Assembly (NCBI GenBank): GCA_946894095.1
Contig: OX335651.1
Location: 15,274,501 to 15,338,500 of the forward strand
Source: Incurvaria masculella
Lineage: Eukaryota; Arthropoda; Insecta; Lepidoptera; Incurvariidae
DNA length: 64,000 nt
Direction of reading: 5' to 3'
The notes under the pieces were generated by a model. The model saw nothing but the letters and a program-made list of their open reading frames with translations. It had not been told where the DNA came from and did not search any database. Shown here piece after piece: positions 1 through 64,000 of this stretch; within the stretch, counting starts at the first letter, position 1; every line of letters begins with the position of its first letter. The translations under genes were made by a program, and so were the position numbers.

Positions 1-18
1 TATTTGTGCAGATACATG

Positions 19-213
19 TTGGTACCATTGCATTGAATGGAAGCTGGTTGAAACGGAAAAGAAAATTGTCCATGTTTTCCAACTGATTCAATATAGCAAC
101 GCAACATTAGGAAGCTGCTCGTATGGCACGGAATCCATTGGGGATTGCGGTGAGTAAGGCTCATATCATGACAGTAGGCAGGTATAGTATTAGCCATAAA
201 AAAACCCAAAAAA
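19..213 (+). repeat. SINE body fragment
   Basis: Diverged 3' part of the common SINE of this window. It shows the GGTACCATTGCATTGAATGG block, the TTTTCCAACTGATTCAAT block and the final GTATTAGCCATAAAA before an A-rich tail. The head is missing or lies outside the window. Confidence 0.7.
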
Positions 214-699
214 ATATTTCGAATGGTACGTAAACAGCATATTAGTTATTAATCGTTCCAAAATTTAGTCAATGTTATTTCCGCGAATTTTGCAGAGTTT
301 TCGTTAGTTTGAATTGCATGCTAATGCATTTTGCACAATGTTTACTCACGTCCTGTGCAATCCATTAACTGAACCTCATTATTCCATTATTAAGCTCGGC
401 TTCTTGCATTTTAATTGCACTAATTGCATTCGCTGCTGCTGAGGAAACACTGTGTTCTTTGAATGTATGCACAAACAGAAAGCACAGTCCTCATTGTTTC
501 GTGTGACCAACATTTGCTCGCTAAGCGGTGCGGTTTGATTTGGTTGTTCTCAGTGAAGGATTCTTATTTTTGACTATTCGTTAGGCTGTAGATACTAATA
601 AAAAAATGAACTGTTTTTTTTTTCCTACCACTTAGCATACCAAATAGCTTCGGTGGGAGAGACGGAAAATTTGTTTTGACGGTGTTTTTCGCATCCCTG
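214..699. other. Intergenic or intronic, nothing recognised
   Basis: AT-rich sequence with only short open frames. I see no exon, RNA gene or repeat copy that I can name. Confidence 0.5.
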
Positions 700-900
700 T
701 GTGATTGATGAGCAACACTGGGCTCTACGGAGATAGACCGACGATCTCCGTGCTGGTCTCAAACGGATTCTGGATGGGTGATCGTCCGACCGATGATGCT
801 GGCCGTTGCTGGAATCTGATTCCATGTAAAAATTAAGGTCGCATTATCTATGCACTAGGTTGTAGGGTCCCATCCGGGATTGTTCCATTGTATTGAATTA
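700..900 (+). repeat. SINE with 5S-rRNA-like head, degenerate
   Basis: The segment contains GCAACACTGGG and, about 35 bases on, GGATGGGTGATC, followed by GGCCGTTGCTGGAATCTGATTCC and GTACC-like body remnants. These match the 5S-like head and downstream B-box-like part of the intact copy at 4877, with many substitutions. Confidence 0.65.
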
Positions 901-1074
901 AATATGGTCCAAACCAACGACTTAGCTTGGATTTCACCAAGTGCTGATTTATTTTAATAGACACTTAAAGGGCCTTTATTACTAACGTTCCGATTATCTT
1001 GTACAGGGTATCTATTTCGGGATGGTAAAAAATGCCCTTTATTGTGAGGATTAAGCTCATTAGTTCTTGGTGGA

Positions 1075-1239
1075 AGAGACCCTTAGAATGTGAAGACTGT
1101 ATATGGTGATTTGTGGGTCCCCAATAAGACGGACCGTTCGGCGCTGAATTGAGTCCAAGGACGCCAGCAGGTACTGGTGACTACCTTCGCAAATGTGGCT
1201 ACAGTACTCTATCACCGGCCTTGTCTGTGATATATAAAG
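1075..1239 (-). pseudogene. Non-LTR retrotransposon RT fragment (C-terminal part)
   Basis: Minus-strand translation gives a segment with RPVIEYCSHICEGS, then YLLASLDSIQRR and VRLIGDP. This pattern (RP.mEYCSH.w.G....LL..LD.iQrRa.RLi.dP) is the one I know from the C-terminal end of reverse transcriptases of Jockey/CR1-like insect non-LTR elements. The upstream RT core and downstream Leu-rich end are absent, so this is a relic of an old insertion, not a gene. Clade assignment within non-LTR elements is inference. Confidence 0.65.
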
Positions 1240-1329
1240 AAGAAGAAGTTTATCATGCAAAAAAAATGCATGGAAAAGGCATACACGTTGCGAAACAAAC
1301 AGACCGGAGCGAGAAGACAACAAATGTTA

Positions 1330-2782
1330 CGTCAGAAGCGGGCGTAGCCTTCCTTTTTCCTAAATTACTCCGCTAAGCATCGTAAACACTTTATAACCCT
1401 ATGTTATTGTTTTATTTGCGCCTTTCCCTTTACGATTACCGACTTTATTGTTATCACAATAGGAATGAAAATGAGAGTGCATCCGTCAAATTTCGCAGCG
1501 CCTCGTTCGAGGTCGGCTCGCTCGTAAAGTTGATCTTAAACTTTAACGCGAAATGAAAAATGTTTACTCCGGGGAAAGTGTTCTGTAATCCTTATTCAAA
1601 ATAATTTAATCTTGGTTTATGTCTGTATTCGCTCTCCGCTTTCGCCACTGACAAAACATCGCATAACAACGGGCTGTATAAGTCGAAGGAGAAATAAAAC
1701 CCTTTTTACCCACTCGGTAAATGGACTGAATGGAAAACTTTTTAATCTCCATTTATATTTCCAATTCATTCGCGCTTCGCTCTTAACGACAACCGGAAAA
1801 CCGTTCGGGGCGCTGTTGTAAGTTGTGTAAAAATGCCACGAACGAATTTGCTAGAAAAGGAAATGGTAATAGTAAATATGATAGTTTTAACAAAAAAAAA
1901 CATGGGTTCCAAAATTCCAGGTATCAACAAAAAGATAGACCAAATATAAGTCCTTAAAATATTGCTTAGTAATTCTCTCTAATATCTATGTTATTGTATT
2001 GTATTGTATTGTATTTTGTCAAATTGGTAGACAAGCTACACTCAGACAGGTCATTGAATTCAGCTTACAATTTCTGGCATATACCATCATTACTAATCCC
2101 TTAAAAATTTGCCGAAGCATTCTACTGTTTTTTTTTTTCACTTAAAGCTCCATAAAACCGTAAAGATAAGTATTCGATGAACCGTCACACCTCGCCACGT
2201 TTAACCCCGAATGATCGAACTATCAAACGGTTCTCATCTATAGCCTTATTACGTCTATAAAGGTGGCCTTGTCGATAAAAGCTCCAAAGGTGTCCACATG
2301 TATGTAGGTACACCTGTAGCTATGTTCCTCTAGACTGGAGGCGACGGCGCGCAGGCGGAGGCGGCGAGGTGGCAAGTCGGGGCAAGATAGGGCAGGTTAT
2401 TTCGGAGGGTGACTAAGGCTGTGTGCGCTGGAGATAACAGCGTCTGAAACCCTCCTGAAAGGGTTATTGGTGGAAAATTTGTTACTTACGCCGTGATATT
2501 ACAAATATCGCCTTACGACGTGATGTTTCGAAGGCCCTTTGCGGTAATTTACCGACAAGGTTTAGTGAGAATTTGGTGGCATGTAACATCGCACCGTTTT
2601 CACGAAAGGGTAGGAAGATGTGACAAAAAGTTTGAACTGTTTGTAATGCTACTAAGTTAAAATTATAAGCTTATATTTTCATGTATACGTTAAGGTTATT
2701 TTGAAAATATGCACACCAACAGATTTTTTTGGAGTAGTAATGCGTCTGAAATAATTTTCGAACCTATTATAAGCAAGTTCAT
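1330..2782. other. Non-coding stretch with short ATTGT microsatellite
   Basis: No exon or known repeat recognised. A short (ATTGT)n run lies at about 1989-2014. A GC-rich patch at about 2338-2375 has no convincing coding frame. Confidence 0.45.
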
Positions 2783-4046
2783 TAAATAAACTATATAGAA
2801 ATGGCGGCTTGTACTTGTCCAACGGACGGTACGGTCAGCATAATATTGTTACAAAGTATACATTTATGTTTTAAGATTTTTGTAATATTTAATTTAATTT
2901 ATTTATATTATAGATTAAACTTAAATACATATCACATTCCCTGGAATAAGTGACGTACCTTTTTAGTACGAGAAAGTATATTTACTTATAATGTATTAGT
3001 TCAAGAGGTAGGAAAAGGTTAATAAAACTGTGGGTAGTTTAAATGAGTTTATTTATGTTTTAAAGGCATTATTGTATGCCACTAGGTCCAGAAGATTCAT
3101 CTGAACCATGTAATTAACTTTAGGCTGTCGAGAAGTCACAGGAAATCTATGATTTGAAAATTTTAAGAAATGCATTCTTTGTCCATGGGTCAAGGCACAA
3201 TTTTGTGCGACGATTAAACTATCGAAATCGTCTTCCAGGACCTAACGTTTCCCTACCCCTAGAACTTAACAGATTTTAAATTAAAATAAAACTTGAGAAA
3301 GCCTCTTTCTAGGTCAATGTGTTTTATTTTTCGTAGATATCTGTAGTTTCAGTAAAAAATTAACATCAATATAGACAACTTTTTCTAATGCTTATTAGCC
3401 AATACATATTTTCCAATCTAAGAGGTATACAGGTTAAACTTTTCCAGTGGGCCTTCAGGGCTAGATCCGAAACTATAAGAAATAGCGAAAAACACTCAAA
3501 AGATCACTCCTCTCAAGGATTTTGATAAAAACTAAAAATGCATTATTAGATTTTTTATTTTTTGTTTCCCTAGCCGCGAATCGAACTCGTTGATTTTGAA
3601 CAAAATTACGCAACCTGTATTATTGCGCCAGTCAATAATGTAGCTTACAAGAAACAAATCCAGTGAAGTAATGTTATACAACAAGCTAAAGGAAAGTTTT
3701 GATTTTTAATAAGCTGATTAGAATGTTCCAGTATTCATACATTACCCGTACCTAAAAAATGAAAATACAGACGTAGATTTTGACAAAATTTTTAGGATCC
3801 AAAATTTCATAAACATAGTTAAACATTAAGAGCATGTAAACAGTAAATACCTAGTTCTGTTGATTTCAACCAGTATAACCCTATACCGACCTAACAACGC
3901 AACTGGGTCCATATCACTGCGTGCTCTGATTTGATATTTTGTTTTGCAGTCCGTACCGCACTGTGTGAGTATAGATAGCGATATAGTGGAAGCGAGATAG
4001 CATGCGATTCGCAAGTACAAGCCGCCATTTCTATATAGTTTCTTTA
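2783..4046. mobile_element. Candidate DNA transposon remnant with terminal inverted repeats
   Basis: The sequence ACTATATAGAAATGGCGGCT at about 2789 is repeated in inverted orientation at about 4020-4039. The full arms are about 34 bp and run on through a TTGTACTTG block. The 1.2 kb between them has no transposase frame. It contains a fragment (about 3730-3850) related in inverted orientation to the direct repeats at 57725 and 59932. It could be a non-autonomous element or two halves of one repeat family. Confidence 0.4.
3560..3645 (-). repeat. tRNA-like SINE head, possible
   Basis: On the minus strand, TGGCGCAATAATACAGG resembles a polymerase III A box and GAGTTCGATTCGC resembles a B box, about 40 bases apart. 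No complete tRNA cloverleaf is visible, so a SINE-head remnant is more likely than a tRNA gene. Confidence 0.3.
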
Positions 4047-4389
4047 TTAAACCAGGATATACCTTGGGATTATTTTATTATTATATTTTCGCTTCGAGTT
4101 CGCTTCAGAAACAGTGAGTATCAAGCTCATTGCTGTTTCATCTAACCTATCATCACCGAGTCAGTAGGTTCCCTCGTGATGTTTCCCATCACCGTAAGCA
4201 TTCGCATACCATAAATACACCAACGCTACGTGTGAGCGTCACAGACCCATACCGCTGGGCCACGAGCATGTTTTAGGTACATACATGATCCCGTGTACAA
4301 ACGGCATCATCCTAGATGCCACACATTGAACTTTGACCCACAAACGTTTTCCTTGCAAATGCCAATGCCTTCTGTGTCGCCAAGGGTTA

Positions 4390-4645
4390 TGCGCTCTGTA
4401 CATCCATACTAATTACAAAGTAACTCTGTCAGTCTGTTCTCACGCCTAAACCACTGAACCAAATTTTATTAAATTCGGTATAGATATAGTCTGAACCTTA
4501 GAAAAGGACATAGGCTACCTTTTGTAGCGAAAATTAAACTCGAAGGATGAAATAGGGGATGAAAATGTGTATGGAACTCATCTAATATTCAGAAACTAAT
4601 TCAGCCTGACGTCAGTTCAAAACGACATTGACCCGAGCGAAGCTA
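4390..4645. repeat. Degenerate interspersed repeat (ACCCGAGCGAAG type)
   Basis: The order of motifs is: CATACTAATTACAAAG, a CTGTCAGTCTGTTCTCACGCC block, AACCACTGAACCAAATTTTA, and a terminal ACCCGAGCGAAGCTAGTA. I know this as a common lepidopteran interspersed repeat pattern. Related fragments are at about 5385-5480, 48880-49040 and 61870-62075. Confidence 0.5.
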
Positions 4646-4876
4646 GTATCAAATATATTCTACTTTATGTTAGCGAAGTATATTTTTCAATTTGAAATAA
4701 GTTTCAATAATTCAAACATCTTCACAGTTCCGTGAACACGGTCCATGCCCGTGAAAGACGAAACGATAACGGCTAGGTAAGTACCAGCAAAGTTGAGCTT
4801 TCGTATCGTGGTTGTGGCTTCACACATTTCATATTATATTTTCAATTTATTTATGCAAACAACCATTCGCATTTCA

Positions 4877-5260
4877 GCCTCAGTGGCCCAGTGGCGCGAC
4901 ACTTCGGCGATCGCTCTCCGAAGTTAAGCAACGCTGGGTCCGGTCTGGTCTTGGATGGGTGACCATTCGACCGTTGAGAGAGGCTGGCCGTGGTTCGGAT
5001 TCCACGTTAAACTGTAGGTCCCTTCCTTACTTACTAGGTGGTAAGGTTAATCCCGCCCGGGTTGGTACCATCGCATTGAATGAACGATGGTCCAAGCGGC
5101 AATGAAAATGGTCCGTGTTTTCCATCCAGTTCAATGTAGCCGTGCAATATAAGGAAGGTTCTGGCATGGCACCTAGTTCCCATGTGGTGTGTTGGGCTAA
5201 TACCATGACCGAAGGTGTGGTATTAGCCATCATGTCCAGTCACATAAAAAAAAAAATGTC
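4877..5260 (+). repeat. Full-length SINE with 5S-rRNA-like head
   Basis: The head begins TGGCCCAGTGGCGCG, which fits a tRNA A box. It then runs CTCCGAAGTTAAGCAACGCT and GGTCTTGGATGGGTGACC, which match the internal promoter region of 5S rRNA (A box/intermediate element/C box). GGTTCGGATTCC follows at about 4994, resembling a tRNA B box. The body carries GGTACCATCGCATTGAATGA and TTTTCCATCCAGTTCAATGT, and the copy ends GTATTAGCCATCATGTCCAG plus an A tail. It is about 385 bp long and close to identical (my estimate about 96%) to the inverted copy at 42110-42500, so the family was active recently. Confidence 0.85.
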
Positions 5261-6254
5261 AGCTAGAAAGCTTAACATACCGCATATTCTATCAATACCT
5301 TACTCAGTTTTCCAGGGTAAAGAGAGCACTCTATTCTTTACTTATGATCAAATCAGCAATCTGCGACATCTGTATATCTGTCTGCTTGTAACTTAAGAAC
5401 CACCGAACCGATTTTGATTAGGTTGAGATACGTACAGTAACATAATTCTTCGCATCGATAATAGGACACACTATGCAGCTTAATCACCTAAGGGTTAATA
5501 AGATGGATTGGAGCCGTTAGCATTCGATTGTTTTAGTAAGATTGCGCAATTTTTTACGGTCCCACGTTCTGTTTTCTCCCAAATAGTCAAAATAAATACA
5601 TATACTGTGAGGTGTGACATTATTAGATTTATGAGTAGGCCTTATGAGTAGGTTATTTAGACTGAATTATTCAATTCAGTGAATCTGTCTCGAACCTTGA
5701 GAACGTATCCAGTGGGATTTATTCTTGCCCCCTTTTTTGCGGCTCGAACATACACGGAAGAGATAATAAAACAATCCTATTCGAGTAAGATCTTCGCGAC
5801 TTAAGGAAAAGATTGTCCTCGATTTCAAATGTATTGAACTTTCATTCCGCTCAGTCAATAAGATAACTCCTTCAGCCAGCCGAGCGAAGGCTAACCGAGA
5901 CTTGCCTACATACATTACCCTCGCCTCGCCTCCCCGGAAGCCTTCTCTTCTTGTGTAATGCTTCCTTGGGATTTATCACGCGCACTTTTATAGAATCTTT
6001 TATACAGTACTAAAAACGGCTTTAATGCCATTTCACGTGATTCTGCGGAGGATATGTGCTTGGGATTGCATTGCCGGTTTATGTTCTCGCTGTACTGTGG
6101 ACGGAAAACAAGCCGTAAATGCTTTTGTTTTGATGCCAGTCTTATTTTTTTACATTCATCTTCTTGATGCTTGGGAGAAATGGTTTATTGATGATTTTTT
6201 TAATTTGAAAAAAAAAATGCTCTTAGTTTCTAGAATTTGCTTACGATTTGTTTT
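5261..6254. other. Non-coding, nothing recognised beyond a short repeat fragment
   Basis: Apart from the ACCACCGAACCGATTTTGAT fragment near 5400, which belongs to a common interspersed repeat, I see no exon or element. Confidence 0.45.
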
Positions 6255-6505
6255 TAGGGTTCCGTACCCAAAGGGTGAAAACGGTACCCTATTACTTAGC
6301 CTCCGCTGTCCGTCCGTCCGTCCGTCCGTCCTCATCAACACAGAGTGTAAATTTATTTTGCCGCTATAACAACAAATTGGTAAAATAAAAACAATATAAA
6401 AATTAAAGGGGGCCCCTTACAAGAAACGTTACTCTTTTGTGTTAAATCTTGTACGATGATACGGAACCCTTCATGTGCGAGCCCCGATTCGCACTTGGCC
6501 GGTTT
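6255..6505 (+). repeat. Interspersed repeat with AGGGTTCCGTACCC start
   Basis: It starts AGGGTTCCGTACCCAAAGGG, contains (GTCC)n at about 6309-6330 and TTGCCGCTATAACAACAAAT, and ends with GTACGATGATACGGAACCCT, GAGCCCCGATTCGCACTTGG and CCGGTTTTTT. The GGTTCCGTA start and TACGGAACC near the end are inverted copies. Other copies lie at 25925-26206 (+) and 55010-55280 (-). Confidence 0.75.
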
Positions 6506-7195
6506 TTTCATTTGGGTTTATTAAGGATGGATTACATTCAAATGGATTGCGATAGTAATTAATACGTTTTGATCCTTGTAATAAGACTATAATTAGCTTG
6601 TGCGCATCTGCACATGAGATGATGAGTTGTGAGTGTGCGGGTGCAGGTGAAGGTGAGGTGCAATCCGTTTTGGGGTCAGTTTCGAGTACTACTTTCCCAT
6701 TGTCTGATATTGGCTTACCACAGTTATTTTCCTCGGTCCTTGTGGCCGACGCTTTCAACTGTCTCGTGCAGTTCATTTTCAAGGCGATTGCGTGCCGATA
6801 CTTCTACTTTGCTTTCCTTTGGAAAATACAACATTGGGACATTCATTTCGACAACTTGTGCACCTCGAATCCCTCGCCAAAGCCTGGCCTGTCGCTGAAA
6901 AAGCATTTCTCTTCCCAAATGGAAATAATAAATATGCTAACCTCAACATTCAAATAAATAACTTCTCATTCACGTAAGCCCTCCTCGGTCCCACTCCACA
7001 GTGGGGAGATAACCTGGTGCGGCAAGGAGGGCCGACAGCGGGTGTTCGCCTTAATGTTCCCTCTCGCGATAACGCTAACCGCCTGTTTATTCAGTCTTTG
7101 TCGTCGCCGGCACAATGGAGTGCGTGGTCGATGCGCAATCTTTCCCGTTGCTGGGCCCCTGTCGCCTGGTGGTCAGCCGGAGGCGTCTCGTGCAG
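6506..7195. other. Non-coding, nothing recognised
   Basis: Several overlapping open frames on both strands, none with a recognisable domain or splice-site pair. A moderately GC-rich patch at 6980-7200 adjoins the inverted repeat at 7196. Confidence 0.4.
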
Positions 7196-8001
7196 GGGGT
7201 CTACTCATGAGATTCTCACCTGTGTGTCACCAAGAAAACGCTTTCGTACTCACGAAATGACAGCCACGAGTCACCTTTGTGTTGTCCCTTTCTAATTATA
7301 CTAAATGAAGTAGAGAATATTTGTTGCTTAATGATGTCAGGCGAGAGCGTCTCACTTTCATCTGTGACTAACTAGTTCTTGCTTCCCTTAGTAGATATAC
7401 AGTTCGTGGTCTAGGGGCTAGAGGATTTGCCTTTCTTGTCAAAGGTCTGTGTTCGCGTCGTGAGACGCTGTCGTCGTCAACTATTCTGGGCGACCGTAAT
7501 CGATTCCAAAATAAGCAATTAGAAGGCGTCCATTAATATTGTGGAGCATTATTTAAGGGGGAGCGGGTCGAGACGAATCTCAGCAAATCTCACTCAGGAG
7601 AGGGGGAATCTCGGAAAATATCACGTAATTATTTTTTTTCCGAAAAAATATTAAATTGCGAGAAAACTGGGTTTCTCACAAAATATAGAAGCTCGTAAAC
7701 CTGTTTGAATAAATCCAACGCAACCAAACACAGATCAACGTTTTTACACTAAGAACTCACATTTTGAAAAATCTCACAAGGGGAGGGAGGGGATGCGCCA
7801 CATCTCTCGATATCTCACTAGGGGGCAGGGGTCGAAAATCGCAAAAAACACACGTAATTAATGGACGCCCCCTTATTCGTAAATTTCGTCGATCAGCCTA
7901 TCTATCTACTCATTACTTTGCTGTTATTTTATGAGTAAGAAAGTCTCACCTGTGAGTCACCGGTCACTTACTGGTGAGAATTTCATGAGTAGCCCCTCCT
8001 G
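7196..8001. mobile_element. Candidate element bounded by short inverted repeats
   Basis: TCTACTCATGAGATTCTCAC at about 7199 recurs inverted at about 7973-7995 (GTGAGAATTTCATGAGTAGC), and a CACCTGTG(T/A)GTCACC block accompanies both. Only short frames lie inside. Two near-parallel tracts inside (about 7560-7660 and 7780-7850) share AATCTCAC-rich motifs. Confidence 0.35.
7391..7462 (+). repeat. tRNA-Asp-like sequence (SINE head or tRNA pseudogene)
   Basis: GTGGTCTAGGGGCTAGAGG resembles the D-arm region of tRNA-Asp. CCTTTCTTGTCAAAGG can form an anticodon stem-loop containing GTC, and TGTGTTCGCGTCG resembles a T arm. The acceptor stem is not convincing, so I call a tRNA-derived repeat rather than a gene. 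Confidence 0.35.
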
Positions 8002-9156
8002 TAGAATTTGAATAACAATGAAGGGACCGCTAAGCATGAGAAATACATGTGTGATTAAGCGCAGTACCTACAAGGCAAATGCGTTTTCTAATCAGTTCTA
8101 GTATGTATCGTACCTTTTTCATTATACGTTGTACGCTGTACTTCTCCTCGAAATTGATAACTCTCTAATTGTAACTTTATAATTATATCATCGCTGAATT
8201 TCGCGCGTCAGCAATTAGGCAAATTTCAAACATGTTTCTATAAGAAAATTATCAAATTCTCGCTGATTTGGCGTGGAAATTACACCCCAAATTCCAGTTT
8301 AGAAAAAGCAGACATCAATTCTAGAATAGAAGTATGATTAGTTCTTTAAAATGCTTAGAATTTTCAAATTTTAATCAAAACCGTAACAGGCCAGAATTAT
8401 TTTAGATAATTTTTAATAAAAAAAATTGTGATAACCTTCGTCTGTTTTAAAATGTCTTATTTCAGCTGCAATTACTTTCTACTTACTTAAAAACTTGGAG
8501 CAATATACGAATTGATGACTTCAGACATAGTTTTCTAGTAGTTTTCGAACATTGCTCATTTCATTTTTCTCTTCCTGAATGCCAAGACATAACTTGGTAA
8601 AGTATAAGTATCTATCTGGTAATATTATTTTTAATCATTTTAATATGGAACACCGGTGCATGTTCTCTAACCCGATTTTGAGCACGCATGCTAGCACAAT
8701 CCTATAATCTATTGTGTACCTACATACCATCTATATATATATTTGCACTACCATTGGTTCTGTCATGTTCGAATTGTATTGTGTCGTATTTCCGGAACTT
8801 CTTAGACCAAAAATGTAAACAATTTAAAAAAAAGGTCTTATCAAGATCTATCTTCCTTTCATGTTCTAATTTGAATGTGTCATATATCTGGATCTTCTTA
8901 CACCCATCATGTTGATACTCAAATGCAAGGTCTAATGGAGATCTAATGTGTTAATTCATTTTGCCATTCCTCTCTACCACGTAAATCATTGATCGTTTGA
9001 TATCTCTAAAAGTTCTCGATCTAAGGTCGGCATATTGGTAATAAAATAAAATCTGCAACATAGGTAAAGTTTCGCGTACTTTTTAACTAAACTGCAGCTG
9101 TTTTTTTACCACCGCCACACAATAATAACCATTGCCACCATGGGCTCATACCAGAA
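8002..9156. other. AT-rich non-coding stretch
   Basis: No exon or recognised element. A loosely repeated pair at about 8757-8815 and 8860-8915 shares TCATGTTC(G/T)AATT and a GGA(A/T)CTTCTTA block, suggesting an old local duplication. Confidence 0.4.
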
Positions 9157-9306
9157 GTTTTAATTTTTTTTTTTTTATGTGACCTGACATGGATTGCTAA
9201 TACCACACAACTACCGTTATGATATTAGCCCAATACACCACATTCCCGAAGGAATTAGGTGCCATGCCAGGACCTTCCCTTTATGAGCACGGCTACATTG
9301 AACTGG
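9157..9306 (-). repeat. SINE, 3' half interrupted by the LTR retrotransposon
   Basis: Minus-strand SINE: the A tail appears as the T run at about 9164-9177, then TGTGACCTGACATGGATTGC, GATATTAGCCCAATACACCA and GGCTACATTGAACTGG. The sequence stops at the LTR boundary and resumes at 20941, as shown by comparison with the uninterrupted copy at 42110-42500. Confidence 0.85.
9303..9306. repeat. Left target site duplication CTGG
   Basis: CTGG occurs immediately before the left LTR and again immediately after the right LTR (20941-20944). The empty site, seen in other SINE copies as TTGAACTGGATGG, has it once. A 4-bp duplication fits Ty3/gypsy integration. Confidence 0.92.
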
Positions 9307-9377
9307 TGTAGCGTCCGCCGCGCCGCCTTATGACGTAACGATACCAGGGGCGAGATTATCTTTTTGCATCGAGCGCG

Positions 9378-9555
9378 AGACAAGGACGCAACGGCATCGC
9401 TCCCAGCAAGGTGCGAGCGAGATGCTGCACCGGATCTCGGCACTGGTGCACAAACAGCGCCGTTTGAGTTAAATTCGTTAGACACAAGACAAGGACGCAA
9501 CAGCAGCGCTCCCAGCAAGGTGCAAGCGAGATGCTGCACCGGATCTCGCCACTGG
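9378..9555. repeat. Imperfect tandem duplication inside the LTR U3
   Basis: The segment GACAAGGACGCAAC... to CACTGG at 9378-9446 recurs at 9487-9555 (offset 109) with few differences. The same pair lies in the right LTR at 19626-19694 and 19735-19803. Duplicated U3 blocks are often enhancer-like in retroelements; a role here is inference. Confidence 0.75.
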
Positions 9556-10603
9556 GGCCTTAGCGACGCCGATTGGGAATGTCGAAACACGCGGCAATCC
9601 TCCGCCGCGCCGCCCGCGGGACACGGGCAGAAGCGGGCAGCACCTTGAGACGCACGGTCGCGCCACGTGCTCCGACGAGTGCGGGTCCCGAGGCCGCGGA
9701 GTCAGGCGACATTAACAAAAACGTGAAAACTTTCGCTCCCAAAGTTGGTTGAGCTGTCCGCGTACCACCCTTCGCGAATATCGGTGCGCCCGCCGTGCCG
9801 CCGTGTTCCGTATCCGTGTGAGCAGCCGGGCGTGATCTACTTCGAGGCCACACCCACGCCTTCCGATGTCTTCAGCCCGTGGACCAGCAGCCACAGCTTC
9901 CGCCGTGCCCTGTCACAGTCGCCGGTCCGACATCTTCAACACGTAGACCCACCACCACAGCGTCGCCGTACGCCTGCTGGATCCCCGCACGGTACCTATA
10001 CTCTAACGCCAGCCCCCCCCGTAGAAATCTACGATGAAACCGCAAAGAGCGTCTATCAGGACCACCCATTGAAGCAGAACACCGCCCATTCGACTACGCA
10101 CGACCTCGGACCCACCCCGAGCTCCCGGCATGGAACCCCGGCCATTTGGATATTAGGTTAGGCTAAGGCCGTGTTAGAACACCGCCTTGATTGTTAATTA
10201 TGTATAGTCTTCTTTGTGCTTCTAAATATAGGCTATTTTAGGTAGATGGTTAGATCGCCACAGCCCAATTTTCTTAATTTGTAGGTGTCTTAAATAGGAC
10301 AATGCCAGGGTGTATTTTTGATTGTTTGTTTGTGTTTTGTGCCTCAAATGGTCTATAATTTATTACATCTTTTTTTTGTACCTACTGTAGTCTGTTAATT
10401 CGCTTTTCATCGATTCCCTACAAATTCACCCATTCCCAACCTGTGAACAGCCTCCCCCACACGCTGCAGAGCTGCCACCAAGTACATTCATGAGATCCCT
10501 CCTCTACACATCACACTTTATACACCGGCGTAACCACCTGGATATCTTGTAGCCTAATTAAATTACAACGAACCACCGGAAGATCCCTGGGCCCTTGAAA
10601 CCC

Positions 10604-10610
10604 TATATAT
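10604..10610 (+). promoter_or_regulatory. Candidate LTR TATA box
   Basis: TATATAT in CCCTATATATGTCTG. It is the only TATA-like motif close to the LTR 3' end and recurs in the right LTR at 20852-20858. Confidence 0.4.
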
Positions 10611-10694
10611 GTCTGTCGGTCTGTCCGTGGCAACCACTCTTACTTACTCATTTCTTCTAATGCATCACACCCTTTAAATTAACAAGGCTACAAT

Positions 10695-10709
10695 TGGCAC
10701 CCGAACTGG
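10695..10709 (+). other. Primer binding site
   Basis: TGGCACCCGAACTGG starts 2 bp after the LTR. The TGG start complements a tRNA CCA end. TGGC.CCCGAAC resembles the tRNA-Lys(UUU)-type site with one substitution, but I cannot name the primer tRNA with certainty. Confidence 0.7.
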
Positions 10710-11483
10710 TTTATTTTAATTTCCTATTTGTATATATTAATTATATTTATTTTATTATGGTACGCCTCACTTGTTTTATACACTACAAATTAACTCTCCA
10801 TTTCAGCCCTGACGGTAAGCAAATAGCGAATTAACAAAACTGAATATTAAATGTGTCAATAACGAGTTGTGTCCACCAACGTAATAGGTATATAGGTACT
10901 TACGCACGTTATTTCATTTTAGAATATCGAGTCTTGCAATAGCGCACGAAGGCGGTAACTCTCGCTCTTATAGGTGTGCACTGTTTCCTTAGGTTTTTAG
11001 GTCATCATATATTGGAAGCCGAGAGCAGAGCATATTCTTTGTCTTTCTCTCATTTCTTATAAATATAGCTTATAGCACGTTGCGCGTGGACAAATCGCGA
11101 GCACGTGAGCACGCGACCGGCCAGTCCCGCGATCCGGAACTTCTTGGGTTAGTATGAAACAACGAAATATAAAAAACTGAAATGTGCTGTTTTATTTAAG
11201 TGTATAATTTTATGTGTTCTTGATGCTCATGTATTGTGTGTGTAAATAACGTGTGTAAATTTTTTTTTTTTCTTCTCGCTTTAATCTCTTGCGTTGACCA
11301 CGTAGGTTATATTTGAAAGTCAGGTTAACTACGTGTCTATTGTTAATCACTCATTAAAACAAACCTTAATCTGTAGTTATCAGGCTTTCGTCTCGTTCGA
11401 TCTAGTCGCGTCTCGAGTTAACGGAAATTTACGTAAATTTTTTTTTAACTCATTTTTAAGTAATTTATTATAGGTACCACAAA
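10710..11483 (+). other. Retrotransposon 5' leader
   Basis: About 770 bases between the primer binding site and gag, with several short upstream ATG frames. The segment TATAAATATAGCTTATAGC near 11059 resembles the conserved loop of the 3' pseudoknot units, but without complementary flanks. Packaging signals normally lie in this region of such elements; none can be identified by eye. Confidence 0.5.
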
Positions 11484-12827
11484 ATGGAAAGCCAGGACCA
11501 TTCCGTGTTCATTGACATGCCAGAGGACCAATTAATGATGTATGACAATCAATCCATAAATTCACAGTCGGAGGTTAATGTTGTAACACGTAGTGGTGGT
11601 GATTATGGACCCAGTTTTTTTTCCTTGGATAACGAATCCAACCAGTCATCTTCAAGTACCGTGGTAAAACCAGAAGGTCTCCACGAAAATTGTGTGTTCA
11701 ATAAACATTACTACAACTTATCGTCCTGGAATCTAAAATATAGTGGTGAAACAGATGTACGTGAATTCATTGCCCGTGTCGAAGAGCTTACTTATGCGCG
11801 GAAATCTAACTATGACATCGTACTGAGATGTTTCATTGATTTGTTGTCGGGCACTGCTTTGAAATGGTTCCGTACCGTGAGGGATGGAGTTACGAATTGG
11901 GACCAGCTTAAGAAAGCCTTGTTAGAGGAGTACGATAATATCGACTACGTTTTCGACACGGAATCCCGTATTCGCTCGTTAAAACAAAAACCTAACCAGA
12001 AGTTGTCAGATTTTGTAACAGATGTGAATGATTTGGCAAATAAAATCAAGGGTCAAATTTCCGATATCATGCTTTTCGAAATAATAAAACGAAATATGTT
12101 ACCTAAGTACAATCAATGTCTGATTTACGGTACGATTAAAAATACTTGCGACCTTCTGGCGTATGGTAAGAAAATTGAACGTTTTAATAATGAGGCCCCC
12201 TTCAGTAATATCAAATCAGAGGTGTCCAAAGTTAACAGTTATATTCCTAAAGCCGAGACAGTGTCGACTTCAAACGCAAACGCTTGTCTCAAATGTAAAA
12301 ATACGGGCCATTCTTTTAAAAACTGCCCGAATATTTTAATACCTATCTGCTTTGACTGCGGCAAGCTAAATGTCACGTCCAAAAATTGTCCCACATGTGC
12401 CGCGAAAGGTAACCAAAATTCGAGGTCTACGCCTCAGCCCCACTCTCGGTTCACATCTCGTGCTGAAGCGTCACACCAACGCAGCGGACAACAATACCCG
12501 CCGTGGTATAACAATAATGCAGGCCAATTTAGTGTTAGGCAACAGAATCCTCCAACTTATATTAACAACGCCAACAATAACAATTTTAATGGCGGTCAAT
12601 ATCCTCGTTTTAGGCCAGTCTATTCAGGCCAATACAATAACTCTTACCGCCCTAGGGGTCAGCAATACCGACCTTATTTTCCGAACGCGAGTCACCCCCC
12701 GGCGACTCACTTTCACTCATCGAACTACGCCGATAGCGCGCGCGAGCTGCCGCATAACAATATTCGAGCGATCGAGGCCCCCCCATCCCCCCCTCAATCT
12801 TCCGCTTCTCATACAAAAAACGGGTAA
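11484..12827 (+). CDS. gag: Retrotransposon Gag
   Basis: Structural protein of the element, 447 residues, which should form the particle and bind the RNA genome. The ATG lies in a good context (CAAAATGG). Residues about 75-230 resemble the retrotransposon Gag capsid domain (YSGETDVREFI, then FIDLLSGTALKWFR, then a helical stretch). A perfect CX2CX4HX4C zinc knuckle lies at residues 268-281 (C268, C271, H276, C281). A second one at 289-302 keeps the three cysteines (C289, C292, C302) but has Val297 in place of His. The C-terminal tail is rich in Asn, Gln, Tyr and Arg, as in nucleocapsid regions. The stop TAA (12825-12827) comes 4 bases after an A AAA AAC heptamer, so a fraction of ribosomes should shift to pol. 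Confidence 0.93.
   Translation: MESQDHSVFIDMPEDQLMMYDNQSINSQSEVNVVTRSGGDYGPSFFSLDNESNQSSSSTVVKPEGLHENCVFNKHYYNLSSWNLKYSGETDVREFIARVEELTYARKSNYDIVLRCFIDLLSGTALKWFRTVRDGVTNWDQLKKALLEEYDNIDYVFDTESRIRSLKQKPNQKLSDFVTDVNDLANKIKGQISDIMLFEIIKRNMLPKYNQCLIYGTIKNTCDLLAYGKKIERFNNEAPFSNIKSEVSKVNSYIPKAETVSTSNANACLKCKNTGHSFKNCPNILIPICFDCGKLNVTSKNCPTCAAKGNQNSRSTPQPHSRFTSRAEASHQRSGQQYPPWYNNNAGQFSVRQQNPPTYINNANNNNFNGGQYPRFRPVYSGQYNNSYRPRGQQYRPYFPNASHPPATHFHSSNYADSARELPHNNIRAIEAPPSPPQSSASHTKNG
12815..12821 (+). promoter_or_regulatory. -1 ribosomal frameshift slippery heptamer
   Basis: AAAAAAC is read in the gag frame as A AAA AAC, the classic X XXY YYZ form. The gag stop follows after GGG. The pol frame is exactly -1 and is open through this point with no stop before 12908. 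A downstream stimulatory stem is not obvious to me. Confidence 0.85.
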
Positions 12828-15800
12828 ACGCACCGGCGACTTATACCTCCTCGGAAGAATGGCATGACTGGTTAAAATTTGTTCATGACTTTCCGAAAGT
12901 TAGCCCGGTGCTATCAAACCAACATGGCGATAGGAGGCCTTACGTTCATTTCAAGTTAAATAATAAGGATTTTACAGCTCTATTAGATAGTGGAGCCGAG
13001 ATAAATGTGTTTGGTAATAATTCACATCTTGAAATACTGAATATGGGATATACTTTAGACGAGTCCAAAATTTGTTCCGCCTCTACGGCAGACGGGACTA
13101 AACAATTTAGTCCAGGCTCAATCCATTGCAATATCGTGGTCGACGGCATTGAAATTCCACTTACTTTTGAAGTTATTCCAGAAATTAAATCTGATTGCAT
13201 TTTAGGCACAGAATTTTGGGAAAAGTCCGGTCTATCAAAAAAAATTTCCGGCTGTATAAATAAAAAAATCACTTTCTCCATTCCGTCAGAATTTCAGATT
13301 TCTTCATTAAACATTGATGGGGCCATTAAAAAAATTAAAGATATTATTTCCAGCTTAGATATCATTAAAAGTAAAATTTCTAGCTTTAACAGCCCCCGTT
13401 CGAGCAAACATTATAAGTTGTTGGATGAATCACTTACTAAGTTATTGTTAGCTTTGGACGACATTCCGTCTAATAATAACCCGGACATTAAGTCGGCCCG
13501 CAAAATAGCCGTCGCTTCTGTGCAAGAGTCAATAGATGTCTTAGAACGCAAAGCGTATCGGCCGAATTCTCCCCCGCCCACCCTCCCTACGTACGTGCCG
13601 CTCGCGTCGGTCGGTGAAACCAAGCCTTCTTCCGGAGCGCTCAATGCCACACATCGCGCTCAGAGCGCACAGCCCCCGCATTCTGTTTCTAACGCGCAAC
13701 AGCTGCATTCTATTTCTAACTCGAGTAATTGTAAACTTTCTCCAGATGAACAATTAATATTAAATAAAACGATAGAAAAGTTTGAGTCCATATCTTTTGA
13801 AAAATGTGGCCTAGGTCGAACGCATCTTCTTGAATATGAAATTGATACGGAAGGTCCTCCAATCAAACAAAGGTTCTATCGCATGTCACCCTACAAACAA
13901 AAGTTAGTGGACCAATTAATAGATGAAATGATAGACTTGGATGTTCTGGAACCATCATCGTCACCCTGGGCCAGTCCTGTGTTAGTAGTACCCAAGAAGG
14001 ACAACTCCTTCCGCCTTTGCATGGACTCTCGTAAACTAAACGCTGTTACAAAAAAATGTAGTTATCCTCTCCCTCGCATAGATAACATTCTTGATAATTT
14101 AAAGGACGCAAAATATATTTCTTCCATTGACTTATCTAAGGCATTTCTTCAGCTCCCTCTGGCAGAATCGGCTAAGGAAAAGACAGCGATTATCTCACAG
14201 GGCCGAGGATTATTACAATTTAAGGTGGTCCCTTTTGGGCTATCTAACGCACCCCAGAATTTACAGCGCCTGGTCGATGCGTTACTACCAGGTGCAGAAT
14301 TCGATGACCATGTGTTTGGTTATCTAGACGACCTAATTATAATTTCCAACAATTTTGCAGACCATATTTCTTACCTTGACAAAGTTTACGAACGTTTACA
14401 TTTCGCTAACCTAACAGTTAACCTAAAGAAGTGTGAATTTCTAAAATCTGAGCTGAAATATCTTGGTTACGTTATAAACGAGTTCGGCTTAAAGACTGAC
14501 CCAGCCAAAGTGGAGGCAGTGAAAAACTTTCCAACACCCAAATGTGTCAAAGATGTACGCAGTTTCTTAGGACTAGCTTCCTACTACCGCCGTTTCATCA
14601 AAAATTTCTCTACTATTGCGGCGCCCCTGTCCAATCTCACAAGTTCCATCTCTGAAAAATATTCAAAATTTAATTGGACACCTGAGGCAGAGGCAGCCTT
14701 CGTAAAATTAAAATCCGCCCTCACTTCAGCCCCAGTTTTATGTGTTCCCAATTTTGAAGCCCCCTTTTTCCTCCACTGTGATGCAAGTTTAGTGGGAATT
14801 GGTTCAGCAGTTGTACAAAAGGACGCAAATTTTCAGGAACACCCCGTAGCTTACTATTCGAGAACGCTAACAAAACAAGAGCAAGGTTTTTCTACCACCG
14901 AAAGGGAATTACTTAGTATTGTGGAAGCTACCACACATTTTAGACATTACCTAGAAGGAACTCATTTCACGATTGTGACTGACCATGAAAGCTTGAAATG
15001 GTTATATAAACTCGAGAACCCCACGGGCAGGCTCGCCCGTTGGTCTACTAGGCTCTCGCAATTCTCCTTTGATATCGTCCACAAGAAAGGCAAACTCCAT
15101 GTTGTCCCGGACGCGTTGTCACGTATTAAGATCGAAAGTGTAAACTCATCCAACCCAAACGTTCCTATAACTGATGAGTGGTTTTTGAAAATAAAAAATA
15201 GTATACAAAAATCACCCGCTAGTTACCCGAACTTTAGGTTGGAAGACGATAAGCTCTTTCGTTTTTGCAAACCTAAATTCAATCTTTTAAATTCATTTTC
15301 ATGGAAAGAAGTTATTCCCGCTGACCATATTAAACAGCTAGTAACTGCTACTCACGAGAGCCCTCTATCGGCACACCTTGGCCCATTTAAATGTTTTAAA
15401 AAGTTACAACTGAATTATTACTGGCCCAACATGTTTCCTTCAATCAAATCAATCTTAAGTTCGTGTGAAGTTTGTTTGGCATTTAAAGCTAATAATCAGC
15501 TACCCCATGGTAAAATGTTATTTCAGAAGAAGGTCTACGCTCCAATGCAAACATTAAGTTGCGATCTCATTGGTCCTCTGCCGAGGTCTTATTCAGGACA
15601 CGCATACTTGCTTACTGTAGTTGACATTTTCTCCAAATTTGTATGGTTATGCCCACTTAGAAAAGCCAATAGTAAGTCAATAATTAAATTCATTGAAAAT
15701 GAGATTTTCCTAGTCTATGGCGTGCCATATTGTATGATAAGTGATAATGGCGTGCAGTTCGTCTCTAACGAGTTTCAGGCACTTTTAAAAAGGTATAATA

Positions 15801-16396
15801 TCCCTAAATTTTTCAAAAATTGTGTCTATTTCCCACAAAACAATCCAGTGGAAAGACACAATCGTACCATTGAATTAGCCATTGCTTCTTATGTTGAGAC
15901 AGACCATAGAAACTGGACTAAAAATTTACCTAAGATTCAGGCAGCTTTAAATAGCCATGTCAGCTTAGCCCATGGGTTTTCACCCAATTTTGTAATGACA
16001 GGTAGAGAACTCATCTTCGATGGTCGATTCCATAAATTTGCAGATTTCACTAAATTAGAGGAGTTAATTATCGATGGTCGCGACGAATGGACCACTAGCT
16101 TAAAATCATTGGCAAGCGTTTTTCATCAAATCCAAGCGAACCTGACTCAAGCATATCAAGCTAATGCCAAACGCTACAACCTTCGTCGTTCAGTGATACA
16201 TTTCAATGTAGGTGACATAGTCTGGCGTCGATCCCATGTTCAATCGGACGCCGCTAAATTCTTTTCAAATAAATTAGCCCCTCGTTTTATTAAATCTGTG
16301 GTCCTTGAGAAAAAATCTGAAAATACATACATTTTGGGCAACATGGATGGTTCCAAGGCAGGCCTAATACATGTGAGTGATATTATTAAATACTAA
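12821..16396 (+). CDS. pol: Retrotransposon Pol (protease-RT-RNase H-integrase)
   Basis: Enzymes for replication and integration, made as the -1 extension of Gag. No ATG lies near the frame start; the first usable start-like codon is GTG at 12908, used here as residue 1 of 1162. Protease: LLDSGAEINVFG with active-site D27. Reverse transcriptase: about 320-560 with SSIDLSKAFLQ, VPFGLSNAP and catalytic YLDD at 472-475. RNase H: D625 in HCDAS, then TERELL, VTDHESLKWL and DALSR. Integrase: HHCC zinc finger H816, H823, C853, C856 and catalytic D886, D946, E982 (D35E spacing). A C-terminal segment with KLAPRFIKSVVLEKKSENTY resembles a GPY/F module. All key residues are present and the frame is unbroken, so activity is plausible. 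Confidence 0.95.
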   Translation, partial: RVNAPATYTSSEEWHDWLKFVHDFPKVSPVLSNQHGDRRPYVHFKLNNKDFTALLDSGAEINVFGNNSHLEILNMGYTLDESKICSASTADGTKQFSPGSIHCNIVVDGIEIPLTFEVIPEIKSDCILGTEFWEKSGLSKKISGCINKKITFSIPSEFQISSLNIDGAIKKIKDIISSLDIIKSKISSFNSPRSSKHYKLLDESLTKLLLALDDIPSNNNPDIKSARKIAVASVQESIDVLERKAYRPNSPPPTLPTYVPLASVGETKPSSGALNATHRAQSAQPPHSVSNAQQLHSISNSSNCKLSPDEQLILNKTIEKFESISFEKCGLGRTHLLEYEIDTEGPPIKQRFYRMSPYKQKLVDQLIDEMIDLDVLEPSSSPWASPVLVVPKKDNSFRLCMDSRKLNAVTKKCSYPLPRIDNILDNLKDAKYISSIDLSKAFLQLPLAESAKEKTAIISQGRGLLQFKVVPFGLSNAPQNLQRLVDALLPGAEFDDHVFGYLDDLIIISNNFADHISYLDKVYERLHFANLTVNLKKCEFLKSELKYLGYVINEFGLKTDPAKVEAVKNFPTPKCVKDVRSFLGLASYYRRFIKNFSTIAAPLSNLTSSISEKYSKFNWTPEAEAAFVKLKSALTSAPVLCVPNFEAPFFLHCDASLVGIGSAVVQKDANFQEHPVAYYSRTLTKQEQGFSTTERELLSIVEATTHFRHYLEGTHFTIVTDHESLKWLYKLENPTGRLARWSTRLSQFSFDIVHKKGKLHVVPDALSRIKIESVNSSNPNVPITDEWFLKIKNSIQKSPASYPNFRLEDDKLFRFCKPKFNLLNSFSWKEVIPADHIKQLVTATHESPLSAHLGPFKCFKKLQLNYYWPNMFPSIKSILSSCEVCLAFKANNQLPHGKMLFQKKVYAPMQTLSCDLIGPLPRSYSGHAYLLTVVDIFSKFVWLCPLRKANSKSIIKFIENEIFLVYGVPYCMISDNGVQFVSNEFQALLKRYNIPKFFKNCVYFPQNNPVERHNRTIELAIASYVETDHRNWTKNLPKIQAALNSHVSLAHGFSPNFVMTGRELIFDGRFHKFADFTKLEELIIDGRDEWTTSLKSLASVFHQIQANLTQAYQANAKRYNLRRSVIHFNVGDIVWRRSHVQSDAAKFFSNKLAPRFIKSVVLEKKSENTYILGNMDGSKAGLIHVSDIIKY

Positions 16397-16649
16397 AAAA
16401 AAAATTAATTAAAACTTTTGTTGAACTGGTTTGCATTTCTTTGATATATTTGGTCATAAATTTAAACAATAACTTTAAGTAACAATAAGTTACAAAATTT
16501 TTAAATGGTTAAATTCTCTATTAAATTGTATCTTGTGTCACACGCCCTAAAAAGGAGCCAGGTGTCAAGGGATACATGGATGACGGTAATTCTTGGAGAA
16601 GTTTTTTTAGTAAAACAAGCTATACTCCAATAGTTAGGTTAGGGTCGGT
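16397..16649 (+). other. Start of the post-pol non-coding region
   Basis: AT-rich. At 16584-16630 lies a degenerate relative of the following pseudoknot units: CGG at 16584, TTGGAG (16593-16598) complementary to CTCCAA (16625-16630), and AAGCTATA just before the second strand. A partner for stem 1 is missing. Confidence 0.5.
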
Positions 16650-16719
16650 CGTGCGCGGTTGTTTTTTTGGAATATTTTTCGAACGCACGTTAATATCTAA
16701 AGCCTTATTGAAAAAATAT
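16650..16719 (+). other. Pseudoknot unit 1
   Basis: Stem 1: CGTGCG 16650-16655 with CGCACG 16684-16689. CGGTT at 16656. Stem 2: ATATTTTTCGAA 16672-16683 with TTGAAAAAATAT 16708-16719 (10 of 12 pairs). AAGCCTTA at 16700-16707. Confidence 0.75.
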
Positions 16720-16721
16720 CC

Positions 16722-16777
16722 CGTGAACGGTATTGGCAAGGGAATTCACGTTAATAAATAAAAAGCCCTATCCTTGC
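16722..16777 (+). other. Pseudoknot unit 2
   Basis: Stem 1: CGTGAA 16722-16727 with TTCACG 16745-16750. CGG at 16728. Stem 2: GCAAGG 16736-16741 with CCTTGC 16772-16777. The conserved loop reads AAGCCCTA at 16763-16770. Confidence 0.8.
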
Positions 16778-16778
16778 T

Positions 16779-16828
16779 CACGGACGGTTACGTGGGAATC
16801 CGTGTTATAAATCTAAGCCTTATCCCGC
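16779..16828 (+). other. Pseudoknot unit 3
   Basis: Stem 1: CACGGA 16779-16784 with TCCGTG 16799-16804. CGGTT at 16785. Stem 2: GTGGGA 16792-16797 with TCCCGC 16823-16828 (one G-U pair). Single A between at 16798. AAGCCTTA at 16815-16822. Confidence 0.85.
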
Positions 16829-17027
16829 ATCTAGGTGTTCGGTCACAAATCATGCCGACACACTACCTAGGTTAGATTCGTTTTGGTATGTTTATTTAAG
16901 TTTTAGTATATGTCTTGTGCTTGGAAATTTTTGTCTTTGGAAAAAAAAAAAATATTTTGTCTTTTAAAAAAAAAATGTGCTTGTGTCACAATGTACTATT
17001 GGGTACACGTGTGTCCTGGGCGATATG

Positions 17028-17076
17028 GAACGCGGTCGAGTTAACGTTCTTTGTTATAAATTAAAGCCTTATCGAC
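17028..17076 (+). other. Pseudoknot unit 4
   Basis: Stem 1: GAACG 17028-17032 with CGTTC 17045-17049. CGG at 17033. Stem 2: GTCGA 17035-17039 with TCGAC 17072-17076, overlapping the last G of CGG. AAGCCTTA at 17064-17071. The weakest of the seven. Confidence 0.65.
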
Positions 17077-17082
17077 TCACCG

Positions 17083-17142
17083 GTGCGCGGTTTTTTATGG
17101 TATTTTTGAAACGCACGTTAAACGCCCAAGCCTTATTCAAAA
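17083..17142 (+). other. Pseudoknot unit 5
   Basis: Stem 1: GTGCG 17083-17087 with CGCAC 17112-17116. CGGTT at 17088. Stem 2: TTTTGAA 17104-17110 with TTCAAAA 17136-17142. Single A at 17111. AAGCCTTA at 17128-17135. Confidence 0.8.
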
Positions 17143-17147
17143 TATCC

Positions 17148-17202
17148 CGCAGGACGGTTGGTTGAGAATCCTGCGTAGCAAAAATAAAGCCTTATCTCTC
17201 AA
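17148..17202 (+). other. Pseudoknot unit 6
   Basis: Stem 1: CGCAGGA 17148-17154 with TCCTGCG 17169-17175. CGGTT at 17155. Stem 2: TTGAGA 17162-17167 with TCTCAA 17197-17202. Single A at 17168. AAGCCTTA at 17187-17194, here two bases before the stem-2 strand. Confidence 0.82.
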
Positions 17203-17237
17203 ACTTATGTGTACGGTCACTCTTGTGTCGTCACAGC

Positions 17238-17283
17238 TGGAGGCGGTTGTAGAACCTCCATATAAATATAAGCCTTATCTACA
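17238..17283 (+). other. Pseudoknot unit 7
   Basis: Stem 1: TGGAGG 17238-17243 with CCTCCA 17255-17260. CGGTT at 17244. Stem 2: TGTAGA 17248-17253 with TCTACA 17278-17283. Single A at 17254. AAGCCTTA at 17270-17277. Confidence 0.85.
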
Positions 17284-18596
17284 CTCCACATTGTTCGAAT
17301 CCGTTAAAATCAGTTCGACAAATTCTTAGTTAGGTTAGGGTCTTTCACAGACGTCCGCGAAGCAAACCAGCCTCGCGTTCGTCGGGTTTTTTTTTTCTTC
17401 TCTCTCTTTCTTTTACCTCCACCCCACTTAACCTCACCCCTCACCCTATTCCCTAGCAAGCTTGCGCCCTCCCACCTAACACCAACCACCTTACCCAACC
17501 CAGTATGATAGATAATTTAAAAGAAAGGATACGACAGGATAAGTGAATGATGATGTAAGCAAGTGGTTCCTACCCTTTTCCCCATATCTGTCCTCTGTCA
17601 CTAGTAAGTGGTCTCAACCGAGTCACTTACGTAGACAAGGCATACAGCGCATTCACCGCGCTTTATTTTATGTTAGTTCTTTTGGTTATTCTCTATTTTT
17701 TTTTCTCTTTTCTTTTTTTTCTTTTAACAGCTATAGTGTACTGTAACGGGCAACACGTCGCGTCAGACACGTTCAGCTGAAAACACATAATGGTGTATTT
17801 CGTGATAGATGCCGCCTCCCATGAGGGGGGCAAAATTCTATAGAATCTCTAGGTGCAGGCCATACCCCATTTAACGCTTCTCGACAGGCGGTGCACTAGG
17901 CACCTACCTAGGGCCAAGATGAGACACGAGACAGTTCGCGTGTCTTGATCTGAAGGGGTTTTACGAGTTCTCACTCTGAGGCTCACCAATTACAACCAGT
18001 TTTTTATGTTAAGTCGGCATAATAAGACTGGTTGGGTTGCATTATTTAGTTTTAAGTTCCAAACAACCATACCCTCCCAACACATGTTCTCTGTACATAC
18101 CTGTATATAAAAATACTTATAAGTCGTATTTAGATAAAATTTACTCTAGGTAAGAACAAGGATATGACATTTATAAAGCGTCCCTTATAAAAAGGCACTT
18201 ATTATTTTGGATTTTGAGCGTCTACGGGTTAAATGTTAATGACGTTTCCCATAGGATTCTATTCGGTTAATGTAAACCATTTTGAAGACTGCTGAGTCTT
18301 ATTTGCCAAATCATTTCATGTGTCTCAAAACGCGTTCGTGAGTGTTGGTAAAACTTTCGTATTAATTGTACAATTGTAAATATTGCTAATTTTAGTTTAA
18401 ACTTAAAATTAATTTATAGGCGCACAATAGCGACCAATAAGAGTAGGAACTCTAAATAAATATGGCATAGTGAGCCACTGAACATATAAACTCTCGGAAA
18501 GACAAAATTAAACACGGATTTTGAGAAAATTCAAATTGTATTAAGATATAAACATGCTAATTATATAAATACAATTAAAATACTTAAGCGTAGGTA
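17284..18596 (+). other. Post-pol non-coding region, middle
   Basis: No envelope-like or other long frame. Pyrimidine-rich tracts lie at about 17385-17465 and 17690-17730. TTAGTTAGGTTAGGGTC near 17326 echoes TAGTTAGGTTAGGGTC near 16631, upstream of unit 1, a further sign of duplication in the array region. Nothing else recognised. Confidence 0.5.
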
Positions 18597-18597
18597 C

Positions 18598-18627
18598 TTA
18601 GTTAGTTAGTTAGTTAGTTAGTTAGTT
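18598..18627. repeat. TTAG microsatellite
   Basis: About seven TTAG units inside the retrotransposon. It is not the insect telomeric TTAGG. Confidence 0.8.
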
Positions 18628-18756
18628 CGCGTTCAGAGTAACACATCTTAAGTAGGATGTCGCTAGACACATTATAGTATTTAGAAAGTATACGGAATGT
18701 TAGAAATATAATGTCCGGAACACACAGTGGTTCCTACTATCGCTTTAATAATGCTG

Positions 18757-19130
18757 GTGGACACAACTTCGCTTAATAATGTTTTCTCATACTTGTCTTA
18801 ATCCTTATTATTGAAAATACACTCAAGGACAAAACTTCCTTTATTGATGTTTTTTTTTCTTAAATTATTTGTCTTAATTCTTATTATCGAAAGTACACTC
18901 ATAGATACAACTTCTTAAGTGATGTTTATTTTTATACGTATCTCAATTTTCCTTATTATTGAAAGTACACTCAAGGACACAACTTGTTCTCTTTATGCCT
19001 TGCTTTTCTTGTTTTTATTTAAAAAAAAAAAAGACATTCATGAATATAATTTCGGCTAGTAATGTTTCTTCTCATACTCGTCTTATACTTTTTATTAATA
19101 ATGAAAGTCAACTTAAAGGATATAAGTCAT
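18757..19130 (+). repeat. Degenerate tandem repeat, about 72-bp unit
   Basis: Four to five copies of a unit with CACTCAAGGACACAACTTC, a GATGTTT T-rich stretch, GTCTTAAT(T/C)CTTATTATTG and AAAGTA. The last copies are more diverged and one holds an A run near 19021. They lie between pol and the 3' LTR. Confidence 0.75.
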
Positions 19131-19499
19131 TGGGCTGTGGCTTCCATAGGATTGTAAATATGTGTTAGCTTGTACATGTGTGTAAATATTTTACTGATTG
19201 ATAAAAATGTTACTTATATGTTAATGTCATAACACTGTGTTCGATATTAATTCTATTTCTGTTGTCATTTAGATGTTTTAGCATTCCATTGGGCTTGGCT
19301 TATAGTATTGTAAACCTGTTGAATGTCTAGAAATTTAAAACAGTTTTGCCAATCGATATCACATTGATGTAAAGATTATCATTAGTAACATTTTGGTTAG
19401 CTTCAGTATTAATTATTACTTTTGCACTGTCAATTATAGTTCAGCAATTAATGTTATAGTCACTGTGACATTCTGGTCACTTTGTTAAATGTCTAGGGT

Positions 19500-19554
19500 A
19501 CTTAAATTCTTTTTTTTTTGCTTGTTTTTTTTTGTTTTTTAAGTAACCGGGTAT
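19500..19554 (+). other. T-rich tract before the 3' LTR, no clear polypurine tract
   Basis: The bases before the right LTR are T-rich (two runs of 8 or more T), then AAGTAACCGGGTAT. A purine tract, which normally primes plus-strand synthesis there, is not visible. Confidence 0.6.
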
Positions 19555-20940
19555 TGTAGCGTCCGCCGCGCCGCCTTATGACGTAACGATACCAGGGGCG
19601 AGATTATCTTTTTGCATCGAGCGCGAGACAAGGACGCAACGGCATCGCTCCCAGCAAGGTGCGAGCGAGATGCTGCACCGGATCTCGGCACTGGTGCACA
19701 AACAGCGCCGTTTGAGTTAAATTCGTTAGACACAAGACAAGGACGCAACAGCAGCGCTCCCAGCAAGGTGCAAGCGAGATGCTGCACCGGATCTCGCCAC
19801 TGGGGCCTTAGCGACGCCGATTGGGAATGTCGAAACACGCGGCAATCCTCCGCCGCGCCGCCCGCGGGACACGGGCAGAAGCGGGCAGCACCTTGAGACG
19901 CACGGTCGCGCCACGTGCTCCGACGAGTGCGGGTCCCGAGGCCGCGGAGTCAGGCGACATTAACAAAAACGTGAAAACTTTCGCTCCCAAAGTTGGTTGA
20001 GCTGTCCGCGTACCACCCTTCGCGAATATCGGTGCGCCCGCCGTGCCGCCGTGTTCCGTATCCGTGTGAGCAGCCGGGCGTGATCTACTTCGAGGCCACA
20101 CCCACGCCTTCCGATGTCTTCAGCCCGTGGACCAGCAGCCACAGCTTCCGCCGTGCCCTGTCACAGTCGCCGGTCCGACATCTTCAACACGTAGACCCAC
20201 CACCACAGCGTCGCCGTACGCCTGCTGGATCCCCGCACGGTACCTATACTCTAACGCCAGCCCCCCCCGTAGAAATCTACGATGAAACCGCAAAGAGCGT
20301 CTATCAGGACCACCCATTGAAGCAGAACACCGCCCATTCGACTACGCACGACCTCGGACCCACCCCGAGCTCCCGGCATGGAACCCCGGCCATTTGGATA
20401 TTAGGTTAGGCTAAGGCCGTGTTAGAACACCGCCTTGATTGTTAATTATGTATAGTCTTCTTTGTGCTTCTAAATATAGGCTATTTTAGGTAGATGGTTA
20501 GATCGCCACAGCCCAATTTTCTTAATTTGTAGGTGTCTTAAATAGGACAATGCCAGGGTGTATTTTTGATTGTTTGTTTGTGTTTTGTGCCTCAAATGGT
20601 CTATAATTTATTACATCTTTTTTTTGTACCTACTGTAGTCTGTTAATTCGCTTTTCATCGATTCCCTACAAATTCACCCATTCCCAACCTGTGAACAGCC
20701 TCCCCCACACGCTGCAGAGCTGCCACCAAGTACATTCATGAGATCCCTCCTCTACACATCACACTTTATACACCGGCGTAACCACCTGGATATCTTGTAG
20801 CCTAATTAAATTACAACGAACCACCGGAAGATCCCTGGGCCCTTGAAACCCTATATATGTCTGTCGGTCTGTCCGTGGCAACCACTCTTACTTACTCATT
20901 TCTTCTAATGCATCACACCCTTTAAATTAACAAGGCTACA
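19555..20940 (+). repeat. 3' LTR
   Basis: Same length and, as far as I can read, same sequence as the 5' LTR (constant offset of 10248). It ends GGCTACA and is followed directly by the CTGG duplication at 20941-20944. Confidence 0.95.
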
Positions 20941-21225
20941 CTGGATGGAAAACACGGACAATTTTTCATTGCCGCTTTGACCATCTTTTCATTCAATGCG
21001 ATGGTACCAACCCGGGCGGGCTCAAATCCTACCACCTAGTAGGGGAAGGGGACCTACAGTTTTACATGGATTCCGAACCATGGAGCAGCTCGCATACGTG
21101 ACGAAATGCACTTATCGAACTCTGAAAGAGAAAGACAGTGGTGCAAGTTGGTATTGAACCCGGGCCTCTGGTACGCTAGGCCGGTCCCCGCGCCACTAGG
21201 CTACGAGCCGCTTAATAAGGGGTTT
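20941..21225 (-). repeat. SINE, 5' half with tRNA-like head
   Basis: Continuation of the SINE cut at 9306: CTGGATGGAAAACACGGAC, GCGATGGTACCAACCCGGGC, then a block with GAAAGAGAAAGACAGTGG. On the minus strand the head has TAGCCTAGTGGCGCGG (A box) and GGGTTCAATACC (B box). This head differs from the 5S-like head of the 4877 copy although the body is shared. Confidence 0.8.
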
Positions 21226-22006
21226 CTATCAATATTAAAACTTTTAGGGCCTTTTTTACTTACCGCTGATGCAATCAATACCAGCACAAGATAATCCGCA
21301 TTTTAGTAATAAAGGCCCTTTAAATGTCGATTAAAAAAAAATCGGCACTTGGTTAAAATTCAGGCTTAAAACATACAATACTAATATGATTACAACAATA
21401 CTACTGATTATTGTTTTCCCTAACGAAAACTCTGCAAAGTAATATTACTTGTAATAGGCTTCACAAAATCAATTTTCCTTAACTTTCGGTCTATAGCTCA
21501 GTATCAAAGGTGAAGCGAAGTTTGAAGGAAATTGAATTTTCTGCCGCTGTAACGCCGCCCCTCCGCTCCTCCCCCGCGCCCCATCGCCGCGCCGCGTCGG
21601 TCCGACTCCGGTTGAAAAACCGCATCCAAAGTTACCTAAATGAGATTTTCTTCTATTACCGCTATTTACACACTTTTGAAAAGGTTATTCTATTCAGGGC
21701 CGATTTTTCAATCCTCACATAGGACTTCTCGGACTTTACGTTTGTCAAAAGACGGATAGTATTGAGAATAATATCTTCTATCGCAATTATCTGACTGTAT
21801 TTTACCAATAAAAACATGGACTTACTATACGGGATGGATAAGTAGAGACAGAAATAAATCCGTCCAATAGTTATCGGGCTGATTATCAGACTGTTGAAAA
21901 ATCGGCCCTTAGGATTTAGTCAGAAATTATGGGATGCGAGGCCTAAGGGGTTATTTAATCAATTCATTGGAAAAATAGACCGGGGTAGATAACTAGATAC
22001 GGTTTG
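21226..22006. other. Non-coding, nothing recognised
   Basis: A GC-rich patch at about 21540-21620 has no plausible exon boundaries with a domain I know. Confidence 0.4.
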
Positions 22007-22830
22007 AGAAGCACATGAAATCCGAAATGATTTTTTTTTTCTCAGAAATATATAATTTCATGTTCATATGCTTACATTAAGTTTGCAACATTTAGCGGGG
22101 CCCGGAAGATAGAAAAAAAAATTAAAATGTATTAAAAAATATATATCTCCTAAACAATTATTTAGAAACGGTATTAAAAAATGTATATGTTAAGTCTTTT
22201 AAGGCGTAATGTAACCGTGAATTTGCAACAATTTTGTAATTACGGAAATGTATTTAAAAAAATGTTTTTACTAAAAAAAATCTATGCCGCGAACCTAACT
22301 TGCTATTGCTATATTTCTTTCTAGAATATGTAAAAGCAAATTAAATTCTTTAGAAACTATACAACGAACGATTTTATACGTATTTAGAATTTTTTGTTTA
22401 GCTTTTGTGTGAATGTAAACGTTATAAATGAAAAAAAATTCTAATATTTGCAACATTTTACTAATTTCACAGAATATAGAGTTTGCGGTCAGTTTCCAAT
22501 TTCAGAAAATAAAATAGAATTTTCATTATTTGCTTTGCAGATATTAAATATTACAGATATTAAAAGTACAAAAAAAAATTTACACAGTTCCGTAAATAAG
22601 AAATTGTTGCAAATTCACAGTAATATTACACCTAAAATTAGCTAACATATAACATTTTTAAATAACATTTCTAAATATTTGTTTAGGAGATATCCTTTTT
22701 TAAACATATTTCATATTTTATTTCTATCTTCCGGACCCCCCAAAATGTTGCAAACTTAATGTACACACGTCCACATGAAATACTACGTTTATGAGAAAAA
22801 AAATTGCATTTCGGATTTAATGTTTTTCTA
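22007..22830. mobile_element. Foldback or long-TIR DNA element
   Basis: Arms of about 245 bp (22007-22251 and 22583-22830) are inverted copies with an estimated 80% identity. Markers are AAATCCGAAATG at the outer ends, ACATTAAGTTTGCAACATTT, CCGGAAGATAGAAA, ATCTCCTAAACAA and GTGAATTTGCAACAATTT. The 330-bp core is AT-rich with no transposase. Confidence 0.75.
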
Positions 22831-22853
22831 AGTGCTGATTTAAGGCTAAAGTT

Positions 22854-22932
22854 CCTGGAGTAAAACCAGCCAAGCGAGAATAGAACTCGCACTCGAAGGG
22901 ATCCGTAACATCGTACACGATTTAACACAAAA
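22854..22932 (-). repeat. Fragment of the AGGGTTCCGTACCC repeat
   Basis: Contains AACCAGCCAAGCGAGAATAG, ACTCGCACTCGAAGGGATCC and CGTACACGATTTAACAC, matching the 5' part of the minus-strand copy at 55010. Confidence 0.6.
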
Positions 22933-23159
22933 AATCGCGGAATTAATTCATGGAATGAAATTTAAATGTGTATTATGTGATGTTATAGCGAAAATAGAAA
23001 TATACAATCGGTGAAAATTTCAGCTATCTAGCTATTATATATATACCGTTGGCACTCTTTAGGTACGGAAACCTTAAAATAGGAATAGACATTTTGTTTG
23101 TGGAATTGGACATCGATTGCAAAATAACGTGTGGTACTTAGAAATCAGTGTTCACATGA

Positions 23160-23440
23160 TATTTCTCGATTCACACACTTTCATGATGTTAGCCCAACAT
23201 AACATGGGAACTATGTAGATGCCATGTTTCTCGGTGCATTAATTTAACTGCTTAGAAACAAGGTCAATTTTCCTTACAGCTTTGAGATGCTATAAGGAAA
23301 TTGAAATCAAAAATGGAATCCTACCACCCACAGATTATACGTGGAATCCAAATCACGGCCAGCCCGAACGGTCGAACGGTTACTCATTCAGAACACGACC
23401 GCGCCCAGTTTCTTAACCTCATGATTGAAACCCGCGGGTT
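23160..23440 (-). repeat. SINE with 5S-like head, degenerate
   Basis: Minus-strand copy: GATGTTAGCCCAACATAACA, GAATCCAAATCACGGCCAGC, then GTTACTCATTCAGAACACGA and GCCCAGTTTCTTAACCTCAT, which are the reversed B-box and 5S-like parts. Confidence 0.6.
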
Positions 23441-25250
23441 ACCGACTTTTGTTTTATTATAAAACCGTTTAGTATAATTGCCAATGTCCTGTTACTTAAA
23501 AAATAATCCTGTGTCCAGGTAAGTTAAGTCACTTCGGTCATTGTAAAAAAATATTATACTCAACAATCGCCAAGAAGAAACGAACTTCAAGTTTAATAAT
23601 AGAATACCTAATAGCTTCAGTAAGCCTCAAAGAACGAAAACCTCATAAAAAAATACTCGGAGCCTGAAACGGTCATAGCCTAAATAATTATTTCGGGAGT
23701 AACAAAAATGGCCACAAAGTGAAAGCCTTCACAAAATCCGACCACAAAGTATTCAGAACACAACGAAACATTCCTCTTATTTCCTTTTTAATGAAGAAGA
23801 ATAATTTACTTTGATGTAGATACGCTTTCGTCTCAATAGCTTTAAAATCCGTGTTATTTTGAGTTTTTGAATGTAGAATCTATATTGTAAATGCGATAGT
23901 GCGTTTGTTGGTGTGTTCTTCTATCACGCAGCAAGGTGCGATCTATCGACGTGATGTTTTTACATTCAGGATTTTTACGTGCCTTGAAAGAACATATTAA
24001 AGAAAAATCTACCAATAAAATCCAGTACCGTTTCTAATTTTCTTCGTAATAACATGCAACAAGACGATGTTGACATGACCAATGTAAGCTACATTGGGAA
24101 AATAAAGACATTCTAGTCCCTTTCTCTGCATGGTCGACGTCAATAAGGGATCTCAAGTTTGTTTTTTTTTTAATTATATGTAGCACGACATATGGCTTAT
24201 TGCAGGCATTCAAAGAGGTGCCTTACGACGCCCATGGGCTTTCGACATTTTACAAGGGCTGCGAAAACCTTATAAATAATTTTGAAAGCGAGCGAAAGAA
24301 GAGCACGGTGCGATGGACCAGGGATAACCTTATCTGCACCTTGTAGAGCATAGAAAAAATCTTGTTTTTTTAATAATAATAAGAAAATAATCTTCAAGAA
24401 TAAAACTTTTTTATAAGTAATATTACTTGCGGTTTCCATCACTTATTCCGATGAGGTAAAATTTGTCTAAAATTACCTCTTTATCTCGTTGTTTACTGTA
24501 CAGTCTTTTCCAGAATTTTCTCTTTTCTACCTAAGAAGTTTCATAATGTACTTACTGAAACAGCATGCTACAATTTGAGCTGACGGCTTTTCAACGGACC
24601 TTAAATTAGTTCCAGGGAAAAACGAATACTATAATACTTAGGGCCGAATGCACGAAAGGTAAACAACATAAAAATCAACGTCAACGTATGATTGAACACG
24701 TCACTTTTTATGGACAGTATGAAAGGGAGCCGTGTTTAATCGGTGATTTATTTTTATCCTGCGGTTATGCACTCCGCCCGCACAAAAAAAAGACGGCACA
24801 TATGTATTTGAATAATTTTATATTATATTTTCCAAAAGATAGAATAAAACTACCAACTATTTGAATGTTCAATCTTTGAAGTCAATGTCTGCAACGCAGG
24901 TAAAGCGTTAAATCAATGTATGTAGGTATAATCTTAAACACTGTGTTAGTAGGAGGCATGGACTGGGAGGGACTGTAGGATAATTCCGAGTTATGGGTAT
25001 AAAGCCGCGTGCGAAAAAAAAGAAATACCCGCGAATAGTATGTTTTTCTAGTTCGGTTCCAGCTTTGCAGTATATTCGTAAAGTAGTTCTGTTTATAGAG
25101 ATCTTTCTTTTATTAATGTGTCCTTCCTTCACGATCGATTATGCATACATACTTTCTTTGATCAGTGTGATATGCACTCGAAATAAGTCTCGTACCTGTT
25201 TAGTCCGAAAAAGTATATTTACTTATACCAACTATTTATATAAAAGGTGT
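23441..25250. other. Intronic or intergenic, nothing recognised
   Basis: AT-rich, only short frames on both strands. TTTAGTCCGAAAAAGTATAT near 25200 resembles TTTAGTACGAGAAAGTATAT near 2962, an old repeat. Confidence 0.4.
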
Positions 25251-25606
25251 GTTAATATTTTTTGATTCCATTATTTATTTAAATGATAATAATAATAAAA
25301 AAGTAGATTTTTCACATTAGAAATCTGAAAGTAATTTTATTTCTTGATAAAAGTAAAAACAGCAAAATTACATAAACAAATAATTCCACTTGCTTTTAGA
25401 TTTCTATAATTAGTCAAAAAAGTTCGGAAATGGACACCGTTTCCGCAATGTATTTTGTATAGAAAAAGAAAACACACATTAACAAAAATAGGTTGATCCC
25501 TAGACAAACAATCATATATTGTAAGAATGACACTTCTACTCGTCAGACTTAGTTAGTTAACTTGGGGTGCCTCGTCTAAATTTGCGATTAGGCTAGTACC
25601 ACGGCC
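25251..25606. repeat. Left arm of a 356-bp inverted repeat
   Basis: Reverse complement of 34711-35066 with about 87% identity by eye. Shared blocks include CTTGGGGTGCCTCGTCTAA, AGTTCGGAAATGGACACCGT and TTTCTATACAAAATACATTG (inverted). It ends 43 bases before exon 25650. Confidence 0.85.
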
Positions 25607-25649
25607 TTAACCCCATTCGCTCACGCGGCCGCGCGCCGCCCGCTTGCAG

Positions 25650-25848
25650 GACGTGATCCGCCTGGAGACGCAGTACTGGACGCTGGTGGACATCCCCAAG
25701 CAAGAGAAGCAGGAGACGGTGCCGGCGTTCGTGCTGCGCGCGTGCGCCATCATGGAGAAGACGCAGAAGTCCGGCGAGGGCGTGAAGACGTCCAGCAAGC
25801 TCGCGGAGGAGGCCGCCGACCGCAGGGAGAGGATAGAGAGATTGAGCG
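25650..25848 (+). CDS. Internal coding exon of an unrecognised gene
   Basis: A 199-bp GC-rich open segment in AT-rich surroundings, preceded by a CTTGCAG acceptor and followed by a GTGAGT donor. It starts in phase 0 and ends in phase 1. It encodes 66 residues beginning DVIRLETQYWTLVDIPKQ, with a charged helical end (KLAEEAADRRERIERLS) likely to be coiled coil. The phase matches the 34557-34663 exon. I do not recognise the protein, and no upstream exon was found in the window, so the gene begins beyond it or in short exons I cannot see. Confidence 0.75.
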
Positions 25849-25924
25849 GTGAGTCGCTTGTTATTTAAATACGATTTTGAAATGAGAAAACCCAGATGGC
25901 ATTTATGGAATGTGGATCTGTCTT

Positions 25925-26206
25925 TTTAGGGTTCTGTGCCCAAAGGGTGACAACGGAACCCTATTACTAAGCCTCCGCTGTCCGTCCGTCTGTCACAGGG
26001 CTGGATCTCATGAACCGTAATAGGTAGGCAGCTGAAATTTTTACAGGGTGTGTATTTATTTTGCCGCTATAACAACAGATAGGTAAATTAAAAGAATAAA
26101 AAAAATTAGGGGGGACCCATACAAAAAACGTGATTTTTTTGTGTTTAATCTTGTACAATGGTACGTAACCCTGCGTGTGCGAGTCCGACTCGCATTTGGC
26201 CGGTTT
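25925..26206 (+). repeat. Interspersed repeat with AGGGTTCTGTGCCC start
   Basis: Same family as 6255-6505: AACGGAACCCTATTACTAAG, (GTCC)n, CATGAACCGTAATAGGTAGG, TTGCCGCTATAACAACAGAT, and an end with GAGTCCGACTCGCATTTGGC. Confidence 0.8.
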
Positions 26207-26214
26207 TTTATGTA

Positions 26215-26665
26215 ATTGGACATGGGTGGCTAATACCAAACTGAACATCACATATTAGCATAACACACCACATGGATGCTAGGACCTTCCTTGTATTGCT
26301 CGGCTACATTGGACTGGATGGAATTTTCAGTGCCGCTTCGACCATCAATGCGATGGTACCAACCCGGACGGGATTAACCCTACCACCTGGTAAGTAAGGA
26401 AGGGGTCTTACAGTTTTACGTGGAATCCGAACCACGGCCACATGGATGCTAGGACCTTCCTTGTATTGCTCGGCTACATTGGACTGGATGGAATTTTCAG
26501 TGCCGCTTCGACCATCAATGCGATGGTACCAACCCGGACGGGATTAACCCTACCACCTGGTAAGTAAGGAAGGGGTCTTACAGTTTTACGTGGAATCCGA
26601 ACCACGGCCAGCCTCAACGGGTGAAAATGGTCACCCATCCAGAACCCAATTGCGCTCAGAGATTT
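26215..26665 (-). repeat. SINE carrying an exact 170-bp internal tandem duplication
   Basis: Minus-strand SINE body. 26271-26440 and 26441-26610 are identical by reading (CATGGATGCTAGGACC... to ...GAACCACGGCCA). The head after 26610 is short and diverged, with TCACCCATCCAGAACCC as the reversed 5S-like C box. Confidence 0.85.
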
Positions 26666-27886
26666 TTAATGAGTTTGCACCACGAGCTGTACTGTACGAA
26701 GTAAGGTGACGTCAAAACAAAATGTAAAAAACTTTGTATGTGTAATGTAAACTACTCAACATTTGTGAGCGGCAGTATTGAAAATGGGGCAACTAAAGCT
26801 ATTCTTAATTCATTACTTGAATGTCGGCTCTTCTCGAACCGACGGATTGATAACGTGTCTATAAGTAGAGGTGTCCTTCCTATGGATAAGAAGTGAAATG
26901 AAATGTCGAATTACAGAGCTGTGTTTTTAATGTTTTTAAAGAGATGTGTGTCTGTAGAAGAAGCGGAAGGTGTACAATGATTTATGCTGTGATCTTTGAG
27001 CGCTCTTCAATACATGTCTCTATGCCTGTGGCCTGTGGGCAGGTCGCAGATATTGTGTAAATATCTCAAAATTTATTTGTGTTTCTATACATGCAGGCTA
27101 GCGGAATTTGATCGCTTTGAAAATATTTGACTGCAACAACAACAACAACAACAAAACAAAAAGAGTAGGTTCTGGCATGGCGCAACTTTTTTCTGGAATA
27201 CGGTATACGTAAAACTCGGTATTCTATATATCTATTTCCGGGTAGATAAAAATAAACATTAATGTATAGCTTAGAGATTTTACGAAATTTTGCCATCCTT
27301 TAATCATAGGTACCTTGGTATATGGCCTTTGCCATCGTGTTTAGTTTTCCTGCATCGGTTTATAAAAAATACTTATCATTTCGTTGCTACTGATAATTTC
27401 AATAAATATTTGCCTCTTTCGAGTGCGCCCCTTCAATACCTGAAGTAGACCGTGTACCAAGTCCATCGCTACCGCTGCGCTCCCGCCGCCGCCGCAACCG
27501 CGCCGCCGCCGCTGCCGCAACCGCCCCGCCGCCGCCGCCGCAACGCTCGGTCGTCCCGCGGCAAGTTATGCAGGCGCTTCATACAAATCCAGCGGATTAC
27601 TTCCGTGTGATTGAACTTCAATCCCATTCCACGGCCCGGCTTCACACAGCGCCTCTCTCTCACACACACAGAAGAAACACTCCCGCATCACTGCCTAATA
27701 CTGTAGGCAAATCAGGATTCATTGAAGTTTCCGGTCGGTATTTAGCAATTTGATTATTTGAAAATGGTTCAAATAAAAAAAATATTACTTTTTGTTCTAT
27801 TTGTGTCTGTTTGGGTATTCCTGTTGGTACAGAAATGACGTTTCTAGAATACACGGTAACGCGAACAACACATTGACTAATTAATG
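26666..27886. other. Intronic stretch with GCC-rich microsatellite
   Basis: No exon recognised. (CCG)n-rich sequence lies at about 27482-27545 and a short (CAA)n at 27135-27155. The CCG region has open frames that are simple-sequence artefacts. Confidence 0.45.
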
Positions 27887-28006
27887 CCCGTTTCCACCAC
27901 CTCCAGCTACAAAAATACCAAAGTTATCTTTCGGTTACATGGGATATTTACATGGTGTAACCATTACTTGTCGGATTTCAGGTAACTAGAGGTGGTGAAA
28001 ACAGGG
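27887..28006. mobile_element. MITE with CCCGTTTCCACCACCT ends
   Basis: About 120 bp with inverted ends CCCGTTTCCACCACCTCCAG and AGAGGTGGTGAAAACAGGG. A second copy lies inverted at 33405-33530, sharing TACATG/GATGTAACC and GTTATCTTTCGGTTACAT blocks. Confidence 0.7.
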
Positions 28007-28008
28007 GT

Positions 28009-28057
28009 ACGGCTGGATTTTTTTTAACGTACGGGACGTTTAAAAAAATCCAGCCGT
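28009..28057. repeat. Perfect-looking hairpin, about 21-bp arms
   Basis: ACGGCTGGATTTTTTTTAACG is followed after a short loop by the complementary CGTTTAAAAAAATCCAGCCG. It directly follows the MITE. Confidence 0.6.
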
Positions 28058-28116
28058 GTTTATTCATGCCAGTTCTTCGCTGGGACTGCTGAACTGGCTA
28101 ATGAAAACATATTTTT

Positions 28117-28569
28117 TCTGCCTACAGAATGAATATCATAAATAAATAAAAAAAACAGCTAATATGGTTGTTTGTAGCTGCACATCCCCTCTTGTGTCCC
28201 GAGATACAGATACAGGATAAGGGGGTCCATTCAGGGTAAGAGTGAGTTCGAATTCGTCACTAAATATCAACTCACTTTTTTAAATAATCAATGTTTCCAC
28301 ACCTCTTGTACATCATTACAGAATATATTTTCCAGCTATTTTTAGGTTAACTCACTCCAGAACTCGAACTCACTCTTGCCCTGAATGGACCCCCAGTTCC
28401 TGATTCCCGATCCTGTGCTCCCTGCCCCCATTGCAGCTCCAGGGGCGCGGCTCGCGTCACCCGATCCACATAGAGACAGCGGCGCGGGACACAAGAGGGG
28501 GTGTGCAGCTACAAACAACCAGATCAGCTGTTTTTCTTATTTATTAATGATATTCATTCTGTAGGCAGA
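28117..28569. mobile_element. Nested inverted-repeat element
   Basis: Outer arms 28117-28200 and 28486-28569 (about 84 bp, high identity: CTGCCTACAGAATGAATATC and TGGTTGTTTGTAGCTGCACA). Inside sits a second inverted-repeat unit at 28221-28394. Confidence 0.7.
28221..28394. mobile_element. MITE with GGGGGTCCATTCAGG ends
   Basis: 174 bp with terminal inverted repeats of about 35 bp: GGGGGTCCATTCAGGGTAAG plus AGTGAGTTCGAA, and inverted at the other end. A second, more diverged copy is at 29659-29888. Confidence 0.75.
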
Positions 28570-29411
28570 AATAATATTAATAACAACGATTTTTGTTTTT
28601 GTGTTTGTTGTAGAGACAGCACGATAACTAATGAAAAAATATAACAAATCCGAATGCGTGTACAAATGCCTATGGGTGAACAAATCCGAACATAAATCAT
28701 CACATAAGGTTGAGGATACAATAGCTGTTCGATGTTCGACTTCCTAGATACTGTATTTGTATTGTATTGTTTTATTGCATTGATAGGTAGGTAACCTACA
28801 CTTAAACATGTCAAGAATCGTTATGCTAGGTCTATGTCAAAAATATAAATGTCGCATACTCTATTTCCATGCACATTAGAACTGGCAAACATATTTTGCC
28901 AGTCGCAAAATAAGTTTAAAACTTAAGTAGTTGATTAATCAATGCCACTGCTCGCAAGAAAAACATAAGGAGAAACGTAAAAAATAAATATAAAAAAACC
29001 AAAGATAAAAAAAAAACAATAATTATGATTCTAAATTATGAATATTGAACTTAACCTAAATCTGGTGTATACTAGGACAACTGCAAGTCAAGTAGCAGGT
29101 CAACAATGGACCGAACATTTAGTTATACGTGTCCTTGTCCGAAATAAAAATCTTAACAACCCCTAACTTCGGCAAATCTGCTCCCGCGAACGCCCGCCCT
29201 ATTATTTGCCAAATTTCGCGCTCCCAGTCGTCGAATCTGGTCGATTCTCGGCCGGGCAGCGTTCCGTCGAGTTTGCGAAGCGGAAAGCGAGGAAGTCCGT
29301 GCGGCACGTAGCGACGGAGCCTTGCTTATTAGCTGTCTATCGGTGCGCTGGGAAGTTCGCAGAGATAACCGGGGACGAGGTGAGCTTTAGGCATGCTCGG
29401 AATGGCGTAAC

Positions 29412-29442
29412 GTCTGTTCCAAAGCCCACCTTTGGAACAGAC
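29412..29442. repeat. Perfect 13-bp hairpin
   Basis: GTCTGTTCCAAAG, loop CCCAC, CTTTGGAACAGAC. No neighbouring gene that it would obviously terminate. Confidence 0.6.
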
Positions 29443-29658
29443 TTTAGCGTAATATCTTCGCACCTTTCAAATTCCTTGAGAATTATTATAACTTATGTAT
29501 GCTTACATTCATACACTCACTGGAGGGAGGAACCCATTTTCACGTTTATAATATATTTGTTAAAATTCAAAGTTAAAGTTCAATAAATACAAGTGTGATA
29601 CATTATCTTACTTCTGATATGAGATTTTTTTAATGAGTTTGCATTCGACAAAACTGCT

Positions 29659-29888
29659 GGGGGCCCATTCAGGTAAGAGTGAGTTCGAATTCGGCACTAA
29701 ATGTCATCTCACTTTTCATTCATTATGTACATGTTTTTGCACTTCTCGAACGTCATTTTAGTTTGGTCCAAATCTGGTTTGTCCCATGAATACGTTACAA
29801 GGTAAAATAACAGTTCCGTTATTTAAATAAGAATATTGTTTACAGCTTACTTACTTCTGAACTCGAACTCACTCTTAGCTGAATGGGG
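29659..29888. mobile_element. MITE, second copy of the 28221 family
   Basis: Ends GGGGGCCCATTCAGGTAAG and CTTAGCTGAATGGGG with internal AGAGTGAGTTCGAATTCG and its inverted partner. Confidence 0.7.
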
Positions 29889-31794
29889 AAATGCATATGT
29901 AAATTAATCCAATTGGTAAGAGAAAATATTTTCACGTAAACGTTCAAGATTAAAATCGAACCACCAAAAAACCGTTTAATTCTCACATTAGCTCAACGGC
30001 TCATAAAGCTATCCCCAACGAGGTGTGGCAGCAGCGTCCGCAGGCTGGGTGGACTTTCATTATCAGACTAACTATTGGCAGCGCGCCAAGCTCCACGGTG
30101 CCGCCAGCAAAAACTGGCCGCATCTGGCGAGATGTGGCTTGTTCTAAGGATCTAAAAGTAATTGGGAACATTATTATATTGACGATCTAGGGATAACTCC
30201 AATGAGGCACAATATTGGATTGGCATCGAGGGTATATTTACCCATAGACTGGTCATAGGTCCACTTACTTTTGATTGGTAATTTTCCGATTAATTTAAAT
30301 TTAATGCACCGTTTCTATTTTATTTACATGACGCCTAGTATGATTAGAGGTTTGGTAAGTAGAATAGATTTTTCTGTAAGTTACTAGGGAAAAGGATAAG
30401 TTTTATGAATTTTAAAACATTAACGGCAAACGGAACGTCTCGTTCCGCACAAATAATGCTGTAAGTAGAAAGCCGTTAATATCTTAAAATTAACAGTAAC
30501 CACGGTAATCTAAAAACTTACATCAGTTTTATGAATTTTAGTTTTTACAGCAACATTTACGTAAAAGCATTTTTATGAGAATCAGAAAATTGTTTGGTGA
30601 AAGCAGAACTTTCCTCCTTCAATGTATATGTCGCTGTCCTCAAGTTAATTAGGTAACGGTTTTTTCGTATCCACGAAATACACACAAAATATTAAGTTTA
30701 ATGAAGTAATATTCTTTATTATTCATCCAAATACACTAAAATATGTACCAAATTGTGGGCTTACTTGCTCCAAGAGCCTAGGGCTTCATCAGAGAAACCA
30801 ATAAATTCATAGCTCAGTCTTATTGTCGAGTACTTCAGGTGTTTAGAACGAGCCGCTCATTCGGGGGCTGCGCCGACCATCTGAGAAGTGGCGGAAACAT
30901 GTGAGGAAGCCAACTTATCTGCACATGTGGCGTCACATAAGACATTTATAATAAATATCTTATAACATAAATACATAATCAAATTAAACAAATATTATAT
31001 ACATTTATGTTTTAAAATAAATACCTTTTATTTTTCATGACATTACAAGGAAAATAAGAAAATATTATTCACATATGTAATCGATCTCTTTCAATGAAGT
31101 GTGTGGGAAACGCGAGACAACATCGAAATTTCCATTTATGTGATAGTGATTATTTCTTCTAGGATGTTTACATGATAGGTTACAGAAACTTCGGATATAG
31201 GAAGTGCTCATTCCTATTTGCGAAGTTTCTGTTACATAAGATTCTTGTAAAATTTGGCCTGTGCGTGTGTTCTTCTGTTTCGGGGGGAAACGTATCTGAA
31301 AACCACGCCGCTTTCTGTACTGGAATCTTGTCTTGTATGTACATCATTATATATGTACAAACAAAATTAATTTACGCAACTGTTAAATTCAACAGTAACG
31401 AAGGCATACTTAGCGAATCCGTTTATCTTTGCGGCCCATATGCCTCGATTGGGCAAACTGATGCGACAAAATGTAAATGGAGGGCCTGGGCTATAATTTC
31501 ACCGAAACATTCATGCAACCTTTCTCGTCGGCGGCTGAGGCGGAGGCGGCGGCGGCAGGGGCGGCGAAGGTGACCCAGGCGCGAATCTAGAATGTAGTTC
31601 GGGGGGGGGGGGGGGGCGGCAAAAGCAAAAATTTCGAGTGAAAAAAGGTCAGGCAGCAATTTTCGATTACTTTTTATTCGGATGGCCAAATCATTCTGGG
31701 ATGGCGAAAACAAAGCCATGAGAGGCTTTTTAACTTCAAGGCAGGGTTGTTTCGTGTGACCAGAAAGGTCCAGGGAGAGATTGTTTTCATCCGT
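29889..31794. other. Intronic stretch, nothing recognised
   Basis: No exon with a supported splice pair. A GGC-rich patch at 31535-31570 and a run of 16 G at 31601-31616 are simple sequence. Confidence 0.4.
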
Positions 31795-32060
31795 TGTGAT
31801 ACAGCCCATTATACCACGTTCCGGAAGGAATTAGGTGCCAAGCCAGTTCCTTCCCTTTAAGAGCACGGCTACATTGAACTGGATGGAAAATCCTACCTCC
31901 TATTAGGGGGCCTACAGTTTAACATGGGTTCCGAACCATGGAATAGCTCGCATCATTCGTAATGCACTTATCCAACTCAGAAAGAGAAAGAAAGTGGTGC
32001 ATGACCGAGGCGAGGATTTTAACCCAGACCATTATGTACTTCTCAAAATCGGGGCAGTTG
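31795..32060 (-). repeat. SINE with degenerate tRNA-like head
   Basis: Minus strand: CCGGAAGGAATTAGGTGCCA, GAGCACGGCTACATTGAACT, GGTTCCGAACCATGGAATAG, then AAGAGAAAGAAAGTGGTGCA and a weak tRNA-like head as in the 20941 copy. Confidence 0.7.
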
Positions 32061-33404
32061 CAACCCTAGCTTTAGAATGCTCTAAATATAGAACGTAAGT
32101 CATGACTGGGGGGTGGGGCAATTAAACCCATTCCACTCCGCCCCCCCCACCCTCTTCCTAGTTCCTCGGCTGGGTGATGGTAGCGAAGAAGGCAGTGACC
32201 GCCCATAGCTATTCATTCAGCGGCCAGCCAGGCCGAATCTACATATTTGATTCTAAGCAATTGGACAATCCGACCATTGTTGGACCTCGTAGGTTGGACG
32301 AATAGACATTTTCTTTAAATTATCTGCCCGTCCGGGTGACGACGTGCACATGATTAAAGAAAGAAATGCCTCCATTTCTAACTAGCTCTTGCGGTTCATC
32401 TATAGGGGATTTACCTGCGAGCGTCTGGACGCGCCTTTGTTGACAGAATACTGAATTTCAAAATTTAAATCACACCCAACCGTCACATGGACGTAACGTA
32501 TAACAAAACGATTACATCACAAAATAAGTTTAAAACTTAAGTAGTTGATTAATGGCGGATAACGGTGCCTGGCGAAAAAATAACGATATTTAGTAATTTA
32601 TTTTATATTGAAACTTAACATTTCCAGGAGGTTTACCTCCCTGATCCCTGATTTACTGATTCTAAGCCTTTCCTACATATGGGTAGCATATTCAAGAAGT
32701 ATCCTTATATTTTATTTTGGCCTTAATTTAAAAAAGTGACCACTGAAAATCAGAAAGGAACTTTTCACTGCACAGCTAACTGTACTGAAAACAATAAAAT
32801 GCTATCTTTCACTAAATATTTTTCACTCCCACTTTGCTTTGAAACTCTCACTTAATTTTTAATGAAGAATGATTGCCGATGATTGTGCCTTCATTTAATT
32901 TTCTTTTGGAATTAATTCTACATAGTAAATTTTTTTTTTCGCTGTAATACCAAGAATTAATATAGTCATTCTTCTCAGATTTGTAAACACATGTAGCTTC
33001 CTCTATGTTATTATTCGTACAGGATATGGGTATAATAACATCAAATGAAACATGCTCGAGATAGAAACAACAAAAGCGTTTATATTTTATGGGGTTACCA
33101 CGGGCTAACATGGGCGGGCGGTGTGAGGCGGGGGGGAGGGCGGCACGCAGGAGCTAGGGCGGGCGGTTTATTCAATTTCCTCTGCGCCTCGCTGCGGCGG
33201 CACAGCCACGGCGACGCGCCCCGACTGCAGCGACTTTCCAGGAGTCATGCGTCCTCGCTGCCTATTGCACTTTGGGGAATCTGCTTTCTGGGAATTGCTC
33301 CTGGGCGCGTGGCTAAATTCGGGACGAAAGTTATGTACGTGAATATATTCCAGTGAGGAAACACTTTCATTCTGGTGGAGTTTAATTAAAACTTGAGCTT
33401 CTAA
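32061..33404. other. Intronic stretch, nothing recognised
   Basis: The GC-rich patch at 33100-33260 has open frames but no recognised protein or splice pair. A 34-bp sequence at 32520-32553 is an exact copy of 28906-28939. Confidence 0.4.
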
Positions 33405-33530
33405 CCCCTGTTTTCACCATCTCCAGTTACCTGAAATCCGATTGTTAACTTTCGGCTACATTGCATATTTGTATGATGTAACCGAAAGATAACTTTGGGA
33501 TTTTTGTAGCTGGAGGTGGTGGAACCGGGC
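33405..33530. mobile_element. MITE, inverted second copy of the 27887 family
   Basis: Starts CCCCTGTTTTCACCATCTCC and ends GTAGCTGGAGGTGGTGGAAC, the reverse orientation of the first copy. Confidence 0.7.
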
Positions 33531-33779
33531 GTAATAGACGTGTTATTACAAGCTCTTGCAATTACTGTGCAAACATATTTACTTGCGTTACGTGTTGTAG
33601 TTCGACTCCTTATATATGTTTTGTATGATCGCACAATTGTACTTCCATCAAAACCTCGTCGACTAACTTTCTTGTATTTTGAACATAGAACCAGTTTGAC
33701 TAATGTCTCCGATTGTTTTGTTTGGGTCCCAGCACCTAAAAGGATACCAGTGGGTCCTCTGCATTCTTTTCCGTGCATG

Positions 33780-34060
33780 TGGTTAGAGGTGACTATAGGA
33801 TTGGTCGTTCGTGGTTCGGGTCAAACTTTAGGTGGGGACTTTACTTACTGTCGGTACGAATCTTACCGGGTTTACACCATCGCACGGAATGAATAATGGT
33901 CGAAGTGGCAATGAAAATTGTCCGTGTTTTCCATCAAGTTTAATATATCCTCGCAATATACAAAATGTCCTGGCACTTAGTTCTAATCTGGTATGCTGGG
34001 CTAGTATTATGTCATTGGATGTGGTGTTAGCCAGCATTTCCACTTACATAAACAAATTAA
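33780..34060 (+). repeat. SINE, plus strand, diverged
   Basis: Has GAGGTGACTATAGGATTGG, GTGGTTCGGGTCAAAC, ACACCATCGCACGGAATGAA, GTGTTTTCCATCAAGTTTAA and the GTGGTGTTAGCCAGCATTTC end. It directly abuts the tandem exon array. Confidence 0.7.
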
Positions 34061-34089
34061 AGTTGTGAGCAAAATAATTTTTGTATTAA

Positions 34090-34663
34090 GCATTTTAAAG
34101 ATTTCTCTAAAAATAGTAGCCTGCGCAACCTCATCAGAGAGTTGAATTTAATGTTGACTCTGTTCGCAGACATGACAACATCGCAGATCGAGGCTGAGAA
34201 CACCCAGATGACGAACGATCTGTACCGACTGCTCAAGAAGTACAGCGGCTTACGGAAATTCCTCAGAGAGTTCAATGTAATGTTGACCCTGTTCGCAGAC
34301 ATGACAACATCTCAGATCGAGGCTGAGAACACCTAGATAATGGTCGATCTTTACCGACAGCTCAAGAAGGACAGTGGCCTGCGGAACCTTATCACAGAGT
34401 TAAATTTAATGTTGACCTTGTTCTCAGACATGACAACATCGCAGGTCGAGGCTGAGAACACCCAGATGACGAAAGATCTTTACCGACTGCTCAAGAAGTA
34501 CAGTGGCCTGCGGAACCTTATCACAGAGTTGAATTTAATGTTGACCCTGTTCGCAGACATGACAACATCGCAGATCGAGGCTGAGAACACCCAGATGACG
34601 AACGATCTCTACCGACTGCTCAAGAAGTACAGTGGCCTGCGAAACCTCATTAGAGAGCTGAAG
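34090..34663 (+). repeat. Tandem array of a 129-bp exon-containing unit
   Basis: Four full copies plus a truncated leading one. ATGTTGAC recurs at 34151, 34280, 34409 and 34538, exactly 129 bp (43 codons) apart, so the reading frame is kept. Each copy has a CAG acceptor-like end followed by ACATGACAACATC. Exon-like parts start at 34170, 34299, 34428 and 34557. Only the last has a good donor (AAG GTACTAAG). Copy 1 keeps a weak AAT GTAATG. Copies 2 and 3 have lost GT. Copy 2 has an in-frame TAG at 34334. Confidence 0.85.
34557..34663 (+). CDS. Internal coding exon of the unrecognised gene (copy 4)
   Basis: A 107-bp exon between acceptor TGTTCGCAG and donor GTACTAAG. The first two bases complete the codon split by the phase-1 donor at 25848, giving D, then MTTSQIEAENTQMTNDLY, RLLKKYSGL and RNLIRELK. 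It ends in phase 0, matching the 36142 exon. The heptad-like Leu/Ile spacing suggests coiled coil. Copies 1-3 upstream could act as alternative exons only if their weak or lost donors were used. Confidence 0.75.
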
Positions 34664-34710
34664 GTACTAAGTCTTTCACACTCATTTTCAATCGACGATT
34701 TCTATTTAAG

Positions 34711-35066
34711 GGCCTGGTACTAGCCAAATCGCAAAGTTAGACGAGGCACCCCAAGTAAACTAACTAAGTCTGACGATTACAAGTGTCATCTTTACAATAT
34801 ATGATTCCTTGTCTAGGAATCGAATGATTTTCGTTAATGTATGTTTCCTTTTTCTATACAAAATACATTGTGGAAACGGTGTCCATTTCCGAACTTTTTT
34901 GACTAAATGTAGAAATCTAAAAGCAAATGGAATTTTTTGTTTATGCATATATGCTGTTTTTGCTTATATCTAGAAATCGAATGACTTTCAGATTTCTAAT
35001 GAGAAAAATCAACTTTTTTTATTTTTATTATTATTTAAATAAATGATGGAATAAAAAAATATTAAC
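34711..35066. repeat. Right arm of the 356-bp inverted repeat
   Basis: Begins 47 bases after the exon donor, with GGTACTAGCCAAATCGCAAA, GACGAGGCACCCCAAGT and ACGGTGTCCATTTCCGAAC. It is the inverted counterpart of 25251-25606. Confidence 0.85.
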
Positions 35067-36141
35067 AATCCATTATCAGTCTGGAGTTCTATTTGGATTT
35101 GCTGAAGCGTTTCACTACATATTATTACATTTGTTAAAAAGTGCATTTGTATGGCGCGAGTAGTTGGCTAGTCCTAGCGCCTTAATATCAAAAGTAATAC
35201 CTAACCTTAATATCAAACCTATGCAATCATATCTACAAAATCAGAAAGTTTCAAAAACTTGCTTTCATTTCGGAGGTCCATTCTGATATGGACATTAACT
35301 TACCATATATAGGACAAACCTAGTTTAGTACTTAGGGGATACCGAAGTTTCTGGATTCTGATAAATAAAACCAGATATTATATTTTTTACTTTGTTTCTC
35401 AAAGTATTTGCCCTCACCCCAGCCCCCTAAATGCATTTACCTATAGGCTACCTTTAATTCTTGGAAACAACAAATTTCGCAAGGTGCAAGGTCCGGGCTG
35501 CATTGCAGATGTATCATCAGGTCTACATTTGAAACCTTCAAATACGCATGCATTGCCTGAGCGGAATTTGCGGACGCGTTACCGTGGTGATGGACATTGC
35601 GTGTCGACGACGTTTTTTGCGTACAATCCTCTATTCACAAATTACATTTCATCCTCTCTTAAAATGTTTTTTGTACAAACACGTTGGCGCATGAAATCAT
35701 GATGTTAATGAATCATGATGTTAATTGTCCATTTATAGTTGCGGATACACTAACGGATAAATATAAAAATGAATGGCATTTAAAATACGACCTCCCTTTT
35801 TTTCCAGGGGTTAAGTTTATTCATTAAGTAAAAGACATTATTAGCACATGAAGCTGCCCCTCACTGTTCCCCCTTGGTGACAATCTGGTTCAAAACAAAG
35901 GTATTTAGTATCGTTTACGCAGTCACCCCATTCGGATCTAACTACTGGTTTCTGCATAGTTATTTAATTTAATAGTTACAATAAACATTCAAAAAGGCAC
36001 GTACAGCCAAGGCACAGATTACATGCATTACATATGAAATGAATGTAATCTGTTACCTAGGAGTACTTGTCAAGTAGTATTGGGCTAATATCCACCGCAA
36101 TTTATTTTTATCGTGTCTTACTTAATGTTTTAACTTTTCAG
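35067..36141. other. Intron remainder, nothing recognised
   Basis: AT-rich. It ends in a good polypyrimidine/acceptor sequence (TTTTAACTTTTCAG) for the terminal exon. Confidence 0.5.
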
Positions 36142-36264
36142 GCGGATTACGTTAGCTCGAAGGTGTACCCGATCTTCCCGCGGTACACCATGCTCAAGGA
36201 CATGATCAAGGACATCATGCACGATCCGGATTATATGGAGGTGTGTCACGAAGTCGACCCATAG
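36142..36264 (+). CDS. Terminal coding exon of the unrecognised gene
   Basis: Starts after TTTTCAG in phase 0 and encodes 40 residues, ADYVSSKVYPIFPRYTMLKD then MIKDIMHDPDYMEVCHEVDP, followed by TAG at 36262. GC-rich with strong codon bias compared with its surroundings. An internal GAG GTGTGT at about 36238 could be a weak donor, which would move the true end elsewhere. Family not recognised. Confidence 0.75.
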   Translation, partial: ADYVSSKVYPIFPRYTMLKDMIKDIMHDPDYMEVCHEVDP

Positions 36265-36667
36265 TACGGGGTCCGCAAGTAAACATCGGATCATTCGCAT
36301 GTGAGGTCTCGAGCAGAGCTGAAGCATAGACAAATGATTAGTTTGTCTATGGCTCAAGTGTCATGCGATCGCCGTGGAGTCTGCGAGCGGGTGCTAGTCG
36401 TCATTCGCCGCTATGTCTTCGGTGTGAGCGGACGTCTGTTCAGGGTCGGAATGGTGGATCCTGGCTTCTAGGTCGATGTTTATTATTTGTTGCGGTACTA
36501 GAGAAAGCTTTCGAATTATGTGTGGCATTAGACGTTGCGGACAATATGAGTTCTTGCGTGTGGTAAAATTTTATGAATTCAGTACGTGTTTTGTGAATTG
36601 TTTTTCTAAAAAAGACATTATATGCAGTGCAAAAATGTAATCATTTTTTTTAAACTGAATATATCAT

Positions 36668-36673
36668 AATAAA
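36668..36673 (+). terminator. Candidate poly(A) signal
   Basis: AATAAA about 400 bases after the stop of the terminal exon, followed by T-rich and GT-containing sequence. Confidence 0.55.
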
Positions 36674-39344
36674 GTTTAAATAATTTCAATGTTAGGAGGT
36701 TTTTCATGGTGAGTTTCATTTATGTTTATAACTTTTATTTTTCGTAGTAAAAAGGTAATACAAATTCTATTATTTGTATTTAATTTATAACTCATTATAT
36801 TAACCTTGTATATTACTTTTTTATCATCTATTCGATCCGTTCCATTGCCGTGAGTTGTTGTGGTAACTGGGGTACACGAAATATGTTTCGCAAAATAATC
36901 AAAATTAGGTTTTCTATAAACTAGATTCGAAATAAGTATATGTTTTTAGGTTTCATTTATCAAATACGTATTCATTTTTCGCGCAGTGCGAAAATTTTTT
37001 TTGTGGCCTTTATTCTATTATTTAGTTTAATTCATTCACCAATTTGTAACGCCCATCATAAATAAATCACAATTAACCTTTTCGTCACCAATAGACTTCA
37101 TCCTTTAAGTGGTCATTATTTACGATTTTCTGACAGAACGAGAAAAGTCTTTAACGGTACAAACACTCTTTTGATGAATTCAATATCTAAAGTCGTACCT
37201 TCAAATTAACATTACGTACCTACGCTATGATAGCCGACATATCTCTGAATGTTTTGATTTATAAAATATTTTTTATCGTTTTTTAAAACTTAGGGTTCCG
37301 TACATATCAATCAAAATATTCCTACTGAACTGTATGTAAGAAAAAAATCTCTAGTAACTAGATCTTATCAAATATATGAGCCCACTTAAGGTCCCAACTC
37401 AGACCTTTAATTGCTTTATTTGCATATCGCATGTCATATATACTTGCAAAAACATTACTAAAATCGATTTCTTTTATTGTTTCACATTAATAAGTATACA
37501 TGAATATTTCTTTACAGAAAGCATGCCGTTCTATTTGATTATTACCAGCAGAAAAAATCCAATTACATATTAAACATTGTAATGCTGCGGGAAACATACA
37601 TGAAAATATATCCCCAGGAAACCTATTTTAAATGGGACCGGTTGTACAATCATATCATTCAAGTTGAATCTGATCCAAGCATGAGAAAGTAATTGTAAAA
37701 ATATCATCGCGGGAGCCATTCCTGGCTACAGTTTCAGGGTAAGTCATGCAGTCATCTTCATTTAACATTTCACAAAAAATAGGCAATTTAATATTTGGTT
37801 GTAGGTGTGTTCTCATCAATCACTGTTTGTAAAAGTTTAGTTTTAACTTTCACCTACCCTTGATAATCTGAGGATAACAAATTGATAACAAAATGTTTTG
37901 TACTAATTGAAAACTGAGAAACATATTTACAGAAACATAGAGAGGCCAGATTTCTTAAAATCGCTTTATGCATTTGTCGTAGACGTCTATATCTTATGTA
38001 CTGTACGATTAATACAGTGGTGGCGCTTGTAAGTTTAGGGCTTTTGTTGCAATTCGGCCTAAAGTTACTAGTTTCAGTTTTGTAATTTCGCTCTTCAGGC
38101 CACGTCTTCCATATTTCCATCTCAATTATGTCCATTTTCCGTTATCTGCTTTTGGCTCTCTAATCAATTAAGTTTACTTTCATTTTCAATTACGGAACAT
38201 TAATTAGTTTTTTGCATTATTTTATTTATGGTACAACCCAAAATATGAGGCTATTTACTGACATATTATTACCAAAATATTGCATTAGTTTTGTTATCAG
38301 ATTCCAAAAAATTCGTTGAAACAAATTGAACTTATGATCGGAAACTACATGTCAGTATGGATAGTAGAAATGTGAAGAACATCTTCGTAGCCACCTAACT
38401 CTTGCTTTCACAAATTCCTCAGGAAACTTTTAATCTTGCCGAGTGAAAGACATCGTATACTAATATTCATGGGTAATTTGTGACGGAACCCTTTAGTTAC
38501 TACGTATGTATGTGTGAAGTAGAAAGATTATTCGAATCACCGCTGTGAAGAGGATTATGTTAAATGTTGACGTACATACTTAGGTATTTTCAGGACGGTA
38601 GGAATTCAGGAGAAGCAAATCCATCCGTCTGGAATGTATTATTTAACAATTTCAATTAGGCGAAATATTTTTCAATCTCTCATATATACTTTAATATATT
38701 AGATAATAGACAAACTCGTATATTAAAGTCATGTACCGAATACAATAAAATCATTTATCAGATGCTTATATTAAAACAATATTTACCAGAAGTTGTGTTT
38801 AGATAAATGTTATGATATACTTGTTAAGGTCTGTAAATGTAATTATTCAGCCAAAAGAGACACCAAATTTAAATTAGGTACTTAATGGTAAGTTATTTGT
38901 TGATGTAATTGCCTACGTTATTAATCTGATAAAATTAGATCAAATGCTTGTAAATGAATTGATGTTTACATTTGTACATACGTTTTTAAAGTTGTTACAA
39001 AAACAATTTACAATATAAACGAATATTGAATAAATATGACTACAGACAGTACAGAGATCCAGGGATAACTGGACGCTGTGGTATGGTTTCGTGTTGTGGT
39101 GGAGAAACAGATCTCAATCATAGCCTAATAGCCGGTTGTGGAACAAGGAACAAGCACTCAAATTGATCAAATATAGCTTTTTCGGAGCCGATTATTGCTG
39201 TAAGTGATTTCTGATCTATGTGTACACAAACCAAAATGCACTAGCTTCTTCATGCGTTGAAAAACGTACCAACTAGACGGGAAGCTAGGTTGAATTATTA
39301 GCAGTCATTCAATTCACACAGTCATCAATCGTGACTGCGTCGTC
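36674..39344. other. Intergenic, nothing recognised
   Basis: AT-rich with no exon candidates, no full repeat copies and no RNA genes that I can support. Confidence 0.45.
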
Positions 39345-39431
39345 TGTATTACCACGGATTACATACATTACATATACAGTGTAGTACAGTATATATGTAA
39401 TATGTAATGTATGTAGACTGTGGTATTACTG
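39345..39431. repeat. Imperfect hairpin, about 40-bp arms
   Basis: CTGTATTACCACGGATTACA and TACATTACATAT are answered by ATATGTAATGTATGTAGACTG and TGGTATTACTG. Confidence 0.6.
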
Positions 39432-39855
39432 TTTGTATTTCGTTTAACTCGAACACTTACTGTTGTCTCATAATCACTAGCAAATTAAAAAAATTAAAAC
39501 TACCGTGCCAATTTACTTCATTTGTTTTTAAATGTAATCTTTCATCCTTATTATCTAAAAAATAACTGAAGTGACACTAAAATAAACTTGAAATGTAGAT
39601 TTTCTTTTTATTTGATTCGACTGTTGACAGCTACGCTGATTGACGTTTGTTAGATTGTTATAAGAATGTTTTTAATGCCGTGATAACATCTAACGCGTGA
39701 CATTATAATTTTCCAGACAGTCATATCAAAACACCGTGACCTGTGTCCAGTGATATTTTAAGAACTGTAAAGATATTAAGACGCTTAACAATAATGCGGC
39801 AGTTTAAATCTAATGTACAATTTCAACAACGTCACTGCGACAGACGGCGTCGCCT

Positions 39856-40041
39856 TCATAAAGTCCAAAAAACATAAGGTCCAAAACCCAGAACATCCAA
39901 AAGTATGTATTTTGCATATATTTATAAATGCAAATATTATAATCTAACCTAACCTAACCTAACCTAATTGAAAAAGTTCCGAATTCATTAGTGTTTTGGA
40001 CGGTATGGGTTTTGGACTTTGTGCTTTTTGGACTTTATGAT
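39856..40041. repeat. Inverted repeat with telomere-like core
   Basis: Arms 39856-39901 and 39996-40041 (46 bp) share CATAAAGTCCAAAAA and GTCCAAAACCCA in inverted order. The spacer holds a (CCTAA)n run of about four units at 39945-39966. Confidence 0.75.
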
Positions 40042-41879
40042 GCGTCCCCGACAGACGCTGGTATACAGATGTTGGAGTGAAATCAATGCAGTGGTTTTCA
40101 ATTGATTTCCAAAAAAACATTGGTCCATCCTTTACTTTGTGTCTTTGGCACAGCAGACAGTTTTCACTCTCCTAAAATTTTACAGAAGGCTATATATTCT
40201 CTCTCGCATAGGTACATAGTACTTGTCATTCTCCATTGTACGCTTGATTAGTGTTGTAAGAATTGTCTGTTGCAGATTTACATTTACTTTGTGCATAGCA
40301 TTTATATTCATAGCAAGGCCCGTGATGTCGGTAGGTACCTTGTATTTTATTATATAATAATTTATATTCATGTTTGTATAAATTCCTCCGGTCGGTGTAA
40401 TAGGTACTTTAATAATTTTGTGAAATCGTAAATGTATTCCACTCTAATGTATTCCAACATATCAAATATTTACTTTGTAATTGTTCTATGAACACGGGTA
40501 ACAACCTATTACATAATATTTCTACATGTAGCTTACACATTTATTAATAAATAATACATAGTAAAATTACTTCAAAGTATCAACTGTTAATCCACATATC
40601 CATTACAGAATTGAAATCTTTTCATATAATCATCGTAAAAACATTTAGATGTATTAACATTGAACCGTTTAATCTTGTAATACAATCGTTTAGTGCATTC
40701 TTGCCGCCTTCTATATTTCTCTTGTATATAAACTTTATCTTATAATGAAATGAAAGCAAATAGTGAGTTATATATAACGTAAAAAACTGGCATGCGAAGA
40801 ACTTTCTTCGATATGAGCGTAACACAACTCTAGGTAACACAAGTGTAATGGCAACAGTATATATTTTTTTTAAAAGTACGCTTTTATCGAACTGAAAACA
40901 GACATCCAGGCCTTAGGTCCTAAGGAATTAGGCAGATTTTTATGTAGATTCCAAGTAGCATAGATACATATTCACTTGTTATAGGTAGGTCATCTGAATA
41001 TAATGATTATGTCAATGTAAACGTACGCACGATAATTCATTGGAAACCATCTGCGGTTGCTTTGTGGTGGTTAATTTTGTCTGACAATATTTTAACTGAT
41101 CTCTAATAATATATACTGATAAATCATATCTGTCACTGTAATATTTGTTAGATTAAGTCGGGATAAAGAACATACATATAGGTATAGTATAGTTAGGTAC
41201 CTAATTATTTAATTCCACAATTTCTTGAAAGATGTTGTTTTTTCTTGAAAGTTATTGGGCTTCTGCAGTTGATATCCATGTTTAGTTGATGTTAAGAAAA
41301 GAAGAACCTTAACCGTTTTGTTTTCCAACAAAATATATACTTACGCATGCATTTTTGTTTCAAAATACGATAAAAGGGATCATCAACTCGAAATCAGTGC
41401 CCTCGATACGGGTAAACCTGGAAAATCGACTAGCTTCAACCGTATACGATGTATGCACAACATTTTCAACCATTTATGATGTGACTATAGTCTGCGCGTA
41501 ATATCTAAATAGAGATGCAGACGGCCATGATTTCGCTTGCAGGCGAAATATAAGTACCCACATACCTATTTCTATAGTTGTCAAGGCCCTCTGAGGTGAA
41601 TTATTTTTTTCTGTCCGCATTCAAGTATATGATTAATATTTTCGTCGGAACAAGGCCACTGAAAACCAAATGAAATATAAGTACAATCGAAAAAGAAATT
41701 AACTGTTGCACTTAATTGTAAATAAATACTAATACATTGTAGTGAATGACTGCCAAAAATTGTATGTAATTTGATTAATCATAGGGTGATTTTTTAATTG
41801 TGCTGTACTAATAACAGCAGGGCAACACGTGGAAATGTGAGTCAACGAATACTAATGCTGAGATTCATAGACCTTCGGA
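40042..41879. other. Intergenic, nothing recognised
   Basis: AT-rich with short frames only. Confidence 0.45.
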
Positions 41880-41936
41880 AATCTGGTGTATTGGGCTAAT
41901 ATCATAACGGTAGTTGTGTGGTATTAGCCATAGCAA
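41880..41936 (+). repeat. SINE 3'-end fragment
   Basis: GTGTATTGGGCTAATATCAT, then GGTAGTTGTGTGGTATTAGCCAT. Confidence 0.6.
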
Positions 41937-42109
41937 AGTGACTTATGGTTGATTAACAGCCCAATTGTACTTATTTGTAGTTCCTGTTTCCAGGCTCATT
42001 TACCATCATTTAAGTATGGACAAAATCCGACTTCCCCAATGAAAACATTTGATGATAAAATAACCATCCTAACAGCATTGATTTTACACCCCCCTTTGAC
42101 CCTCCTGTA

Positions 42110-42500
42110 CGTTTTTTTTTTTTTATGTGACTGGACATGGATGGCTAATACCACAAGTTCTGTCATGGTATTAGCCCAACACACCACATGGGAACTAGGT
42201 GCCATGCCAGGACCTTCCTTATATTGCACGGCTACATTGAACTGGATGGAAAACACGGACAATTTTCATTGCCGCTTCGACCATCGTTCATCCAATGCGA
42301 TGGTACCAACCCGGGCGGGATAAACCCTACCACCTAGTAAGTAAGGAAGGGACCTACAGCTTAACGTGGAATCCGAACCACGGCCAGCCCTCTCTCAACG
42401 GTCGAATGGTCACCCATCCAAGACCAGTCCGGACCCAGCGTTGCTTAACTACGGAGAGCGATCGCCGAAGTGTCGCGCCACTGGGCCACCGAGGCTGACA
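42110..42500 (-). repeat. Full-length SINE with 5S-like head
   Basis: Inverted relative to 4877-5260 and nearly identical to it, from the T run at 42114 to CAGTGGCGCGACAC read inverted near 42480. It supplies the uninterrupted reference for the SINE into which the LTR element inserted. Confidence 0.88.
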
Positions 42501-42505
42501 AACCT

Positions 42506-43687
42506 ACTCGCGTAATACTGACACGTGAGCACTGCTCTTTCGTCCAAAGGCCTCGACTTTTGTACCACTACTATGTTATCAAAATGTAAAATAACTAAGT
42601 TTTTTTTTAAGTCATACAGCTGCTTACGGCACAATAAAACAACAAAATTAAGAAATTAAAGGTGTAAATTCCACGTTTTGATTTCTGCTGGTTTATGAAA
42701 CATACACATTTCATAAGCAACCATGAATTTACATTTAATCTTTTTGAAAATATGTACATTATTACCCTCTACTATGAAGGCTATCGAGTAAGCTCTATCA
42801 ACAAGGCGACATCGCCTGTCAAAAATATTGCATGCGTTTGCGTTCGTAGTAGGAGGTCTGTTCTAGGCGGTAGCATAGACAAAGGATAGTAGGGATAGCC
42901 TGCTAACGTCATACAACGTACAAAACTCGCTAAATACTTCTTTTTTCGTAAGTACTACTAGCATGACATTTCTAACCAGAGCCATCATAAAAAATATCGT
43001 TGATGTTCAATTAATTAATTTAATGTATTCTCAAATGTGAATTGCAACGCCATTTGTTGACTTTTATAATCCCTATTCAACAATTTTATAACGTTGGCAA
43101 TATTTCCCTAATATAATTTATAGACTAGGAGGTCGCGACCAAAATGGTAACGATAACGTAAATGAATGAAACTGAGTTTACAGGTTAAAGACGATTTAAT
43201 TTAAAAAAATACTGGTTATTGTTGTATAATTAATTGGTATCGATATTTCTAAACAATCGGTATATTCATCAGCAGGTACATACCAACATCTATTTTATAT
43301 AGCCAATCTAGACAACGGAACCACATATTTAGCATCAGAGGGTTGGTCTCTAACAAGTGAAGCCAGATTCAGCCATTTACGTTACCGTGACCGAATATGT
43401 CGTGACCTCCCGGAATATTATCTACGGCGGGAGCGAGCATCGTGCGAAATGCCGCACTTTGCGAGACGTTCCCTAGCCCCTCCTAATAGTTCAAGGCCAA
43501 ATGTAATGTATAAGAAATACAGCGTGGGTGCTTCGCCTCGCGGGAGTCTTAATTTCTACATTAAAAATATTTTAAAATGATGAACCGTAGTGATGAGGTA
43601 TTTTTGGAATGTGGAGCAGAACATTCTGCTTGTTTTTTAAATACTCTGTATATGAATGTGATAAACATATCTTTGATGTCGTTTAGG
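42506..43687. other. Intergenic, nothing recognised
   Basis: No exon or recognised element. Confidence 0.4.
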
Positions 43688-44612
43688 TATATAAGGTGAG
43701 TTTAAAATAATCTACAAGCCTTATAGGGTTGATTCAGTATCTGATATAGAACAACTTTTGCTAAGAATGGAGGTATGTAATTTTTTTTGTTCCATTTTAA
43801 TTTTTGAGAAATTTATGCATTACATTCTTCCCAGTATTTTAAACAACTTTTGCGAAGAAACTATGTACCTATCGGTAATGGTTTCCAAGAAAATAAATTA
43901 TTAAAGTGCACTAACTCTTCAAACTGCCTATTTGAAAAATAGGTTCCGCGCCGCGCCGGCCAGCGGCGTGGAGGCGGCGCGCGGCGGCAGAGTCTATTTT
44001 ACCTACCCGAATAGTTTTGCCTCCTTCCCACGCTGACGTTCGCCGCGCCGGGCTATGGCAAATCCATCGCGGCTGTAATGTAGGTATGTACACAAGCATG
44101 CATGTCCTTTTTCGCCCGATCGGCACTCGCTTCACTTAAATTCACTCACGTGTGATACTCAGGTCCGATGCGCGTCATGGACCTTGACATACTAATTGCT
44201 TTCAAAACGAAAACAAACGTCCTTCAGTGAGAGGGGCGGCGGCGGCGGCGGGGTAGATGGGGTGGCGGGGCTTCTGTCTGCGCACGCGGCGGCGGCGGCG
44301 GCGGAGAAATTGTCTTGTGTCAGTGGGTCACGGTCGGGTCAATGGCCCGTGGTTGACCTATATTTTTAATTAGGTAGTTGAAGAGTTAGTGCACTTCAAT
44401 AAATTATTTACTTGGAAACCATTACAGATAGGTGCATAGTTTCTTCGCAAAAGTTGTTTAAAATACTGGGAAGAACATACTGTTTAAATTTCTCAAAAAT
44501 TAAAATGGAACAAAAAAAATTACATACCTACATTCTTAGCAAAAGTTGTTCTATATCAGATACTGAATCAACCCTATAAGGCTTGTAGATTATTTTAAAC
44601 TCACCTTATATA
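43688..44612. mobile_element. Long inverted repeat enclosing a CpG-rich core
   Basis: Arms 43688-43922 and 44378-44612 (235 bp) are about 95% identical inverted copies: TATAAGGTGAGTTTAAAATA, GGGTTGATTCAGTATCTGAT, AACTTTTGCGAAGAAACTAT, GTGCACTAACTCTTCAA. The 455-bp core is GC-rich with (CGG)n at 44233-44253 and 44288-44306 and many CpG. It is either a foldback element that captured a CpG-rich segment, or an inverted duplication around a promoter. Confidence 0.8.
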
Positions 44613-44872
44613 TTTGTAAGGTATAGGTGCATACTAATCACCTGTAAACGGGTATGGGTATTGATACATTTCCAGTCGGAACCTATGTTATTCAGCCGCT
44701 TTGTTATTTATACCCGTAATATAATGTTTTTGTGCTAAACTGCATTTTTATTTCGGTGTAAATATTGTTCACACTTCACAATTAATATTTCAACGGCCCG
44801 CAAGCTATGTTCCCCATACCAAAGAACATCGATATAATGTAACCAAAGAATATATGATATATACCCCATACC

Positions 44873-45179
44873 AACGTTTGTTTACTAATCATTTGAAAAA
44901 CACTGCCACAATTTGCTTGATATTTGGTATCTTATATTTGAGAATAAATAGCTGCCTCTGCACGTTTTTGTTTTGCTGAAAAATCTAAAGCAAGTCAAAT
45001 AACAGGCAAAAGAAAATCTTCATACAATTTTTATTTTCTCTTTTGTTTGACACATGATCCATTTTTCAAAAAAACAAACACGTCAGACATAATATTTGTT
45101 GCTTGATATTAAATTCCAAATATCAAGCAAATTTGAACAGTCGTTTGGTTTGCTAATTAGTACCTAGTAAACTACGTTT
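44873..45179. mobile_element. MITE-like element with inverted ends
   Basis: Inverted AATTTGCTTGATATTTGG (44910-44927) and its partner (45116-45133), with weaker complementarity extending outward to AACGTTTGTTTACTAATC. Confidence 0.5.
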
Positions 45180-46070
45180 GGATGGGAAGCTTAATTTTCT
45201 AATGCTTAAACCGAAAATAAAAAAAATCCTAAAACCTTCATAAACCAAAGACAAGACATATCCCAACTTTCCCAAAAATAATCCGTCCAAAGAATTGGAC
45301 CACGAGTTTCTCTCGATTGCAAGAGTGGCACCGACGACGGAATTGGGGGTTAATCTTTTAGGATAAATTCATCATCATCAGTCTATTAATAACACAGTAG
45401 AGAAGGCTCACACTAATTGCCCTAGATTTCATAGGGTAATCTTTTTCATCTAAGAGGGTAAATGACTGTCGACATACTTACCACAATAGCATTTGAAGTT
45501 GTATTCTATTCATGTTTTAAAACTATTGGCCCACCTTTTGTATGTCCAACTACCAAGAAGTTATGGTTTCAAACACACTTTCAAGTATATACCTAGTAAA
45601 GTTTTAATAAAAGAGAGAATATCATTATTATTTGACACATAGAGCCATCTATCCAAAAACGCATGAACCGTTGAGGAGAGTAGTAAATATAAATTGGTTG
45701 CGTTTGTGTCGACAGAATCAAATAATATTCACTCACCTTACGAGATGGCGCCACAACAAAAATAAAAATACATATATATTAATGATAACGAACCAACATG
45801 TAACTAAAGCAGTTAGAAATTTTACATTTACTGACTGCCAAAACCAAAGATAATTACTGAATGATGATTACCTTTACCTATAGGTTTGGGATGATTTGGG
45901 TGGCTGGAAATTTGCTAGCTAGCCGCCGCAACTGGTAACCGTTGCGTTGCGTTGCTATAACAACGACAATGCATTCCTTGTTGGGGCTGCCAGCCTATGA
46001 AAATTACCGTAAATATTTTTTTATTCTACTAGGTTTTTGGGATTTTGTTTAACATGATTTATTTGTGTTT
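45180..46070. other. Intergenic, nothing recognised
   Basis: No exon, RNA gene or repeat that I can name. Confidence 0.4.
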
Positions 46071-46700
46071 AAAGGAGAATGCCCAAATTCAGGCCTCTTT
46101 GAAATCATGCGTGTCTTTTATTGACACATATGCGATAATTTATAAATATTATTTAAACATGTTTTAAACCATCTGAATCCCCATTTTTCACGGCCGGTTA
46201 CTCGTTAAATTATTAAAAGTAAGCATTCACAATTACTTATTTTCCTACTCACAGTATGAATAAGACAAGGTTAGAACATTGCATAGGCAGTACTTCCGTT
46301 GTCACAAGATGTGTTCGGGTAGCCTGCTCCATGCCATTTCCGGACGGAAAGAAGAAAAAAAGGCGTAAAAACGTAAGTAAAATTGTCCCTAGGACCAATG
46401 TAAAGGATTGTTGCTTACTAAATATCAAAGAGACATTAAACTTTGTTCATCTTTATTGCGTTTGGACTGGAGAATTTTGCTCCACGCCTGAGCGCTCTGT
46501 GTTTCTAAAAAATTAATAACCTCAAACCGCAATTTGTCAATAACTTTAAAATGGCAATGAATTTGGTCTTCAAAATTCATAACTCGAAAAGTTTTATTAT
46601 TTTCTAAATTATAACACTTGTTTTGAAGATAGATACTTAAATTTTAAGGGGCCCAAACCTTGTGGCATTGTCTAATATTATAGAATGGGCATTCTCCTTT
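46071..46700. mobile_element. 630-bp non-autonomous DNA element
   Basis: Ends are AAAGGAGAATGCCCA and TGGGCATTCTCCTTT, a perfect 15-bp inverted pair. A short open frame inside (46256-46516, basic) has no domain that I recognise. Confidence 0.65.
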
Positions 46701-46899
46701 GATAATTTTTTAAGTAATTTATTATCACTTACAAAAATCAATAGAGCCCTTTTATTGGTATATTTACTGGTGGTTAGGTTGTTTTACTATCATCACTTTC
46801 ATAACACACAGAACATATTTAAAAAACTTAAATAACTCAAAAACTATTGATTTTAGACTCCCATTTCACTGGGCCAAATTTGTTGCAAATTAGCTCTAG

Positions 46900-47230
46900 A
46901 ATGACTCCTTCCAAGGAATGTATCGAATTACCAAACATTCTGTATACACAACTAACTATAAAACAGCCACGTTATTCTCACAGCCAAGATGCTCAATATG
47001 GCATACCTACCTGGCAACACCGAAACCGGTAACAGACCAATCCCCGTCGCCTTGCCAACCAACCGCCGCCCTTTCATATTCAATCGGCCGGCGACTTTGA
47101 ACCGAGCGCGCGCGTTGACGCCGAGCGCGATAATGGCGGGAGTTCGCCTTTCAAAAGTTTTCAAACCTTCGTAACTAGTGATAGCCGGAGACAGTGCAAT
47201 GAAGTGTGTTTGGTGAGGTGACCGGTCGCG
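46900..47230 (+). promoter_or_regulatory. 5' region of SCAR with two possible upstream ORFs
   Basis: GC content rises from about 47030. Upstream ATGs at 47133-47174 (13 codons plus stop) and 47199-47216 (5 codons plus stop) precede the SCAR start if this sequence is transcribed. No TATA box is obvious; a CpG-type promoter is inference. The true first exon may be further upstream. Confidence 0.4.
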
Positions 47231-47519
47231 ATGCCGTTCGTCCCGCGCGCGGTTGAGCCGCGTTTCGTGTCGCGGACGAGCCTGCGGGACGCTGCGGGCC
47301 ATCCGCGCGTCCGAGATGAGGAGCTGCAGGCCGTCACCAACTGCACGCTGGCGGGAGCGCTGCGGCAGCTGGCGTCCCTCGTCTTGCTGGCTGACGATGT
47401 GTTCGGGGAGCTGGCGCAGCGGCTGAGCGACGTGAATGGCCGCTCGCAGGCTCTGCTGGACCGGCTCGCGCGAATTGAAGAGAAGGCCGATGCCTACGAC
47501 CCGAAGAAAGTCCCAGTCC
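47231..47519 (+). CDS. SCAR: First coding exon of SCAR/WAVE
   Basis: Encodes the N-terminal SCAR homology domain of the WAVE actin nucleation-promoting factor, which binds Abi and HSPC300 in the WAVE regulatory complex and relays Rac signals to Arp2/3. The family pattern is clear: MPFVPRAVEPRFVSR at the start, ELQAVTNCTLAGALRQLASL, then ADDVFGELAQRLSDVNGR and a helix ending in DPKKVPV. The ATG is preceded in frame by TGA 12 bases upstream, so the start is well supported. The exon ends in phase 1 at a CC GTGAGT donor. The next exon, which should carry the conserved KAF and YRDDGK region, is not in the window, so intron 1 exceeds 16 kb. Confidence 0.9.
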
Positions 47520-48879
47520 GTGAGTACCTAACATATTCTTACGCTAGCTAACCCCTTCTCGAAAATGTGCTAACTGCATGCATCCATCAATTGTCATTGA
47601 TGTACCGAGCTAACATCTTCGTTTCTAACAAGAATGACAGCAAGTAAATCAAGATTTTGACCATGCACAGGAAAAAAAAGGTAAGACTGGTTTAGGTACC
47701 TATTTCTGTTCAACAAGAGCGTTCCCAGTTTGTGAAAATGTAAAATTGTCTGTAGATAGGTAGGTACATATAGAGGTGTCTCTCAGAGTCCAATTAGTAT
47801 CGGCTGCGGAACTGTCGATCATTGTTAACAAGCAATCATTAATCCTTAATTGACGAGGCAACGCAATCACTCGACACGTCCTCATAAATACGGTGTGCCA
47901 ACGGTGTAGGTATTACAAACTTACTTTCTTGAACAAAACCAGCGTTTTATGTTTATTTTGTTTACTAAGTATAGTATACCTAAGTAAGTAAGCAGGCAGA
48001 GCATAACTTACTTTCCGGCGGGCACGCCATGTTACCTCCCAACATGAATGAAGCCAACCGCCAAAATAAACCGGTTGAGCCGAACTGAACCGCGAACCGC
48101 GAATAGGTACTTCGACAAAAGGAAGCTTCGCAAGTAAGCGGCCCTTTATACCTACCTACCTAAGCATCAATCCATAGGAGGTGTAAGGTACTACCTACCT
48201 GTTTATGTCTCAATGTGGCAATGTGGTCAATGTTTTTAATTAATTTAGGTTAGATTTTGTTTGATCCTAGACTTGAATTTAATTATTTAATACTTATGTA
48301 GGTAGGGACGTACAAAACTTTGTTTTAGGCCATGAATCCTCCCGCCTGATTTTCTTTTGCATATTATAGATAGGTATGTGGACATTTTACTTGATTAGGT
48401 AATTTCAAAATAGTTAGTGCATACTTACATACTTACATAGCTAAATTGCCATCAGGGAAAGACATATAAAAGAAACAAACAAAATTGTCTGAACAGATGA
48501 AAATATTTAAATTTAACCAGAATTTTAACTTCGAGGTCATAACATGACAGTCCTGCTAAACAAATGTCGCAGTCTTAGGAAAAAGTATACACAAAAACTT
48601 CAAAACAAAACGAGTAGTAGAGACCATGAATCACCTTCCAGCTGATGTTATGAACGGCAATCGGTTAAAAAATGGACTTGATGAAGCGATTCGGCATGGG
48701 TGGCTAACATGTCGTCATGAAATTCCCACATTTTGAAACCATCATAAACTATGAAGTTGGCAAGCCATGTCGTTATGAAATACCTACCTAGCAAATATTA
48801 TCAACTTTTTTCAAGTTGTTTTAAGTTTTTTTAAAGCGGTGCCTGTAATATTTACATAAAAAAAATCAATTTCCGTGCG
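47520..48879. other. SCAR intron 1, first part
   Basis: Many TACCTACCT/TAGGTAGG-type short motifs, no exon recognised. Confidence 0.5.
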
Positions 48880-49040
48880 TTAGTCTCCCTAAAACTCGAA
48901 AACGACTCGAACGATTTTGATGAAATTGTTTGTGTGTATTCGGTCGGGTCCCTGAATGGTTTAGATTTGACCCAGTTGGTGACGCTGTTGTCGAGATATT
49001 GACCCGAGTGGAGCCGGGCACCTCAGCTAGTCATTAATAA
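48880..49040. repeat. Degenerate interspersed repeat (ACCCGAGTGGAG type)
   Basis: ACTCGAACGATTTTGATGAA and GACCCGAGTGGAGCCGGG are hallmarks of the repeat family also seen near 4390 and 61870. Confidence 0.5.
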
Positions 49041-49334
49041 ATGGATAACAAGCTGAAAAATAAGCTGCAATTTCTACATTTATGTCGGAATGTTTTTTCG
49101 TGAACAATTAAACTCTTTACAATCATGTTAGAGAGCCGTCGCCGAAAGAAAACGTCATATAAAACCAAAACGAATATCCACAGGAAGAAATCCAGGAGTA
49201 CCGTTGCGTTAAATTGACAAGTGTTGACATTTTTACACACATTTAGGTACACACACATAAATCAGGCCGCTGCTATGCGCCGATGCGATGGCAAATATTA
49301 TGGAGTGCCATGCATTTCGATCACGAATTGTTTA

Positions 49335-49450
49335 ATAGAACTGGACATGAATGGCTAATACCACACCTATTATACGCCATGATATGTACCACAGCACAAC
49401 GCATTCCTAAATTAATTAGGTGATATCCCAGCACCTTCCCTATCTTAAAA
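49335..49450 (-). repeat. SINE 3'-end fragment
   Basis: GAACTGGACATGAATGGCTA, GATATGTACCACAGCACAAC and CCCAGCACCTTCCCTATCTT, minus orientation. Confidence 0.6.
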
Positions 49451-49744
49451 TTTCGCCAGATTCAATAATGTCAGTTCCACAGATCCGATCACATCTTCAT
49501 ATTAAACTCGCTCGAGCTTGTGCTGAAGTTAAACAACTACTATGTATTCCAAAGCCTTACAAGTGCTTCGTGGGTAGATTGTGGATGCGTCGAAAATACA
49601 TTGGTTGGGATTCAATCAAACGCCGCGGAATTCTACTGTCCCTTACCGTCCGGCCCACAGAAGAGAAAAGAAAGGAGAAGTTTTATGTCGACGTTAATTG
49701 GGTCGCTGCAACGCGCCGTATGGACATTTTGTCCATATTGATAT

Positions 49745-50360
49745 CTACGTTCCTAAGGATTCCCAATGATTACCAAAGATTTCCAATTGTTCCTGGAGGT
49801 TTCCATGATTCTTAATGGACTACCAAAGATTCCTAAGGGATTACTCAAGATTTCCAATATTAACAAAGATTCTGGGATTTCTTAAGATTAATAAGGACTC
49901 TTAAGATTCCTAGAATAACCAAAACGCTTCATTTGAGCAGGCATTTGGAGGGAAAAAGAAGGTCATGCGGCCGATTGTCTCAATAACAAGAAGTTTCTCT
50001 TCCAATTTCACTTGAAAACTTAATTTTTTTTACGTAACCAAACTAAAAAAAAGGTCATGCGCCTGATGGTCTCTCAATATTTATTTCTCTTCCAATTTTA
50101 CTGGAATACTGAAAAAAAATGCGAATAACCAAAAAAAATATTCAGCGAACAATGCCTTCACATTCCTCGAACTCCCGCGCCTAACATTACTAAATTGATC
50201 AATTCATTTGTTAGATTACAAATGGTTTCCTTAAGATTCCCAGATTCCCTACAATTACTCAAAATTTCCAGAGATTCCTCGGACACCACCAGATTTCCCG
50301 AAATCCCACCTAAGATTACCTGAGATTACTGAGATTACTAAACAATTGTGAACCAGATTC
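49745..50360. repeat. Degenerate GATTCC/GATTTCC minisatellite with an internal direct repeat
   Basis: Runs of GATTCC, GATTACC and GATTTCC variants every 8-14 bases at 49745-49925 and 50215-50360. Between them AAGGTCATGCG and TTTCTCTTCCAATTT recur in two direct blocks at about 49960 and 50050. Confidence 0.6.
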
Positions 50361-50824
50361 CCTGAGTTACTGACCCCTCGGTCCATCCTATGGTCCAACC
50401 ATCATTTTCGCGCGGGAATGTGCTCCCAAAAGGTGTTTGTAAAGTCAACTCCCACCCAAGGCTCCCACGAACACAAACCTTTTATACGTCTGGGACAATG
50501 TTTACAATACTTACAATACGAGTGCACTCATAAATTTATAAAACGCACCTACCAGCTTGTGTATAAATAAATACATATAAAAAAACCTTTCAGTCTTCAA
50601 TCGGCGACAGCCGCTCACATTGTAGGCGCGCTAGATGCCACATCTCCTTCCGTTTTTTATCTGTGTTCCGTCCTAATAAGTACCGACCGCCCTGCCGCCA
50701 TACACCACCGTGACCGTTGACTTGGGTAGAATGTGGGGGCTGAACATCGAGTAAGGAATAAGTGGCGACCGAAATTCCCCCGTACAGCGACGTTTTAGTG
50801 ATAATACATACACTGACTGTATTA

Positions 50825-51240
50825 GTCAGTTCGCTTACGAATTCTCTCACTCCTGATATATTCGCGTGCCAACGATACGCAAGAACTGCACAGAGTTATC
50901 ACAACTTACAAATCGCTTATCGAAATTTCGCTGAGCTATTCTTTTCCGCAGATTTACACCAGGCATTTGAGGGACACTAAATCGCCCGTCCATCGATTTT
51001 TATATTTGTGTAGAAATATGAAATCTTATAGGTAGTTAAATGTGTTGAAAATATGTATCTACACACAGATAAAATATCCATGCACGGGCGATTTAGTGTG
51101 TCCATCAAATGCCTACTCTATTCAATGGTGTAAACCTGCAGTAACGAAGAGCTCAGCGAAATTTCGATAAGCGATTTTAACTCCGCCATTTACGAACCAA
51201 CACTCGATGATGCACGTCCCGAATTCGTAAGCGAACTGAC
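50825..51240. mobile_element. Foldback element with about 165-bp arms
   Basis: Arms 50825-50995 and 51080-51240: GTCAGTTCGCTTACGAATTC, ATCGCTTATCGAAATTTCGC, GCATTTGA(G/T)GGACAC and TAAATCGCCCGT in inverted order. The arms differ by small indels. Confidence 0.75.
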
Positions 51241-51559
51241 TGGCTGGCGCTACAGCCAGTGTAGTTGCGCTGCCACTATACGGATGGGTTCAGTCGCTGC
51301 TCCCGTCCTTTCTTACTCGACGGGGCTGAAATTCAACCGGACCGAAAGATTCAATTAACGGTTTCAGCCGAATCCGTACTGACGCGTCCGTCGGCTGAAG
51401 AGCGTTACCTCATCGGAACGGTTTCATTTGAACGGGAGTAAGGCAGCATAATTGACCGGCCGCTGTAGCGTCGGACAGCTTGCCCAATTTTCCGTTCGTT
51501 GGCCTCACGCTCTAGCTACGCTGACGGATGTCATAGTTTTCAAATACCGTTCAAAATAC

Positions 51560-51930
51560 GGTTTTTATGCAACCTGACTTGGATGGCTACCGTTGATATT
51601 AGCCCAATACACCACAGTCCCGAAGGAATTAAGTGCCATGCCAGGACCTTCCCTTTACGAGCACGGCTATATTGAACTGGATGGAAAACACGGACAATTT
51701 TTCATTGCCGCTTCGTCCATCTTTTCATCCAATGCGATGGTACTAATCCGGGCGGGCTTAAAACCTAAAGGGGACCTACAGTTTTACTTGGATTCCGAAC
51801 CTTGGACCATGGCATTCGTGAGGAAATGTACTTATCCAATTCAGAAAGAGAAAGAAAGTGGTGCATTAACGGGGCAATTATTTGAGCCCAGACCCCTGGT
51901 ATGCTTGGCAATTCCCCGCGCTGAATTGCC
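51560..51930 (-). repeat. SINE with tRNA-like head
   Basis: Minus strand: GATATTAGCCCAATACACCA, GAACTGGATGGAAAACACGG, GCGATGGTACTAATCCGGGC, AAGAGAAAGAAAGTGGTGCA and a reversed tRNA-like head around 51880-51930. Confidence 0.75.
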
Positions 51931-52669
51931 AAAAAATACTAGTTTAAAAGTAGACCCCTCATGGATAATACACATTATCTGTGCACCTCGTCTGGCGTAT
52001 CATCTGTCGTTGGGGGGAGCATAGTTTGACTACATTTTTAAAATTCACTTGTATGTAAAATTGCGAAATTTCCATGTTAGTCCACTTTTTTACGGGTGTC
52101 ACATTGTATAGCTAGACACTATAGGTATTCTAGGCACTCTAGCCGGTGTATTCTGGACCTATTCTGTTACATGGTTTTATGTTTGTTTTAATTCCAATTC
52201 ACTTTTGCCAACGAGAAAATCGGCGAAGCACAATACTATCTAAAGCACAATACTAAATCCACTATCATTGTCACTCAAATCCTATGACGGTTCTCCTTCC
52301 GCACCGACTCTATGTTGATTCCGGCTCACAGCACTTGTCGGGTCAATTCGCCAGCGGTGTAGTTGTAAACGTGAAGCCAGCAGTATCAGTTTCCATTGAT
52401 CGCGGTGACGGTAACAGTGGTTTATCAACATTCACTGCGTTAACATTGCCTCGGGCCCTCGGGTGCACGTAGAGGTGTGTCAACATACGCGTCTACTTCC
52501 CCCTACACGGGAATACAAAAATATTCAACACATACACGTAGGGCGCCCCCGAAGGTATTTAAGAAAATATACATATAATTAGCGAAAATGTATTCATATG
52601 TTTAATTTACTTGTTTAGATATATACAGCAGGATCTATTTAATCCGATTAAACAGCTAGTATCTGACTT

Positions 52670-52835
52670 TCGATCTGATATTAGCCATCCATGTCCAATT
52701 ACATAAAAAAATCCAGTTAAATTTTACCCTTAAATATAAGGTAAGTTCTGACTAGACACCTTTCCATGTGGTGTGTTAGACTATTTCATGACAGTAGGTG
52801 TGGTATGAGCTATCCCATTCCCAGTCCCATAAAAA
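52670..52835 (+). repeat. Two SINE 3'-end fragments
   Basis: GATATTAGCCATCCATGTCC near 52677, then CCTTTCCATGTGGTGTGTTA and GTATGAGCTATCCC near 52760-52820. Confidence 0.6.
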
Positions 52836-54060
52836 CAATTTTTTTTCCTAAACTGGTAACAAGGGATTTGTTTCATAAATTAATTTGGGACCTTGTGTCG
52901 TAATTGGATCTACAACATTGCGACATTGTGTTCTAATTTGGGTCACACACAACGGCCAGGCGATTCGCGTGAAATGGCATAGGTATATTCTGTCTATATT
53001 ATTTCTGTTTAAGGTGTGTGAACACTTATATATTTTACAAGTTTTACTAACTTTTGTATCCAAAATCACCCGTATTTCCTGGACAAAAGTTGTATGCAAT
53101 ACATAACTTAACCTAACCTAACCTAACGACATAATTGTTTGGACCATTAATTCATCAGTGATTCGGGTGGTAAGGGGGAGTACATTTAGTTTAATGCCAT
53201 ATAATAATAAATAAATTTTGGCAAAGAAAACTGCTTATAAATCACGACCAGGCCTAATCACGACAGGTAGCGTCTAGGCGACCTACCCTAAAATATGTTT
53301 TAAAGCTGTCAGAAGTTCTCCGAAATAAAACAGAAGCGTAAAGATGTGTAAAATATATTACTTGCAATCACTCAATTTCCTCAATTTTATTTCGAAAATG
53401 AATTCTTAAAAATTATGCTAAACAAATGAATTCGTGTAAAAGAAAAAAATCACATGTTTTATTTCAAACTTAAATAATAAATTAAAATTAGTTTGAAGAC
53501 AAACAAATGCTATTCTTTTCCTCCAAACCTTATTCTAACTGCATCATGGAGTACCTACATCTTTCATCTAAAATTCGTAAATAAAACTTCAAATCAAAAA
53601 CGTTAACAAAAGTAATCACACATTTTTCCGTTTCAAGGTAACACCTTCAATAAGCTTCGTGTTTTCTTCCCCAGTGGTAATGTAGTGTGATGTACCGTAG
53701 TGTAGTGTGGTTCCCGTTCAATACCCCTTTCGCTTGCAGTCCTAGTGGTGCCTTTCGCTAACGCATGCACGGTTTATCAAATTCAATCGCATTAAAAAAA
53801 CTAAAAACATTGAAAACACGCAATCAAGAGACGCTGCGCCGCCGAGACGCCGCCACCCGTCTGCACGGCTCGGCTCGGCCTGCGATGGCAGCATAAAAAC
53901 TCCGCCGCGGCGCCGCCGCCGCCGCCGCCTGAGTGATGCATTGGCGGCGGAGCTATCTTAAAACCAGTTCCGAGTAGTTTGGCCCCGGCTGAGAAAAAAC
54001 GCGGAGATTCCACCGTCAGCCCATAATGGACGCACAAAAACCCGCCGCCTGTTGAATTAG
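52836..54060. other. SCAR intron, GC-rich patch and telomere-like motif
   Basis: Three (CCTAA) units at about 53107-53126. GC-rich (CCG)n sequence at 53820-54000 has open frames on both strands without a recognised product. Confidence 0.4.
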
Positions 54061-54107
54061 GCCCTCGAGCAGACGCGCCGCGGTCCCATCGAGGTGTACC
54101 CCGACTG
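54061..54107 (+). CDS. Candidate mini-exon, low confidence
   Basis: GAATTAG acceptor-like, then a GC-rich 47-bp open segment reading ALEQTRRGPIEVYPDW if it ends at TG GTAGGA. Codon use looks coding, but the 5' splice site is weak and I cannot tie it to SCAR. Confidence 0.2.
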
Positions 54108-54189
54108 GTAGGATTGAATCGTGATTACCTACGCGTTTGATTGGTTTACTTCTATAATTAACTCTCCTAAGGTGTTTTGTTAATAATTA

Positions 54190-54315
54190 GACTTTTTTTT
54201 ATGTAACCTGCCATTGATGGCCAAAAAATCTACCGTAATGATGTTAGCCCTATACACCTAATTCCCGAAGGAATTAGGAATTATGTACCATGCCAGGACC
54301 TTCCGTTTATGAGCT
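54190..54315 (-). repeat. SINE 3'-end fragment
   Basis: T run, then GTAACCTGCCATTGATGGCC, GATGTTAGCCCTATACACCT and ATGCCAGGACCTTCCGTTTA. Confidence 0.65.
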
Positions 54316-55009
54316 ATTTTAGAATATTTTGTTGGTGTAATGATGTTACGTGTGTAGTGCCCATAAAAATAGCAGACAATGGAATACAACGTAGATTATG
54401 TAAGGTGCAGCAATCTAATTTTTTTTAAAACAAGAAGTTACTAGATGGTAAAGAATAAGGATTCAGAAAGGATTTTTTATTGCAATGGCCATAGTTATTT
54501 AAGATTTTTAAATAAAAAACGTGTTTATTTTAGACGACATTTTAGAACATTAGAATTTTCCTTCTACGATACGTCTTAATCTTATTTATTCATTGTAATT
54601 GCCATTAGTTGTGAAATTATTTTTCTTATTAAATATTGTATTATTATGTTGATATGATTATTTAGATTTTTTAATTTAAACTGGTGATTTATGCATCCAG
54701 CTTTCTTGCATCTGGGAAGCCTTGAACAATCGTACATCAGAAGACATGCCATTGCAAACTAAACTTCATAAAACTCCATAGAAAATGTTAAAATTACTAG
54801 TGTCGGCTGGGTAACTAAGTATTACAAGATGTTACAAACTGTCGAACCCTGTATTTAATAAATACATACCTACATACCGGTTTTATTAATTACCGCTTAT
54901 CGCAACATTTTTCGTAACGAGACGAACAGTGTTTGTTTAGTCGGTCATTGCTCGGCCTTTCTTATCTTAAGGCGGAAATATGACTGAAACGTGAAAAATC
55001 GTCGATAAA
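54316..55009. other. Non-coding, nothing recognised
   Basis: AT-rich, no exon or known repeat. Confidence 0.45.
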
Positions 55010-55280
55010 AAACCGGCCAAGTGCGCGTTGGACTCGCACACGAAGGGCTCCGTACCATCGTACAAGATTTAACACAATAAAAGCTCTTTTTTAAAATAAA
55101 TACACAATCTCTGAAAAGTTCAGCTGCCTACATATTACGGTTCATGAGATACAGTCCTGTGACAGACGGACGGACGGACGGGCGGACGGACGGACGGGCG
55201 GACGGATGAACAGGCAGACGGAAAGCGGAGGCTTAGTATTAGGGTTCCGTTTTCACCCTTTGGGTACGGAGCCCTAAAAA
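55010..55280 (-). repeat. Interspersed repeat, AGGGTTCCGT type, minus strand
   Basis: AAAACCGGCCAAGTGCGCGT at one end and CCCTTTGGGTACGGAGCCCT at the other, with (GGAC)n at about 55160-55205. Confidence 0.8.
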
Positions 55281-55384
55281 GTAGAGTTGTTCGTCTCATA
55301 ATATAATCTTACAAATCTAGCAGCTTTGTATATTTTGTAACTATTCAAAAATACATGCGTGCAGTTCTCAGTCAGTTTTAAGTG

Positions 55385-55510
55385 GTATATCTTCACTCAC
55401 AACTTCCCGCCCGGTTACTTGTACCATCGCATTGTATCAAAGATGGAACATTTCCCGTTTATTTCAATGTAGTCAGGTCAGTCAGTTCAATGTAGCCGTC
55501 TTCGAATGTA
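55385..55510 (+). repeat. SINE body fragment
   Basis: CCCGCCCGGTTACTTGTACC, ATCGCATTGTATCAAAGATG and two CAATGTAG blocks. Confidence 0.6.
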
Positions 55511-57724
55511 AATTATATCGTTTCTCTAGGAGAGTCCATAATATGAACAAAATGCTTCAAAATACAATAAAGTAAGTGACTTATAAGTAACTTCTCCCAT
55601 TAAGGCGGCCCAACCCGGCGGCCTCAACTCATTTGCGGGCACGGTACAAAACCGTGCTGTTACGCTCTGGGACCTTCTCAGTTTCTAAGAATAAGACAGG
55701 CTCCGTTATGAGGAAGATGCAATCTGTCCACAAAAAAGACAATGTGCATAGTGTATGATTTGGTAAGATTTACGAAAATTTTAATTTCAAAACGACTTAT
55801 AGCTAAAAGTAAACCACGACCACTGTAGTCAAAAATCTAACAAAAACCAAATAGATTATAAATCTTGATTAAACAAGCTATGTCTGATGACTAATCTTTT
55901 TAAGATGTTCTTACTTTATCATTGCGTAATCCACCTCCAAAGTAATTGTATAAAACGCGCGAAAAATCCGAACTTTCGGACGTTATAACTTGTAAACCAA
56001 ACACAATTTTACAATGCCAATGGTCATCAGACATCTAGTTCAATCAAATAAAGCTATATTGAGCAAAATTTTGGATCTCTGACAAGAAATATAGGCGTGA
56101 TCTTCTTTCCCCTTTTGTATGGGGAAATGAGCGGGTTGGGCCACCTTAATATCAATCTCGTCCGCTAAGCAGCGCTTAATAATCGTTCACTTGATTTAAC
56201 GCCACCCTGAGTAACAAGCTTAATAGGGTCTAATCATAAATCACGGTCTAGTAACTAATGGACGGATATCATGGATGCAGGCAAGCACCTACTTGCTGCG
56301 TGTCGTTCGCGGCCGACCGATATGGAGAGAAATCTAGACTGAAGCTAACTTCGCTCGGTATAGGACGGATGCGATACCATAGAAACATGCGTCGTATAGT
56401 AATATAAACTCCTTTCCACAATCATTAAATTGTAACCAGTCCTTTTTTTTAAATGCTCGCTGATTGTTTTTTCATTTGTATTTTTGTTCGTATGTGTTCC
56501 AATTTCTGACTGATTTTCACCATAGATTATTAATCTATGTTTTCACTAATTCTAAAGTGTATTATCTAAAGCCAAGATATCCGGGCACGTCTTGGGCGCC
56601 TAATCTGAATGGGTCCATGGTGTATTTACTTATTTTCTTACAAGGCGAGTCCTTTTGATCCTTGTGATGAATCTAACTCAAGAAGTATTCCCTTTTGTTC
56701 CTTTATATTAATTATGCTCGGGTATATTGTTTAGGACTGTTGATTTCCTTCAAAAATGTAATGACATGATTTCCATTTGAGCCATCTTGCTGTTATTTTT
56801 TTATTCAGCAATTTTGCGTGTAACGCAGCAATAAATGTACATTTCACCTTTATGTAATTACCACCGAGGAACATATTATAGTAGATAATAAAATGTATGC
56901 CCACATCTTAGATTTGGATCAGTATAGCTAGCCGACGTTTTTAATTTTTAGTCAGCCCCTAAAAAGGGTGAAAGTACATCGTGGCATAGGGTGCTTTTAA
57001 ACGTTCTGCTTTGCGTAGAATGTATCGCCAACGAAGCCTGAATCAAAATAATGCGCCATAAAAGACAGTTAACTGCTTTGAGGGTCGTAAAATGTGTGTG
57101 ACATACCGCCTCAAACATCGCCTGAAGCGTCTGCCTTTAGTGCAGCCGTAACGCAATCGTTTAAAAAAATATATGATTTTTTGTTTTCTCTCATGTGCGA
57201 TCAGTCCTTGGACTACTATACAAGCTAATTCGTTGTTGGTATTCTTCATAAGTAGTGTTCGCGTAAAAAAAACTATTGAATAATCGGTGGTTATGGTTAT
57301 TAAACTATTTTGTAATATTGAAAGTTTGTTTGGAAATCATAGCTGGAACGCTACACTTAATTCCCACATTTATAAATAACAACTAAGATAATAGATTTGG
57401 TAGGTGTTAAATGTATTTTTGTTAAATTACTACTGTTTCCAAACCGTCTCGGAAGCTTACATTTTTCCACGTAAAATAAAACAAATTTTCCCTGCACGAA
57501 AATTCAATGCCACTGAATATTTTTCTTTACTGTTTTCCCCAACCAAAGTAAATTGCTTCCTTATCGGGCTTCCATTTTACCCCACCTAGTATAGATGTCC
57601 CAAGGCGGTCTTTGAGTGGCTACAGTATTCACGAATGTCCCTTGAGCTTAGCTTACAATAAGGCGAACTTTGTCTAGGGAAACCTTACCTAAGGATCGTT
57701 AAGTTTAACTTAAGACAGTCGTTA
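55511..57724. other. SCAR intron, nothing recognised
   Basis: No exon with supported splice sites, no named repeat. Confidence 0.4.
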
Positions 57725-58085
57725 GCCAATTGATACGGGCGATAGCGGTTTACATGCTCTTAATGTTTTATTAGAATTTAGTCATTTTTTATCCTAAAAT
57801 ATAGTCAAAAAGTACGTCTATAAGTTTTTTTTATTTACCCTTTAGATTGGAAAATATTAACTATTTATTAGTCAATATTTGAATATATAAGTTGTCCTTG
57901 TTGTCCGGTATGTCTTTATTTACATAAAAATAAAAACATACCGACAATATGTAGAATTAAGCTTTCTTAAGTGTTAATTTTTTTTATTAAAATCTGACTA
58001 CTTTTCGGGGTAGGCAAACATTAAGGCCCCGAAGACGATTTCGCTAGTTTTATTCGCAGTCGGCAAATGGTGTCCTGGCCAATGG
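57725..58085. repeat. Interspersed direct repeat, copy A
   Basis: GCGGTTTACATGCTCTTAAT, TTTAGATTGGAAAATATT, GAAGACGATTTCGCTAGTTT and GGCCAATGGAC recur in the same order at 59932-60265. Confidence 0.65.
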
Positions 58086-58729
58086 ACAAAGAAAGCATCT
58101 CGCTTTTTGGATGATTCAGTAAAGTAACCGCAAGTGAAGGTGTAGATTTACTTGAGCTCTTAATATTGAGTGACGGACTTGTCGGAGGGTTGGACTTGTA
58201 GGCGGGTGGATTACTTGCAAGGCTGCGCTGCACACGATCGAGTGTTGAATGACCCGTCATGCGCTACTTGAAAGTATTGACCGCGTGGCAGATAGCAGTT
58301 CATACTTGAAATTGAAAATAAGATCTTTCACTTAGATTTCAAGGCATGTCGAATGTCTTTGGTAAACGAACTGGCACAAATAGATTGATTGCCCCGCAAT
58401 AACTGAATGACAAAACTATTTTAGTGTATTACATTAGATGCTACATAAAATCCGCCGATAACCTTATTTGTTAATAATAAAAAACAACAAATAAGGCTAT
58501 GTAGACATTCATTATTTTTTTTAATTTCTCAAATGTATGCATAGTGATTTGTTTTATTGTCTAAATGTATTTATACTTTTCCCCTATTACTAATAAACCC
58601 AGATCAACCTCGGAAGAGTTATACCATGTTTTGTACATTTCGATAGCATTTAAACTGCATATCAGAACACTGTTTTGGATACCAGAAGCGATGTAGTGAA
58701 AGTGATGTGCTCGTAATGGAGGCTTTGGT
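58086..58729. other. Non-coding, nothing recognised
   Basis: Minus-strand frame at 58021-58260 overlaps the direct repeat and has no known domain. Confidence 0.4.
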
Positions 58730-59095
58730 GGGTCGGTACCATCGCATTTAATGTAATATGAAAAAAGGTACAAGTAAAAATTAACCGTTTTCTCCTTCCT
58801 AGCACTATTAGATCATCTGGGGTCTTAGACTGAGATAAATAGTCGTAACAGAAACTAAGACTAACGAAAAGTAATACTTTGTAAAGCCACTTTGCATTAC
58901 TTTGAGATTTCGTTCACACAAAATGTGTCGAAAGTGACGTCACAAAGTACTACTTTTCGTTAGTCTTAGTTACGGTTACGACTATTTATCTCCGCCTTAG
59001 AATGATACCTTTGCAGTTCATTGGGGAATGTGAAGTGGGCAATATCTGACAGTTAGATGTGATATGAGCCATCTATGTCTAAAAACATAACTTAA
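58730..59095 (+). repeat. SINE split by a MITE
   Basis: GGTCGGTACCATCGCATTTA at about 58733, and the SINE end GTGATATGAGCCATCTATGT at about 59058. The MITE at 58827-59001 lies between them. Confidence 0.5.
58827..59001. mobile_element. MITE, about 175 bp
   Basis: Inverted ends of about 50 bp: GAGATAAATAGTCGTAAC, AACTAAGACTAACGAAAAGT, TACTTTGT and partners. Confidence 0.75.
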
Positions 59096-59126
59096 AATGC
59101 TACGATTCAAATGTAAAAGTAAATCC

Positions 59127-59175
59127 ATAACTACAATACTATAGTATACTATATATACTATAGTATTGTAGTTAT
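59127..59175. repeat. Near-perfect 49-bp palindrome
   Basis: ATAACTACAATACTATAGTA is answered by TACTATAGTATTGTAGTTAT across a short AT centre. Confidence 0.75.
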
Positions 59176-59931
59176 TGATTGTATTGCACTCCACCACAAA
59201 CACAAAGGTAAGTCGAAGAAAAAAACTTCGCGCAGCTTCACAACCATTACTCCGAGGGTGGGAAGTCAAATAAAGAAAAAAAATCTCCCAATAAGAACGA
59301 ACATTTCAACAATGCAAGACCAGGTAGTCCTAATTCCTCCTATTGTGTTCAGCTTCATTTAAACCTTTGTAATGAATTTTTACTTTGGGGAATTCGGCAT
59401 ACATTTAAAAATAAGCCTTTAAATTCCTCCCAATTAACATTGCATTGAACCCTTTTCAATTTGCCATTACCTTTTTTCCTAAGCATTAATTGCACCAACA
59501 TTTATTCAACACGAGAGAACAAAGACAATTACAATGTAAATCTAATAGTAGAATACTATCTACTGACCTTTACCTACTTACGCTGTCAAACCATCCCCGT
59601 TTCATTCACAACCAAGATAAGAAGAGAACACGGTACACGGTCTTGAGTCTCTAACCTCGAGACCTAAAGCTTAACAAGAATCAGATAATGGAACGAATGC
59701 ATTTCGCCTTAGCTGTGTTATCTGAAAGGTCATCTTTTCTTCTCTATGTGTGAGCAGCAATGTATGTAATTGGAGCGATGTGCGATCGAAAGATTCGAAA
59801 AGGAACGAACATCAAATCATAAAACTAAAAGTTATTTAAAATACCCTAAAAAGACTACTTTAAAAATCCAACGACGTCAGAGTTCCGTCGACGGATATTT
59901 AAGATGGGTCTTTACCCTATCAATTCTCCAT
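59176..59931. other. Non-coding, nothing recognised
   Basis: No exon or named repeat. Confidence 0.4.
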
Positions 59932-60265
59932 GCTACGGGCGATAACTGTTTACATGCTCTAAATGTTTTACAAGGTTTTGAAATTTTGGTTTCTAAAATA
60001 TGTAGTCGAAACCTACGTCTGTATGTTTTTTTTTATTATCTTTTAGATTGGAAAATATTGAATACATTGTTTTCACTGAAATATCTGTATATTTACGAGA
60101 AAATAAAGACATACTGACAAAGAAAAACGCTTTTCAAGTGATTAAACAAAATTTGATTAATATCTGACAACTTTTAGGGGTTGAGAACCGTTATGGCCTA
60201 GAAGACGATTTCGCTAGTTTAATTCGCAGTCACCGTAAAAAATAGTGCCTTGGCCAATGGACGAA
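59932..60265. repeat. Interspersed direct repeat, copy B
   Basis: Related to 57725-58085 over its length. Also related, inverted, to about 3730-3850 (GAGCATGTAAACAG, ACGTAG). Confidence 0.65.
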
Positions 60266-61869
60266 GTAATTATTTCTTAAAATTTTAAAATCTCAGCCCC
60301 GCTACCTTCACGGCAGTCTTAAAAGACAACTGTAAAAACCCAATGACATCAGACTTCCGTCGATAGACATTTAACATCCTAAAGCAACACATTACGGGAG
60401 AGACAATGACCCTTGCAATCCCATCCCAATGCTAAACATAGACTTTACGACGTGCATGAAGATGTCACCGCGTACGGTATCTCCGAATCCCTCTATATTC
60501 GTCTGCGACACTTTGTTGGAGTATTGTCTCGAACGATTTGTAGTATGCCGCTGTTTCTACTCAACTGCAATTCGTCGTAGCTGGCTCGAGTCCGGCCCAT
60601 ACAGGTGTACCTAATAGCAGCCACTGCCGTTTCTGGGGGAAATGTTTCTGTAGGTTAATACAATAAACATTTTGCTATATTTTGAGTAGAAAAAATGGTT
60701 TGGTTTTCTATAAAAACAATGTAAAAACACTAACGGAATTAGACTAATGACGGGAAAGTGGGTGAGGCTGGTGCTGGATGGGCGAGCCTCCAGGATGGTC
60801 AGAAGGTAAAGTGAGGGCTAGTTAGCCCTATCATGAAATTAGAGCACAGAAAATGCACTTCGGAACAGCATAACACCATCCCTCCGTCCACTTTCTACCA
60901 CCGTTCTCTACAGGCCTCTACGCCATATATCGAGCATCTTATTAAACCCGAGATTGCCATGAACTGAACGTATGTACATGTGCGTGAATATGACCATCTC
61001 GTGCAAAAAATACGCGATAGAACACAAAAATGTTCCTGTTGTATAGTGGGCGTATATCTGAACTTCTACTTTATAGTTAACATTTCTTAGGGTTCCGAAG
61101 TTACTAAGAACTGATATGTCCGCCCGTTCGTATTACAAAGAAAGGACCATCGAGTAAGCAAGGAGCGTTAGCGGCAGTGAAGTCACACACTGACTGTAGC
61201 GGCAAAGATAATGTAGCGGCCCGCGCCGACTTTCGGTCGCCACCCCCGCCCTTCCTTCCTTGTAAATAACTCTCATGTATCTTTCAATGACATTTTATGT
61301 GTGTTACTTTTTAACTTTACAATAAGTCGTAAAATATTCCCTTGTTCTTTCTCGTTTAACCCGTACCAATTCCGACGGTTAAACATTCTCGGTTGTAATC
61401 ACGTTATTTCCGCCCGAGCGTGTGTCCATTTTATTACCGACCTCGGGTTGAAGCAGAAACCGTATTAGAAAACAAAAATAATAAATTACTCTTCGTGGTT
61501 CGTTTAACGTGTGTTAAGATAATTTGATTTCCGTTTTGTGGGCCAAATACTAACTGAAATAAATGCCTTTGATGCGGCAAATTTAAATGCACAGCTGAAA
61601 GACGGTCACCTGATATTTTGTAAAAGCAATTAAAAGTTTCCGACGCCTTCGAGGCAGGCGTGAAGGAACAAAGATCTCATTATAAAGTCAAAGCCGTTGA
61701 GTAGGCACACCTTTCTTTTAGTCACATTCTTCAAGTTGCTTATCGGTCTCCAAAAAGTTATCGAACTTGTTTCTTTATTCTTTTCCACTTCCGAAGCAAG
61801 CATTTTGTTTATTCGCTTCCGCGCCGGAAAAAGTTCGCCTCCGCCGTAATATTTCTTCCTGCTGATATT
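60266..61869. other. SCAR intron, nothing recognised
   Basis: No supported exon. CTTAGGGTTCCGAAG near 61088 is a tiny fragment of the AGGGTTCCG repeat. Confidence 0.4.
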
Positions 61870-62075
61870 ATAAATATGAAAGTTTGTACGTTCGGATGTT
61901 TGGATGTTTGTTACTCAATCACGCAAAAACGGCCGAACAGATTCGAATGAAATTGAGCACATAGATAGTTTATTACCTGGATTAACGAATACGAATTTAG
62001 AAAAAGGTTAAGTTGCTATTAGATTATCAAAGAGTTCGTCCAAAATGAGATTGATCCGAGCAGAGCTAACCTAAG
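61870..62075. repeat. Degenerate interspersed repeat
   Basis: GATATTATAAATATGAAAGT, ACGGCCGAACAGATTCGAAT and a GATCCGAGCAGAGCTAAC end, the family of 4390 and 48880. Confidence 0.5.
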
Positions 62076-62089
62076 CCAGTGTACTGCAT

Positions 62090-62600
62090 GTTTTATGGAA
62101 CTGGACAAGTATGTCTAAACACCTACTGTTCCACCATCTATATGTGCACGTTAAATAGGTGCCTTGCCGACCTTTTCTCTTTATGAGCACGGCTGCAATG
62201 AACCGGACAGAAAACAAGGATATTTTTATTGCCGCTTTGACTGTATTCATGCAATCTCTGGGTTGGATATCAACCGGCCGCCGATCACGGAAATCCTTGC
62301 AAAGAATTTCGTTAGTGTTGTTGTCGTTGTCGCATTCGAAATTGCTGTACGTGTCGCAAGTTTGAGTAAGACAACATCAATACAATTATTTGCGACGATT
62401 ACCGTGCTCGGGTGGCCGGGTAAGTAGTAGTAGACCTGCGGGGGATCTTCAGGTTTACCCAGGTTGTGAACCATGCAGCACCTGCCCTGCACCTTTCAAT
62501 CTCGGCTAAGAAAGAAGAGGTGCTCACCCTGGGCTTTGAACCCGCGAGCTACGACATAAGAGACCACAGACGTTAACCCCTACGGACTACGGGCCACACA
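62090..62600 (-). repeat. SINE with tRNA-like head, expanded
   Basis: Body in minus orientation (GAGCACGGCTGCAATGAACC, TTGCCGCTTTGACTGTATTC), then unrelated sequence. A reversed tRNA-like head lies around 62505-62600: the minus strand reads GTAGTCCGTAGGGGTTAACG and CGGGTTCAAAGCCC. Confidence 0.6.
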
Positions 62601-64000
62601 ATACCCAGCTTATTATTTTCGGCTGTCAAAAATGTAACAAAATCCGTTATAAATTAGCCGAAGGGAGAGGTAATCGTATTAGCGAGTATCGGGAACAGCG
62701 ATCGGGCCTCTTCTACCCTTTCCTTTCCGCATGCCGGATACGCTGCGTCGATAAATCCCCCCGTTTCCTTTTTGATACAGCTAGCTGTATTTATGATCGG
62801 CAACTTCGAACCGCAGACACGTGGCCAGCGACCCTCTTGCAAATCAAAACACGGTATTCAGGGTATTTTATTACATCAATGTTCTAAATATTTGCCGTGT
62901 CTGCTACGAACATTATTGCCTGTACCCGAGAAATGTGCATGTGTGTCCCGTACAAAATCGTACGTACCAACGAGAAAATATCCTTTTAAAATAAGGTTTT
63001 TTCTCGTCGTTACGTACATACTAACTTTTAGACCCTAACACCATTTTGCATAGAAGTACCAGGTGATGAGATTGTATACCTTCCGTTCATCAATTTGTGA
63101 TTCTAAACAAACACTATATCATCGTCAACTGGTGGCTGTATTTTGATCTATGCTGCTACCGAGATGTTTGGCGTTTCCTTGTGTCTCAAAGCCCGTTTTC
63201 TCCTCCTTCTATTGGAACCTCTTGCTACCAAGGTAAGCAGCTTAGATCCCAATCTCAGGGTCTACCTCGCCATGTTTTTTTGTTTAGTGCTTCTAAATGT
63301 TTCAAGTTTTATCCTATTTCGTATGCGTAGTATGCATGTATGTATGTATGTAGTATGTATGTAGTGTGATGCGATCGTACCGTATGGCGTTCTATTATCT
63401 ATTCTTGCTTAACCCTCGGGGAAGCGTTATGATGTTATGTATGTATGATGAGGCTTTCACCTTATTCTGAGTACCCGCCTCCTCTGCTTTTATTAATTCT
63501 TTTAAAAATCCTCTTAGGATTTTCACCTCCTTTTCCTATTCCCGCTTCTCATTTTAAATATTTTTTGCTTATTCGATTTTTTCCATCCATTTCACTTGAA
63601 CCGACTGCATGACCTTTTTTCTGTTATGCTCATTCGAAAATGTCCAATGTAATCCTGGATTCGTAGATTTGTCCTGAAACCATTCCCGTACAAACATTCC
63701 TGATCTTGAGGTTCTCGGCGGGTTCTCCAAGGATTCTTGAACCTCATCTCAACGGTCATTTCGGACTCTTACAATCTAAGAAATGCATTCCTCTTTGAAT
63801 CCAGAATGACCCATCACTTGTATGCATACATCCAATCGCCAATCGCCCTGGCAACGCATCGACCGTTGTTTCTCCACTTTACGCGTAGAAATAACACCCG
63901 AGCAGACACACGTACGCGCGTGCTCACAAATTCACTCCGTAGGAGGGCGTAGTTCGCTTAATATTAGATGAAGCCCGTAAAACGTCCTGCGAGGGGTGAA
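62601..64000. other. End of window, microsatellite only
   Basis: A (GTAT)n run lies at about 63334-63364. No supported exon of SCAR or another gene. Confidence 0.45.

Follow-up and report, generated by a model that had tools for sequence, protein, structure and literature searches.

Few LTR retrotransposons, Ty1, Ty3 and Evade among them, have had their RNA structure mapped. For Ty3, two single pseudoknots were predicted, in GAG and POL (PMC11381356), and the 3'-UTR of Evade carries an ENE triple helix that raises RNA stability and mobility (PMC12501189). In RNA viruses, tandem pseudoknots are described from the 5' UTR of foot-and-mouth disease virus (FMDV), where they number two to four, vary in copy number and are partly redundant (PMC9203018), and the pseudoknot domain of tobacco mosaic virus (TMV) acts in replication and translation (PMC4683447). 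The plant-virus xrRNA of the dianthovirus/luteovirus class (xrRNA-D) is composed of helices P1 and P2 with conserved L1 and L2B, and two of the three bases located just upstream of the 3' side of its pseudoknot are conserved above 97% (PMC6299227). The coremin xrRNA consists of a 4-bp hp1 with a YGAD or YGNNAD loop, a spacer of 8-10 nt and a separate hp2, and its motifs also exist in repeated form (PMC10520033). Among the literature matches listed, no title refers to tandem, consecutive or arrayed pseudoknots in a retrotransposon.

The window, that is the whole 64 kb stretch of DNA analysed here, contains an element in which the domains protease, RT, RNase H and integrase follow gag in this order between two LTRs, an organization that identifies a Ty3/gypsy-type LTR retrotransposon. 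Its parts are the following.

9307-10692, + strand: 5' LTR, TGTAGC...GCTACA, 1,386 bp, identical to 19555-20940 at all 1,386 positions
11460-12827, + strand: gag reading frame, stop to stop, with Retrotrans_gag (Pfam PF03732, E 7.8e-10) and one CX2CX4HX4C zinc knuckle spotted by eye in the translation
12758-16396, + strand: pol reading frame, stop to stop, 1,212 aa, with Pfam protease, BAG domain, RT, RNase H and integrase
16397-19554, + strand: non-coding region between pol and the 3' LTR, housing the array, with no ORF of at least 150 aa
19555-20940, + strand: 3' LTR, matching the 5' LTR at 1,386/1,386 positions

The full identity of the LTRs, 1,386 bp each, marks the insertion as young. The sequence CTGG borders the outer sides of both LTRs (9303-9306 and 20941-20944) and is a probable 4-bp target duplication. 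The original prediction had located the array after pol, in the place of an env gene; indeed pol ends at 16396 and, at the 150-aa cutoff of the ORF list, no ORF is present in the 3,158 bases that lead to the 3' LTR. Among the 120 of 437 pol relatives that were listed, the nearest shows 67% identity, and the named ones come from Plutella (moth), Homalodisca (leafhopper), beetles, a spider, a pseudoscorpion, rotifers and an alga; this assortment points, weakly, to a probable insect host.

Between the protease and the RT, pol contains a BAG domain of the Hsp70 co-chaperone type (13364-13549, residues 203-264 of pol), which matches Pfam PF02179 (E 3.7e-10) and, in the PDB, BAG3 (E 4.6e-10) and BAG4 (E 3.1e-9). 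When this region (pol residues 185-300) was compared with proteins of 0.55 to 1.75 times the length of pol, none of 600 candidates matched at E 0.001, and no paper on a BAG domain in a retrotransposon polyprotein was present among the literature matches listed. It is possibly a captured host domain. The 3' non-coding region of the element also contains a 76-base repeat in 2.5 copies (18798-18985). Elsewhere in the window were observed a long inverted repeat with arms of 178 bp that are 81% complementary (22007-22829), perhaps a foldback element; a 170-base unit in two copies of 100% identity (26268-26610), due to a recent duplication or to an assembly effect; and a 129-base repeat of 4.2 copies with 87% matches (34115-34662), whose unit length is a multiple of three.

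The array extends from 16650 to 17283, and all seven units that had been predicted there are present. They are arranged in two blocks, units 1-3 and units 4-7, 199 bases apart. Every unit follows the same plan: stem 1, CGG, stem-2 strand, stem-1 partner, an A-rich loop ending in AAGCCYTA, and stem-2 partner.

16650-16721, + strand: unit 1; stem 1 16650-16655/16684-16689; CGG 16656-16658; stem-2 strand 16669-16683 (register uncertain); AAGCCTTA 16700-16707; stem-2 partner 16708-16721
16722-16777, + strand: unit 2; stem 1 16722-16727/16745-16750; CGG 16728-16730; AAGCCCTA 16763-16770; stem-2 partner 16771-16777
16779-16828, + strand: unit 3; stem 1 16779-16784/16799-16804; CGG 16785-16787; AAGCCTTA 16815-16822; stem-2 partner 16823-16828
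17028-17078, + strand: unit 4 (weak stem 2); stem 1 17028-17032/17045-17049; CGG 17033-17035; AAGCCTTA 17064-17071; stem-2 partner within 17072-17078
17083-17147, + strand: unit 5; stem 1 17083-17087/17112-17116; CGG 17088-17090; AAGCCTTA 17128-17135; stem-2 partner 17136-17147
17148-17202, + strand: unit 6; stem 1 17148-17154/17169-17175; CGG 17155-17157; AAGCCTTA 17187-17194; stem-2 partner 17195-17202
17238-17283, + strand: unit 7; stem 1 17238-17243/17255-17260; CGG 17244-17246; AAGCCTTA 17270-17277; stem-2 partner 17278-17283

As predicted, stem 1 is a perfect Watson-Crick helix in all seven units, of 5-7 bp, the units having been picked by a stem-1 rule. CGG follows stem 1 in 7/7 units; CGGTT is found in five units, the others being CGGTA (unit 2) and CGGTC (unit 4). 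The loop-3 core is AAGCCTTA in six units and AAGCCCTA in unit 2. When the units are aligned by structure, the helix sequences change from one unit to another while CGG and AAGCCYTA stay constant, as the original prediction had noticed.

Units 1 and 5 display 76% identity over 55 nt, which suggests an old duplication. In both (16659-16721 and 17091-17147), a U-rich loop 1 faces an A-rich stem-2 strand. U-A-U base triples of this U-rich loop/A-rich strand kind occur in telomerase RNA; units 1 and 5 could form such triples, and another possibility for unit 1 is an alternative stem 2. The whole array is bracketed by a 16-base direct repeat, TAGTTAGGTTAGGGTC, at 16631-16646 and 17327-17342, which holds two TTAGG units that resemble the insect telomere repeat. 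The possibility that units 1 and 5, together with these flanks, are telomerase-like was weighed and set aside. After units 3 and 6 stand two hairpins that resemble each other and carry a bulged T (16836-16871 and 17207-17234); they were rejected as a second covarying element, 4 of their 64 sites varying among genomic copies in a spacer-like manner.

The specificity of the unit pattern was evaluated with a descriptor composed of a stem 1 of at least 5 Watson-Crick pairs, CGG, a loop, the stem-1 partner, and GCCYTA within 45 bases. In the window, this descriptor recovers exactly the seven units on the + strand and nothing on the - strand. Of 1,000 first-order Markov sequences modelled on the region, 5 contained a single match and 995 contained none; for the whole window, 30 Markov sequences averaged 0.23 matches per strand. 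No match was obtained on either strand in 200 kb of the same genome, and loosening the core to AGCC alone gave 27 matches in the same 200 kb. Starting from the core, a stem 1 with CGG lies upstream of the word AAGCCYTA at 7/7 occurrences in the array, 0/5 in the rest of the window and 0/13 in the 200 kb sample; for the shorter word GCCYTA the values are 7/7, 0/47 and 0/109, respectively.

Stem 2 played no part in the picking of units and provides an independent test. It was scored as the best helix, with G-U allowed, between each loop and the bases that follow each core. It consists of contiguous helices of 5-11 pairs, and shuffling of single units gives p values of 0.006 to 0.047, below 0.05 in 7/7 units. 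The cognate assignment of loops to partners scores 101.5, versus a mean of 58.9 (sd 8.9), and is the best of all 5,040 permutations. The same test on stem 1, which is circular because stem 1 defined the units, leaves 2/5,040 permutations at the top, the cognate one and one other; the latter must exchange units 1 and 5 with each other, since these two share stem 1. With duplex energies, the cognate stem 2 is the most stable in 6/7 rows (strands) and 7/7 columns (partners), the exception being the strand of unit 5, which gives -6.2 with the partner of unit 1 versus -5.9 with its own. The length of stem 2 correlates with that of L1 (r = 0.95, n = 7, hand-set boundaries), which is expected if L1 spans the stem-2 groove.

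Stem 2 had been announced as complementary in all units. This is slightly generous, because in spite of p values below 0.05 in the seven units it is weak in unit 4 and of uncertain register in unit 1. Unit 4 has the weakest helix (p = 0.047), with 5 pairs including one G-U and a partner two bases past the core, and its nested fold favours another register that pairs the GG of CGG. In unit 1 the top-scoring register takes the U-run of loop 1, and the annotated strand forms 11 pairs with a 3x3 internal loop. The stem 2 of unit 5 has 10 pairs with a bulge, and the partner of unit 6 begins two bases past the core. In nested minimum-energy folds of single units, stem 1 is kept in units 1, 3, 5, 6 and 7, and units 2 and 4 favour a stem-2-type pairing. 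It is plausible that both stems form at once. The order S1-S2-S1'-S2', interleaved as in an H-type pseudoknot, is thus found in the seven units with a pairing deduced from sequence, stem 1 by the picking rule (7/7) and stem 2 at p < 0.05 (7/7).

Clustered inverted repeats may also act as DNA, bound by a host DNA-binding protein as an insulator or enhancer, and the Drosophila gypsy element has insulator-like arrays. For the present array we consider such a DNA-level feature very improbable: two interleaved inverted repeats per unit with changing arms answer the need of an RNA pseudoknot and not that of a DNA site, and because the arm sequences differ, no common DNA site would span them.

Copies of the array with 98-100% identity number at least 40 in the genome, the copy of the window included. 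The best 40 of 161 candidates from the 31 contigs (552 Mb) were compared; all belong to one young family, and the evidence between units likewise comes from one element family. In this best-matching set, where copies share ancestry, base composition is uncorrected and stem-2 borders are set by hand, a substitution is seen at 1/279 structural (paired or core) sites versus 37/611 neighbouring sites (Fisher p = 1.7e-5; 40 copies), and 1/889 circular shifts give a structural-site count as low or lower. Within the array alone, the values are 1/279 for structural and 19/355 for other sites (p = 0.00015; 5/633 shifts). The site classes were fixed after inspection of 8 copies, and the remaining 32, taken as a hold-out, give 1/279 versus 34/611 (p = 4.6e-5; 2/889 shifts). 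The contrast is weaker when the structure is set against the loops alone (1/279 versus 4/116, p = 0.028).

By class, substitutions affect 0/82 sites of stem 1, 0/21 of CGG, 1/120 of stem 2 (position 16670, in one copy) and 0/56 of AAGCCYTA, versus 2/39 sites of loop 1, 2/77 of loop 3, 11/175 of the spacers, 18/256 of the flanks and 4/64 of the side hairpins. Every structural site is kept in 39/40 copies. Columns with indels number 0 in the stems and AAGCCYTA, 1 in CGG, 2 in loop 1, 3 in loop 3, 18 in the spacers, 8 in the flanks and 0 in the side hairpins. In three copies a T is inserted at the border between CGG and the loop of unit 5; as an indel it lies outside the substitution counts. Template switching in reverse transcription or repair could have perfected imperfect inverted repeats and so mimicked covariation without any selection, a correction known for quasi-palindromes. 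We judge this extremely improbable here, since it explains neither the two interleaved pairings in seven units, nor the constant cores, nor the 1/279 versus 37/611 variable sites among copies.

The covariation among units and, independently of it, the near absence of substitutions at paired and core sites in 40 copies uphold the selected RNA fold of the original prediction. On this ground, selection has very probably maintained the seven units as H-type pseudoknots in the genomic RNA of a Ty3/gypsy-type element that was active recently. The motif being repeated seven times in one element, it constitutes an internal alignment in which covariation is readable without other species, and the genomic copies supply a built-in test of constraint.

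No named RNA class had been recognised in the units, and the searches agree: Rfam 15 gave no match at gathering score in 10000-25000. At E values up to 10 in 16400-17500, only ARRPOF and SOX2OT_exon3 were returned, both far below cutoff, off the units and spurious. The Pistol ribozyme resembles the units in topology; readings of the units as Pistol-, twister- or HDV-like ribozymes were rejected, no Rfam ribozyme matching at E up to 10. A pattern of two consecutive units retrieved 15 loci from IMG/VR. With a relaxed rule (stem 1 of at least 4 bp), five of these loci (L001, L004, L006, L010 and L011) contain 9 matches, of which 4 pass the strict 5-bp rule, two each in L001 and L011. In all 9 matches, stem 2 fails to outscore shuffled sequences (p 0.10 to 0.99), therefore no viral relative is claimed. 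Searching IMG/VR with the pol protein as well gave 8 pattern matches and no relative.

Concerning the function, for which the original prediction had suggested packaging, RNA stability, translation or host-factor binding, the reading that we tentatively prefer is that the array is a multivalent docking site for a protein on the genomic RNA, serving assembly. The varying helices would be scaffolds, and the constant CGG and AAGCCYUA would make the contacts, either with protein or inside the fold. Each knot would then show the same recognition surface, and the seven copies would give avidity. The zinc-knuckle Gag or a host RNA-binding protein would dock on the array in cis, by which the element's own full-length RNA would be chosen for particle assembly. 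The multiplicity and the constant segments on unlike helices fit a repeated binding site, Gag carries a zinc knuckle, and the seven copies argue for avidity or redundancy. Counted against docking are the nested folds of units 2 and 4 described above and the position of the array: in retroviruses, the signals for packaging usually lie close to the 5' end. For Ty1, Ty3 and HIV-1 the same source that reports the Ty3 pseudoknots places packaging sequences at the structured 5' end, and it also states that both UTRs and POL are needed for Ty3 packaging (PMC11381356).

The main rival to docking, which we hold to be possible and rather doubtful, is a roadblock to decay or to the ribosome. The knots, being mechanically resistant, would stall a 5'-3' exonuclease (Xrn1/Pacman), the ribosome or other motors, and so protect the RNA on their 3' side or leave a stable non-coding fragment, the tandem arrangement giving redundancy. 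We know of no LTR element that uses such exonuclease-decay products, and the Rfam search at E up to 10 left only the two spurious matches, neither on the units. The apical loop that pairs downstream and the conserved bases just 5' of the downstream strand do recall the plant-virus xrRNA (PMC6299227), and repetition is also known for the coremin motif (PMC10520033). The units are nevertheless without a P1-P2 pair with conserved L1 and without a coremin-type hairpin. The likeness of the units to pseudoknotted ribozymes and exonuclease-resistant RNAs, put forward in the original prediction, therefore stands for the topology and for the pairing of the loop with the 3' side, and falls for the other xrRNA features that can be checked.

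The roadblock would gain an additional argument if a third helix crossed the other two: loop 1 has an invariant GGU and loop 3 an invariant GCC, and these could pair (GGUU with AGCC in five units). Such a helix is beyond the reach of covariation because both segments are invariant. If it formed, the units might represent a new small pseudoknotted RNA class with three mutually crossing helices, each a compact, mechanically resistant knot, seven of which would shield or tag the genomic RNA; we regard this as unlikely. No such RNA-level survival device for an LTR element was present among the literature matches listed.

Two other roles deserve consideration beside docking. The array could be a 3' element that recruits host factors to enhance translation or RNA stability, in the way of the upstream pseudoknot domain of tobamoviruses or the Evade ENE. 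Its situation downstream of the coding region agrees with this, and so do the functions reported for TMV (PMC4683447) and Evade (PMC12501189) and the U-rich L1 opposite the A-rich stem-2 strand in units 1 and 5. This triplex option exists in 2/7 units only, however, and about 2.3 kb separate the array from the 3' LTR downstream of it, which places it away from the poly(A) tail. We give this role a small chance. A function in nuclear export, comparable to what constitutive transport elements do for simple retroviruses, appears quite improbable. Some constitutive transport elements sit between the last gene and the 3' LTR, and repeated sites would suit the recruitment of an adaptor. Simple retroviruses encode such elements (PMC4829213). 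The likeness drawn here is one of position, and nothing points to splicing or retention of the RNA.

If the fold is real, the array offers a small synthesizable RNA for studying how an element of this kind marks its genome, protects it or packages it, and further members could be sought with the descriptor.

The comparison with known systems can be summarized as follows. With xrRNA-D, the units have in common their short size, a hairpin loop pairing downstream (here by complementarity only) and conserved bases beside the downstream strand; unlike in xrRNA-D, P1-L1-P2 is absent and stem 1 is one contiguous helix of 5-7 bp that closes straight on the CGG loop in 7/7 units. The coremin xrRNA is likewise short and can be repeated, whereas here the loops are of 11-28 nt including CGG, the spacers are of 17-22 nt (up to 24 nt with the boundaries of the duplex-energy analysis) and the stem-2 partner pairs with the loop. 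The core pseudoknot of telomerase RNA has the H-type topology and a U-rich L1 opposite an A-rich stem-2 strand, as in units 1 and 5, but no other telomerase RNA part was seen and no Rfam match falls on the units. Evade, too, is an LTR retrotransposon whose 3' non-coding part holds a structured RNA; the ENE is however a triplex with poly(A), and the array is made of pseudoknots of which 2/7 have the U-rich L1 that could receive an A tract or poly(A). The FMDV pseudoknots also stand several in tandem in a non-coding part of a genomic RNA, a likeness drawn from their description; they belong to an RNA virus, lie in the 5' UTR and number 2-4 copies. In tobamoviruses, the domain comprises three pseudoknots adjoining the tRNA-like end. 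Although it belongs to plant RNA viruses, this upstream domain shares with the array the consecutive pseudoknots and their place in the 3' non-coding region.
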